Part shown: positions 1-40,810 of the stretch, piece by piece
How the letters are laid out: each line of letters opens with the position of its first letter
How positions within the stretch are numbered: the first letter of the stretch is position 1
From: Candidatus Scalindua sp.
GTDB taxonomy: Bacteria; Planctomycetota; Brocadiia; Brocadiales; Scalinduaceae
Length of the DNA: 40,810 bases
Assembly: GCA_021776915.1 (NCBI GenBank)
Contig: JAIQZU010000061.1
Location: 1 to 40,810, forward strand
Direction: 5' to 3'
The notes under the pieces: generated by a model
What the model was told of the DNA's origin: nothing
Seen by the model: only the letters and a program-made list of their open reading frames with translations
Databases searched by the model: none
Program-made: the position numbers and the translations under genes

Positions 1-1
1 T

Positions 2-409
2 GATATACTTAATAAAAAGGGGAAATTGACAGATGAGGAATTTGATATAATAAAACAGCATCCTGTGTTAGGGGCGGAAGTATTAGAAGAAACAGGGGTT
101 GAGTTTAAAGAGGAACTTATAGTAACCTTACAGCATCATGAAAACGATGATGGCAGCGGTTATCCATACGGGCTTAAAAAAGATGAAATCCATCCTTGTG
201 GTAAGATTTCGCGTGTAATAGATGTATATGATGCGTTAACCACCAAGAGGTCGTATGCAGACGCAATGAGGCCATTCGCCGCTATTAAGGAGATGAAAGA
301 TGGGATGCTTCATTGCTTTGATACGGAACTGTTTAAAGAGTTTATACGCTTCTTAGGGCCTTACGATCCGCGTAGAAAAAAGAGGAAGCAAGACAAATTA
401 TATAGCTGA
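2..409 (+). CDS. HD-GYP domain protein, C-terminal part (cut by window start)
   Basis: The reading frame is open from base 2, so this is the 3' end of a gene that begins outside the window. The visible 135 codons match the C-terminal half of the HD-GYP domain in the next two genes: the stretch after the HD motif, an HHE motif, a DGSGYPYGL motif (the GYP signature) and IDVYDALTTKRSYADAMRPFAA. HD-GYP proteins hydrolyse the second messenger cyclic-di-GMP. It ends with a basic tail (RRKKRKQDK) like its neighbours. It lies 47 bp before the next paralogue in the same direction, so the three are likely tandem duplicates. The HD dyad itself lies outside the window, so catalytic integrity cannot be judged. 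Confidence 0.9.
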   Translation, partial: DILNKKGKLTDEEFDIIKQHPVLGAEVLEETGVEFKEELIVTLQHHENDDGSGYPYGLKKDEIHPCGKISRVIDVYDALTTKRSYADAMRPFAAIKEMKDGMLHCFDTELFKEFIRFLGPYDPRRKKRKQDKLYS

Positions 410-456
410 AAATTTGAATTTGATGTTAAACATTATATTAGAGGTATAGTGAAAAA

Positions 457-1446
457 ATGTCTGACTATTTACCCATTAACTCAAACAGCTTGAGGGCTGA
501 TACGAAAATTGGCTGTGACCTTCACCTACTTGTGAAAACAAGTACTGGAAGCCGATATGTATTGTATTGTGGTGGAGATACCATCTTTGAAGACGACAAG
601 AGAGAAATACTTGTAAAAAAGAATATCAACAGGCTTTTTATTCAAAAAGAAGAGCAAGGGGAATATTTTAAGTACTTAGAATCTAATTTTCAAAATATCA
701 TGTCTGATCCAAGAATTCCTCCATATGAGCTGACACAAATTGTGTATAATGCTACTGCCAACCTGGTTAAAGATCTCTTTAAAGACCCGAGAGTTGCAAA
801 TATCAAAAGGACTAAAGAGTTTGCTCACAACATTGTTGATTATATTCTTCAAGAGAGTAAAGCGGCGCATAGCTTGCTTAAGATAGCAACACATGAATAT
901 TATACCTATACTCATTCTGTAAATGTAGCCGCCGTAGGGACTCTATTTGCAAAGAACCTTGGTTTCGAAGAGAATGATTTAAAGCAATTGTGTTCAGGTG
1001 TGCTTTTACATGATATTGGCAAGACAAAGATTAGCACTGATATACTTAATAAAAAGGGGAAATTAACAGAAGAAGAATTTCAAGAAATAAAAGAACATCC
1101 TGAAAAAGGTGTGGCAATCTTAAAAGAAACAGGAAATGGTTTTAGAGATGAATATGTAGTAACGTTGCAACATCATGAGAATTATGATGGCACCGGTTAT
1201 CCATATGGGCTTCAAAGAGAAGAAATACACTCTTCGGGCAGGATCGTCCGTATAATAGATGTGTATGATGCATTAACTACGAATAGGTCATATTCAAAGG
1301 CGATGAGACCCTTCGCCGCCCTTTTGGAGATGAAAGAAAATATGATTAATTACTTTGACAAAGAAATGTTTAATAAATTTATATGTTTTTTAGGGCCTTA
1401 CGATCCACGTGGAGAACAAAGGGAAAGTGATAAATTACAAAACTGA
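457..1446 (+). CDS. HD-GYP domain protein (putative c-di-GMP phosphodiesterase), paralogue 2
   Basis: 329 residues. Residues 1-80 form an N-terminal region of unassigned type that is shared with the third paralogue (DTKIGCDL..LLVKT). From about residue 140 there is a complete HD-GYP domain: H153 in YTHSVNVA, the metal-binding HD dyad H185-D186 in LLHDIGKTK, HHE at 239-241, GYP at 247-249 in DGTGYPYGL, and D268 in IIDVYDALT. The family cleaves cyclic-di-GMP to pGpG or GMP. No transmembrane segment or receiver domain is visible, so it is probably cytoplasmic, with the N-terminal region as the input domain. AGAGG about 10 bases upstream of the ATG is a plausible ribosome binding site. All core residues are kept, so activity is likely; the substrate is inferred. 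Confidence 0.92.
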   Translation: MSDYLPINSNSLRADTKIGCDLHLLVKTSTGSRYVLYCGGDTIFEDDKREILVKKNINRLFIQKEEQGEYFKYLESNFQNIMSDPRIPPYELTQIVYNATANLVKDLFKDPRVANIKRTKEFAHNIVDYILQESKAAHSLLKIATHEYYTYTHSVNVAAVGTLFAKNLGFEENDLKQLCSGVLLHDIGKTKISTDILNKKGKLTEEEFQEIKEHPEKGVAILKETGNGFRDEYVVTLQHHENYDGTGYPYGLQREEIHSSGRIVRIIDVYDALTTNRSYSKAMRPFAALLEMKENMINYFDKEMFNKFICFLGPYDPRGEQRESDKLQN

Positions 1447-1912
1447 AGAAATAAGTTTGGTGAAGGACGCTGTATCGAAGGTGAAATGAAATGTTTCAAA
1501 GTAATAATTAAAAAATATTTAATCCTTTTTTGGATTTTTTCTGGAAATATCAGGTTCGGATAAGAAAAACCAAAGGATAGGTAAACAATCTTTTTTTTAG
1601 ATTGCCATTCTGATATTTATCAGTAATATACATAAGTCACCCACTTCATTATATATTTCAACTGTGCTATGGTCCTTTTATGCCACGGCGTACTTTAAAA
1701 GTGTTGAAAGCTCCCTATTCTAAACCCCAGGCGTTAAATCCAAATACCACCCAGAATAAATAAAAACACTTAATAATAGTGTGTCTTAAACACGAATATA
1801 AATAGTTCAGAAAGAGAATATAGGCTTTCTGATTAATTTGGCGTGTGATTGAATATTGTGTAATCAATTTTAAAAAAGCTGAATAAAATATTTAAAATGA
1901 AAGGTAAGCATA
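1447..1912. other. 466-bp AT-rich spacer between HD-GYP paralogues 2 and 3
   Basis: No open frame of note on either strand. I looked for a GEMM-type cyclic-di-GMP riboswitch because of the neighbouring genes and did not see its conserved core. A weak hairpin with arms CAATCT/AGATTG around a T tract sits near 1588-1605. The last 120 bases are very AT-rich and probably hold the promoter of the third paralogue. The spacer is much longer than the 47 bp between paralogues 1 and 2, so paralogue 3 is probably transcribed on its own. Confidence 0.5.
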
Positions 1913-2902
1913 GTGTCTGAGTATTTGCCCATTGACTCAAGCAGTCTAAGAACTGATACGAAAATTGGCTGTGATCTTTACTTACTTGTGAAAACAAATG
2001 CTGATAACAGGTATATATTATATTGCAGGGGAGATGCAGTATTTGAGAATGCCAAAAGAGACATGCTGTTGGAAAAAAATATCAGCAGGCTTTTTATCAA
2101 GAAAGAGGATCAGCAGAAATATTATGAATACCTGGAGTCTAATTTTCAAAATATCATATCTGATACAAGGATTCCTTCCGATGAAAAGACAAAAATCATA
2201 CATAGCGCTGCTATAAACCTGGTTAAAGATCTCTTTAATGATCCGAGGGCCGGCAACATCGAAAGGGCTAAGGCATTTGCTTACAACATGGTTGATTATG
2301 TTATTAAAGATAGCAAAGCCGCTGAAAACTTGCTCAAGATAGCAGTGCATGAATATTATACCTATACTCATTCTGTGAACGTTGCCGCCGTTGGGACATT
2401 ATTTGCAAAGGATCTCGGCCTTGAAGAGGATGAGTTAAAACGTTTTTGTACGGGCATACTCCTGCATGATGTTGGCAAGACCAAAATCAGCACTGATATT
2501 CTTAATAAAAATGGTAAGTTGACAAGTGAAGAATTTGCAGAGATAAAAAAACATCCGGAATTTGGGACGGCAATCTTAAAAGAAACTGGAAATGGTTTTA
2601 CAGATGAATATACAATAACATCACAACATCATGAAAATTATGACGGTACCGGTTATCCACATGGACTTCAAAAGGAGGAGATTCATCGTTGCGGTAGGAT
2701 TGCCCGCATAATAGATGTATATGACGCATTGACTACAGACAGGCCATATGCAAAAGCAATAAGGCCATTTGCCGCCCTTGTAGAGATGAAGGACAAGATG
2801 TCTAATTGTTTTGACAAGGAACTGTTTATGAGGTTTATACGCTTTTCAGGACCTTACGATCCACGTAAAAAGCAAAGGAATGCCGACAAATTACATAACT
2901 GA
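1913..2902 (+). CDS. HD-GYP domain protein (putative c-di-GMP phosphodiesterase), paralogue 3
   Basis: 329 residues, exactly the length of paralogue 2 and alignable without gaps, with many substitutions, so this is an older tandem duplicate. It starts with GTG; AAAGG about 9 bases upstream supports it, and the first residues (MSEYLPI) match MSDYLPI of paralogue 2. The HD-GYP residues are conserved: HD at 185-186 (LLHDVGKTK), HHE at 239-241, GYP at 247-249 (DGTGYPHGL) and IIDVYDALT. The N-terminal 80 residues diverge more than the catalytic half, as expected if the copies respond to different inputs while keeping the same output. Cyclic-di-GMP hydrolysis is inferred from the family. Confidence 0.92.
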   Translation: MSEYLPIDSSSLRTDTKIGCDLYLLVKTNADNRYILYCRGDAVFENAKRDMLLEKNISRLFIKKEDQQKYYEYLESNFQNIISDTRIPSDEKTKIIHSAAINLVKDLFNDPRAGNIERAKAFAYNMVDYVIKDSKAAENLLKIAVHEYYTYTHSVNVAAVGTLFAKDLGLEEDELKRFCTGILLHDVGKTKISTDILNKNGKLTSEEFAEIKKHPEFGTAILKETGNGFTDEYTITSQHHENYDGTGYPHGLQKEEIHRCGRIARIIDVYDALTTDRPYAKAIRPFAALVEMKDKMSNCFDKELFMRFIRFSGPYDPRKKQRNADKLHN

Positions 2903-2963
2903 AAATATGAACTGGATGAGAAGCGTTATGTAAATAGTGAATTGTAAAATGTATTTATTTTTT

Positions 2964-3043
2964 TAAGGCATCCTTCTGAAACAACCTCCTTACCTCCAGT
3001 AATAAATATTATGGGTTCATTCGGAAGCCTTTTTATTTTCTTT
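2964..3043 (+). terminator. Possible terminator after the HD-GYP cluster
   Basis: An imperfect inverted repeat (AGGC.TCC..GAA against TTCGGAAGCCT) closes on a T-rich run (TTTTTATTTTCTTTT). It lies 60-140 bp after the stop of the third HD-GYP gene and before the next gene. The loop is long (about 40 bases) and the left arm carries a bulge, so the fold is not ideal. Confidence 0.35.
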
Positions 3044-3103
3044 TAGATTGATGGAGTTGGATTTACCTGAGAATAAATAGTTTATATGTGTCAGGGAGAA
3101 AAA

Positions 3104-3958
3104 ATGCAGGATATAAATGAGAGAAAGTCTATTACCAGGGAATTAATAGAAATTATTAAGGATTCAGGTGTAATTAATCAACTCGATATTACACCGAAAG
3201 ATATCCGTATAGGAGTGTTTTATACAGGTGTTGTTTTAAGCAGTGGTCATGCCGGTATGTCATACACTCCTGTTCAGGAAATACCGGAGGCAGTGTGTTG
3301 TCCTCGGTCACACGCCAAGATGCCGGCAGCAGGAGAACTGCTTAATATGCAGATTGCAGAACTCATGGATTATGCTCTCGATGATAATGCTCTTAAAGCA
3401 GCCGTTGGCGTGGCAACATTAAATGCGCTCTCTGAAATATTACTTGCTGACGACTCATGCAAATATAAACCTTCTGCTTATGGCAATGCCCTGGATCTGG
3501 TTGAGATTACCAGCGAAGACACAGTTGCAATGGTAGGGGCATTCCCGCCATTTATAAAAAGAATCCAGGAGATTACGAAAAAACTTTTTGTGATTGATAA
3601 AAACCCGAAGGTAGTCGGTAAGGGTGATACGATCAAGATAGAATCAGCAGACCGTTTGAAGAAAATAATCCCTCAGGCGAATATATTAGTTATTACGGGC
3701 GTCACACTCGTAAATCACACACTCGGTCCCATACTGGAACTTGCAAAAAAAGCAAACGAGATTGTTGTTGTAGGCCCCACTGCCAGTGTTTACCCTGAAC
3801 CCCTCTTTAAAAGAGGAGTAACCGTTCTGGGCGGCGTAAGGATTACGGATGCGAATCAAATGATACATCTCATTGGTGAGGCAGGTTCCGGATATGACTT
3901 CTTCGAAAATTGTGCTGAAAAGGTAATAATGCGTAACGAGGCGATTCCCGTCAGGTAA
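3104..3958 (+). CDS. DUF4213/DUF364 protein (putative heavy-metal chelation family)
   Basis: About 284 residues. The N-terminal part (DIRIGVFYTGVVLSS.. through PEAVCCPRSHAKMPAAGEL) fits the enolase-N-like DUF4213 domain. The C-terminal part (VAMVGAFPPFIKRI.., LVITGVTLVNHTL, VVVGPTASVYPE.LF..GVTVLGGVRITD) fits the Rossmann-like DUF364 domain. The family is described as putative metal or cofactor handling, with no firm reaction. I chose the ATG at 3104 because AGGGAG sits 5 bases ahead of it; an in-frame ATG at 3086 lacks a ribosome binding site. The paired cysteines (VCCPRSH) near residue 65 could bind a metal or cofactor. It appears to be a single-gene unit, followed by the convergent HAD phosphatase. 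Confidence 0.85.
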   Translation: MQDINERKSITRELIEIIKDSGVINQLDITPKDIRIGVFYTGVVLSSGHAGMSYTPVQEIPEAVCCPRSHAKMPAAGELLNMQIAELMDYALDDNALKAAVGVATLNALSEILLADDSCKYKPSAYGNALDLVEITSEDTVAMVGAFPPFIKRIQEITKKLFVIDKNPKVVGKGDTIKIESADRLKKIIPQANILVITGVTLVNHTLGPILELAKKANEIVVVGPTASVYPEPLFKRGVTVLGGVRITDANQMIHLIGEAGSGYDFFENCAEKVIMRNEAIPVR

Positions 3959-4019
3959 TTTAAATGGAATTTAGAAATTTAGTTCATCCGGTTCATCCTG
4001 TCTAAATTCTTCGGCGGAT

Positions 4020-4673
4020 TCAGTCCAGGAGATTCATAATATCCAATGGTTTTTTGATCAGCGTCTTTGCCCCGTTTTCCTGTAATTCTTTAGCTGACCG
4101 GAAACCCCAGAGCACTCCAACAGGAAACATACCCGATGCAATAGAGGTCTTCATGTCAATCTCTGTATCGCCGAGATAAAGAAACCCTGATGGCGGGATC
4201 TTCAGTTGCTCAGCGATCTCCAATGCACCAGCCGGGTCTGGTTTTCTGGGGACGTTATCACGCTGGCCGAAGACTACATCGAAGTTCCAGTCAGACAGGA
4301 AACCTTCCATGCACTTTATTGTATATTCGTGCGGCTTGTTAGAGAGTACGGCCATCTTCAGCCTGCGGGCAGTAAGTGTATCCAGCAGCTCAGGGATTCC
4401 GTCGTAAGGAGCTGTCTTCACATTCCAATTCCGGCCATAATCTTCCAGAAATGCATCAAGGCATGGGTGGATAATAGTATCGATTCGTCTATCTTCAGGC
4501 AATGCACGGATAATAAAATTACGTGCGCCATCACCCACAAACTGGCTGTAAGTATCCATGCTGTGAACAGGAAATCCGTTTTGTTCCAGAATGCGGTTTG
4601 CGGCGTCGCCTATATCTTCTATCGTATCAAGCAGCGTGCCATCAAGGTCAAAGAGTACGGCTTTGTATAGCAT
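4020..4673 (-). CDS. HAD-superfamily hydrolase, phosphoglycolate phosphatase-like
   Basis: 217 residues. All four HAD motifs are visible: motif I FDLDGTLLDT at residues 8-17 (nucleophile and acid/base aspartates), motif II VLSNKP near 115, motif III lysine in PRKPDP near 143, and motif IV YLGDTEIDM near 167. The helical cap inserted after motif I is of the Gph/PGP type. Such enzymes dephosphorylate small phosphometabolites, typically 2-phosphoglycolate, but the substrate cannot be read from sequence. AAAGGAC sits about 6 bases before the ATG. It lies 27 bp downstream of the symporter genes on the same strand, so read-through from them is possible. Confidence 0.88.
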   Translation of the reverse strand: MLYKAVLFDLDGTLLDTIEDIGDAANRILEQNGFPVHSMDTYSQFVGDGARNFIIRALPEDRRIDTIIHPCLDAFLEDYGRNWNVKTAPYDGIPELLDTLTARRLKMAVLSNKPHEYTIKCMEGFLSDWNFDVVFGQRDNVPRKPDPAGALEIAEQLKIPPSGFLYLGDTEIDMKTSIASGMFPVGVLWGFRSAKELQENGAKTLIKKPLDIMNLLD

Positions 4674-4700
4674 AAATGTCCTTTCAATTAATTTAATACC

Positions 4701-6554
4701 TTAATGTTCCGGAGCCGTTTCAATTTCAATGGCTGGCCCGATACCTTCAGGTTCTCGTACTGAGTCAACCATGTCCTGGACTTTTTTGCCTGGTGCCTGG
4801 AAAAATGGAGTCAGTATCAAGGTCATAACAAAATTCAGCAGCATTCCCACAACACCGATACCTTGAGGATTGATCCCTTGCTGGAAAATGCCGAATGTCC
4901 ATGGTTCCATCTTGAAGAATATACAGGCAATGATGTAGTAGGCTGTGAAACTGATACCAACTACCATTCCACATATTGCCGGTACTGTGCCTACGCGCTT
5001 ACTGAAGATGCCTGAAACAATGGTCGGGAAGAAACTCGCCGCTGCCAGTCCAAAGGCAAAGGCAACCACCTGACTGACAAATCCCGGTGGGTAAATACCC
5101 AGAAGTCCGGCAACAATCACAGCCAGACCAATAACAGTTCGCCCCACAAGTAACCGCTGCTTCTCAGTAGCTTGACGGTTAATAATACGATAATAAAAGT
5201 CGTGTGAAATACTCGATGAAACTACAAGGAGCAGTCCGCTTGCCGTTGACAGCGCCGCAGCTAAGCCTCCGGCGGCAATCAAAGCTATAATCCAGTTTGC
5301 AAGTTCTGCCATCTCCGGTGTTGCAAGCACGATGATATCACGGTCCGGGCCGGAAAGTTCTTTTTGCCGCAACTCGACCCGGCCATCTTTGCCTTCAGCG
5401 CCATTCGTGTCAATCCACTCCTGATGTGATTTGTTTATAACAACAAGCTCTCTGGTTGTAAGTTTGCCGTTACGGAAAATTTCGTTGTTCTCGCCGGCAC
5501 AGTAAAGCACCTTGCCGTCTCCGTCATCCAGCCAGAGTATTAAACCTGTTTTTTCCCAATTGCCAAACCAGCCCGGTAATTGTTCTGCTGTTTTCCCATT
5601 AAGACTTTCAATCATGTAATACCGCGCAAATGCTGCTGTGGCAGGAGCAGTGAGGTATAACATTGAAATGAACAAAAGCGCCCAGAAAGCGCTCCATCGT
5701 GCTGCCTTGACTGACTTGACAGTATAGAAACGAACTATTACATGGGGCAGACCGGCGGTCCCCGCCATCAATGCCAGTGCCACACAAAAGACGTTAACCT
5801 TATCCCAGTTTCCCACGAAGGTGTCGGTATACCGGTCGAAGCCAAGGTCTACATGGATCTGATTGAGCTTCTCAAGAAGCGTAATACCCTGCGCACCGGC
5901 AATGTCCGGGTCGAGCGTGCTTCCAAGTCCCACCTGAGGAAGTGGATTGCCGGTGAGTTTGATGCTGATGGCAACGGCAGGGATAAGGAAAGCTGTTATC
6001 AGCACCCAATATTGAGCAACCTGTGTCCAGGTAATACCCTTCATACCACCGAGTGTGGCATATATAAATACGATGATCATGCCGATAATGACGCCAATGT
6101 TAACGTCTACTTCCAGGAATCTACTGAATACCACTCCCACACCTCGCATCTGTCCTGCTACGTAGGTGAAGCTTACGAAGATAGCGCAAACAACGGCAAC
6201 GAGGCGTGCGATGTTTGAATCAAAGCGATCTCCGACAAAGTCCGGTACGGTAAAATGGCCAAACTTACGCAGGTAAGGGGCTATCAATAATGCCAGCAGG
6301 ACATATCCACCTGTCCAACCCATGAGGTAAACACTGCCGGCATACCCCATCATCGAGATAAGTCCCGCCATTGAGATAAAGGATGCGGCGCTCATCCAGT
6401 CGGCAGCGGTGGCCATACCGTTGGCAATCGCGGGTACGCCTCTGCCTGCAACGTAAAAACCTTTAGTATCACGAACCCTGCTGAACCAGGCAATATAAAG
6501 ATATAAACTGAATGATATGCCTACGAAGACTAATGTCCAGGATCGAACATCCAT
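4701..6554 (-). CDS. Sodium:solute symporter, large subunit (VC_2705 subfamily, SSS family)
   Basis: 617 residues, strongly hydrophobic, with the SSS/ActP-like organisation. Recognisable pieces are FYVAGRGVPAIANGMATAADWMSAASFISMAG (residues 33-65, the sodium-binding first helices), FVSFTYVAGQMRGVGVVFSR, and AAGGLAAALSTASGLLLVVSSSISHDFYYR. A hydrophilic insert of roughly 90 residues (about 320-410) between membrane helices is typical of this subfamily. The DUF4212 small-subunit gene lies 3 bp upstream, the pairing that defines the subfamily. It probably imports a small organic acid such as acetate with Na+; the substrate is not determined by sequence. Confidence 0.9.
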   Translation of the reverse strand: MDVRSWTLVFVGISFSLYLYIAWFSRVRDTKGFYVAGRGVPAIANGMATAADWMSAASFISMAGLISMMGYAGSVYLMGWTGGYVLLALLIAPYLRKFGHFTVPDFVGDRFDSNIARLVAVVCAIFVSFTYVAGQMRGVGVVFSRFLEVDVNIGVIIGMIIVFIYATLGGMKGITWTQVAQYWVLITAFLIPAVAISIKLTGNPLPQVGLGSTLDPDIAGAQGITLLEKLNQIHVDLGFDRYTDTFVGNWDKVNVFCVALALMAGTAGLPHVIVRFYTVKSVKAARWSAFWALLFISMLYLTAPATAAFARYYMIESLNGKTAEQLPGWFGNWEKTGLILWLDDGDGKVLYCAGENNEIFRNGKLTTRELVVINKSHQEWIDTNGAEGKDGRVELRQKELSGPDRDIIVLATPEMAELANWIIALIAAGGLAAALSTASGLLLVVSSSISHDFYYRIINRQATEKQRLLVGRTVIGLAVIVAGLLGIYPPGFVSQVVAFAFGLAAASFFPTIVSGIFSKRVGTVPAICGMVVGISFTAYYIIACIFFKMEPWTFGIFQQGINPQGIGVVGMLLNFVMTLILTPFFQAPGKKVQDMVDSVREPEGIGPAIEIETAPEH

Positions 6555-6557
6555 AGG

Positions 6558-6938
6558 TTATCCCTTTCCATCCTTTTTTAGTTGTTCCAGTTCATTGTGG
6601 TGTTTAGTGTCAAGCCTGTTCATTAACAAACAATAGGCGAGAATCAGCAGGACAAAAGCGATAATACTACCCTGGTGTGCAAACCAGAAACCCAGAGGAA
6701 AGCCTGTACCTGGGAGCTTGTAAAGATTAAGCCAATCGGCAAACAACACTCCGCATCCCAATCCGGTGGCAGCCCAGAACACCAGCAATACTATGGTGAA
6801 TAGTACATTTCTGCGCCAATACCGTTCGAGTGATGCATGCACTTCTGGTTTGTGAAGGTCAGGGCCGGTGTTATGTTTATTATTTCTTTTTTCTTTTGAG
6901 CTTTTCATTTTGGATGCAGGATATTTTACACACTCCAT
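6558..6938 (-). CDS. DUF4212 protein, sodium:solute symporter small subunit
   Basis: 126 residues. A basic cytoplasmic N-terminus is followed by RYWRRNVLFTIVLLVFWAAT, then a loop with GTGFPLGFWFAHQGSI and a second membrane helix (IAFVLLILAYCLLMNRLD), the DUF4212 pattern with two transmembrane segments. The gene ends 3 bp before the large-subunit gene, so the pair is translated together. The first ATG has no clear ribosome binding site; an in-frame ATG 10 codons later is an alternative, and the conserved part begins well after both. A TATACT-like -10 hexamer lies just upstream. Confidence 0.87.
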   Translation of the reverse strand: MECVKYPASKMKSSKEKRNNKHNTGPDLHKPEVHASLERYWRRNVLFTIVLLVFWAATGLGCGVLFADWLNLYKLPGTGFPLGFWFAHQGSIIAFVLLILAYCLLMNRLDTKHHNELEQLKKDGKG

Positions 6939-6991
6939 GCATAATATTGTAGTATAATTATAAAATTAAATTTAATACATTACCTGTATCG

Positions 6992-7019
6992 GTAGGGGAG
7001 AACGGCCGTTCGCCCCTAC
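6992..7019. repeat. 28-bp near-perfect palindrome
   Basis: Arms GTAGGGG and CCCCTAC enclose GAACGGCCGTTC, with one mismatched position in the whole 28 bases. It is GC-rich in an AT-rich spacer. Palindromes of this type occur as dispersed repeats in many bacterial genomes. There is no T tract, so a terminator role is doubtful. Confidence 0.7.
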
Positions 7020-7076
7020 GACTGCAATGTCATTGAATTAACAAACAAAACACTTTGGAAGCTTACTTTTATCATG

Positions 7077-7126
7077 GTGGGACAGGCTTCCAGCCTGTCA
7101 ATCACAGGCAAGGATGCCTGTGCCAC
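7077..7126. repeat. Double-hairpin dispersed repeat (REP/MITE-like)
   Basis: Two hairpins lie side by side inside a GTGG..CCAC frame: GACAGGCT/AGCCTGTC with a 3-base loop (7081-7099) and CACAGGC/GCCTGTG with a 6-base loop (7103-7122). The paired GC-rich hairpins in an AT-rich spacer suggest a REP-type element mobilised in trans. It ends about 20 bp before the glycosyltransferase start. Confidence 0.6.
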
Positions 7127-7145
7127 TTAAAGCATAGATAAAGAG

Positions 7146-8282
7146 ATGACTGAATCCCTTAAAGTATTGACGTTGGAACCCTATTATGGCGGCAGCCACA
7201 AGGCATTCCTCGAGGGCTGGATGCAGTTCAGCCGTCACGAATGGACACTCCTGAGTCTGCCTCCCTGGAAATGGAAATGGCGCATGCGTCATTCAGCCAT
7301 AACACTTGCAGATCAGACAGCCGAGAAAATAAAAGCAGGAGAAAAGTGGGATATTGTCTTTTGTTCTGACATGCTTAATCTTGCAGAATATATGGGACTT
7401 GTTCCTCCGTCCATACAGACGCTTCCGTCCGTTGCTTATTTTCACGAAAACCAATTGACTTACCCGGTGGCACACCCACAGGAGTTCGATTTTCATTATG
7501 CGCTGACAAATCTCATAACCGCCCTGGCCGCTACAGAGGTGTGGTTCAACTCTTCATACCACAAGGATATTTTCTTAGACGAGCTTCAGGGTTTTCTGAA
7601 GCGTATGCCGGATTATCAGCCGTTTGAATCCATTGAGGATATTCGACGTAAATCTCTTGTCAAGTATCCGGGAATCCATCAGTTTCAGAAGAGGGGAGAG
7701 AGAAGTCCAGGGCCAATGCGCATTGTATGGGCGGCAAGGTGGGAACACGATAAAAACCCGGAACTCTTTTTCGAGTCACTGCGGATTTTGAAAACTAGGA
7801 AAATAGAATTCAGGATCAGCGTTATTGGAGAACAATTCAGACAGGTTCCGGATGTCTTTAACTCTGCCAGGCAGGAGTTCTCGGATTATATAGATCTGTG
7901 GGGATACCAGCAGGCCCGCAGCGACTACGAAACAGCTCTATCAGAAGCAGACGTTTTTGTATCTACTGCGGATCATGAGTTTTTTGGATTTAGTGTTCTT
8001 GAGGGAGTAGCGGCAGGGGCATTCCCCCTGGTTCCCGAAAAACTCGCTTATCCCGAGACCTTGGAGCTGGAAGGCGGTAATGAAGATTTTTATTTTAAAG
8101 GCGGTGCAGATCAACTGGCAAAACGGCTGGTACAATTATCCGAGAAAATCGGGAGCAACAACCTGTGGGATAGCGACCCTGGCCGTGCGATACGTATAGT
8201 AGAAAAGTTCTTCTGGAAAACAAAGGCCCCTCTGCTGGACCAGGATTTGATTAAAATTTTTAAGAAAAAAGAAAGAACTTGA
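7146..8282 (+). CDS. Glycosyltransferase of the GTDC1/DUF3524 type (possible tRNA-queuosine mannosyltransferase)
   Basis: 378 residues. The N-terminal half is the DUF3524 domain: LEPYYGGSHKAFLEGW (residues 11-26), WTLLSLPPWKWKWRMRHSA, DIVFCSDMLNLAEY, YFHENQLTYP and WFNSSYHKDIFL. The C-terminal half is a GT-B glycosyltransferase group 1 fold: IVWAARWEHDKNPELF, then ALSEADVFVSTADHEFFGFSVLEGVAAGAFPLVPEKLAYPE, where the E-x7-E nucleotide-sugar site is visible. Human GTDC1 is the tRNA-Asp queuosine mannosyltransferase, so this bacterial relative may modify queuosine or another acceptor; that is inference. The gene is monocistronic, with a convergent neighbour downstream. Confidence 0.85.
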   Translation: MTESLKVLTLEPYYGGSHKAFLEGWMQFSRHEWTLLSLPPWKWKWRMRHSAITLADQTAEKIKAGEKWDIVFCSDMLNLAEYMGLVPPSIQTLPSVAYFHENQLTYPVAHPQEFDFHYALTNLITALAATEVWFNSSYHKDIFLDELQGFLKRMPDYQPFESIEDIRRKSLVKYPGIHQFQKRGERSPGPMRIVWAARWEHDKNPELFFESLRILKTRKIEFRISVIGEQFRQVPDVFNSARQEFSDYIDLWGYQQARSDYETALSEADVFVSTADHEFFGFSVLEGVAAGAFPLVPEKLAYPETLELEGGNEDFYFKGGADQLAKRLVQLSEKIGSNNLWDSDPGRAIRIVEKFFWKTKAPLLDQDLIKIFKKKERT

Positions 8283-8286
8283 CCAC

Positions 8287-8334
8287 GGATTTTCCTGTCC
8301 GAAAGATATATCAGATATCCGGTACCGAAAATCC
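8287..8334. terminator. Possible hairpin between convergent genes
   Basis: GGATTTTC (8287-8294) pairs with GAAAATCC (8327-8334) across the 71-bp gap between two convergent genes. The loop is 32 bases and holds a further short palindrome. The fold has no strong U tract beyond the one inside its own arms, so it is a weak candidate for a shared terminator. Confidence 0.3.
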
Positions 8335-8353
8335 AGTATCCAGCATCTCTCTT

Positions 8354-9145
8354 CTACTCCGGATTATATGCCCAGGTTGGGACTCCAAATCTGCCTTTTG
8401 AATTTATTACTTTTTCGAACTTCCCATCACCATCACCATCAATAATTATATAATCTACAGGCTTTTTAGTATCACTATCAATTCCATACGAATATATTTT
8501 GTCGTCTACAGATAGTACCTGAATCCTGCCGCCATCTTGTGTAACATATATTCTCAGTCTTGATTCTTTGTCAGGCTTTTCTCTGTTAACATTTATGTTT
8601 TTGTCAAAGGCTGCCGTCAACTTACTTATGTCGGGAACTTCGTATATGCTTAATTCCGTTGTCAGTTGATCAATCCATTTCTTTATACCTGGATGGTCGG
8701 GTTTCTGTTCAGAGCTTTTTAGAAAAGATCTTAGTGCCTTGGATAATTCGTTATTCTTGTAATATGCGATTCCTAAATAGTATTGAACCGCAGGTTCATC
8801 TGGTTCCAATTCCAGGGAACGAACATATGCAGCAATGGCCTCTTTAAATCTTTCTTTATTTTTATAGGCCAGTCCTAAACTACTATAAAAGATAAAACTT
8901 TGATTGTTCTCACTGTCTTTATAAGGTTCCAGCAGGGATATAACTTCGTCAGGGTTTTCATTTGGATTTAAATCTACAGAAAGTAGAGCTAATGCTTCAA
9001 AATCAAAAGCACTGATTCCTTTTTCTTCCGGTTTGACGCCGTCTGTCCGAGGTTGCCCGGAATGTATTGTCATATCCATTCTTGCCCGTGCAGATGGGTG
9101 AGAGAATAAAAGTATTGATAATGTTAAGATAAGGATCTTCCTCAT
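8354..9145 (-). CDS. Secreted TPR-repeat protein with a C-terminal Asp/Gly calcium-loop-like motif
   Basis: 263 residues. A classical signal peptide (MRKILILTLSILLFSHPSARA, cleavage likely after ARA) sends it to the periplasm. Residues 60-160 hold TPR units (SSLGLAYKNKERFKEAIAAYVRSLELEPDEPAVQYYLGIAYYKNNELSKALRSFLKSSEQKPD). The C-terminal 60 residues contain DGDGDGKFE, which resembles an EF-hand or dockerin-type calcium loop. TPRs usually hold protein partners; the role is unknown. It is divergent from the MltA gene with about 200 bp between the starts, so the two may share a regulatory region and act together at the envelope. Confidence 0.75.
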   Translation of the reverse strand: MRKILILTLSILLFSHPSARARMDMTIHSGQPRTDGVKPEEKGISAFDFEALALLSVDLNPNENPDEVISLLEPYKDSENNQSFIFYSSLGLAYKNKERFKEAIAAYVRSLELEPDEPAVQYYLGIAYYKNNELSKALRSFLKSSEQKPDHPGIKKWIDQLTTELSIYEVPDISKLTAAFDKNINVNREKPDKESRLRIYVTQDGGRIQVLSVDDKIYSYGIDSDTKKPVDYIIIDGDGDGKFEKVINSKGRFGVPTWAYNPE

Positions 9146-9345
9146 TGTTTTGCCTGGTACTATCTATACAAAAAAAATAAAATAACTGATTATTTCTTAT
9201 TTCCAGACTCTGTAATTCATAATTACAAATGCTGAGTGATATGGTATTATATTTATTAAACAAAACCGGATCGTCCAATGTCAAACTAATTCAGTCAAGG
9301 AAGATTTGTCCATTGCAATTTTCAGAGAAAAGGAGTGATAGTTTT

Positions 9346-10494
9346 ATGAAACCAAAAGATAATATACTCAGGCGTTTACTGGCAGTTGTCTATTTGTTTA
9401 TGATTTTGCAGGCAGGTTGTTCCACTCCGGTGAAGAAGACGCTTCTAATGCCGACAGAACCGGGACTTGGCCTGTCAGAGATTTCAGATCCAAATCTTTT
9501 TCCTGATTTTAGAGATGATTATGACAAAGAACTTTTATTGCACTCTATAAGCAACAGTATGGCATATTTCAAGAAAATCAAGTCTTATCCGAATGCCTTT
9601 GATTCACTGGGCTTTTCTCCAGAAAAGCAGACAGAAACACTGGAATATTTCCGGGATGGTTACCTTCGATCTGAAAATTCTCAGGAGCTGAACGAATTTA
9701 TCTCTAAAAACTTCAGGATATTTCAGGCTGTAGGGAAAAGGTATGAGGGAGAGGTTCATTTCACAGGCTACGGGACTCCCATTTACGATGGGAGTTTAAT
9801 GCCAACAGAAACATTTCGTTATCCACTTTACAGGAAGCCAGCTGATTTCAGGAAGCCATATTCTACCCGGCGGGAAATTGAGGAGCGTAATCTGCTGAGT
9901 GGCAATGAGATCGCCTACCTCAAATCAAAACTGGAAGCCTATCTCATCCACGTTCAGGGTTCCGGTCAGATAAGGCTTCCGTCCGGGGAGAAGGTTTATG
10001 TCGGATATGCCGGAGACTCAGGACATTCATATACAAGCATTGGCCGGTTATTAGTTATGGACGGCAAGATTCCAGAGGAAGAGTTAACTCTTTCAGTGTT
10101 AATAAAATATTTTGACCGGCATCCAGGTGAGTTGGATTATTATCTCAGGCAGAACGACCGGTATATCTTTTTCAAAAAAGTATCTTATTCAATCCCCCAT
10201 GGTTCTATTGGTGTGCCTGTTACCTCAATGCGAAGTATAGCAACTGATAAAAGAGTATTTCCTCCGGGCGGGCTGGCCTTCGCCGTTATTGGAGCAAAAA
10301 AGTCTGGAGGTGCCAACCGGTCTCAGGAAGACTGGAATGTTGAGAAATCATTCTTTGTTCTGGATCAAGATACCGGGAGCGCTATTAAAACGCCAGCCAG
10401 GGCAGATGTGTTCTTTGGGATAGGTGATGAGGCTATGTATAATGCGGGTAATTTAAATACGTATGGTAAGCTCTATTACATTCTAAAACGGTAA
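9346..10494 (+). CDS. mltA: MltA-type lytic murein transglycosylase lipoprotein
   Basis: 382 residues from the ATG at 9346, chosen because AGGAG lies 11 bases upstream and because a lipoprotein signal follows at once (basic start, LLAVVYLFMILQAG, then C23). An in-frame ATG at 9229 would add 39 unlikely residues. The MltA domain is clear: VHFTGYGTPIYDGSL, RKPYSTRREIE, LIHVQGSGQIRLPSGEKVYVGYAGDSGHSYTSIGRLL. The C-terminal 3D domain follows: VFPPGGLAFAVIGA and DTGSAIKTPARADVFFG with the active-site aspartates. The enzyme cleaves peptidoglycan glycan strands to 1,6-anhydromuropeptides, anchored to the outer membrane. Confidence 0.92.
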   Translation: MKPKDNILRRLLAVVYLFMILQAGCSTPVKKTLLMPTEPGLGLSEISDPNLFPDFRDDYDKELLLHSISNSMAYFKKIKSYPNAFDSLGFSPEKQTETLEYFRDGYLRSENSQELNEFISKNFRIFQAVGKRYEGEVHFTGYGTPIYDGSLMPTETFRYPLYRKPADFRKPYSTRREIEERNLLSGNEIAYLKSKLEAYLIHVQGSGQIRLPSGEKVYVGYAGDSGHSYTSIGRLLVMDGKIPEEELTLSVLIKYFDRHPGELDYYLRQNDRYIFFKKVSYSIPHGSIGVPVTSMRSIATDKRVFPPGGLAFAVIGAKKSGGANRSQEDWNVEKSFFVLDQDTGSAIKTPARADVFFGIGDEAMYNAGNLNTYGKLYYILKR

Positions 10495-10571
10495 GGAAAT
10501 AAGTTTGGTCTACTTTATGTCAGTTACTTGAACGTAGTTAAATAACTGATGCCTTAGATATTCAAATATTT

Positions 10572-10607
10572 GATCAGTGATCATACTAATCACTGATCGT
10601 TTCTTTA
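10572..10607. terminator. Hairpin terminator between convergent mltA and PilZ genes
   Basis: A perfect 10-bp stem, GATCAGTGAT (10572-10581) and ATCACTGATC (10589-10598), with a 7-base loop is followed on the plus strand by GTTTCTTTATT. It sits in the 113-bp gap between convergent genes just before the PilZ stop codon, so it can end transcription from both sides, better from mltA. Confidence 0.6.
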
Positions 10608-10955
10608 TTATGTTAAATAATCTGAAATATCAAGTTTGTCCTTGAATTCCAAAGCTACACCCAATTGGTTACCATGACTGGTGACATTTTTAATGCTGTT
10701 TCTGATAATTGTTCCATTCCCGTTGAGTTTGATCTTTTTTTCACTTAAACCAGATGTGGTCGTATCCGCGGTTATTTGAATTGGAATTGTTGTTCCGGGA
10801 GAGAATGCTTCCATGTCGTCAGTTATTATTTCAAAATAAACACCGGTATTACTAACATTTATCGTCTTGCCATTTTGGCCGCACAATGATATTTGTAATG
10901 AAAGATCTAATCTTTCATTAGTTCTTCTGTTAGAATCTTTTTCTTCGATTGACAT
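10608..10955 (-). CDS. PilZ domain protein (c-di-GMP binding)
   Basis: 115 residues, essentially a single PilZ domain. The two ligand motifs are present: RxxxR (R11-R15 in RRTNER) and the NxSxxG motif (NVSNTG, residues 33-38), followed by the expected beta-barrel (GVYFEI, GTTIPIQI, GNGTIIR, GVALEF). PilZ domains bind cyclic-di-GMP and relay it to a partner, so this is a likely receptor for the signal that the HD-GYP proteins at the window start would remove. There is no output domain, so it probably acts by protein contact. Confidence 0.88.
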   Translation of the reverse strand: MSIEEKDSNRRTNERLDLSLQISLCGQNGKTINVSNTGVYFEIITDDMEAFSPGTTIPIQITADTTTSGLSEKKIKLNGNGTIIRNSIKNVTSHGNQLGVALEFKDKLDISDYLT

Positions 10956-11165
10956 AACCTCCTTTTCTTATATGAATGCTTTCTGCGCTTTCTCTATTTC
11001 GCACTTTGCATGCCACATATGTATTAGAATAGATGTTTTCTTTTACACTCTACTTAAATGCCGATTTGCTAATATGATATAAGTTGCGATTGTCAGTATA
11101 CCATAGAAAGAGTGGTATAGAAAGGGTTCAATTAAAGGTAATATTATCCAATAGAGTGGAAAAAA

Positions 11166-12380
11166 CTACTTGAATTTTTTTAATTGAAAATATTTTTTGT
11201 TTTGCGTGGTACAAATGTAGTAAAACTTATCCTGTGGAATGTAGATAAATGGAACGTCCTCTTCCCTGCGAAACATAAAGTGCGAAAGGATCATACGGTT
11301 TACAGCCCTGTGGCCAACAATCATAATGTTGTCCGAGGGATTACTCAGGTACAGGGCTTTTTTGATGCCACGGTTTATCCTCTCCTGCATGGTGGCATAT
11401 CCTTCTCCCTCAGGATAGATATAATTATACTTGTCCTTTTGTCTTTCAGCGTATACTTGCGGCATCTGTACCTTGATCTTCTCGTAACTCATACATTCAC
11501 AGATTCCGCTGTTGATCTCGTCGAACTCTGCCAGGGGTATGATGGTGCAGTCTTCCTGGGCTTCTTTAATGGGTGAAGCGGTTTGGTGCGTCCGTTTTTT
11601 CTGACTGGTGAATATTAAAGGGATTCTTTTCTTCTTAAAATAATCGGCGAGCGCTCTGGCCTGTGCACGGCCTTTTTCGGTTAAATCCGAGTCTCCGCCG
11701 ATGCGGTCTTCCACGTTATAGTATGTTTCGCCATGCCGAATAAGGTAAAGGTTTTTTACAGTATTTGTGACCAGAAAGTCCCTGATCTGTTCGTAATAAG
11801 GAATAGTGTCGGAGACCTCTTCCTCAATAACTCTGTTGTGGAGGGAATCGAGCCTGATGTAATTTCTTTCCCTTTCCAGCGGTTCCTCAATAGATTGATA
11901 ATAGGATATCCTTTTCCTGAAACCCTTAATTGCTTCTTCCCTGGTTAGATGTCCAAACTCGGCCAGATCGATCTTTCTGAGTATGCTTGCACTGAGGATT
12001 TCCTCATCGTTGTTCACACACTCTATAAACAGGATGGGGTGATCATTTAACCTGGACTCGATCCTCTCCCTTCTGTCCCGGCTGACATTTGATGCATCGA
12101 GAATTGCAACGTTTCCGGTGTTCCTGAGAAACCTTTGAGCTCTTTCCATATTGGTAAGAGCAATCTTTTCCCTGATTGAAACTCCTTCACTGTTGTTTGA
12201 ATCGAAAAACCCGGCATAGGACGTGTTCTTCCGGATTGTCTTTCTTCTCAGGTCGCCGTTATTGAATATTCTGGCCTTAATAGATTCATGCACCAGGCTT
12301 TCTTTGAGTTTGGTTGCAATGGTAGATTTCCCCCTTGCCGGAAGACCCACCATAGCAATATACAATCGCTTGTCTTTCAT
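11166..12380 (-). CDS. 6-phosphofructo-2-kinase/fructose-2,6-bisphosphatase-like bifunctional protein
   Basis: 404 residues covering both halves of the eukaryotic PFKFB enzyme. Kinase half: Walker A GLPARGKST (12-20), FNNGDLRR (39-46), SYAGFFDSNN (54-63), AILDASNVSRDRRERI (92-107) and FRKRISYYQ (154-162). Phosphatase half: LIRHGETYYN (213-222) with H216 as the expected phosphohistidine, RIGGDSDLTEKG, EINSGICE with E288 as the acid, YIYPEGEGY, and GHRAVNR with H357. In eukaryotes this enzyme makes and destroys fructose-2,6-bisphosphate, the regulator of glycolysis. Here the substrate is unproven, because GpmB-type phosphatases fused to P-loop kinases could serve other sugars, but motif order and spacing match PFKFB throughout. 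It is transcribed alone. Confidence 0.85.
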   Translation of the reverse strand: MKDKRLYIAMVGLPARGKSTIATKLKESLVHESIKARIFNNGDLRRKTIRKNTSYAGFFDSNNSEGVSIREKIALTNMERAQRFLRNTGNVAILDASNVSRDRRERIESRLNDHPILFIECVNNDEEILSASILRKIDLAEFGHLTREEAIKGFRKRISYYQSIEEPLERERNYIRLDSLHNRVIEEEVSDTIPYYEQIRDFLVTNTVKNLYLIRHGETYYNVEDRIGGDSDLTEKGRAQARALADYFKKKRIPLIFTSQKKRTHQTASPIKEAQEDCTIIPLAEFDEINSGICECMSYEKIKVQMPQVYAERQKDKYNYIYPEGEGYATMQERINRGIKKALYLSNPSDNIMIVGHRAVNRMILSHFMFRREEDVPFIYIPQDKFYYICTTQNKKYFQLKKFK

Positions 12381-12395
12381 GGCCTTAATTTCTAG

Positions 12396-12514
12396 ATTGA
12401 GCGATTTTGTAGCCGCAACCTTAAGGTTGCGAAACTTATGTGATCACGTCAAACATTGAGGAACGCAGGCTAAAGCCTTCGGCTACGATGGCATGTAATA
12501 TAAGATCGCTCAAT
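12396..12514. repeat. 119-bp MITE-like element with 10-bp terminal inverted repeats
   Basis: The ends are ATTGAGCGAT (12396-12405) and ATCGCTCAAT (12505-12514), a perfect 10-bp inverted pair. Inside are a second inverted pair GTAGCC (12409-12414)/GGCTAC (12481-12486) and a perfect 18-bp palindrome CGCAACCTTAAGGTTGCG (12414-12431). No coding frame is present. The nested inverted repeats suggest a non-autonomous mobile element. It lies just upstream of the PFK-2/FBPase-2 gene (start at 12380), so it may separate or replace that gene's promoter region. Confidence 0.6.
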
Positions 12515-12721
12515 TTAAGTTCTGTAAAAATTATGAGATAACAAAAAAATTAGCAGATCCTTAAAATTTGTCAGTAGTGGTTTTTGTTTGCTATTTATTG
12601 TTAGACATTATAAAAGAATGTCTTGCGGTAGATAAATTAAAGACACTACTGTATTTTTGAGAAATTTAATTTAAGCCTTCGACAAAATTCTTATGTATTC
12701 ATTCTGTCTTATAAGAAATGC

Positions 12722-12784
12722 CGGGCAAGAAACCCGACCTACGCGTAATAATTTAATATGTTTGTAGGGCGGGTTTCTTACCCG
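12722..12784. repeat. Inverted repeat with 21-bp arms
   Basis: Left arm 12722-12742 and right arm 12764-12784 are reverse complements with 2 mismatches in 21 (core CAAGAAACCCG / CGGGTTTCTT). The 21-base loop is AT-rich. It looks like a dispersed hairpin rather than a terminator, since no U tract follows. With the 119-bp element and the next hairpin it fills most of the 670-bp gene-free stretch 12381-13050; the rest holds only short inverted repeats such as CAGTAGTG/CACTACTG. Confidence 0.6.
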
Positions 12785-12938
12785 CCGACTTTGAATCTCC
12801 TCACACATTTAAAGTGAGCTTTTATTTGAAGGTATCCGGATGGTATCAATTTCGTAATGAAGTGTCAAGGCCTTGCGCTGAATCATTGCTTTCGCCCTAA
12901 GCACTGTCTTAAACAATACAATTTAATGCATAGTAGCA

Positions 12939-13014
12939 CTTCGACTCCGCTCAGTGTGACGTCATCCTTGAGTATTTAGTGTCGCGTCATCCTGAGTGGA
13001 GTCGAAGGATTTTT
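12939..13014. repeat. Hairpin repeat with 23-bp arms and T tract, upstream of maf
   Basis: Arms 12939-12961 and 12985-13007 pair with 3 mismatches in 23 (CTTCGACTCC... and ...GGAGTCGAAG). A TTTTTTT run follows the right arm, so the element could also act as a plus-strand terminator. It ends about 40 bp before the maf start. The CATCCTGAG core recurs in the element at 34833-34939, so both may belong to one family. Confidence 0.6.
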
Positions 13015-13050
13015 TTGTCTCGATAGCAACTAACTGGAGAGATTGCGAGC

Positions 13051-13617
13051 ATGAAAGATATATATCTTGCATCATCATCACCAAGAAGAGAGCAGATTTT
13101 GAAAGACTTAGGCCTGAATTTTACAGTCAGCCAACCTGTAGATTTTAAAGAGAAACTTAACGGGACAGAGCCGGAAGTACTGGTCTGTGATAATGCCCTT
13201 GGCAAGGCCATGGAGGTAGCAGGAAATCATAAAGATTCCGTCATAATAGGCTGTGATACCATAGTTATGTTTGATAATGAAATCTTTGGTAAGCCCCTGA
13301 CTCCCGACAATGCATATATGATGTTGAAAAAACTCAGCGGTAACTGTCACAGTGTCTTTTCCGGACTGGCAGTTATCGATACACGAATATATAAGGAATT
13401 AGTGGGATACGAACGAGCCGAAGTTAAATTTAAGGAGTTGTCTGAAAAAGAAATAAATGATTATGTCGAATCTGGCGAACCATTGGATAAGGCTGGGGCG
13501 TATGGAATACAGGAATACGGCGGTGCATTTGTTGAAAGCGTTAATGGTAGTTTCTCAACCGTGGTTGGCCTGCCGGAAGAGCTATTAAAAAAATTCCTTA
13601 CAGAACTCAAGTTTTAA
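13051..13617 (+). CDS. maf: Maf-family nucleotide pyrophosphatase
   Basis: 188 residues, the usual Maf length. The signature SSSPRREQIL opens the protein (residues 7-16). The catalytic region IIGCDTIV contains the conserved aspartate near residue 71, followed by KPLTPDNAYMMLKKLSGNCHSVFSGLAV and then DKAGAYGIQEYGGAFVESVNGSFSTVVGLP near the end. Maf proteins hydrolyse non-canonical or modified nucleoside triphosphates (dTTP/UTP or m7GTP types) to monophosphates and prevent their incorporation. GGAGAG about 10 bases before the ATG is the likely ribosome binding site. It stands alone, with repeats on its 5' side. Confidence 0.92.
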   Translation: MKDIYLASSSPRREQILKDLGLNFTVSQPVDFKEKLNGTEPEVLVCDNALGKAMEVAGNHKDSVIIGCDTIVMFDNEIFGKPLTPDNAYMMLKKLSGNCHSVFSGLAVIDTRIYKELVGYERAEVKFKELSEKEINDYVESGEPLDKAGAYGIQEYGGAFVESVNGSFSTVVGLPEELLKKFLTELKF

Positions 13618-13811
13618 GGATTGAATATTTGATATTGAATATTGTAGATTGAAAAGTTACAAGTTGCGAGTTACGAGTTTGATTACTTGGACATTGTGTT
13701 TTGTAATTTATTTGTAATTTGCTATTTGAGATTTGTAGTTTTTGCCCATTGTGTTCTCTGCGTACTCTGCGTTAAATATGCCTTTTCGTCTTTTTCTCCT
13801 GCCCCGCTTTG

Positions 13812-14072
13812 TTAACACTCCAGCACGCTTATGCCACGTTCTTTCAGAAACGCCTTTGTCTTGCTGCAAACAGGGGCTGACGTCCTCAAGCTTACTTTTG
13901 CTTTCGGAACGTGATGTTTGATTTTGTCAACCTTCGTCAGCACGCCTTTACCGTCCTTCATAATGATGCGGCTTTTACGTTGAATGACTATGTCAAATTG
14001 ATTGGGGCCTACCTGTTTTAATTTTGTCGAAGGAAGCAGGTCAAACAATTCAGGATCAATAAACTTATTCAT
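13812..14072 (-). CDS. Hypothetical 86-residue protein
   Basis: I do not recognise this protein. It is basic (many K and R), soluble, and reads like a small alpha/beta fold: an N-terminal acidic helix (FIDPELFDLLPS), then strands (QFDIVIQRKSRIIMKDGKGVLTKVDKIKHH), a serine/threonine stretch (KVSLRTSAPVCSKT) and a C-terminal helix (KAFLKERGISVLEC). Two cysteines lie at C74-type and terminal positions. No signal peptide or membrane segment. It follows the antiporter gene on the same strand, but a 131-bp dispersed repeat separates them. Codon use looks like normal coding sequence, so I believe it is real. Confidence 0.6.
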   Translation of the reverse strand: MNKFIDPELFDLLPSTKLKQVGPNQFDIVIQRKSRIIMKDGKGVLTKVDKIKHHVPKAKVSLRTSAPVCSKTKAFLKERGISVLEC

Positions 14073-14088
14073 TTCTATGAGATATATA

Positions 14089-14219
14089 GAGTCTCAGAAA
14101 AAGTTAAAAGTGTCTAAAGTTTAAAGTGAGCTAAAGTTGTGGAATTTTTTTTTAACTTTAGGCACTTTAGTTCACTTAAGGCACTTCAAACTTGGCTTCG
14201 GCTTTGCCGCACTATGCAT
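14089..14219. repeat. 131-bp dispersed repeat, copy 1
   Basis: This stretch recurs in the same orientation at 36939-37067 with only about eight differences (over 90% identical). Its inside is a large imperfect inverted repeat built from AAGTGCCTAAAGTT-like and CACTTTAG-like units around a T8-9 tract. It ends in GGCTTTGCCGC..TGCAT. There is no coding frame. It sits between the antiporter stop and the 86-aa gene. Confidence 0.8.
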
Positions 14220-14224
14220 TTTAG

Positions 14225-15466
14225 CTACTCTGTCAATTTCTTTGAGGCTACAAGACGCCCAATGGTCAGACCCTGCACCAGTATGGAAAATATCACTATG
14301 ATGTAGGTGACCGTTAATAAAGCTTCTCTTTCAGGCCCATTGGGAAGAGACAAGACCAGGGCCACTGATATACCGCCGCGCAAGCCGCCCCACGTCATAA
14401 TCTTTACGGCATCAGGGCTGAAATCCCTGAAGAGCCGCATGAACGTGACAGGCACACCCACGCTGATGAAACGTGCAAGCAGCACAACCGGTATCATAAT
14501 CAGGCCGGCAATTAAATAATTCCCCTTATTGGTAAGTACCAGTATCTCCAGGCCAATTAGCAGAAAAAGAACTGCATTGAATATTTCGTCCATCAACTCC
14601 CAGAAGGAATCCAGGCGCTCCCTGGTGTTTTCACTCATGGCAAGAAGACGTCCCCTGTTGCCAATAAATAGTCCGGCAACTACCATTGCAATAGGGCCTG
14701 AGACATGGATGGCGTTTGCAAGGGCATAACCGCCCATGACCAGCGCTAAGGTAAGCAGCACTTCAACCTGATAATTGTCCACACTCTTCAGCATCATGTA
14801 AGCCAGCCAGCCAATGGCCAATCCGAAAAGCACACCGCCTATGGCTTCTTCTATAAACAGGAGTAATATATGTCCGGCAGTAATGTCATGGCCTCCCATA
14901 ACAATTTCCATAATAACCAGAAATACAACTACCGCCACACCATCATTAAACAGGCTTTCACCCGTGATCTTGGTTTCCAGACTTTTGGAAACCCCTGCCT
15001 TCTTCAAGATTCCGATCACGGCTATCGGGTCAGTCGGCGCTATAAGGCTTCCGAACAGCAAACAGTAAATAAGCGGCAGCTTAAGCCCGACAAGCCAGAA
15101 AACTATCCAGGCAGCGCCGCCAACTATAAAGGTACTCATCACTACACCAAATGTAGCCAGTATACTGATGATCCATTTGTGCTGGTCCAGATCCTCTAGA
15201 TTTACGTGCAATGCCCCGGAGAACAGGAGGAAGCTCAGCATGCCGTGCATCAGGGCTTTATTAAAATCGATACCCCCCAACACCACAGTTGCCCTGTTTT
15301 GAATGCCTTCAAAACCACAGTGGCCGAGCGCTACCAGGCTTACAGAGATAAGCATGGCGATCAGCATAATGCCTATGGTAGTCGGTAATTTGATAAACCG
15401 GAAATTGATATAACTGAAAATTGCCGCCAGGCTCAAGAGCAAAGCGGCGAGATCAAGCATTTCCAT
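14225..15466 (-). CDS. Sodium/proton antiporter, CPA1 (NhaP) family
   Basis: 413 residues with about 12 transmembrane helices. Family motifs are present: LIAPTDPIAVIGI near residue 145, GESLFNDGVAVVVFLV near 168-183 with the paired N-D expected in electroneutral CPA1 exchangers, and MTWGGLRGGISVALVLSLP near 363, the loop-helix conserved across the family. The protein exchanges cytoplasmic Na+ (or K+/Li+) for protons and so controls pH and ion balance. There is no C-terminal TrkA or cNMP domain, so this is a short form. GGAG lies about 8 bases before the ATG. Upstream is a cluster of TTGTGTC/GACACAA repeats that may be regulatory. Confidence 0.9.
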   Translation of the reverse strand: MEMLDLAALLLSLAAIFSYINFRFIKLPTTIGIMLIAMLISVSLVALGHCGFEGIQNRATVVLGGIDFNKALMHGMLSFLLFSGALHVNLEDLDQHKWIISILATFGVVMSTFIVGGAAWIVFWLVGLKLPLIYCLLFGSLIAPTDPIAVIGILKKAGVSKSLETKITGESLFNDGVAVVVFLVIMEIVMGGHDITAGHILLLFIEEAIGGVLFGLAIGWLAYMMLKSVDNYQVEVLLTLALVMGGYALANAIHVSGPIAMVVAGLFIGNRGRLLAMSENTRERLDSFWELMDEIFNAVLFLLIGLEILVLTNKGNYLIAGLIMIPVVLLARFISVGVPVTFMRLFRDFSPDAVKIMTWGGLRGGISVALVLSLPNGPEREALLTVTYIIVIFSILVQGLTIGRLVASKKLTE

Positions 15467-15476
15467 AATTTACTCC

Positions 15477-15582
15477 TTGTGTTACAACTTGTGTCCTACT
15501 TGCGACACACAAAATATCTTGTGTCTCGTATTTATCATATTGTGGGACACAAATAAAATATTGTATCCTCTATTGGACACAA
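15477..15582. promoter_or_regulatory. Cluster of TTGTGTC/GACACAA repeats upstream of the antiporter gene
   Basis: Six or seven copies of one heptamer occur in about 105 bp, in both orientations: TTGTGTT (15477), TTGTGTCC (15489), GACACAC (15504), TTGTGTCT (15519), GGACACAA (15545), TTGTATCC (15561) and GGACACAA (15575). Pairs form inverted repeats, the tightest with a 6-base loop (15561-15582). It lies immediately upstream of the antiporter start codon. Multiple operator sites for a regulator or a degenerate repeat are both possible. Confidence 0.4.
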
Positions 15583-15617
15583 GCCTGACTACAAAGCTTT
15601 CTTCCCTTCGGCAATAT

Positions 15618-15680
15618 TCAGTAAAGCCGGGAAGAATCTAAATTCTTTATTGGCAGTTCCCGTGGAATATACGGTTCCAT
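15618..15680 (-). pseudogene. Possible remnant of a Fic-family gene start
   Basis: AGGAG lies 5 bases before an ATG, and 20 codons follow before a stop. The peptide MEPYIPRELPIKNLD resembles the N-terminus of Fic-domain proteins, which usually continues with a helix and an ALARYDG-like motif. Here the frame breaks and no Fic motif follows. The location, just downstream of the YgjP and hsdR genes on the same strand, fits, because fic genes often sit beside type I restriction loci. The evidence is a short match only. The rest of the 307-bp gap 15467-15773 holds nothing else beyond the heptamer cluster. Confidence 0.25.
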
Positions 15681-15773
15681 ACAATCTCCTTTTTATAAAC
15701 ATAATACACAAATCCTCTAAACTCTAACTGGGGCTAAAACAATGTTTTCTATTAAAGATAGGAATAATACTTT

Positions 15774-16106
15774 TTAACGGTCACTACTCCCATTATTCCT
15801 ACCAATACTCTTCAACCGTTTCTCAGTCTTATCATAATTCCCCAGATACGCACGCATCAGGCTTTTCCATAGTTTGCCGTGATTGGGTACGTTGAAATGA
15901 AGCAATTCATGGACAATGACATACTCTCCAATTTTTGTATCATACTCAAGCAGTTCAGAATTGAAGTTCAGGTTTCCATGAGTTGAACATGAGGCCCATT
16001 TTGTCTTCATCGGCCTCATATAGAGTGCATTAATGGCAATATCAAGCTTTTCAGCATAATAACGCACCCTCTGTTTAAAATCTTCTTTGTCTTTCCAATA
16101 CTTCAT
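15774..16106 (-). CDS. YgjP-like (DUF45) zinc metallopeptidase
   Basis: 110 residues, a short form of the family. The diagnostic features are TKWASCSTHGNLNFN (residues 34-48) and the zinc site HELLHF near residues 68-73, followed by NHGKLWKSLM with the third ligand histidine. YgjP/DUF45 proteins have a minimal metallopeptidase fold and are very often encoded beside type I restriction enzymes, as here: the gene starts 2 bp after the hsdR stop. Its job in the system is unknown. Because it follows hsdR so closely, it is certainly co-translated with it. Compared with other members it lacks the usual N-terminal extension. Confidence 0.87.
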   Translation of the reverse strand: MKYWKDKEDFKQRVRYYAEKLDIAINALYMRPMKTKWASCSTHGNLNFNSELLEYDTKIGEYVIVHELLHFNVPNHGKLWKSLMRAYLGNYDKTEKRLKSIGRNNGSSDR

Positions 16107-16108
16107 GT

Positions 16109-19033
16109 CTATATGTCAAATGCTTTAGAAAGTAGATTAAAAAGCTCATCAACAAGTGCTGCTGCTTTATCAATATCATCTTCCTCTGCCAATATCGCAT
16201 AATATACCTGTCTGCGCAGTTCTCTCAGGTCACTGGTACTGGTCTGCCAATTTGGATGTTTGACAAATGCCTCTTTTACCTTTTTTGTTATTTTCTCCGC
16301 ATTCTCAAGTTTGCTATCAAGCAACGTCCTGTAGATAAAAAATGTCAATCCGTCAAAACCTTTCTCTGCCTGCTCTTTCTTCCGTCTTTCTTCTTCCTCG
16401 CATAGTCTAATTATTTCTGCAAGGGCTTCCTGTGTTGAAAGCTGCCTGTCTTCATAACGGTCCTTAACAGCCTGAGCCCTCTCTGAAAGAGCGAGTAAGT
16501 TCGGATCTGTACTTTCTTCTTCAGAAATCTTCTCTATACTCTTGATCAAGTTGATTACCTTAGTATTATCATTTCCACCCTTCTCCTTAATCTTCTTAAT
16601 CGTTCGAGCATTAATCTCAATAAATTCATCGACAGATGCTATATCATAAGTACTTACATAATTCTTTACCAGATCGTTGGTCTTCTTCTGAAACTCTCTG
16701 TCTACATACACTCTGTTCGCATAGGCATTTCGAACAGTAGCGTAGATTGAGGAGAGAGTTTTGTAATCGTCAATAAAAGGCCGGAGGAATTTATCAGGAG
16801 ATATTATCTCATAGAGCATCTCAATCTCTTTATATTCTTTAAAAAATTCTTTCCTCTTATCCTTATCTCTGAAATGCTCTATCAGATTATCCGTGTCCTT
16901 ATCATTAAAATTGTGTTCAATCAGGCTTATATACTGCGGCACTTTTCCCTCCATCTTGTTCTTAAAAAGTGTTTTAAGGAGCTTGATGTCCTTGACTACT
17001 GCATTGATTTCGTCACTATCAAAGGCAAGAGCCCTTTCAAGCTTTTCAAATATTCCGACAAAATCGAGTACAAAGCCGTGGGGTTTTACCATATCCTGTT
17101 CCTCATTTTCATAAGGCCGATTTACGCGGGCAATAGCCTGCAGAAGGGTATGGTCACGCATAGGCTTGTCGAGATACATACCATACAGAAGCGGAGCATC
17201 ATAACCGGTAAGGAGTTTTTCTGTAACGATCAGAATCTTTGGTAATTCCCCGAATTTAGCAAAACTTTTCCTTATGGCCCTCTCTTTTTTTGTGTCGTGA
17301 TGAAACTCTTTTAACAACCTTTTATCGTTATTATTGCCGGTATAAACAACTTCGGAATATTCAGGGGGCAGATGATTATCAAGAGCCTTTTTGTATAGTG
17401 CACAGGCCTCCCGGTCAACACCAACAAGAAATGCCTTATACCCCATAGGCTCGATGTTTTCCTGGAAATGTTGAGCAACATATTTAGCAATCTTTTTTAT
17501 ACGCCTCTTTCCTTTAAGAAAGTTCTTTGTATTCACTGCCCGATCGAGTATTTTGTTAAGTTCGTCTATATCTGTAACACAATGATCTTCAGAAAGCTTC
17601 AGGAATTCTTCCTCAAGTATCTCTTCAGGAACGAGCATCTCATTTGGCGCAACAGCATAAAAGAGCGGCAAAGTTGTGCCATCATCAATACTGTCGGCGA
17701 TGGAATATTTATGCAGATAACCCTTTTCATCATCCAGCCCGAAGGTCTTAAACGTTCCCTTGCCGTATGCCGTCTTGTCAATCGGTGTGCCGGTAAAACC
17801 GATAAAGGTGGCATTGGGCAGACCGGCCATCAGGTAATTGCCTAAATCCCCCTGTGTTGTCCGGTGAGCTTCGTCTATGAGTACATAGATATTGTCACGG
17901 CAATTAATATTCTCCGGCATGTCGCGGAATTTATGAATCATGGTCACAATAATTCCACGGTAATCGTCACCCAAAAGCTCATTAAGTTTATCTATGTTAA
18001 CCGCTTTGGAGACATTATTCATTCCCACTGAATCCAGATTCTTCATCATCTGGTCTTCAAGCTCATTTCTGTCAATCATCAGGAGGATTGTCGGCTTATC
18101 AGACTCAGGTGCCTTGAACAGTATTTCTGCCGTCTTTATCATGGTAAATGTCTTACCACTACCCTGTGTATGCCAGACAAGCCCCCGTCTTTTAGATTTG
18201 TGATGTGCCCGTTCAACAACCCTTTCGGCTGCAGTTCTCTGATGCTGATGAAGAATATACTTGTTCAGTTCCTCATCTTTTTCGGCAAACATGATGTAGT
18301 GCTTTAAAAAACCGAGAATATTATCTATCGAACAGAAGGTCTTGATTTTGGCTTCAAGGTTACCAATCTCCTTGTCTTTCCAGTTAAAAATGTTGCGCCG
18401 GATAGTGTTCCATGTGACACCGTAGGAGAAACCTATACTCTCTGTAGCCGTAAATATCTGCTGGGGAACAAACATCTCCGGTGTTTCATCGTGGTAGCGT
18501 CGTACCTGATCTATACCGAGGGCAATCGCCTCATCCCTGGTTGCATTCTTACACTCAATAACAAGGATCGGAATGCCATTAATAAGGAAAACAACATCCT
18601 CACGATTGCCGAAATGTCCGTTATTATAATAGAATTCCTCTGTTACTTCATAGACATTGTTTGATATATTATCGTAGTCAATAAGCTTTAAATCCAATTC
18701 ACGGTTTTCAGACTTGCAGTAGAATTTCTGTCCTTCTCGCAGATACTTGAGAAAATCCCTGTTGCCGAAGATATCTGTGTGGAGCAAGTTGAATTTCTTT
18801 ATTAATCCCCCTTTCTCTTCCTTATATTTGGGATTGAACTCCAACACCTTCTCATACAGCAGGTCATTATAATAGAGTGAGGCATTTCTGGCCCTGTCTC
18901 TGGGTGTTGCACCATCTTTATCAAAGAAACGGCGTTCTTCCGATTCGGTACGCTTAACAATAGTCCAGCCGATTTCATCAGCGTATTTTAATATCCTTGC
19001 CTGGACGGATTTGTGTTCTGAGGGTTGAGGCAT
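16109..19033 (-). CDS. hsdR: Type I restriction enzyme R subunit
   Basis: 974 residues, normal for HsdR. An N-terminal PD-(D/E)xK nuclease is visible as D146 with E160-x-K162 (EDVVFLINGIPILVIECKN). The SF2 translocase follows: Walker A WHTQGSGKT (287-295), DEAH at 387-390, FTGTP, and a C-terminal motor lobe with LTGYDAPLLYGMYLDKPM and LLQAIARVNRP. A coiled, charged C-terminal region would bind the M-S methyltransferase core. The subunit translocates DNA with ATP and cuts far from unmethylated target sites. AGGAG lies about 10 bases before the ATG. It is separated from hsdS by a 683-bp insert carrying a GIY-YIG gene, unlike the tight spacing of the rest of the locus. Confidence 0.95.
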   Translation of the reverse strand: MPQPSEHKSVQARILKYADEIGWTIVKRTESEERRFFDKDGATPRDRARNASLYYNDLLYEKVLEFNPKYKEEKGGLIKKFNLLHTDIFGNRDFLKYLREGQKFYCKSENRELDLKLIDYDNISNNVYEVTEEFYYNNGHFGNREDVVFLINGIPILVIECKNATRDEAIALGIDQVRRYHDETPEMFVPQQIFTATESIGFSYGVTWNTIRRNIFNWKDKEIGNLEAKIKTFCSIDNILGFLKHYIMFAEKDEELNKYILHQHQRTAAERVVERAHHKSKRRGLVWHTQGSGKTFTMIKTAEILFKAPESDKPTILLMIDRNELEDQMMKNLDSVGMNNVSKAVNIDKLNELLGDDYRGIIVTMIHKFRDMPENINCRDNIYVLIDEAHRTTQGDLGNYLMAGLPNATFIGFTGTPIDKTAYGKGTFKTFGLDDEKGYLHKYSIADSIDDGTTLPLFYAVAPNEMLVPEEILEEEFLKLSEDHCVTDIDELNKILDRAVNTKNFLKGKRRIKKIAKYVAQHFQENIEPMGYKAFLVGVDREACALYKKALDNHLPPEYSEVVYTGNNNDKRLLKEFHHDTKKERAIRKSFAKFGELPKILIVTEKLLTGYDAPLLYGMYLDKPMRDHTLLQAIARVNRPYENEEQDMVKPHGFVLDFVGIFEKLERALAFDSDEINAVVKDIKLLKTLFKNKMEGKVPQYISLIEHNFNDKDTDNLIEHFRDKDKRKEFFKEYKEIEMLYEIISPDKFLRPFIDDYKTLSSIYATVRNAYANRVYVDREFQKKTNDLVKNYVSTYDIASVDEFIEINARTIKKIKEKGGNDNTKVINLIKSIEKISEEESTDPNLLALSERAQAVKDRYEDRQLSTQEALAEIIRLCEEEERRKKEQAEKGFDGLTFFIYRTLLDSKLENAEKITKKVKEAFVKHPNWQTSTSDLRELRRQVYYAILAEEDDIDKAAALVDELFNLLSKAFDI

Positions 19034-19110
19034 TATTTTTTACTCCTGATCTATCACTTCATTGCATAAATTAGCATCTTATATTCGACATTCCTTCCGC
19101 CATACCACCC

Positions 19111-19144
19111 AACGTCATTCCCGCAGTCCGTTAGCGGGAATCCA
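19111..19144. repeat. Palindromic repeat, half unit, next to the GIY-YIG stop
   Basis: ATTCCCGC (19117-19124) and GCGGGAAT (19134-19141) form a hairpin with a 9-base loop. The same words make up the larger double hairpin at 19623-19700, so this is one unit of that family. It touches the 3' end of the GIY-YIG gene. Confidence 0.7.
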
Positions 19145-19145
19145 T

Positions 19146-19439
19146 TTATTCAACAAGATCATCGTACAAATCTCTCCATCTCGAATTGCGACTTTCAATT
19201 AATCTCAACTTCCATGCCCTTCGCCATTTCTTCATCTGTTTCTCCCTTATTATGGCGCTTTCAGCGCTGGGATGGTGTTCGTAATATACCAGTCTCGTAA
19301 CACCATATTTTTTCGTAAAACCTTCAGCCAGCTTTTCTTTATGCTGCCATACTCTCTGTAATAAATTAGACGTTACCCCGATATATAGGGTACCGTTTCT
19401 CTTACTTGCGAGGATGTAAACATAAAACTGTTTGTCCAT
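19146..19439 (-). CDS. GIY-YIG endonuclease domain protein (YhbQ-like, 97 aa)
   Basis: 97 residues, the whole protein being one GIY-YIG module. FYVYILASKRNGTLYIGVTS holds the VYI and YIG strands (residues 7-9 and 19-21); R29 in LLQRVWQHK is the expected catalytic arginine, and the KQMKKWRRAWKLRLIE region is typical of the UPF0213/YhbQ group. Members are single-domain nucleases with poorly defined targets. The gene sits between hsdS and hsdR in the same direction and is flanked by GCGGGAAT-type palindromes on both sides (19111-19144 and 19623-19700). It looks like an inserted unit rather than an original part of the restriction locus. Nuclease function is inferred from the domain. Confidence 0.88.
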   Translation of the reverse strand: MDKQFYVYILASKRNGTLYIGVTSNLLQRVWQHKEKLAEGFTKKYGVTRLVYYEHHPSAESAIIREKQMKKWRRAWKLRLIESRNSRWRDLYDDLVE

Positions 19440-19622
19440 ATCTATTCATTCCAGATTCCCGCAACAACGGCGTTCTTACCACTCCTCCAAAGCCAATCCT
19501 GCAACCATAATAGTCAATCTTCCCTCCACAACGTCGTTTCCTTACTCCTCTCCTATGTCATCCACCCTTCATCAAACCACCAACATCATTCCTACAGTCA
19601 CATACCACCTCTGCGCTTACTA

Positions 19623-19700
19623 CGTCATTCCCGCAATCTTTAAGCGGGAATCCAGGTTGCCTGGCTTCTGGATTCCCGCCAGAGGACTGCGGGAATGACG
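19623..19700. repeat. 78-bp double-hairpin palindromic repeat
   Basis: The outer arms CGTCATTCCCGC and GCGGGAATGACG are perfect inverted copies at the two ends. The inner pair GCGGGAATCCAG and CTGGATTCCCGC is also perfect. Each half can fold alone or the whole can form one cruciform. A partial unit lies at 19111-19144, and a further fragment (CCAGATTCCCGC) at about 19451. The element lies 16 bp after the hsdS stop on the far side of the GIY-YIG gene. Confidence 0.8.
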
Positions 19701-19716
19701 GACTCAGGTTTCGGCA

Positions 19717-20904
19717 TTAATCCTCCATATTGGGGAAATCAATATTGTTGACTCGAAGTTGTCCGGTCATGAGTTGGTTGAGAAGGGATTTAAAGAGACT
19801 ATTTATCTTTTCCTTTTTTTTGGAATGAAATTCAATTTTTCTATCAATGGTTGATAAAAAAACTGCAATTTCCTTTTGTTCATTTAAACCTGGAACACCT
19901 ATTTGCATTTCTTTAAATTGGTTTCTATCTAAAGTAGGAACAGATGCTCCTGATTTAAAACGACTAAGATTCATGTGTATAAGATAAAAATAAGTAAAAA
20001 GCTTATCATTCTTATGAAAATCAATTACAACTAAGGATGTATTATGTGCCCAGAAATTTCTGTTGTAATAAGTTACTTTTCCACATGAACCACTTCTACC
20101 TACTGTAATACCCGGAGCTTTAGTATTAGATGTATTATGATAACCTATAATACCATTTGAACCCGCAACAGGAATATTTCCTTCCACAAAATTCTCTTTA
20201 GTTAAATCTTTACCTCTTTTCAATGTACAAAAATCATTAAATTTTACCACCTCCCAACTCTCCGGCACCAGTCCGATTTCTGTCTCTTTCTGTGGTTCTC
20301 CGTGCAATCCTTCGGTAAAGAATTTCTGCATCATGGCCTTTTTCAGCTCGGCGGTGGTCTTGATGATCTCTTCCTGTTTTTCAATGGCTTTTTGGATAGT
20401 GGCCAGGGTGTAAGCGATTTTGCGTTGTTCGGGGAGAGGGGGAAGAGGAATTCTTGTGTCACTTAAAACCGTTTTACTTAAACGTTGTCTTCCGGTTGAT
20501 CCTTCCATTTTCCCTGCAAGTGATTTCCTGAGTTCAGGATTCTTTAGTAAAAAGAAGAGGTAAAGTATAATGCTTTTATTTTCTATTCCTTTAATTGGTA
20601 TAACTTCAGTAGTCGCATAACCTGAAGAAAAAGGTATATCTACAATTGCCTGCTTTCCATTCTCAAATGAAGGCGTGATCTTTGCTAGTAAGAAATCACC
20701 ATTTTCTATATAGGTTCCACTTGAAACTTTTTGCTTTAGAATATAATCAGAAACAAAAAGTCTATCTAACGGAATGCTATCCATTGGGATAAATGGAATA
20801 TTACCATTGTATAAGCTATTTCTTGGTTTCTTTGTATATTCATAAAAGTTTTCAATTTTATCATATTCCCATGAATCTGGAATGTGACTGAAGAGATTTT
20901 TCAT
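19717..20904 (-). CDS. hsdS: Type I restriction enzyme specificity subunit
   Basis: 395 residues with the two-repeat layout of HsdS: a first target-recognition domain (residues 1-150), a conserved helix (LPPLPEQRKIAYTLATIQKAIEKQEEIIKTTAELKKAMMQKFFTEGL, about 153-197), a second target-recognition domain (IGLVPESWEVVKFNDF onwards) and a second conserved helix (NEQKEIAVFLSTIDRKIEFHSKKKEKINSLFKSLLNQLMTGQLRV). The two domains each bind half of a bipartite DNA target, so the locus recognises a split sequence that cannot be read from here. The gene begins 4 bp after the hsdM stop and is co-translated with it. Confidence 0.93.
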   Translation of the reverse strand: MKNLFSHIPDSWEYDKIENFYEYTKKPRNSLYNGNIPFIPMDSIPLDRLFVSDYILKQKVSSGTYIENGDFLLAKITPSFENGKQAIVDIPFSSGYATTEVIPIKGIENKSIILYLFFLLKNPELRKSLAGKMEGSTGRQRLSKTVLSDTRIPLPPLPEQRKIAYTLATIQKAIEKQEEIIKTTAELKKAMMQKFFTEGLHGEPQKETEIGLVPESWEVVKFNDFCTLKRGKDLTKENFVEGNIPVAGSNGIIGYHNTSNTKAPGITVGRSGSCGKVTYYNRNFWAHNTSLVVIDFHKNDKLFTYFYLIHMNLSRFKSGASVPTLDRNQFKEMQIGVPGLNEQKEIAVFLSTIDRKIEFHSKKKEKINSLFKSLLNQLMTGQLRVNNIDFPNMED

Positions 20905-20908
20905 AATC

Positions 20909-22477
20909 CTAATACCCCACCTTCTTCAAAATCTTTTTCAACTCCTTATCAATCCCCTTAGCATCTTCCTCAAGTCCAAAAAGCTCTTCAACTATTTCAC
21001 CAATGGGACGATACTTCTCTTCATCACTCACGTGAATATAACGAGAAGGAGAAATATTATAGTCATTCTTTACAATCTCTTCTTTATCAACAATCCTTGA
21101 AAACTTTTCAATCTCTTTCCATTTGTTAAAGGTCTTGGCAATTCTATCTATGCCATCATCAGGTATATAGTTTTTCGGATCACCTTTAACAAACTCTTTT
21201 GATGCGTTTATTAGGAACAGTTTGCCTTTCTGTTTCCTGCTTTTGTTCAGATTAAGAAAGATGACTATTCCAGGAGCAGAGGTGTTGTAAAACAGATTTT
21301 CAGGAAGATAGATAACACCCTCTATCAGGTCCTTATCTACAAACCATTTGCGCACGTCTTTTTCTTTATTGGTGTTGGCATTACCTGAACCACGTGAGGC
21401 TGCGCCTGTATCGATAACAACTGCTGCTCTACCGTTATCATGCAGGCTTGCAAAAATATGCTGTATCCATCCCCAATCCGCCTTGTTCCCGGGAAATCCT
21501 GCGCCTGTTGGGAAGCGGTCAAGCTCGTCATTGATATAAACATCCTCACCATAACCGGGCTGATTCCACATGGGATTGGCAACAACTCTATCAAATTTTC
21601 TCAATCGACTGCCGTTTCTAAATTTTGGATTTTTCATGGTATCGCCGATTTCAATATCGCCTTCCATATCGTGTATAACCATATTCATCTTTGCCATTGC
21701 CCAGGTATTACCGATAAACTCTTGACCATAGAGTTTTAAAGGAGAATACTTCTTTTTGCCTTCTTCATTCATTTTCTCATCAAGCTCAATCTCACATTTG
21801 ATAAGAAGCCCTGCGCTTCCGCAGGTGGGATCATAAATTTCCATCCCTTCTTCCGGCTGCATGATTTTGGCCATGATTATGCCGACTTCTTTGGGCGTGT
21901 AGAACTCACCCGCACTCTGCCCTGAACCTTCAGCAAATTTGCGAATGAGATACTCATAGCTACGGCCAATAATGTCAGGCTCAACATCATTGAGACCAAG
22001 CCGCTTTTTACTGATTTCTTCTATCAAGTTACTCAGGCGGTCATCATCAATATCACGTTGTCCGTGTGTTGTAGCGTTAAAATCTACCCTGTCTATGATT
22101 CCTGATAGAGAAGGGTTCTGTTTGGCAATGTCACGCATAATGGTCGTAAGTTGTTCACCAATCTTGTTTGAAAGCTTTCTTATGATAGACCAGATAGAAT
22201 CATTTTCCTCATCTTCCGGCTTTATGGGGAGACAAAAACGGACAAGTTTGTGGTCACGTTCAAGAAGCTTAAACGCCTTCTTACGGGTTTTAACATTTCT
22301 GGCAATATTATCAACCTCATCATCAAAGACATCACAAAGCCTTTTCACAAAGACCAATGGAAGGATAAAGTCCTTGAACTTGGGTGCATCTTTCGCTCCC
22401 CTGATTGAGCACGCAGCATCCCAAAGCCATGATTCAAGAGTTTTCTCTTTTTTATTACCGTTATTTTCTTTCTTCAT
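20909..22477 (-). CDS. hsdM: Type I restriction enzyme DNA methyltransferase subunit
   Basis: 522 residues, the usual HsdM length. An N-terminal helical domain (LESWLWDAACSIRGAKDAPKFKDFILPLVFVKRLCD) precedes the N6-adenine methyltransferase fold. The AdoMet-binding motif I is DPTCGSAG (216-223) and the catalytic motif IV is NPMW (301-304), a recognised variant of NPPF/Y/W. GEFYTPKEV (191-199) is typical. With HsdS it methylates adenines in the target and protects the host. The start ATG has only a weak ribosome binding site (AAGTAAG). Upstream is an 87-bp leader (22501-22587) nearly identical to the one before the AlbA_2 gene. Confidence 0.95.
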   Translation of the reverse strand: MKKENNGNKKEKTLESWLWDAACSIRGAKDAPKFKDFILPLVFVKRLCDVFDDEVDNIARNVKTRKKAFKLLERDHKLVRFCLPIKPEDEENDSIWSIIRKLSNKIGEQLTTIMRDIAKQNPSLSGIIDRVDFNATTHGQRDIDDDRLSNLIEEISKKRLGLNDVEPDIIGRSYEYLIRKFAEGSGQSAGEFYTPKEVGIIMAKIMQPEEGMEIYDPTCGSAGLLIKCEIELDEKMNEEGKKKYSPLKLYGQEFIGNTWAMAKMNMVIHDMEGDIEIGDTMKNPKFRNGSRLRKFDRVVANPMWNQPGYGEDVYINDELDRFPTGAGFPGNKADWGWIQHIFASLHDNGRAAVVIDTGAASRGSGNANTNKEKDVRKWFVDKDLIEGVIYLPENLFYNTSAPGIVIFLNLNKSRKQKGKLFLINASKEFVKGDPKNYIPDDGIDRIAKTFNKWKEIEKFSRIVDKEEIVKNDYNISPSRYIHVSDEEKYRPIGEIVEELFGLEEDAKGIDKELKKILKKVGY

Positions 22478-22500
22478 ATTCTTACTTTTGCAACTTACTT

Positions 22501-22587
22501 GTCAAATAAGAAGTCCTTTAAAATAAACATGTTACAAAATTTTTATTAAAAATATGACTTAATTATCAAATAAAAACTAAGCCCAGA
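22501..22587 (-). promoter_or_regulatory. 87-bp duplicated leader, copy A, upstream of hsdM
   Basis: By hand alignment it matches 24054-24140 at about 70 of 87 positions without gaps. It ends 24 bp before the hsdM start codon. It contains an inverted repeat, CTTAGTT and AATTAAG read on the minus strand, with a 10-base spacer (22558-22581). A TTGATA -35-like box (22564-22569) overlaps the repeat, and a degenerate AT-rich -10 follows at about 15-16 bases. The stop codon of the AlbA_2 gene (TAG) lies inside the left arm. A promoter/operator is the simplest reading. Confidence 0.6.
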
Positions 22588-24028
22588 ATGGTATGTACCT
22601 GGTATACTTTTTTGAAATGTTTTCTTGGTCCTCATGCTTAATTAAATCAGCTTTCATTGTTGCATCAATAATCCTAGAAGCTATTGATGCATTACGTGTG
22701 TCAATTTTAAACCTTTCTCTAAGAGTTTTGTTTGTCATTTTTTCATTAGAAACATATTTGAGACAACAATGCTGATAACAAGCTCTTATTCTGTCTTTTC
22801 TGTTCATATCACTTAACTTTTGATAAGCGTATAATATGACTTTAGTATGATTTTCTGTGGCCATAAATTCAGGAGCTGGAAGTTGGAATACTTCCACTTG
22901 AAAAATTACTTTGTCAATACCACTTCCTTGTTCCTCACAAATACCAACTCTATACATATGTGAAGCTAGTTTTTCATTTCTAGATTGATATTCATCAATA
23001 AATCTCATTGTCATAATTAAAGGTTTGCCAGGATTTGTAATCTCAATTCTATCAGAAAATATCTCTACAACAGGAACTGAACCTCTCTCGTAGAAATCCT
23101 GATGAATTAATGCGTTAGCTACTAGTTCTCTAATAGCAAGTTCAGGATACATACTTACGGTTTTTCTTAACGCTTTGCCTATCTCTTCATTTGAAGGAAG
23201 TTTATCGTTGATATAATCTATCAAATTCTCAAAACCAATTGCATATCCTTTATTGCCAATTTGGTCTTTTATCGTTTCTAATCTGTTTTTGCCTTTATAA
23301 ATAATAACTCGTACTGCTTTTTTAGAAAGGTTTTCAAATTCATTAAGATTCTTTGCAAATAATAATGCTCCTAAATTTGTTATAGAATAGCCTTTGTCAT
23401 CTTTTAAAATTAATCGTTCACTTATAAATTTGTCTATAACTCCATCTCGTGTAGATGGAAAAGGCAATTTCATTAAATCAAAATAATTCTGCGCATCAAG
23501 AAACTTAACAACTTCCTCTGCAGTGAGCTTTCGCATAGCAACTTCATATTCAAATGGAATATTGGGTGTTTTACTCCATATTTTCTTCTCTTTTTCTGGA
23601 AAGTCATTTAGTTTTCTGGTAATGCTACCAATGCGAATATAGGCTGTATGTAGAAATTTTACAGGTTGGTTAGTTGCTGCAGGGACTTCAATTAATATTA
23701 TATGTTTGTTTTTGTAATTAAACTCGAAAATTCTGAAATCAATCCTAGGATTGAGTCTTTGTAAAAGCCAATGCTCTATATCTTCGTTCTTATATTTGAA
23801 TGACCTAGGTTTGAAATTAGTTCCTTCTATGGTATTATTGTCGCTTTTTACTCCAAATACTAAATAGCCGAAAGGCTGTCCTTCCAGGCAGGCACCGTTT
23901 GAAAGGCCAGAAAGCATTTGACCTATTTCTTCGGCACTATGGTAGTTAAGTTTAAACTCTACCCATTCACTTTCTCTGCTTTGTTTTATAAGCTTTTCGA
24001 GTAATATTTTTAGCTCATCTTCTGTCAC
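22577..24028 (-). CDS. AlbA_2/Schlafen-like protein with C-terminal ATPase-like region
   Basis: 483 residues. The N-terminus is an AlbA_2 (divergent AAA_4, Schlafen-like) domain: ESEWVEFKLNYHSAEEIGQMLSGLSNGA (residues 20-47), YLVFGVKSD, then HIILIEVPAATNQPVKF and AYIRIGSITRKL. The middle holds RELVANALIHQDFYERGSVPVVEIFSDRIEITNPGKPL, the GHKL-like pattern (N-box and G1) of the HATPase_c_4 group, and the C-terminus looks like winged-helix DNA-binding sequence. Proteins of this layout are annotated as transcriptional regulators; Schlafen-type domains also act as RNA nucleases. GTG is the start, with AGGA 8 bases upstream. Placement directly before hsdM, behind a matching leader, suggests it regulates or joins the restriction system. 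Confidence 0.85.
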   Translation of the reverse strand: MTEDELKILLEKLIKQSRESEWVEFKLNYHSAEEIGQMLSGLSNGACLEGQPFGYLVFGVKSDNNTIEGTNFKPRSFKYKNEDIEHWLLQRLNPRIDFRIFEFNYKNKHIILIEVPAATNQPVKFLHTAYIRIGSITRKLNDFPEKEKKIWSKTPNIPFEYEVAMRKLTAEEVVKFLDAQNYFDLMKLPFPSTRDGVIDKFISERLILKDDKGYSITNLGALLFAKNLNEFENLSKKAVRVIIYKGKNRLETIKDQIGNKGYAIGFENLIDYINDKLPSNEEIGKALRKTVSMYPELAIRELVANALIHQDFYERGSVPVVEIFSDRIEITNPGKPLIMTMRFIDEYQSRNEKLASHMYRVGICEEQGSGIDKVIFQVEVFQLPAPEFMATENHTKVILYAYQKLSDMNRKDRIRACYQHCCLKYVSNEKMTNKTLRERFKIDTRNASIASRIIDATMKADLIKHEDQENISKKYTRYIPFWA

Positions 24029-24053
24029 TTTTTATCCTATTTATCAAATAACC

Positions 24054-24140
24054 GTCAAATAAGAAGTCTTTTAAGATGAACATGTTACGAGGTTATTATA
24101 AAATATGTAGCTTGGTTATCAAATAAAAACCAAGCCCGAA
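24054..24140 (-). promoter_or_regulatory. 87-bp duplicated leader, copy B, upstream of the AlbA_2 gene
   Basis: It ends 26 bp before the GTG of the AlbA_2 gene, almost the same distance as copy A from hsdM. A near-consensus sigma-70 promoter is visible on the minus strand: TTGATA (24117-24122), 16-bp spacer, TATAAT (24095-24100). A perfect inverted repeat, CTTGGTT and AACCAAG with a 10-base spacer (24111-24134), overlaps the -35 box, as an operator would. One arm position differs between the copies in a compensating way (G-C here, A-T in copy A). Confidence 0.65.
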
Positions 24141-24193
24141 GATACTATAAACAGAAATCGTTTTTTGGAGAGAATATAGAATTAATAATTTAT

Positions 24194-24730
24194 TTATATA
24201 TTTTCTTCTTTTGGCTTAAACCACATATCGTACAGAGGTATAGATATGAGGGCTATAAAGCAGATACCGAGAAGAAAATATGATGCTATTATGGATATGG
24301 AAAATACGTCTGATTTGAATCTTACCAGCCAGGGCCCGGATAAATTCATTATAGTACCGGCAAAACCAACACTATAAATCGTAATCTTTATCCAGTCTCT
24401 TGTCAACGTCATGGAAAGGATACGTGACATGACGAATAGGATCAGGGGGATTGTGAATGCATGTACATGAGTGATATCAACTATTTCTTTATACGACTTA
24501 GGGAAATGGAAACCTTCCTGCAGAAGATTCTCGTCGTATTTGTAATTTGACTTATTGTTGATCATTTCCTCGTTGCCGCTGTAATGACGCACTGTATTTC
24601 TGGGAGTGAAGTTTGTTCTTTCGTAGAAACTGACACATGATACGTAGAAAGCATATGCCATTATTATGAGAAAAAATGTAATAGATAATTTATTACTTGT
24701 TGAAGATTTCGAAATATCTTTTTTTGCCAT
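24194..24730 (-). CDS. Hypothetical integral membrane protein, 178 aa
   Basis: I do not recognise a named family. About four membrane segments are visible: LSITFFLIIMAYAFYVSCVSF (residues 15-35), then a 50-residue polar loop outside the first helix, HVHAFTIPLILFVMSRILSM (88-107), ITIYSVGFAGTIMNLSGPWL (115-134) and SIIASYFLLGICFIALISIPLY (146-167). A THVHAF sequence at the start of the second helix puts two histidines two residues apart at the membrane face, which could bind haem or metal. The N-terminus is basic and Ser-rich (MAKKDISKSSTSNK). It is divergent from the AAA_14 gene, with a 326-bp gap, and is not obviously part of the restriction operon. Confidence 0.7.
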   Translation of the reverse strand: MAKKDISKSSTSNKLSITFFLIIMAYAFYVSCVSFYERTNFTPRNTVRHYSGNEEMINNKSNYKYDENLLQEGFHFPKSYKEIVDITHVHAFTIPLILFVMSRILSMTLTRDWIKITIYSVGFAGTIMNLSGPWLVRFKSDVFSISIIASYFLLGICFIALISIPLYDMWFKPKEENI

Positions 24731-24848
24731 TCTTTTTTACTGGATAACAGGATGAGTGGTAAAAATAATTCTGCGGATTATAAACAAATAGGCCATTAAA
24801 AAAAAGAATAAAAACAGGTAATAATTTACCAGGATTGGTTTTTATGCA

Positions 24849-24887
24849 TACACCTGTATTCCACATACGCTGAGGGATGCAGGTGTA
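24849..24887. promoter_or_regulatory. Inverted repeat in the divergent intergenic region
   Basis: TACACCTG (24849-24856) and CAGGTGTA (24880-24887) are a perfect 8-bp inverted pair with a 23-base spacer. It sits in the 326-bp region between two divergent genes. A bidirectional operator or hairpin is possible. The rest of 24731-25056 is AT-rich, presumably holds the two promoters, and shows nothing else. Confidence 0.4.
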
Positions 24888-25056
24888 ATCTTATGCCTTA
24901 TCCGCCCCAAAACTACATCTCGCCAACTATACCCTGTGGATAAAAGAGGAATACTGCTTATTATGAGTGTCTCTCTTTATTCCTGTTTATTCAAGAAATA
25001 CGCTATTATTTATAATTATGATTGAAATATTACGCCAATATTGCTAATATTCTTTT

Positions 25057-26304
25057 ATGCTCAAGCGATGGCTGGAAAATTCTATTGAAAAATGGAAGAG
25101 TCAAGAATCAATGCGCGGTATGATTATTACCGGCGCAAGACAGGTGGGAAAAACTACTCTTGCGGGGCATGTGTGCAAGGGCATGGAGTATGTCAACCTG
25201 GACGACCCATTGTCGCATTCAGAGTTTGAGAAAATGGGTGGTAAAGAGTTTGCCGGAAGTTACCCAAAAGCAATACTGGATGAGGTACAAAAAGTACCGG
25301 CGCTGTTTCATCTTGTGAAATATGGGATAGATACAAGGCGTCAAAACAGGTATATGCTGCTTGGTTCAGCGCAAATACTGCTCTTAAAAAAAGTAAGAGA
25401 ATCACTTGCAGGAAGGGTTGTTGTTAAGGAGCTCTACCCGTTGGCCTTTTGTGAACGGTTATCCAACTCTCCCATACCATGGATTGCCACCGCCCTGAAT
25501 CGTTTCAAAAAAGATCTCAAACTGTCAATTCCAGAACGAAAAAATATACGAGAAACAGTTGGTGAGTTTGGAAGGGAATGGAAAAAGCACATAAACTGGG
25601 GAGGAATGCCAGCTCAGCTTGAAATTAAGCAAGGGAAAGAGTGGAGAGAATGGTTGAAAAATTATGTTGCCACGTACCTGCAACGTGATCTTCGGGATTT
25701 GGCCCGAATTAATGATCTTGCGCCATTTAGAAAGTGTGAACAGATGATTGCCTTGAGAACAGGGAATATCCTGAACTTTTCGGAGCTTGCGCGTGATACG
25801 GGGATATCCGTTCAAACAGCAAAAAACTATAGTTCTTATCTTGAACTCAGCTTTCAGACTATCTTGTTGGAACCCTATTTTACAAGTACAGGTAAACGAT
25901 TGATAAAATCTCCTAAAGCCTATATGATTGACATCGGTATACAGAAAGTCCTCAGCGGTCAATGGGATGGCATAACGGGACAGCAGTATGAGAGTGTGAT
26001 CGCATCAGAATTAAAAAAAATCATTTCAACGCTCCAATCAGACTGGAATATTTACCATGTCAGGACATTTGATGGCCTGGAAGTAGATTTTTTATTAGTT
26101 AATGGCAACAAGGCTATAGCGATTGAAGTTAAGAATTCAGATAGAGTACATCAACAGGATGCAAGGCATTTGAAGCATTTAGAATCTGTTACCGGGATAC
26201 CTCATATCCTTAAATTTGTAATTTACGAAGGCAATGAGATTCTGGAATTACAGAAAGGGATATGGGGTATACCTGCGATCATATTCTTTGGACCTGGAAA
26301 GTGA
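25057..26304 (+). CDS. AAA_14/DUF4143 ATPase
   Basis: 415 residues. The N-terminal AAA_14 domain has Walker A GARQVGKTT (residues 26-34), Walker B-like AILDEVQKVP near 71-80, and a sensor-like MLLGSAQ near 100. The C-terminal DUF4143 domain has YLQRDLRDLARI, FSELARDTGISVQTAKNYSSYLELSFQTILLEPY (a winged-helix-like segment) and a nuclease-like end, YESVIASELKK.., WNIYHVRTFDGLEVDFLLVNGNKAIAIEVKNS, where D and ExK resemble a PD-(D/E)xK core. The family is widespread in accessory regions and often linked with defence or toxin-antitoxin loci, without a settled role. No clear ribosome binding site precedes the ATG. Confidence 0.9.
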   Translation: MLKRWLENSIEKWKSQESMRGMIITGARQVGKTTLAGHVCKGMEYVNLDDPLSHSEFEKMGGKEFAGSYPKAILDEVQKVPALFHLVKYGIDTRRQNRYMLLGSAQILLLKKVRESLAGRVVVKELYPLAFCERLSNSPIPWIATALNRFKKDLKLSIPERKNIRETVGEFGREWKKHINWGGMPAQLEIKQGKEWREWLKNYVATYLQRDLRDLARINDLAPFRKCEQMIALRTGNILNFSELARDTGISVQTAKNYSSYLELSFQTILLEPYFTSTGKRLIKSPKAYMIDIGIQKVLSGQWDGITGQQYESVIASELKKIISTLQSDWNIYHVRTFDGLEVDFLLVNGNKAIAIEVKNSDRVHQQDARHLKHLESVTGIPHILKFVIYEGNEILELQKGIWGIPAIIFFGPGK

Positions 26305-26389
26305 AAAGAATTAAAGAGGTCGTAGAGACTCCACTGTCCGCTTTTTCTTGACTATGGTAACGTCGGTAATTTGATGATTTGAGAAAATG

Positions 26390-26524
26390 GTTGGGTGAAG
26401 TGTAATGTCTGCCCGCCCCCGGATGGATCCCTGCCCGAAGAATGGCAGGCGGGCCCGACACGTCATTCAGGAGGGCACCCAACAAATATTAACATGATGG
26501 GTTCGCTTCGCTTAACCCATCATG
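26390..26524. repeat. Composite inverted-repeat element between convergent genes
   Basis: GTTGGGTG (26390-26397) and CACCCAAC (26476-26483) bound a 94-bp unit that holds a GC-rich imperfect hairpin (GCCCGCC..GGCGGGC). Immediately after it, CATGATGGGTT (26493-26503) and AACCCATCATG (26514-26524) form a perfect 11-bp stem with a CGCTTCGCTT loop. It lies between the AAA_14 gene and murJ, which converge, so it may work as a terminator as well as a dispersed repeat. The tail after it (TTTGCCGCACTATGC) recurs at the end of the repeat at 14089-14219. Confidence 0.65.
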
Positions 26525-26544
26525 CAAGTCTTTGCCGCACTATG

Positions 26545-28164
26545 CTATTCTCTTTTCTTCCGTAGTGAGGAGTATAGATATCTTAATTCTTCTGATTTCA
26601 GCAGAAATGATGCGGTAAAGAATGCTGTGAGGGCTGCTGCCAGGGGTATAAGGAGCCTGATGAACTTTATCATAAGTTTTCCATCACCGGTTGGGATAAC
26701 TTTCAGCGTTATCCAGCACGTAATGAACATGAAAAAGGCGGCAATCAATGTCTTGAGAATTGATGTAAAAATGTGTTTATATCCGGTGATATTAAGCTTC
26801 TTCTGGAGAATGGCAAACAGGATTATTATTTGAACTGTTGCACTTATGGCGGTTGCCAACGCAAGTCCTCCCTCTCGAAGAGACCAGATGAGGGTCAGAT
26901 TGAGAATGAGGTTGAGTCCTACCATAGCGGCTCCTACCTTTACGGGAGTTAGTGTGTCCTGCATGGAATAGAAAGCCCTTACGATTACGTGAGAGGCGGA
27001 GTAGGCCCATACGCCAAGAGAATAGCAGAGGATAACTGTAGCTGTTCTGTAAGTGGATTCTGCCGTAAATGCATTCCTTTCGTAAAATAATTCTACGAGC
27101 GGTCTTCGTAGTAGTATCAAGCCCACGGACGCCGGTATTCCGATAAATAATACAACCCTTATTGCCTGGTTGAATGTGTCGGTGAAGCTTGTCCAGTCTT
27201 TACGTGCGGCATGTGTGGAGAAGAATGGGAATACAGCGGTTGCCATTGCTATCCCGAATACGCCCAGTGGAAATTGAATCAACCTGTCACCATAATACAA
27301 TACTGACGCCGCACCCGTTTCCAGGGGATACGGTATTGCAATTCCCGCAACTAGAAAGCTTTCAGGACCGCCGGGAGGTTTGGCAAAAGCTATTGCAATA
27401 AAACTATCCATTAATACGTTTATCTGAACTGCGGCCAGGCCAAAGATTATAGGCAGCATCAGTGCCATGATGCGTCTCAGTCCTGGATGTGAAAAGTATA
27501 ATGAAGGCCTGAAGGTTATTCCCTCGCTTCTCAATACAGGTAACTGCATTGCCAATTGAATCATACCTCCGAAAAGTATGGCTATGGCAACGCCAAATAT
27601 TTTTTTGTCCAGTGTATTCCCGAATATGGGTGTAAGTAATATCACGCCCATTATCCAGCATATATTCAGGGCGACAGGCGCCAGGGCGGGTATGAGAAAG
27701 TGCTTGAGTGAATTCAGGACGGCCATTGCGAATGCAACCATGCATATGAACAGTACGTACGGGAATGTTACCATGAGCAGGCTTAATACTAATTCCCATT
27801 TCTGGTTAAGAGAGAAAACGGCAGGTATTACCGAGAACGAAATCTCTGCCAGTACGACCAGGCCCCCAAGGATTATAAAAAGTAGTGTTCCGGTTATGTT
27901 TACCAGTTCCCATGCGTCCTTTTTGCCTCTGGTTTCGAGGTATTCTGTAAAGACTGGAATAAAGGCGGCGCTCAATGCCCCTTCGCCGAAGAGACGGCGG
28001 AAGAGGTTTGGTATCTTGAAGGCAACGACAAATGCGTCCCAGGCCAGGCTGGTACCAAAAAAGCTTGCACATATAATATCCCTTGCCAGTCCCAGAATCC
28101 TGCTCAGCAGTGTGCAGAGGCTTACGGTCTTTGCGGATTTCAAGAAACTCTTCTTTTCCTGCAT
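26545..28164 (-). CDS. murJ: Lipid II flippase MurJ (MviN)
   Basis: 539 residues with about 14 membrane helices. Family features include an N-terminal FLKSAKTVSLCTLLSRILGLARDIICASFFG (residues 5-35) with the conserved arginines, AFKIPNLFRRLFGEGALSAAFIPVFTEY (47-74), and central MALMLPIIFGLAAVQINVLMDSFIA. MurJ moves the lipid II peptidoglycan precursor across the inner membrane. A G-rich ribosome binding site (AAGGGGG) lies about 10 bases before the ATG. It is 33 bp downstream of thiE on the same strand, so the two are likely co-transcribed although unrelated in function. The extra C-terminal helices are present. Confidence 0.93.
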   Translation of the reverse strand: MQEKKSFLKSAKTVSLCTLLSRILGLARDIICASFFGTSLAWDAFVVAFKIPNLFRRLFGEGALSAAFIPVFTEYLETRGKKDAWELVNITGTLLFIILGGLVVLAEISFSVIPAVFSLNQKWELVLSLLMVTFPYVLFICMVAFAMAVLNSLKHFLIPALAPVALNICWIMGVILLTPIFGNTLDKKIFGVAIAILFGGMIQLAMQLPVLRSEGITFRPSLYFSHPGLRRIMALMLPIIFGLAAVQINVLMDSFIAIAFAKPPGGPESFLVAGIAIPYPLETGAASVLYYGDRLIQFPLGVFGIAMATAVFPFFSTHAARKDWTSFTDTFNQAIRVVLFIGIPASVGLILLRRPLVELFYERNAFTAESTYRTATVILCYSLGVWAYSASHVIVRAFYSMQDTLTPVKVGAAMVGLNLILNLTLIWSLREGGLALATAISATVQIIILFAILQKKLNITGYKHIFTSILKTLIAAFFMFITCWITLKVIPTGDGKLMIKFIRLLIPLAAALTAFFTASFLLKSEELRYLYSSLRKKRE

Positions 28165-28196
28165 ATATAAATTGGCCCCCTTAGGCTCGTCCCGAT

Positions 28197-28856
28197 CTAT
28201 CCGTCCGATTCTGGTACAGTCTGACGGGTAGTTAATTTTTCTTTAAATATTTTTGTGGATGAAAGGATATCATTTGAGCTTATGATTGCTGAACACACTG
28301 CTACCCTTGACGCTCCGGCCTTTAGAACTTTGTCCAGATTCTCAAGGGTTATAGCGCCTATGGCAAGAAATGGGATGTTTATTTCTCTGGAAATCTCCTG
28401 AATAACTTCGAGTCCTATAGGTGGTTCATAATCTTTTGTCGTGGTGGGATAGACGGGTCCAATGGCAATATAATCGGCGCCATCTTTTTGCGCCTGCCTG
28501 GCCTGTATTATATTGTGTGTTGATACCCCGATGATCTTTCCATTGCCAATAATTTCTCTTGCCTCTGTTATACTCATGTCGTGTTGACCTAAATGGACGC
28601 CATCGGCATTAAGTTCTCTGGCAACATTTACGCGATCATTAATGATCAGGAAAATTCCTCTTTTAGTCGTTATATCACGTATCTCTCCGGCCAGTGATAT
28701 GAATTCATCGTCAGATATTGTTTTCTCGCGTAATTGTATGGCATCTGCCCCGCCATCAATGACAAGTCTTGCCGTTTCATTAACTGATCTTGCCGCAATG
28801 TTGCCGCTTATTAAGACATAAAGCCTTACTCTATGAAAGAGGTCTTTTTTTGTCAT
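28197..28856 (-). CDS. thiE: Thiamine-phosphate synthase
   Basis: 219 residues with the TIM-barrel signature of ThiE. LYVLISG opens the barrel, GGADAIQLREKTISDDEF (about 34-51) binds the pyrophosphate, INDRVNVARELNADGVHLGQHDMSI (73-97) holds catalytic residues, GVSTHN (109-114), and GADYIAIGPVYPTTTK (124-139) binds the phosphate. It joins hydroxymethylpyrimidine diphosphate and thiazole phosphate to thiamine phosphate. No TPP riboswitch is visible upstream, so control by that route is not supported. Confidence 0.93.
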   Translation of the reverse strand: MTKKDLFHRVRLYVLISGNIAARSVNETARLVIDGGADAIQLREKTISDDEFISLAGEIRDITTKRGIFLIINDRVNVARELNADGVHLGQHDMSITEAREIIGNGKIIGVSTHNIIQARQAQKDGADYIAIGPVYPTTTKDYEPPIGLEVIQEISREINIPFLAIGAITLENLDKVLKAGASRVAVCSAIISSNDILSSTKIFKEKLTTRQTVPESDG

Positions 28857-28952
28857 AATATTTTGTTTTTTTAATGGCTTTCTGAATAATTGTTCTATGG
28901 GAATGACGTAAAATTCTTAACATAATAGCCTGAGTACTTCAAGTTTTATTTG

Positions 28953-29134
28953 AGGGTTCGAGAACAAATAACTTTGTATTCTCGCATCACATTTTCAGGC
29001 CATCTTCGTCCGATCTTCATTCGCCGAATCCTCAACGCAGCCAAGGCTGCGCTTCCGGTTCATCTCAATCAGATTGACCAGATCTGATCTAAACCTGAGA
29101 GCGATAAAATTTAAGTTATTTTTTCCCGAACCCT
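28953..29134. repeat. 182-bp element with 22-bp terminal inverted repeats, upstream of purF
   Basis: The arms 28953-28974 and 29113-29134 are inverted copies with 2 mismatches in 22 (AGGGTTCG... and ...CGAACCCT). Inside is a perfect short palindrome, CGCAGCC-AA-GGCTGCG, and CAGATCTGATC-like repeats. No coding frame is present, so it looks like a MITE or a large hairpin. Its right end is 8 bp before the -35 box of the purF promoter, so it may have modified purF control. The rest of the 354-bp gap 28857-29210 holds only that promoter. Confidence 0.6.
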
Positions 29135-29142
29135 GTTTTGAT

Positions 29143-29170
29143 TTGACACGTTTTATCGTCTTGTTATAAT
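29143..29170 (+). promoter_or_regulatory. Consensus sigma-70 promoter of purF-purM
   Basis: A perfect -35 TTGACA (29143-29148) and a perfect -10 TATAAT (29165-29170) are separated by 16 bp. The TTG start of purF is 41 bp downstream of the -10. This is the strongest promoter match I see in the window. Confidence 0.8.
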
Positions 29171-29210
29171 CGATACAGAAATATTAAAACTCCTCAAAAA
29201 GAGTTCTGCC

Positions 29211-30632
29211 TTGGCGAAAGCAAGAGAATATTGCGGTTTATTTGGGATTTACGATTGTGAAGATGCGGCAGAAAAGGTCTTTTATGGGCTTTATTCTCTA
29301 CAACATCGCGGTGAGGAAAGTGCGGGAATAGCCTCTACTGACGGTAAGAGTATAATCTATCACAAAAACTTTGGATTAGTAAGTGATGTTTTCACTCCTG
29401 AGAGTCTACGCAAGATAAAAAACCCACATGCCATTGGCCACGTTCGTTATTCTACTTTTGGCTCAAGTGATAACATAGACAATGTACAACCCCTGGTGGT
29501 ATTATATTCCAAGGGTGAAGTTGCAATTGCACATAATGGCCAACTGCTGGGAGCAAGCGAACAGCGAAACGATTATGAGCAGCATGGTTCAATCTTCCAC
29601 ACAACATCAGATACAGAAGTCATCGTACACTTAATGGCTAAGCCAAGTCATGTCGAAAAGCCAAATCTTTCTCATGTATTGAATCATTTAAAAGGTGCAT
29701 TTGCTCTTCTATTCTTAACAAAAGATGAAATGGTAGGAGTGCGGGATCGCAATGGATTCCGGCCACTTTCAATAGGCAGGTTGAATAATAGTTATGTCCT
29801 CTCTTCCGAAACCTGTGCTTTTGATCAGATTGGAGCAGAATTCATAAGAGATGTTGAACCCGGTGAGGTGGTTTATATTAATAAGGACGGCCTGAAAAGT
29901 GAGATATATTGTTCGCCAAGGCGGATTCGTCCGGCATATTGTATATTTGAGTTAGTCTATTTTTCCCGTCCTGATAGTAATGTTTTTGGTGAAAACGTTC
30001 ATCTTTTCCGCAAACAGCTTGGGAGGAGGCTCGCAAAGGAGTTTCCCGTAGACGCTGATATTGTAATCGCTGTCCCTGAGGGGGGAAATTCTGCCGCTAT
30101 GGGTTATTCGGAGGCTTCGGGTATACCATTAGACCGTGGATTTATAAGAAATCACTATGTTGGCAGGACGTTTATACAGCCTGAGCAAGGGAGCAGGCAA
30201 AAGAAGGTTGAGCTTAAGCTTAATGCGATAGCGGAAGTTGTGAGAGGCAAACGTGTTATTGTTGTCGATGATTCTGTCGTGCGTGGAACTACATCAAAGT
30301 CCAGGTTGAAACTTTTGCGTAAGGCAGGCGCTAAAGAGGTACATCTGAGGATCAGTTGTCCTCCACATCGTTTCCCTTGTCATTACGGGATTGATTTCCA
30401 GATTAAGGATGAACTTATTGCCGCCAACCATACACTTGAAGAAATAAAAGATTTTTTGAATGCGGACAGCCTGGGATACCTGAGTACCGAGGGGATGCTG
30501 GATTGTACGTCTTCTCCTCGTAATCATTATTGCAACGCCTGCTTTACCGGTGATTATCCCGCGACTATTGAAAATATTGGCAAAAAGACACTTAAAAAAC
30601 CCCTAAAGAACAGAAAGAAGATTACGGTATAG
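29211..30632 (+). CDS. purF: Amidophosphoribosyltransferase (purine pathway, first step)
   Basis: 473 residues. The N-terminal glutaminase domain begins at the catalytic cysteine in YCGLFGIYD (C8), with HRGEESAG, GHVRYSTFG, AHNGQL and TSDTEVI. The C-terminal phosphoribosyltransferase domain has RAYCIFELVYFSRPDS (reading RPAYCIF) and the PRPP loop RVIVVDDSVVRGTTSK near residues 348-363, and IS.CPPHRFPCHYGID. It makes phosphoribosylamine from PRPP and glutamine. The start is TTG, 7 residues before the nucleophile, so a short propeptide must be removed. The four conserved cysteines near the C-terminus (HYCNACF) suggest the iron-sulfur type. It is followed by purM with 1 bp between them. Confidence 0.95.
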   Translation: MAKAREYCGLFGIYDCEDAAEKVFYGLYSLQHRGEESAGIASTDGKSIIYHKNFGLVSDVFTPESLRKIKNPHAIGHVRYSTFGSSDNIDNVQPLVVLYSKGEVAIAHNGQLLGASEQRNDYEQHGSIFHTTSDTEVIVHLMAKPSHVEKPNLSHVLNHLKGAFALLFLTKDEMVGVRDRNGFRPLSIGRLNNSYVLSSETCAFDQIGAEFIRDVEPGEVVYINKDGLKSEIYCSPRRIRPAYCIFELVYFSRPDSNVFGENVHLFRKQLGRRLAKEFPVDADIVIAVPEGGNSAAMGYSEASGIPLDRGFIRNHYVGRTFIQPEQGSRQKKVELKLNAIAEVVRGKRVIVVDDSVVRGTTSKSRLKLLRKAGAKEVHLRISCPPHRFPCHYGIDFQIKDELIAANHTLEEIKDFLNADSLGYLSTEGMLDCTSSPRNHYCNACFTGDYPATIENIGKKTLKKPLKNRKKITV

Positions 30633-30633
30633 A

Positions 30634-31695
30634 ATGGCTGGACTAAGATACAAAGATGCAGGGGTTGATATTGAAGCTAAGGGTAAGTTTACTACTGATA
30701 TTTATCATCAGTTGCGCAGGACTTTTGACCCGCGAGTTATAGAAAATCCCGGTGGTTTTGCTGGCCTTTTTTCGCTGAATTATGACTCGAAACTGTTTGC
30801 AAAGAATTACAGGCAGCCAGTGCTGGTAGCATCTACTGATGGTGTTGGAACAAAGCTGAAGATTGCCTTTATGATGGACAGGCATGACACCATAGGAATA
30901 GATTTAGTAGCGATGTGCGTTAATGATATTTTAGTGCTTGGGGCTGAACCTTTGTTTTTTCTGGATTATATGGCTAGCAGCAGGACGATTCCTGAGAAAA
31001 TGAAGGAAGTTCTTCACGGTATTACTAATGGATGTTGTGAGGCGGAATGCGCTCTTCTTGGAGGGGAGACTCCCGAGATGCCGGGTTTTTATCATGAGGG
31101 TGAATATGATCTGGCGGGTTTTGCCGTAGGTATTGTAGAAAAAAGAAAGTTAATAAATGGAGAGGACATAAGTACTGGGGATGTAGTTATCGGCCTGAGT
31201 TCAAGCGGGCTGCATAGTAACGGTTTTTCCCTGGTGCGTAAGGTTCTATTTGAAAAGGCCGGGCTGAACGTAAACAGTAAGATTAAGGCTATAAACGGAA
31301 CTATAGGTGATGAACTTCTAAAGCCGACAAGAATATATGTTAAATCGATTAGTAATCTTTTGCGTCATTACAAGCGGAAAAAGGTGATTAAGGGGATGGC
31401 TCATATTACGGGAGGGGGTTTGATAGACAATATTCCCAGGATTTTGCCGCAAGGCTGCTCGGTGAGAATCAGTAAGGGCTCATGGCCTGTTCCTGAGATT
31501 TTCAAGGTAATACAGGTAAAAGGAAAAATAGATGAAGGCGAGATGTACAATGTCCTTAATATGGGGATAGGGATGGTATTAATTGTTTCGAAGCATTTTG
31601 CACCTTCTATAATGAAGAAATTAAAACGAATGAAGGAAGACGCCTTTATTATAGGAAAGGTGGTAAGGGGTAATAAAAAAGTGGAGATTGTGTAA
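30634..31695 (+). CDS. purM: Phosphoribosylformylglycinamidine cyclo-ligase (AIR synthetase)
   Basis: 353 residues. The protein shows the AIRS fold: YKDAGVDIEAKGKF at the start, VASTDGVGTKLKIA (residues 66-79) for ATP/FGAM binding, DLVAMCVNDILVLGAEPLFFLDY, LLGGETPEMPGFY, GLSSSGLHSNGFSLVRKV and the C-terminal AHITGGGLIDNIPRILP. It closes the imidazole ring of AIR with ATP. It is encoded 1 bp after purF, and the pair forms a small purine operon from the promoter before purF. The purC gene of the same pathway is 3.5 kb away on the other strand. Convergent with pssA, leaving 6 bp. Confidence 0.95.
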   Translation: MAGLRYKDAGVDIEAKGKFTTDIYHQLRRTFDPRVIENPGGFAGLFSLNYDSKLFAKNYRQPVLVASTDGVGTKLKIAFMMDRHDTIGIDLVAMCVNDILVLGAEPLFFLDYMASSRTIPEKMKEVLHGITNGCCEAECALLGGETPEMPGFYHEGEYDLAGFAVGIVEKRKLINGEDISTGDVVIGLSSSGLHSNGFSLVRKVLFEKAGLNVNSKIKAINGTIGDELLKPTRIYVKSISNLLRHYKRKKVIKGMAHITGGGLIDNIPRILPQGCSVRISKGSWPVPEIFKVIQVKGKIDEGEMYNVLNMGIGMVLIVSKHFAPSIMKKLKRMKEDAFIIGKVVRGNKKVEIV

Positions 31696-31701
31696 CCGTT
31701 A

Positions 31702-32463
31702 TTAAGTGCTGTGAATTGCCTTCTTTCTGAAGACTCCTTGATTACCGATAACAATATACACACAAAAACCAATTGGCAGCATAATACTCGGGTACAGAAT
31801 GAATAAGATAAGGAGTGTGAAAAAGAGTCCAATTGTGATTAACAGAGAAGCCGGATCGCGTTTGCTTTTTACAACATCTACAATCCTTATGTATGGGATT
31901 TTGCTCAACATTAAGATGCTTAGAATAAAGATGATGCTTGGAAGGCATGTTGAAACGGCTTGAATGTTCAATGTGGCCTTGAGATAAGAATCTAATAATA
32001 TTAATGACGCGACTGTACCACCTGCTAGTGTAGTGGGTAATCCTGTAAAATAATTACTTCGTGTGCTGCCGGAGTTGTTTATTGCTTCGAATTCAAATTT
32101 TGCTAATCTGATTGTTGCGCATAAGGTATAAAAGAAACATACGAACCAAACGGCAATAGGGGCATTATAAGCACCCAGTCTGCCGATCAGGAATGCCGGA
32201 ACAAGTCCAAAAGTTATCATGTCTGCAAGCGTGTCTAAATGAGCACCCCAGGCAACATTTGTTTTTGTTAATCGCGCGATCTGGCCATCCAATCCGTCAA
32301 ACACCATCGCCACTATAACGAGCCAGGCTGCATAGGCCAGTTCATTGTTTATAATAAATACAATTGCACCAAAGCCACAGGCGAGATTTCCCATGCTGAC
32401 TATAGTAGCCAGATAATTTTTTAATTTCGCCATGCCTTGCTGAAAAAACGGTAAGTTTTTCAT
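31702..32463 (-). CDS. pssA: CDP-diacylglycerol-serine O-phosphatidyltransferase
   Basis: About 253 residues from the chosen start. The CDP-alcohol phosphotransferase signature is complete: DGLDGQIAR-x8-G-x3-D-x3-D in MVFDGLDGQIARLTKTNVAWGAHLDTLAD, preceded by SMGNLACGFGAIVF, and several transmembrane helices follow. The enzyme makes phosphatidylserine from CDP-diacylglycerol and L-serine in the inner membrane, the first step to phosphatidylethanolamine. The longer in-frame start at 32556 adds an N-terminus that does not look like this family; I prefer the ATG at 32463, but no ribosome binding site decides it. The gene is single and convergent with purM. Confidence 0.88.
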   Translation of the reverse strand: MKNLPFFQQGMAKLKNYLATIVSMGNLACGFGAIVFIINNELAYAAWLVIVAMVFDGLDGQIARLTKTNVAWGAHLDTLADMITFGLVPAFLIGRLGAYNAPIAVWFVCFFYTLCATIRLAKFEFEAINNSGSTRSNYFTGLPTTLAGGTVASLILLDSYLKATLNIQAVSTCLPSIIFILSILMLSKIPYIRIVDVVKSKRDPASLLITIGLFFTLLILFILYPSIMLPIGFCVYIVIGNQGVFRKKAIHST

Positions 32464-32703
32464 GATGGTTTGTATGTAACAAAAAATATGCCAGTAATGT
32501 GGTTTTATAGAGAAAATATGCATAAATCGTTGTAAACCCTGAAGCACTATGGTCATATGTATATTTAAAAAAGTATTTTACATTTGACATGTTCTTAAAA
32601 AACTACCTTAAAGTGCAGTAAACATACTGCACTATTTTAATGTAATACTGCATTGCTGCTAGTATTGTGTATTATATGTGTGCAAGGCTTGCGGGAGAGA
32701 CAT

Positions 32704-33351
32704 TTGGATAAAATTGACGATATAGTAGCCATTCTTAAACGAGAAAATAAGAAATATATTGTGCCTATTGTTACGATTGTTTCCATGACAAAAAGTCCTT
32801 TTATGGTTCTTATTTCTTGTCTCCTCAGTTTAAGGACAAAAGATAAAGTAACAGCCGAAGCCTCAAACAGGCTGTTCAAACTAGCGGATAATCCTGAAAA
32901 GATGCTCGGTCTGAGCATAAAGAATATTGAAAAAACAATTTATCCTGTTGGTTTTTATAAGACAAAATCGAAAAGGATAAAAGAAATATGCAGGGCCCTG
33001 CTTGATGATTACGGAGGTGTTGTTCCTGATGAGATTGACGAGCTCTTAAAGCTGAATGGCGTTGGTCGCAAGACTGCCAATCTTACAGTTACTCTGGGTT
33101 ACGGTAAGCTGGGAATATGCGTGGACACGCACGTACACAGGATCTCAAACAGGCTTGGCCTGGTAAAGACAAAGACCCCGGAGCAGACAGAATTTGCCTT
33201 AAGAAAGAAATTACCAAAAAAACACTGGCTAATCTATAATGATCTCCTGGTGACATACGGCCAGAACCTCTGTGTACCCATTTCACCCTGGTGCAGCAAA
33301 TGCAAAATCTTCAAGTATTGTAAAAGGGTTGGTGTGGAAAGATTTAGGTAA
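32704..33351 (+). CDS. nth: Endonuclease III (DNA glycosylase/AP lyase)
   Basis: About 215 residues, close to the usual length. The helix-hairpin-helix LLKLNGVGRKTANLTV contains the catalytic lysine, and VDTHVHRISNRLGLV contains the catalytic aspartate. The four-cysteine iron-sulfur cluster C-x6-C-x2-C-x5-C ends the protein (CVPISPWCSKCKIFKYC). It removes oxidised pyrimidines and cleaves the abasic site in base-excision repair. I chose the TTG at 32704 because GGGAGAG lies just upstream; an in-frame TTG at 32653 would add 17 residues without support. It ends 66 bp before a decayed gene cassette on the opposite strand. Confidence 0.92.
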   Translation: MDKIDDIVAILKRENKKYIVPIVTIVSMTKSPFMVLISCLLSLRTKDKVTAEASNRLFKLADNPEKMLGLSIKNIEKTIYPVGFYKTKSKRIKEICRALLDDYGGVVPDEIDELLKLNGVGRKTANLTVTLGYGKLGICVDTHVHRISNRLGLVKTKTPEQTEFALRKKLPKKHWLIYNDLLVTYGQNLCVPISPWCSKCKIFKYCKRVGVERFR

Positions 33352-33417
33352 TGTGCGTCTTTCCACGAAGCTAAAAATCGGATTCCATGTCACGATACTG
33401 ATGCCAAACGATAGATC

Positions 33418-33632
33418 TCATGTCACTTTGCCACCAAGCAAGCCTACAATAGCACCAAAGCCACACTTGCATAAAGGTCGAAAGACTTTTGCTAGAGATC
33501 TGATGGGTTACTAACAAATGATATACCTATAGCTGCTAATAAAGTGATAAAAGTAAATCCAGCTACTGTCAAAAATACAAGTTTAAAAAGAGGAGTTATA
33601 GTAAGTAGTGAAGGAGTATAGGGTTTGCTCAT
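33418..33632 (-). pseudogene. Broken small membrane protein gene (nonsense plus frameshift)
   Basis: From the ATG at 33632 a 46-codon frame reads MSKPYTPSLLTITPLFKLVF, then a membrane helix LTVAGFTFITLLAAIGISFV and SNPSDL, and stops at TAG (33492-33494). Beyond it, the sequence resumes as QKSFDL and, in a shifted frame, CKCGFGAIVGLLGGKVT, ending at TGA (33418-33420). The parts joined give about 70 residues with a single transmembrane helix and a Gly-rich C-terminal segment. The start overlaps the stop of the pentapeptide gene as TAATG. Both lesions suggest a pseudogene. This fills the region up to the nth stop; the remaining 66 bp hold nothing. Confidence 0.55.
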
Positions 33633-34087
33633 TATAAGACCTCATTCTTCTTGATTTTGTTATTTTCATCAAACTTCGCTCCCGTGAGAACAGCACCTTC
33701 GAATTTAGCTCCTTCAATTTTAGCGCCATGAAAATTTGCATTTTCCAAATTAGAATCTCGAAAGTCAGTATTAATGATATTAGCAAATGAGAAATCTACA
33801 TTTTTTAAGTTAGCGTATCTGAAGCTTGTATTTAATAGATTTGCGTGTCAAAATTTTGCGCTTTCAAAATCGCCACCTTCAAATACTGCGTTAGTACAAT
33901 TTGAATAACTTAATTCAGCATGACTCAGGTTGGCAGTCGGGTATAAACCTGGTTTGCCCTCAGATACGTTACTTATGGATATGGTAGATGTGTCATCTTG
34001 GATAATAGTTGTTTTCTTTAACGGATTAGTGATGCTCTCGCTAATAATTCTGGACAATGCATTTAGTTTTTTGTGGAACTCATTCAT
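33632..34087 (-). pseudogene. Pentapeptide-repeat protein gene interrupted by an in-frame TGA
   Basis: The first 79 codons (MNEFHKKLNALSRIISES..) start the pentapeptide register (TANLSHAELSYSNCTNAVFEGGDFESAKF) and end at TGA (33848-33850). The frame continues for 71 codons after the stop: HANLLNTSFRYANLKNVDFS and on to AKFEGAVLTGAKFDENNK, in exact five-residue register with the stop occupying one position, ending at TAA (33632-33634). So the ancestral protein had about 150 residues, folding as a right-handed quadrilateral beta-helix. The TGA probably replaced a CGA or TGG codon. Read-through is possible but unproved. Confidence 0.7.
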
Positions 34088-34120
34088 ATTTGAAGCCTGT
34101 TAATATGTTATATATTATAT

Positions 34121-34390
34121 TTAAGTCGTATTTAATGGGGCAAGTTCATCTTCACTTATTGGCTCAACATGTAGCTTCTCTAATGCATCTTTTATTTGTT
34201 GTATTGAAGTTGTCTTTGGTGAAACTATTTCCAATCCGACAGGAACATCATTTTGATCATAATCAGCAATTAAATCTTCATCAATTTTAATTGTTTTAAG
34301 ACTTTGAGTTCTTTTTGTTTTGGTTAAGTATAGATATGCTGCTAAGGGTTGTCCCTTTCGAAATGTAATTTCCAAATATCGATCATTCAT
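34121..34390 (-). CDS. DUF2283 family protein
   Basis: 89 residues. The DUF2283 pattern is visible: YLEITFRKGQPLAAYLYLTKTKRTQSLKTIKIDEDLIADYDQNDVPVGLEIVSPK, in which a bent beta-sheet ends with the conserved D-x-VGLEI. The family is small and of unknown function, and is found next to DUF4258 genes. Its ATG overlaps the expected TGA of the DUF4258 frame by 4 bases (ATGA), the mark of translational coupling in a two-gene toxin-antitoxin-like unit. It is the only gene of the cassette without a lesion. It ends 33 bp before the pentapeptide gene. Confidence 0.85.
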   Translation of the reverse strand: MNDRYLEITFRKGQPLAAYLYLTKTKRTQSLKTIKIDEDLIADYDQNDVPVGLEIVSPKTTSIQQIKDALEKLHVEPISEDELAPLNTT

Positions 34391-34650
34391 AATTTTTTAC
34401 CTTCTATTGGATAGGCGGTTACAATTACTATTAATTTTTCATCAAAATCTGGTTCAAGTATTATTTCCTAGTTAGTAGAATGCAAAGTTGACACAACAAC
34501 ATATCGTCCAATTTCTTTATCAAGATTTAATGTTTTTGCTCTATCAAGCATTTCTCTTAATTCTATCTCAGTAAAAGAGCGTTGTATCATCCTTTTTTCG
34601 ACATGAGGGGTTATTTCAAGTTCCCAATCCCACCACTCAGGCCAATTCAT
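34387..34650 (-). pseudogene. DUF4258 family gene interrupted by an in-frame TAG
   Basis: The first 60 codons (MNWPEWWDWELEITPHVEKRMIQRSFTEIELREMLDRAK..IGRYVVVSTLHSTN) show the DUF4258 fold with the THxxxRM-like PHVEKRMIQRSF core. A TAG at 34468-34470 stops translation. The next codons, EIILEPDFDEKLIVIVTAYP, complete the family pattern (W-E-I-I-L-E-P-D...V-V-T-A-Y-P), so the TAG most likely replaced the conserved tryptophan codon TGG. The frame then reaches TGA at 34387-34389, overlapping the DUF2283 start. AAAGG 8 bases before the ATG is a good ribosome binding site. The truncated product may still be made. Confidence 0.7.
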
Positions 34651-35151
34651 TTATATGCCTTTCATTATTTAATGTGTACTCTCGTTGTGTTAATAGGGCA
34701 ACCGCTACCGCTAGAACCAAGTTGGCATATCTTTCTTCCCATTGGCGGTATGTTCTAAAGTGTTTGTTTTGTTGTTTATTAAGGGACTTACAAAAACAAT
34801 ATACCAGCAAGACGTTTTAACTTAACTAAGGGGAGCACATTATAGTTTACATGTCATTCTGAACGAAGTGAAGAATCTTCTTATCTTTGAGATCCTTCGC
34901 TATACTCAGGATGACATCACTGTAAACTACTTTATGCTCTCTGTAGTAAATCAATGATCCAACTTAAAAATAACGTGTACTTGCTTGGCAAGAAAGCTTA
35001 TGTATTTACGTTTCTGTAAGCATAAATATTTATTTAAGACAGCTTGGTCCACATTGCAAGATGTGGTGAAGTTTTATGGCTTGTAGAATGAAATGGGATA
35101 TTAAATCTATATGCTATTGAAGTCAAGAAAAAAGAGATGGGTTGGGCTGGA
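34651..35151. other. 501-bp non-coding region between the DUF4258 cassette and purC
   Basis: It contains the hairpin element at 34833-34939, described separately. A 57-codon frame on the minus strand (TTG at 34810, stop at 34637 inside the DUF4258 gene) has no ribosome binding site and a sequence (RTYRQWEERYANLVLAVAVA) that looks like translated repeat DNA. The 200 bp nearest the purC stop show nothing. Confidence 0.5.
34833..34939. repeat. 107-bp hairpin repeat with about 47-bp arms
   Basis: The two halves are inverted copies with a few gaps: GAGCAC..TAGTTTACA at the left (from 34833) and TGTAAACTA..GCTC at the right (to 34939), with GTCATTCTGA and TCAGGATGAC inside. The CATCCTGAG-type core and GTCGAAG-like words resemble the element at 12939-13014, so they may be one family of dispersed hairpins. 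Confidence 0.65.
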
Positions 35152-36057
35152 CTATTTCGGTAGTTCTTTTCCAGTAAGCTTTCTGTAAGCCTCAAGATAT
35201 TTTTCAGATGTAATACGGATTATGTCTTCGGGGAGTGAGGGTGGTGAGGATTGTTTATCCCATCCTGAATTTTCCAGATAATCCCTGACAAATTGCTTAT
35301 CAAAAGATGGTTGTGGCTTTCCGGGTGAATAGCTTTCCATCGGCCAGAAACGGGATGAGTCGGGAGTCAGGACTTCATCAATTAAAATTACTTTATCGCC
35401 ATATTTGCCCCATTCGAATTTAGTATCACTGATTATAATTCCTTTTGTCAGGGCGTATTCGCTTGCCTTTTTGTATATCGCAATGCTTTTTTGTCTTATT
35501 TCTTCCGCGAGTTCTCTGCCCGTAATCTTGACGGCTTCTTCGAATGAAATGTTTTCGTCGTGTCCGGATTCTGCTTTTGTTGATGGTGTGAAGATAGGCT
35601 CGGGCAACTTGTCACTCTCTTTCAGGTTGTCAGGTAATTTCATCTTACAGACAGTTCCCAGCTCTTTATACTCTTTCCAGCCGGAACCGGCGAGATAGCC
35701 TCTTACTATACATTCAACGGGAATTACGTCAACTTTCTTTACGAGCATTGAGCGCCCTCTAAGCAGGTCTCTGTCTTCTTTTGTTATTTTGTCGATTTCG
35801 TCGATTGCGGTCGTGATTAAGTGGTTTTCCGTTAACTCGCTTGTAAGCTTAAACCAGAATTCTGACATGTGTGTAAGGACCTTGCCTTTATGCGGTATGC
35901 CATTCGGAAGGATTACGTCGAAAGCTGAAATCCTGTCAGTCGCAACGAGCAGGAGATTGCCGTTAACCTCAAATATCTCCCTGACCTTTCCCTTGTTGTG
36001 TAGTTTTAAGTAAGGGATACTTGTTTCTAATAAAACTGTTTCGTTGGAATCTGTCAT
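35152..36057 (-). CDS. purC: Phosphoribosylaminoimidazole-succinocarboxamide synthase
   Basis: 301 residues. Opening KLHNKGKVREIFEVNGNLLLVATDRISAFDVILPNGIPHKGKVL (residues 17-60) is the SAICAR synthetase ATP grip, followed by VKKVDVIPVECIVRGYLAGSGWKEY (107-131), PIFTPSTKAESGHDENISF (153-171) and VLIDEVLTPDSSRFWP (225-240). It joins aspartate to CAIR. The ATG overlaps the stop of the J-domain/TPR gene by 4 bases (ATGA), so it is translationally coupled to that gene. The 301-residue size is the longer bacterial/yeast-like form. Confidence 0.95.
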   Translation of the reverse strand: MTDSNETVLLETSIPYLKLHNKGKVREIFEVNGNLLLVATDRISAFDVILPNGIPHKGKVLTHMSEFWFKLTSELTENHLITTAIDEIDKITKEDRDLLRGRSMLVKKVDVIPVECIVRGYLAGSGWKEYKELGTVCKMKLPDNLKESDKLPEPIFTPSTKAESGHDENISFEEAVKITGRELAEEIRQKSIAIYKKASEYALTKGIIISDTKFEWGKYGDKVILIDEVLTPDSSRFWPMESYSPGKPQPSFDKQFVRDYLENSGWDKQSSPPSLPEDIIRITSEKYLEAYRKLTGKELPK

Positions 36058-36863
36058 TTGTGTGAGAAGTGTTTGTTCAGTTTATTCTTCAGTGTTTGAG
36101 CGCCTTTGAGATTGGGACAAAGTGATAGCGCTCTATTGAACTTTTCCAATGCACTATCCCATTCGCCTGAAGCCACATAACTATCCGCAATTTTTTTGTA
36201 AACGAAAGCCTCTTCATTTTTGTTTAATTTTAAGTTTAATGCCCTTGTAAGGTAGGCCAGTGCAGCGCCGGGTTGAGCCAGTTTTATTAACTTCTTACAT
36301 GATAAACGAATGATTCTTTCTTTGATCTCCTCCAGTAGGTGTTTGCGTGCAGGATTGCCATCTTCTTCCTGATAAACATACTCGTACAGTTTAAATGCCA
36401 ATTCATAATGCCCCTGTTTTTCATACTCTTCGGCAAGAAGAAATTTGCAATCCAGATAATCTTTTAAATTTAAAAAGGCCAGAAGTTCAAATTCTTTATT
36501 TTCCTCTTTTAAGCGTTCATAATTTCTGATTGCCTGGTGGCCATTTTTGTTTAAGAGGTCATTTAATACCGCTTTTGCCTGAGATTTTAAGTCCTGCTTA
36601 TAGCTCTCTCTCTCGACTTTTTCTTTGTAGTAAAAACCTCTTGCATTGTTATTCTGTAATTGAGTGTCATAATGTATTCGTTTCTCGGAGTCCGTTAGCG
36701 TCTTGTATGCTTTTATTAATAATTTAATTTTGTCTTCTGAAGAGATTCCATTTGTCCTGGTTTTATCCGGATGATATTTTTTTGCAAGTTTTCTAAATGA
36801 GTTTCTGATTTCGGCTCTATCAGATCCCTCTTGTACTTGTAAGACTTGATAATAATTAATCAA
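36054..36863 (-). CDS. DnaJ-like J-domain and TPR protein
   Basis: 269 residues. The N-terminal J domain (residues 3-68) has the HPD motif at 31-33 in KKYHPDKT and helix II AEIRNSFRKLAKKY. Residues 75-265 form helical TPR-like units (ELLAFLNLKDYLDCKFLLAEEYEKQGHYELAFKLYEYVY, and at the end EEAFVYKKIADSYVASGEWDSALEKFNRALSLCPNLKGA). There is no Gly/Phe or zinc domain, so it is a class III J protein that would stimulate a DnaK ATPase and hold a client through the TPRs. It starts with TTG behind GAGGT and overlaps purC by 4 bases. Confidence 0.87.
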   Translation of the reverse strand: MINYYQVLQVQEGSDRAEIRNSFRKLAKKYHPDKTRTNGISSEDKIKLLIKAYKTLTDSEKRIHYDTQLQNNNARGFYYKEKVERESYKQDLKSQAKAVLNDLLNKNGHQAIRNYERLKEENKEFELLAFLNLKDYLDCKFLLAEEYEKQGHYELAFKLYEYVYQEEDGNPARKHLLEEIKERIIRLSCKKLIKLAQPGAALAYLTRALNLKLNKNEEAFVYKKIADSYVASGEWDSALEKFNRALSLCPNLKGAQTLKNKLNKHFSHK

Positions 36864-36938
36864 TTTAGATTTACCTCTTTTTCTATGTTAAAGCTCTATA
36901 CTATTACACCATAAAAACTTTTTTTTAGAAAGTTTTTT

Positions 36939-37067
36939 GAGTCTCAGAAAAAGTTAAAAGTGCCTAAAGTTTTAAGTGAGCTAAAGTTGTGGATTTTTTT
37001 TAACTTTAGGCACTTTAGTTCACTTAAGGCACTTCAAACTTGGTTGCGGCTTTGCCGCTCCTTGCAT
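36939..37067. repeat. 129-bp dispersed repeat, copy 2
   Basis: The same sequence as 14089-14219, in the same orientation, differing at about eight positions including a one- or two-base T-tract length change. Both copies lie next to minus-strand genes and outside coding sequence. The element contains a large imperfect inverted repeat centred on the T tract. Confidence 0.8.
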
Positions 37068-37082
37068 ATTATCATCAGTATG

Positions 37083-37137
37083 CCCGTAAGTCAAAAGTTT
37101 TTGAGTTTACGGGGATAGCCGGGGGCTTCAAGCCCCC
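37083..37137. repeat. Two adjacent hairpins in the 376-bp spacer upstream of the J-domain gene
   Basis: An imperfect hairpin with arms CCCGTAA/TTTACGGG (37083-37113) is followed by a perfect one, GGGGGCT-TCA-AGCCCCC (37121-37137). Neither has a U tract in the downstream direction of a neighbouring gene. Together with the 129-bp repeat they fill most of the spacer 36864-37239. Confidence 0.5.
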
Positions 37138-37239
37138 TAAAAGTGAAAACAAGGACATATCATCTCTTTCGAGAGGAATCCAATACTGGAATCCTTGCGA
37201 AAAGTCCTCGGCGCCTTTTGTCCGGGGAAGCAAGGTTTG

Positions 37240-38496
37240 TCACTCATACCTAAGCGTTTCGATTGGGTCTAAACGTGCAGCTTTCAGTGCCGGGTATATA
37301 CTGAATAAAACGCCGCATGCAACTGAGAAGGAGATAATTACGATTATGTCCTTAACGTCCACAACGGTTGGTATTTCGTTGAAATAGTAAACTTCCGGCG
37401 GGAATGGTCTCCAGCCTGAGTAATTGTATACGGTTCTCTCAATCCAGTTAATTCTATTTATGAAAACAAGTCCCAGGCCGGTGCCTATTGCTGAACCGAA
37501 GAGGCCAATGAACAGGCCATTCATCAGGAAAATAAGCATTATGCCTCTGGTTGTAGCGCCTAGCGCCTTCAGGATGCCAATGTCTTTAGATTTTTCAAAT
37601 ACAATCATGGTTAAGATTGCAAGTATGTTGAATCCTGCTACTATAATGATGAAGAACAGGATAAATGCCATAACACGTTTTTCCAGAGCAACGGCTTTCA
37701 GGAATGTGCCGCGCACTTGTTCCCATGTTTGAATATAAAAACCGAATCCAAGTTCTCTTTGAAGTCGCTCACGCACCATTGGTGCGTTTTTATAATCATC
37801 TAACCTGACGCTTATTCCCGTAACAGAATCCTCAGTCCCTGCTAATTCCTGGGCAATCTTTAAAGGTATGTAAATATAGTTTTTGTCAACATCATACATG
37901 CCTGATTTGAGTTTTCCAGTGAGAATAAACGGTTTTACATTGATCTTGTCCCAACCCTTTATTGTCACCAGGACAATCTTTTCTCCGTTTCCTACAAAGC
38001 TTTCAGGACTTGTTTCAGGATCGCCTTCTTTGATACGCAACAGTTCGATGCCACCGAAAGCGCTGGGAGTTTCTTTTTCTCCGTGCACCATTAATAAATC
38101 CTGTGGTTTGTTGCCAAATTGTTTTATATAGTCTTCAAAACCTCCCACCTTTGCTTCTGCAAGAGGATCAATGCCCTTAAAATATGTGAATTCTTTTGCT
38201 CCTCTTATGTTTAGTAGTGCTGGTCCTTCTATATACGGGGAACACGCTTTGACATGTTCAGAAGATTCTATCTTTTTTATGACCTCTTTGTAATTATCCA
38301 AACCATAGACACCTCTTTTTGCGACTATGATATGTGCTAACGTACCTCTTATTTTTGTGCGTAACTCTTTATCAAACCCACTCATTACCGATAGCACAAC
38401 TATTAACGTCATAACTCCAACGGCAACCCCCGCAACCGCGAAAAAGGTGATTTTTTTCCTTCGCAGATATCTGAGACTTATAAATAATTTGTACAT
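37240..38496 (-). CDS. Lipoprotein-releasing ABC transporter permease, LolC/LolE family
   Basis: 418 residues. The first helix (KITFFAVAGVAVGVMTLIVVLSVMSGFDKELRTKI, residues 15-49) and three C-terminal helices (FILFFIIIVAGFNILAILTMIVF, MLIFLMNGLFIGLFGSAIGTGLGLVFI, DIIVIISFSVACGVLFSIYPALKAARLDPIETLRYE) enclose a MacB-like periplasmic domain, the LolC/E layout. The complex extracts lipoproteins from the inner membrane for the outer membrane. The LolD ATPase is not next to it here. Homodimeric LolF-like proteins are another option, as only one permease gene is visible. Confidence 0.88.
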   Translation of the reverse strand: MYKLFISLRYLRRKKITFFAVAGVAVGVMTLIVVLSVMSGFDKELRTKIRGTLAHIIVAKRGVYGLDNYKEVIKKIESSEHVKACSPYIEGPALLNIRGAKEFTYFKGIDPLAEAKVGGFEDYIKQFGNKPQDLLMVHGEKETPSAFGGIELLRIKEGDPETSPESFVGNGEKIVLVTIKGWDKINVKPFILTGKLKSGMYDVDKNYIYIPLKIAQELAGTEDSVTGISVRLDDYKNAPMVRERLQRELGFGFYIQTWEQVRGTFLKAVALEKRVMAFILFFIIIVAGFNILAILTMIVFEKSKDIGILKALGATTRGIMLIFLMNGLFIGLFGSAIGTGLGLVFINRINWIERTVYNYSGWRPFPPEVYYFNEIPTVVDVKDIIVIISFSVACGVLFSIYPALKAARLDPIETLRYE

Positions 38497-38687
38497 TTTT
38501 GTGTTTTTAAATTTGGATTTTTAAAAATACTATCATAACAATATGGACATAAGCAATTAAAAATCCACGTATTTAAGAATATACGACAACCCCTTTCCAT
38601 TTTATATAAAAAAAGCTTGTAAAAGAAGTTATATTTAAATATAAAATAGCCGTTTTACATAATTTCATGTTTTTAAAAGGTATTTTT

Positions 38688-39815
38688 ATGCTGACTTTTA
38701 CTACCGCCGGTGAATCACATGGGAAGTGTCTGATTGTAATAGTGAGTGGATTTCCGGCAGGAGTCCAATTGGACGAATCTGACATTAACGAGGAATTAAA
38801 AAGGCGGCAAGGCGGTTTTGGCAGGGGCGGGAGAATGCAGATTGAAAGTGACAGAGTCTGCATTTTGTCTGGTATAAGAAAGAGTACAACTATTGGAAGT
38901 CCTATTTGCTTAAAGATAGAGAATAAAGATAGCAAAATAGACATTCTGCCGGCTGTAACAAGGCCGAGGCCGGGACATGCCGACTTGCCGGGGATTATTA
39001 AGTACGATCAGAGGGATGTGAGGAATATCCTTGAAAGGGCAAGTGCAAGAGAAACCGCTGCCAGGGTGGCGGCAGGGGCTTTAGCAAAGATTCTGCTTGC
39101 CAGATTTGATATAGAGGTCTTGGGTTACGTTAAGAGTATTGGAGGCATAAGTTCAAAAAAAACAGTAAAAACTCCAAATGATATCTTAAAAAACAGAAAT
39201 AAGAGCAAGGTTTACTGCCTGGATAAACCGGCTGAAGCTAAAATGATAGAAAAAATCAAAAAAGCTAAAAAGAACGGTGATTCTCTGGGAGGTGTTATTG
39301 AAGTAATAGCGTTTGGAGTTCCACCCGGACTGGGAAGCCATACACAGTGGGAATTACGATTGGATGGAATCCTGGCAGGCGCCTTGATGTCTGTGCAGGG
39401 GATAAAGGGGGTTGAGATTGGCCTTGGGTTTGGTTTTTCCAAAAAGTTTGGTTCACAGGTACATGATGAGATATTTTATAGTGAAGACAGGGGCGCTTTC
39501 AGCAGGACAACTAATAACGCCGGAGGGATAGAAGGCGGTATGACAAATGGTGAGGTAGTAATTGCAAGAGCGGTTATGAAGCCCATCCCAACGCTTATGA
39601 AGCCATTGAGGTCAGTAGACATAATTACTAAAAAGCCGGAAAGTGCATCAACAGAGAGGTCGGATGTTTGTGCTGTGCCTGCTGTATCAGTTATTGGTGA
39701 GGCGGTTACGGCTTTTGAAATAGCCAGGTGCTTTATGGAAAAATTCGGCGGTGACAGCATTAATGAAGTAACCCGGAATTACGAAGGTTATATGAAGCAA
39801 ATCTGCGCAATATAA
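38688..39815 (+). CDS. aroC: Chorismate synthase
   Basis: 375 residues. The family start LTFTTAGESHGK (residues 2-13) fixes the N-terminus, and AAAAGG lies 7 bases before the ATG at 38688; an ATG 7 codons earlier is not supported. Further motifs are RRQGGFGRGGRMQIESD, RPRPGHADLPG, RASARETAARVAAGALAK, NAGGIEGGMTNG and KPIPTLMKPLRSVD. It converts EPSP to chorismate using reduced FMN, the last shared step of aromatic amino acid synthesis. It is divergent from the lolC/E gene, and the tRNA cluster begins 59 bp after its stop. Confidence 0.95.
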   Translation: MLTFTTAGESHGKCLIVIVSGFPAGVQLDESDINEELKRRQGGFGRGGRMQIESDRVCILSGIRKSTTIGSPICLKIENKDSKIDILPAVTRPRPGHADLPGIIKYDQRDVRNILERASARETAARVAAGALAKILLARFDIEVLGYVKSIGGISSKKTVKTPNDILKNRNKSKVYCLDKPAEAKMIEKIKKAKKNGDSLGGVIEVIAFGVPPGLGSHTQWELRLDGILAGALMSVQGIKGVEIGLGFGFSKKFGSQVHDEIFYSEDRGAFSRTTNNAGGIEGGMTNGEVVIARAVMKPIPTLMKPLRSVDIITKKPESASTERSDVCAVPAVSVIGEAVTAFEIARCFMEKFGGDSINEVTRNYEGYMKQICAI

Positions 39816-39832
39816 AATTAGATAGTTTAAGC

Positions 39833-39860
39833 TTGAAAAAACTATTTTTTTTGATATTCT
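39833..39860 (+). promoter_or_regulatory. Possible promoter of the first tRNA genes
   Basis: TTGAAA (39833-39838) and TATTCT (39855-39860) are separated by 16 bp, and the -10 box lies 14 bp before the first tRNA base. Both boxes deviate from consensus by one or two bases. Confidence 0.4.
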
Positions 39861-39874
39861 GTATAGGTTTCTAA

Positions 39875-39946
39875 GCTAGCGTAGCTCAACGGCAGAGCAG
39901 CTGATTTGTAATCAGCAGGTTGCGGGTTCGAATCCCACCGCTAGCT
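39875..39946 (+). tRNA. tRNA-Thr (anticodon TGT)
   Basis: 72 bases. Acceptor GCTAGCG pairs with CGCTAGC, the anticodon stem GCTGA/TCAGC closes loop TTTGTAA giving anticodon TGT (reads ACA), and the T arm is GCGGGTTCGAATCCCAC-like. CCA is not encoded. First of four tRNAs before tuf. Confidence 0.97.
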
Positions 39947-40001
39947 TTATATTGATTGATTAACCGGTTTATCTGTATGGTTAGGGTTTGTCCAGTATTA
40001 T

Positions 40002-40083
40002 GGGGAGGTACCCGAGTGGCCAAAGGGGACAGACTGTAAATCTGTTGGCGTAGCCTTCGGAGGTTCGAATCCTCCTCTCCCCA
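40002..40083 (+). tRNA. tRNA-Tyr (anticodon GTA)
   Basis: 82 bases with the long variable arm of bacterial tRNA-Tyr. Acceptor GGGGAGG pairs with TCTCCCC (one G-T), anticodon loop CTGTAAA gives GTA, and the T stem is GGAGG/CCTCC. CCA is not encoded. Confidence 0.97.
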
Positions 40084-40263
40084 TATTTTTAAGGTTATGG
40101 GTTTTACGTTGTGTGTTGGTTTGCGGATGAGACGGCGATTACTAGCTGAGAAGGTGTTTTAGTGCTTCCAAAGAATCATCACTGGAATCTCCCGAGGATT
40201 ATTGTCTAAGACAAAGAAGAAGGTTTTTCTTCCTGCCTGAAACGACTATTCGGATCGAAATAT

Positions 40264-40334
40264 GCGGGCGTAGCTTAATGGTAAAGCCCTAGCCTTCCAA
40301 GCTAGCCATGCGGGTTCGATTCCCGCCGCCCGCT
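40264..40334 (+). tRNA. tRNA-Gly (anticodon TCC)
   Basis: 71 bases. Acceptor GCGGGCG pairs with CGCCCGC, anticodon stem CTAGC/GCTAG with loop CTTCCAA gives TCC (reads GGA, and GGG by wobble). CCA is not encoded. It is 180 bp after tRNA-Tyr; that gap shows no other feature. Confidence 0.97.
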
Positions 40335-40440
40335 TTATAATAAATATTTTAAACAAACCAGGTAAATATTGCCATCTTGGGCTATTAAGCTGTTGCAGGG
40401 CAAGCGGTTATATGTACTTTTTGCTTTTTAAAAAAAGTTT

Positions 40441-40469
40441 TTGACTTTTTTTGCATATGGTGTTATATT
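40441..40469 (+). promoter_or_regulatory. Promoter before tRNA-Thr(GGT) and tuf
   Basis: TTGACT (40441-40446), a 17-bp spacer and TATATT (40464-40469). The -10 falls in GTTATATTATAAC, a palindrome. It would drive the last tRNA and tuf separately from the upstream tRNAs. A GC-poor stretch upstream (AAAAAAAG) could act as an UP element. Confidence 0.6.
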
Positions 40470-40518
40470 ATAACACTTTGCGCCAAATTCTAAATTATTT
40501 AGCGATTTTGCGTTATAT

Positions 40519-40590
40519 GCTGCTGTGGCTCAGGGGTAGAGCACGTCCTTGGTAAGGACGAGGTCATGGGTTCAAATCCCATCAGCAGCT
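40519..40590 (+). tRNA. tRNA-Thr (anticodon GGT)
   Basis: 72 bases. Acceptor GCTGCTG pairs with CAGCAGC, anticodon stem CGTCC/GGACG with loop TTGGTAA gives GGT (reads ACC and ACT). CCA is not encoded. It lies 79 bp before tuf, so the tRNA is probably cut from a tuf transcript. Confidence 0.97.
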
Positions 40591-40669
40591 TTCATTTGTG
40601 TGTATAGTTTAGAAAATAAAAATAGGATGTTATTTCACTAATATATAGGGAATTTTAGGAGTTTATATT

Positions 40670-40810
40670 ATGGCCAAGGAAGTATTTGAGAGGACAAAGC
40701 CGCATGTGAATGTTGGAACGATAGGGCATGTGGATCACGGTAAGACGACGCTGACGTCAGTGATAACGAACACATTGTCGAAGAGTGGTTTTGCCAAGGC
40801 GAGGGCATTT
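40670..40810 (+). CDS. tuf: Elongation factor Tu, N-terminal part (cut by window end)
   Basis: The first 47 codons read [20 protein letters not shown], then [20 protein letters not shown]. The P-loop GHVDHGKT (residues 19-26) and the leading [15 protein letters not shown] are specific to EF-Tu, which carries aminoacyl-tRNA to the ribosome. AGGAG lies 8 bases before the ATG. The position after tRNA-Thr, -Tyr, -Gly and -Thr is the same as in the tufB cluster of Enterobacteria, so tRNA-Trp, secE, nusG and rplK may follow. The rest of the gene is outside the window. Confidence 0.97.

Follow-up and report, generated by a model that had tools for sequence, protein, structure and literature searches.

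Tandem direct-repeat sites ahead of hsdM and AlbA_2 genes in Candidatus Scalindua as probable operators of a winged-helix AlbA_2 protein

Results

Genes of the locus

The window of our study, the whole analysed stretch of 40,810 nucleotides from the 3.79-Mb genome of Candidatus Scalindua sp., was found to contain a minus-strand gene series in the order AlbA_2, hsdM, hsdS, a GIY-YIG gene, hsdR, and a YgjP-like gene. The main features of the series were as follows.

22577..24028, minus strand: AlbA_2 (Schlafen) + HATPase_c_4 + C-terminal winged-helix protein, 483 aa, GTG start (Pfam, AF2); the proposed site-binding protein
22652..22699, minus strand: predicted recognition helix, codons of residues 444-459 (AF2 secondary structure; protein-site covariation)
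22688-22690, minus strand: codon of residue 447 of AlbA_2, inside the predicted recognition-helix codons
20909..22477, minus strand: hsdM, type I methyltransferase subunit (Pfam HsdM_N, N6_Mtase; PADLOC MTase_I)
19717..20904, minus strand: hsdS, specificity subunit (Pfam Methylase_S)
16109..19033, minus strand: hsdR, restriction subunit (Pfam HSDR_N, SWI2_SNF2)

The presence of hsdM, hsdS, and hsdR together (Pfam, PADLOC) identified a type I restriction-modification system. The GIY-YIG gene (19146-19439) was located between hsdS and hsdR, and the YgjP-like metallopeptidase gene (15774-16106) directly after hsdR. Elsewhere in the window, a 22-nt inverted repeat (28953-28974 and 29113-29134) was 91% complementary, with its arms 138 nt apart.

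The AlbA_2 protein contained the AlbA_2 domain (PF04326, 1.2e-18) followed by HATPase_c_4 (PF13749, 9.8e-21), the domain order of COG2865-type proteins. Its AF2 model (pLDDT 89) ended in a helix-helix-helix-strand-strand arrangement whose third helix spans residues 444-459. The winged helix considered likely in the first-pass annotation was thus predicted at the C-terminus, as a winged helix-turn-helix fold of residues 410-480; it is assigned by prediction only, because no Pfam HTH model matched the window protein. The nearest folds in structure comparison were 3lmm and Schlafen proteins, including SLFN11/13/14. No model for the whole protein was found in NCBIfam or PADLOC.

The two leaders

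Two leader sequences, one before hsdM and one before AlbA_2, were found to match without gaps over 84 nt with 82% identity (start-to-start distance 1553), and no other place in the genome gave a strong match (E 1e-17 against 0.68 for the next best). The first-pass annotation had described two ungapped 87-bp copies, about 80% identical, 24 and 26 bp before the start codons; the two gap-free copies and their matching distances were retained, with the length and identity revised as above and the distances counted as 23 nt (hsdM) and 25 nt (AlbA_2). The features of the leaders, all on the minus strand, were as follows.

22501..22584, minus strand: leader copy 1, before hsdM, its start overlapping the final 8 nt of AlbA_2 (pairwise match)
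24054..24137, minus strand: leader copy 2, before AlbA_2 (pairwise match)
22565..22573, minus strand: hsdM leader site 1, unit TTATTTGAT with an eroded second unit (sequence; invariant block in four leaders)
22501..22509, minus strand: hsdM leader site 2, a single unit TTATTTGAC with AAGTAAG after it and no second unit (sequence; invariant block)
24118..24126, minus strand: AlbA_2 leader site 1, unit TTATTTGAT, overlapping the -35-like TTGATA (sequence; invariant block)
24043..24062, minus strand: AlbA_2 leader site 2, the tandem TTATTTGACGGTTATTTGAT in complete form, ending 14 nt ahead of the GTG start (motif scan)
24095..24122, minus strand: promoter-like TTGATA-16-TATAAT (consensus match only, 11/12)
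24110..24135, minus strand: lineage-specific inverted repeat GCTTGGTT-10-AACCAAGC, exact in copy 2; copy 1 equivalent 22557-22582

Each leader contained two TTATTTGAY units, 64 bp apart, and a second unit was intact solely in AlbA_2 site 2. Two further leaders came from the same genus: that of L049 was 92% identical to the hsdM leader and stands before a 114-aa frame, and that of L050 was 80% identical and stands before an hsdM-like gene. The longest invariant blocks among the four Brocadiales leaders were GTTTTTATTTGATAA and GACTTCTTATTTGAC. The promoter-like element reported earlier in copy 2 was recovered (24122-24095); across the region, 6 promoter-like sites were found against 8.4 expected from shuffles, which is no enrichment.

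The inverted repeat with a 10-base spacer described in the first pass was exact in copy 2 (arms 24110-24117 and 24128-24135, 10-nt loop), and the arms of copy 1 pair as stated there, with one A-T and two G-T pairs at the matching positions. Since copy 1 starts in the last 8 nt of AlbA_2, its left arm coincides with the ..GCT-TAG that closes that gene. The same annotation had proposed selection on a shared operator or an RNA fold. Its operator half is favoured by our data, with AlbA_2 as the likely binder from the residue-site covariation given below, but the inverted repeat, or RNA fold, was rejected as the selected element: it was not seen outside Brocadiales, it had no Rfam match, and in the covariation check that had been proposed 77 of 500 shuffles scored as high as the hairpin of the four Brocadiales leaders. 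Arms of this kind were missing from the loci that carry the full motif. It is therefore extremely unlikely, in our estimate, that the element acts as RNA, as a hairpin or protein-binding leader controlling the translation of hsdM and AlbA_2, even though both window leaders are predicted to form a hairpin, which is kept in all four leaders (94% of cells paired), and site 2 is found 1-30 nt from the start codon in many loci.

We also considered that the repeat is a mere scar, without function, from an insertion or duplication of AlbA_2. Copy 1 does start within the last AlbA_2 codons, and sequences resembling the AlbA_2 3' end precede the site in several relatives; however, the TTATTTGAY blocks are invariant in the four leaders and recur across phyla, and beyond the repeat no homology to AlbA_2 was detected upstream of copy 2, which leaves a scar highly improbable. 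A candidate AlbA_2 3'-end remnant upstream of copy 2 was rejected, as 804 of 2000 shuffles were as good (L049 1423, L050 339).

Tandem motif and its distribution

The complete site was found to be the tandem TTATTTGAYGGTTATTTGAT, two 9-bp units in direct repeat with an 11-bp period. The two units vary in parallel, with TTATTTGA or TTATGTGA in both. Elsewhere in the order Brocadiales, TTATTTGAYGGTTATTTGAT was all that remained of the shared element; it was present at 12 sites in 10 of 62 genomes, and the reversed-pattern control gave 0. In a scan of one genome per species, at least 119 stretches, a few of them probably by chance, contained the motif in Bacteroidota, Planctomycetota, Pseudomonadota, Verrucomicrobiota, Bacillota, Rhodothermota, Cloacimonadota, KSB1, and others. 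The motif adjoined AlbA_2/HATPase_c_4/winged-helix and restriction genes in at least eight phyla.

A second site was most often found at a spacing of 65-67 bp (52 of 83 counted), followed by smaller groups at 76-78, 86-89, and 99-100 bp; the reversed-consensus control gave two scattered matches only. Steps of about 11 bp between the spacings, which fit duplex DNA, further oppose action as RNA. Paired sites were alike in the relative G024 and in Candidatus Brocadia sapporoensis NZ_MJUW02000017. What is conserved is a pair of units repeated in the same direction and in phase with the DNA helix, not an inverted repeat. A Kapaibacterium MAG (L157:7043-7397) contained six tandem sites at exactly 67-bp spacing after the AlbA_2 gene. 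In many Bacteroidota loci (L150, L111, L083), a TTGATWWTCAA-like element was observed between sites 1 and 2, about 10-18 bp before site 2.

The genomic sites were located just 3' of AlbA_2 stops, mostly by 1-5 nt or about 68 nt, or just 5' of the start codons of restriction or AlbA_2 genes. The genes directly downstream (n=42) included HSDR_N (12), ResIII (15), AlbA_2 (6), N6_Mtase (3), and Methylase_S (3). Two observations count against AlbA_2 as the regulator of itself and its neighbours: many sites are operon-internal, 3' of AlbA_2 rather than at its own promoter, and 26 of 45 motif-bearing genomes had no close AlbA_2, in a set that contains many drafts and that favours loci whose examined stretch has no AlbA_2. 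On a Desulfosarcina plasmid (L485), AlbA_2 was found with TTATGTGACTGGTATGTGAT sites in a DUF499/DUF1156/phospholipase-D anti-phage locus, so that the pairing of AlbA_2 and site extends beyond type I restriction. The AlbA_2 genes of L065, L067, and L138 were broken by frameshift or stops, and the flanking sites persist in L065 and L138.

Covariation between AlbA_2 and the site

AlbA_2 genes were collected by protein alone from 59 relatives and from 296 genomes of the phylum of a Myroides genome, 398 of that of an Actinobacillus genome, and 294 of the window's phylum, and a tandem often stood just 3' of their stop codons. With a strict generic pattern, a tandem was present 3' of AlbA_2 in 26 of 50 loci with both flanks, a set drawn in part from motif-selected genomes, against 0.3% of shuffled flanks. 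AlbA_2 clades devoid of TTATKTGAY usually contained another tandem in the same place: TTATGTAAC in L061, L064, L353, and L354, TTAATTGAT in L360-L363, TACTTGAT in L357, and TTTTCG-type tandems in L062, L063, and L067.

The letters of the site were found to change with residue 447, which is near the start of the predicted recognition helix (444-459, AF2). Among 44 nonredundant proteins, A or S at this position occurred with TT (TTTGA) in 33 of 33 and Y with TG (TGTGA or TGTAA) in 11 of 11 (Fisher p 1.3e-10, uncorrected for relatedness); the 80 genome-collection loci had been selected by pattern, with base 5 left free as T or G. K occurred with AT (ATTGA, n=3) and R with CT (CTTGA, n=1). Within the 48-protein set, residue 447 fixed bases 4 and 5 fully, and P at residue 448 occurred with TGTAAC. 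Of the 425 columns of the full-length proteins, residue 447 was the best predictor of the variable bases (z 15.7, next 6.8).

When the winged helix was left out of the tree, five changes were counted for the residue and five for the site, and none of 31 rows was discordant. Independent residue switches on well-supported branches numbered only three, and the sign test (p 0.25) therefore has no power. The base-5 rule was kept in two further samples, with Y and TGT together in L391, L395, and L485 and other residues with T. The base-4 rule was not kept there, as A/S/Q proteins carried CTTGA in L378, L398, and L486; base 4 is thus not fixed by residue 447 alone. A further locus, L336 (N-S-S), counts against the proposed recognition: its first site is TTATGTGAT, and TTTGA sites come after it.

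The first pass had named AlbA_2 as a candidate regulator. We infer from the residue 447-site covariation and from the tandem 3' of AlbA_2 that this protein is the likely binder of the shared operator, its winged helix very probably contacting the tandem sites. A host factor or recombinase might instead recognise the sites, with AlbA_2 merely travelling along, and sites without AlbA_2 do occur in viral contigs and in some genomes. We consider this very unlikely, since residue 447 of AlbA_2 predicts the site letters across clades and, in the loci read, neither a recombinase nor any other gene stood beside the sites as regularly as AlbA_2 and the restriction genes.

Sites in viral contigs

The exact 20-mer TTATKTGAYGGTTATKTGAT was present in at least 120 viral stretches (L200-L279 among them), and the reversed pattern in 0. 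The viral sites were mostly intergenic, and AlbA_2 was absent from the stretches examined. In 41 of 84 cases the site was on the strand opposite both flanking genes, which is again contrary to an RNA element. A few viral sites were paired, at 65-67 or 75-78 bp. The sites of other clades were rare in viral contigs (2 each), and no exact full sites were found in cultured phages, plasmids, or E. coli with a 30-bp query.

Some genes near the viral sites matched exonuclease, polymerase processivity factor, and ssDNA-binding families. We did not accept a reading in which the site is under selection in phages: it is confounded because an exonuclease VIII-like family carries the motif in its coding sequence (SNN.QI), and a second family has the motif in only 4 of 20 homologous loci. 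The sites may also serve as both operator and leash for a Schlafen-type RNase that is quiet when bound to DNA and is released by loss of the host site or by competition from phage DNA, a reading that we regard as doubtful. If it were true, phages with exact site copies, some of them near DNA-metabolism genes, would carry a sponge or trigger, and the locus would amount to an abortive system that is gated by DNA sequence and coupled to restriction.

Discussion

In our study, the two leaders are best explained, with good probability, as operator modules for the AlbA_2/HATPase_c_4/winged-helix protein that is encoded between them, one ahead of hsdM and one ahead of AlbA_2 itself. The C-terminal winged helix would read the 9-bp unit, TTATTTGAY in the window, and a complete site would consist of two direct-repeat units at 11 bp. 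Site pairs about 64-67 bp apart would lie on one helix face, so several protomers could bind together. From the position of the sites, control of the next genes is likely, and AlbA_2 probably regulates hsdM and itself. The negative sign is our guess: bound AlbA_2 would most likely block transcription, by occlusion, looping, or roadblock, because the first unit shares bases with a promoter-like element and the second is found just before the start codon. The outcome would be autoregulation of AlbA_2 together with coupled control of the methyltransferase operon.

A serious rival, possible but less than likely, is that AlbA_2 is mainly a Schlafen-type RNase effector within the restriction locus, positioned like PrrC, with the sites as its leash or infection sensor and transcription control as a secondary role. 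The structural matches to SLFN11/13/14 agree with this, and in a profile alignment the family positions E19/E24/D62 align with E206/E211/D249 of SLFN14, the EED combination being present in 52 of 71 homologues. The window protein, however, has E19, E24, and S62 in place of D62 (11 of the 71 homologues have Asn at 62); S62 is no proof of inactivity, because D63 is adjacent. The AlbA_2 gene is often found within restriction or BREX-like loci, which suits an effector, whereas the sites just ahead of restriction-gene starts fit regulation. RNase data for the subfamily of the window protein were not found in the literature searched. We know of no DNA operator for PrrC or RloC. These anticodon nucleases are similar in their gene position in or near a type I locus and in possible RNase action when restriction is countered (PMC2610378), but belong to a different protein family; the ABC ATPase and anticodon nuclease domain of PrrC were not found in AlbA_2 (Pfam, PADLOC). 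BREX-associated proteins with Schlafen, minimal histidine kinase, and wHTH domains have the same domain order as the window protein and are likewise linked to defence. They were described in a 2026 study as backup suicidal RNase effectors (PMC12839542), whereas the window AlbA_2 is proposed here as an operator binder; the terms 'operator', 'direct repeat', 'promoter', and 'binding site' are absent from the text of that study.

For operator control by AlbA_2, the nearest functional analogues are the C proteins of type II systems. C proteins are small, of the helix-turn-helix type, and their C boxes are palindromic. Unlike them, AlbA_2 of the window has 483 aa and three domains, no HTH_3 match (Pfam), and direct tandem units as its putative sites. 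As with Esp1396I (PMC3758141) and Kpn2I (PMC6237814), where roadblock and occlusion modes are known, a self-encoded regulator would act on operators before its own and the restriction or methylation genes. The first-pass annotation had thought that a circuit of this kind would be new among type I systems. A precedent exists in RptR of an E. coli type I restriction/DarTG2 island, a repressor that acts on its type I system by way of direct-repeat sites and was described as conserved across Gammaproteobacteria (PMC12255303). In both cases the regulator gene is linked to the type I operon, and site and gene are conserved together in many genomes. RptR, in contrast, is a 9-kDa alpha-helical protein without AlbA_2 or ATPase domain, and its 9-bp repeats surround a TAGCTA palindrome (PMC12255303). 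Neither the RptR family nor its site was found here, and TAGCTA is missing from both window leaders. The regulator family, the site, and the recognition code appear to be new; the exact motif string was not found in the literature searched, which included PMC12839542 but not the 2025 bacterial-Schlafen preprint cited there.

The pairing of AlbA_2 with the site would account for the shared leader ahead of the restriction and AlbA_2 genes, and the motif is usable as a search pattern for such loci. The one-residue recognition code can be checked with one protein and two probes. The finding also raises the question of why many phages carry the same site. A widespread defence-linked family without a known DNA target would thereby gain a concrete candidate target.
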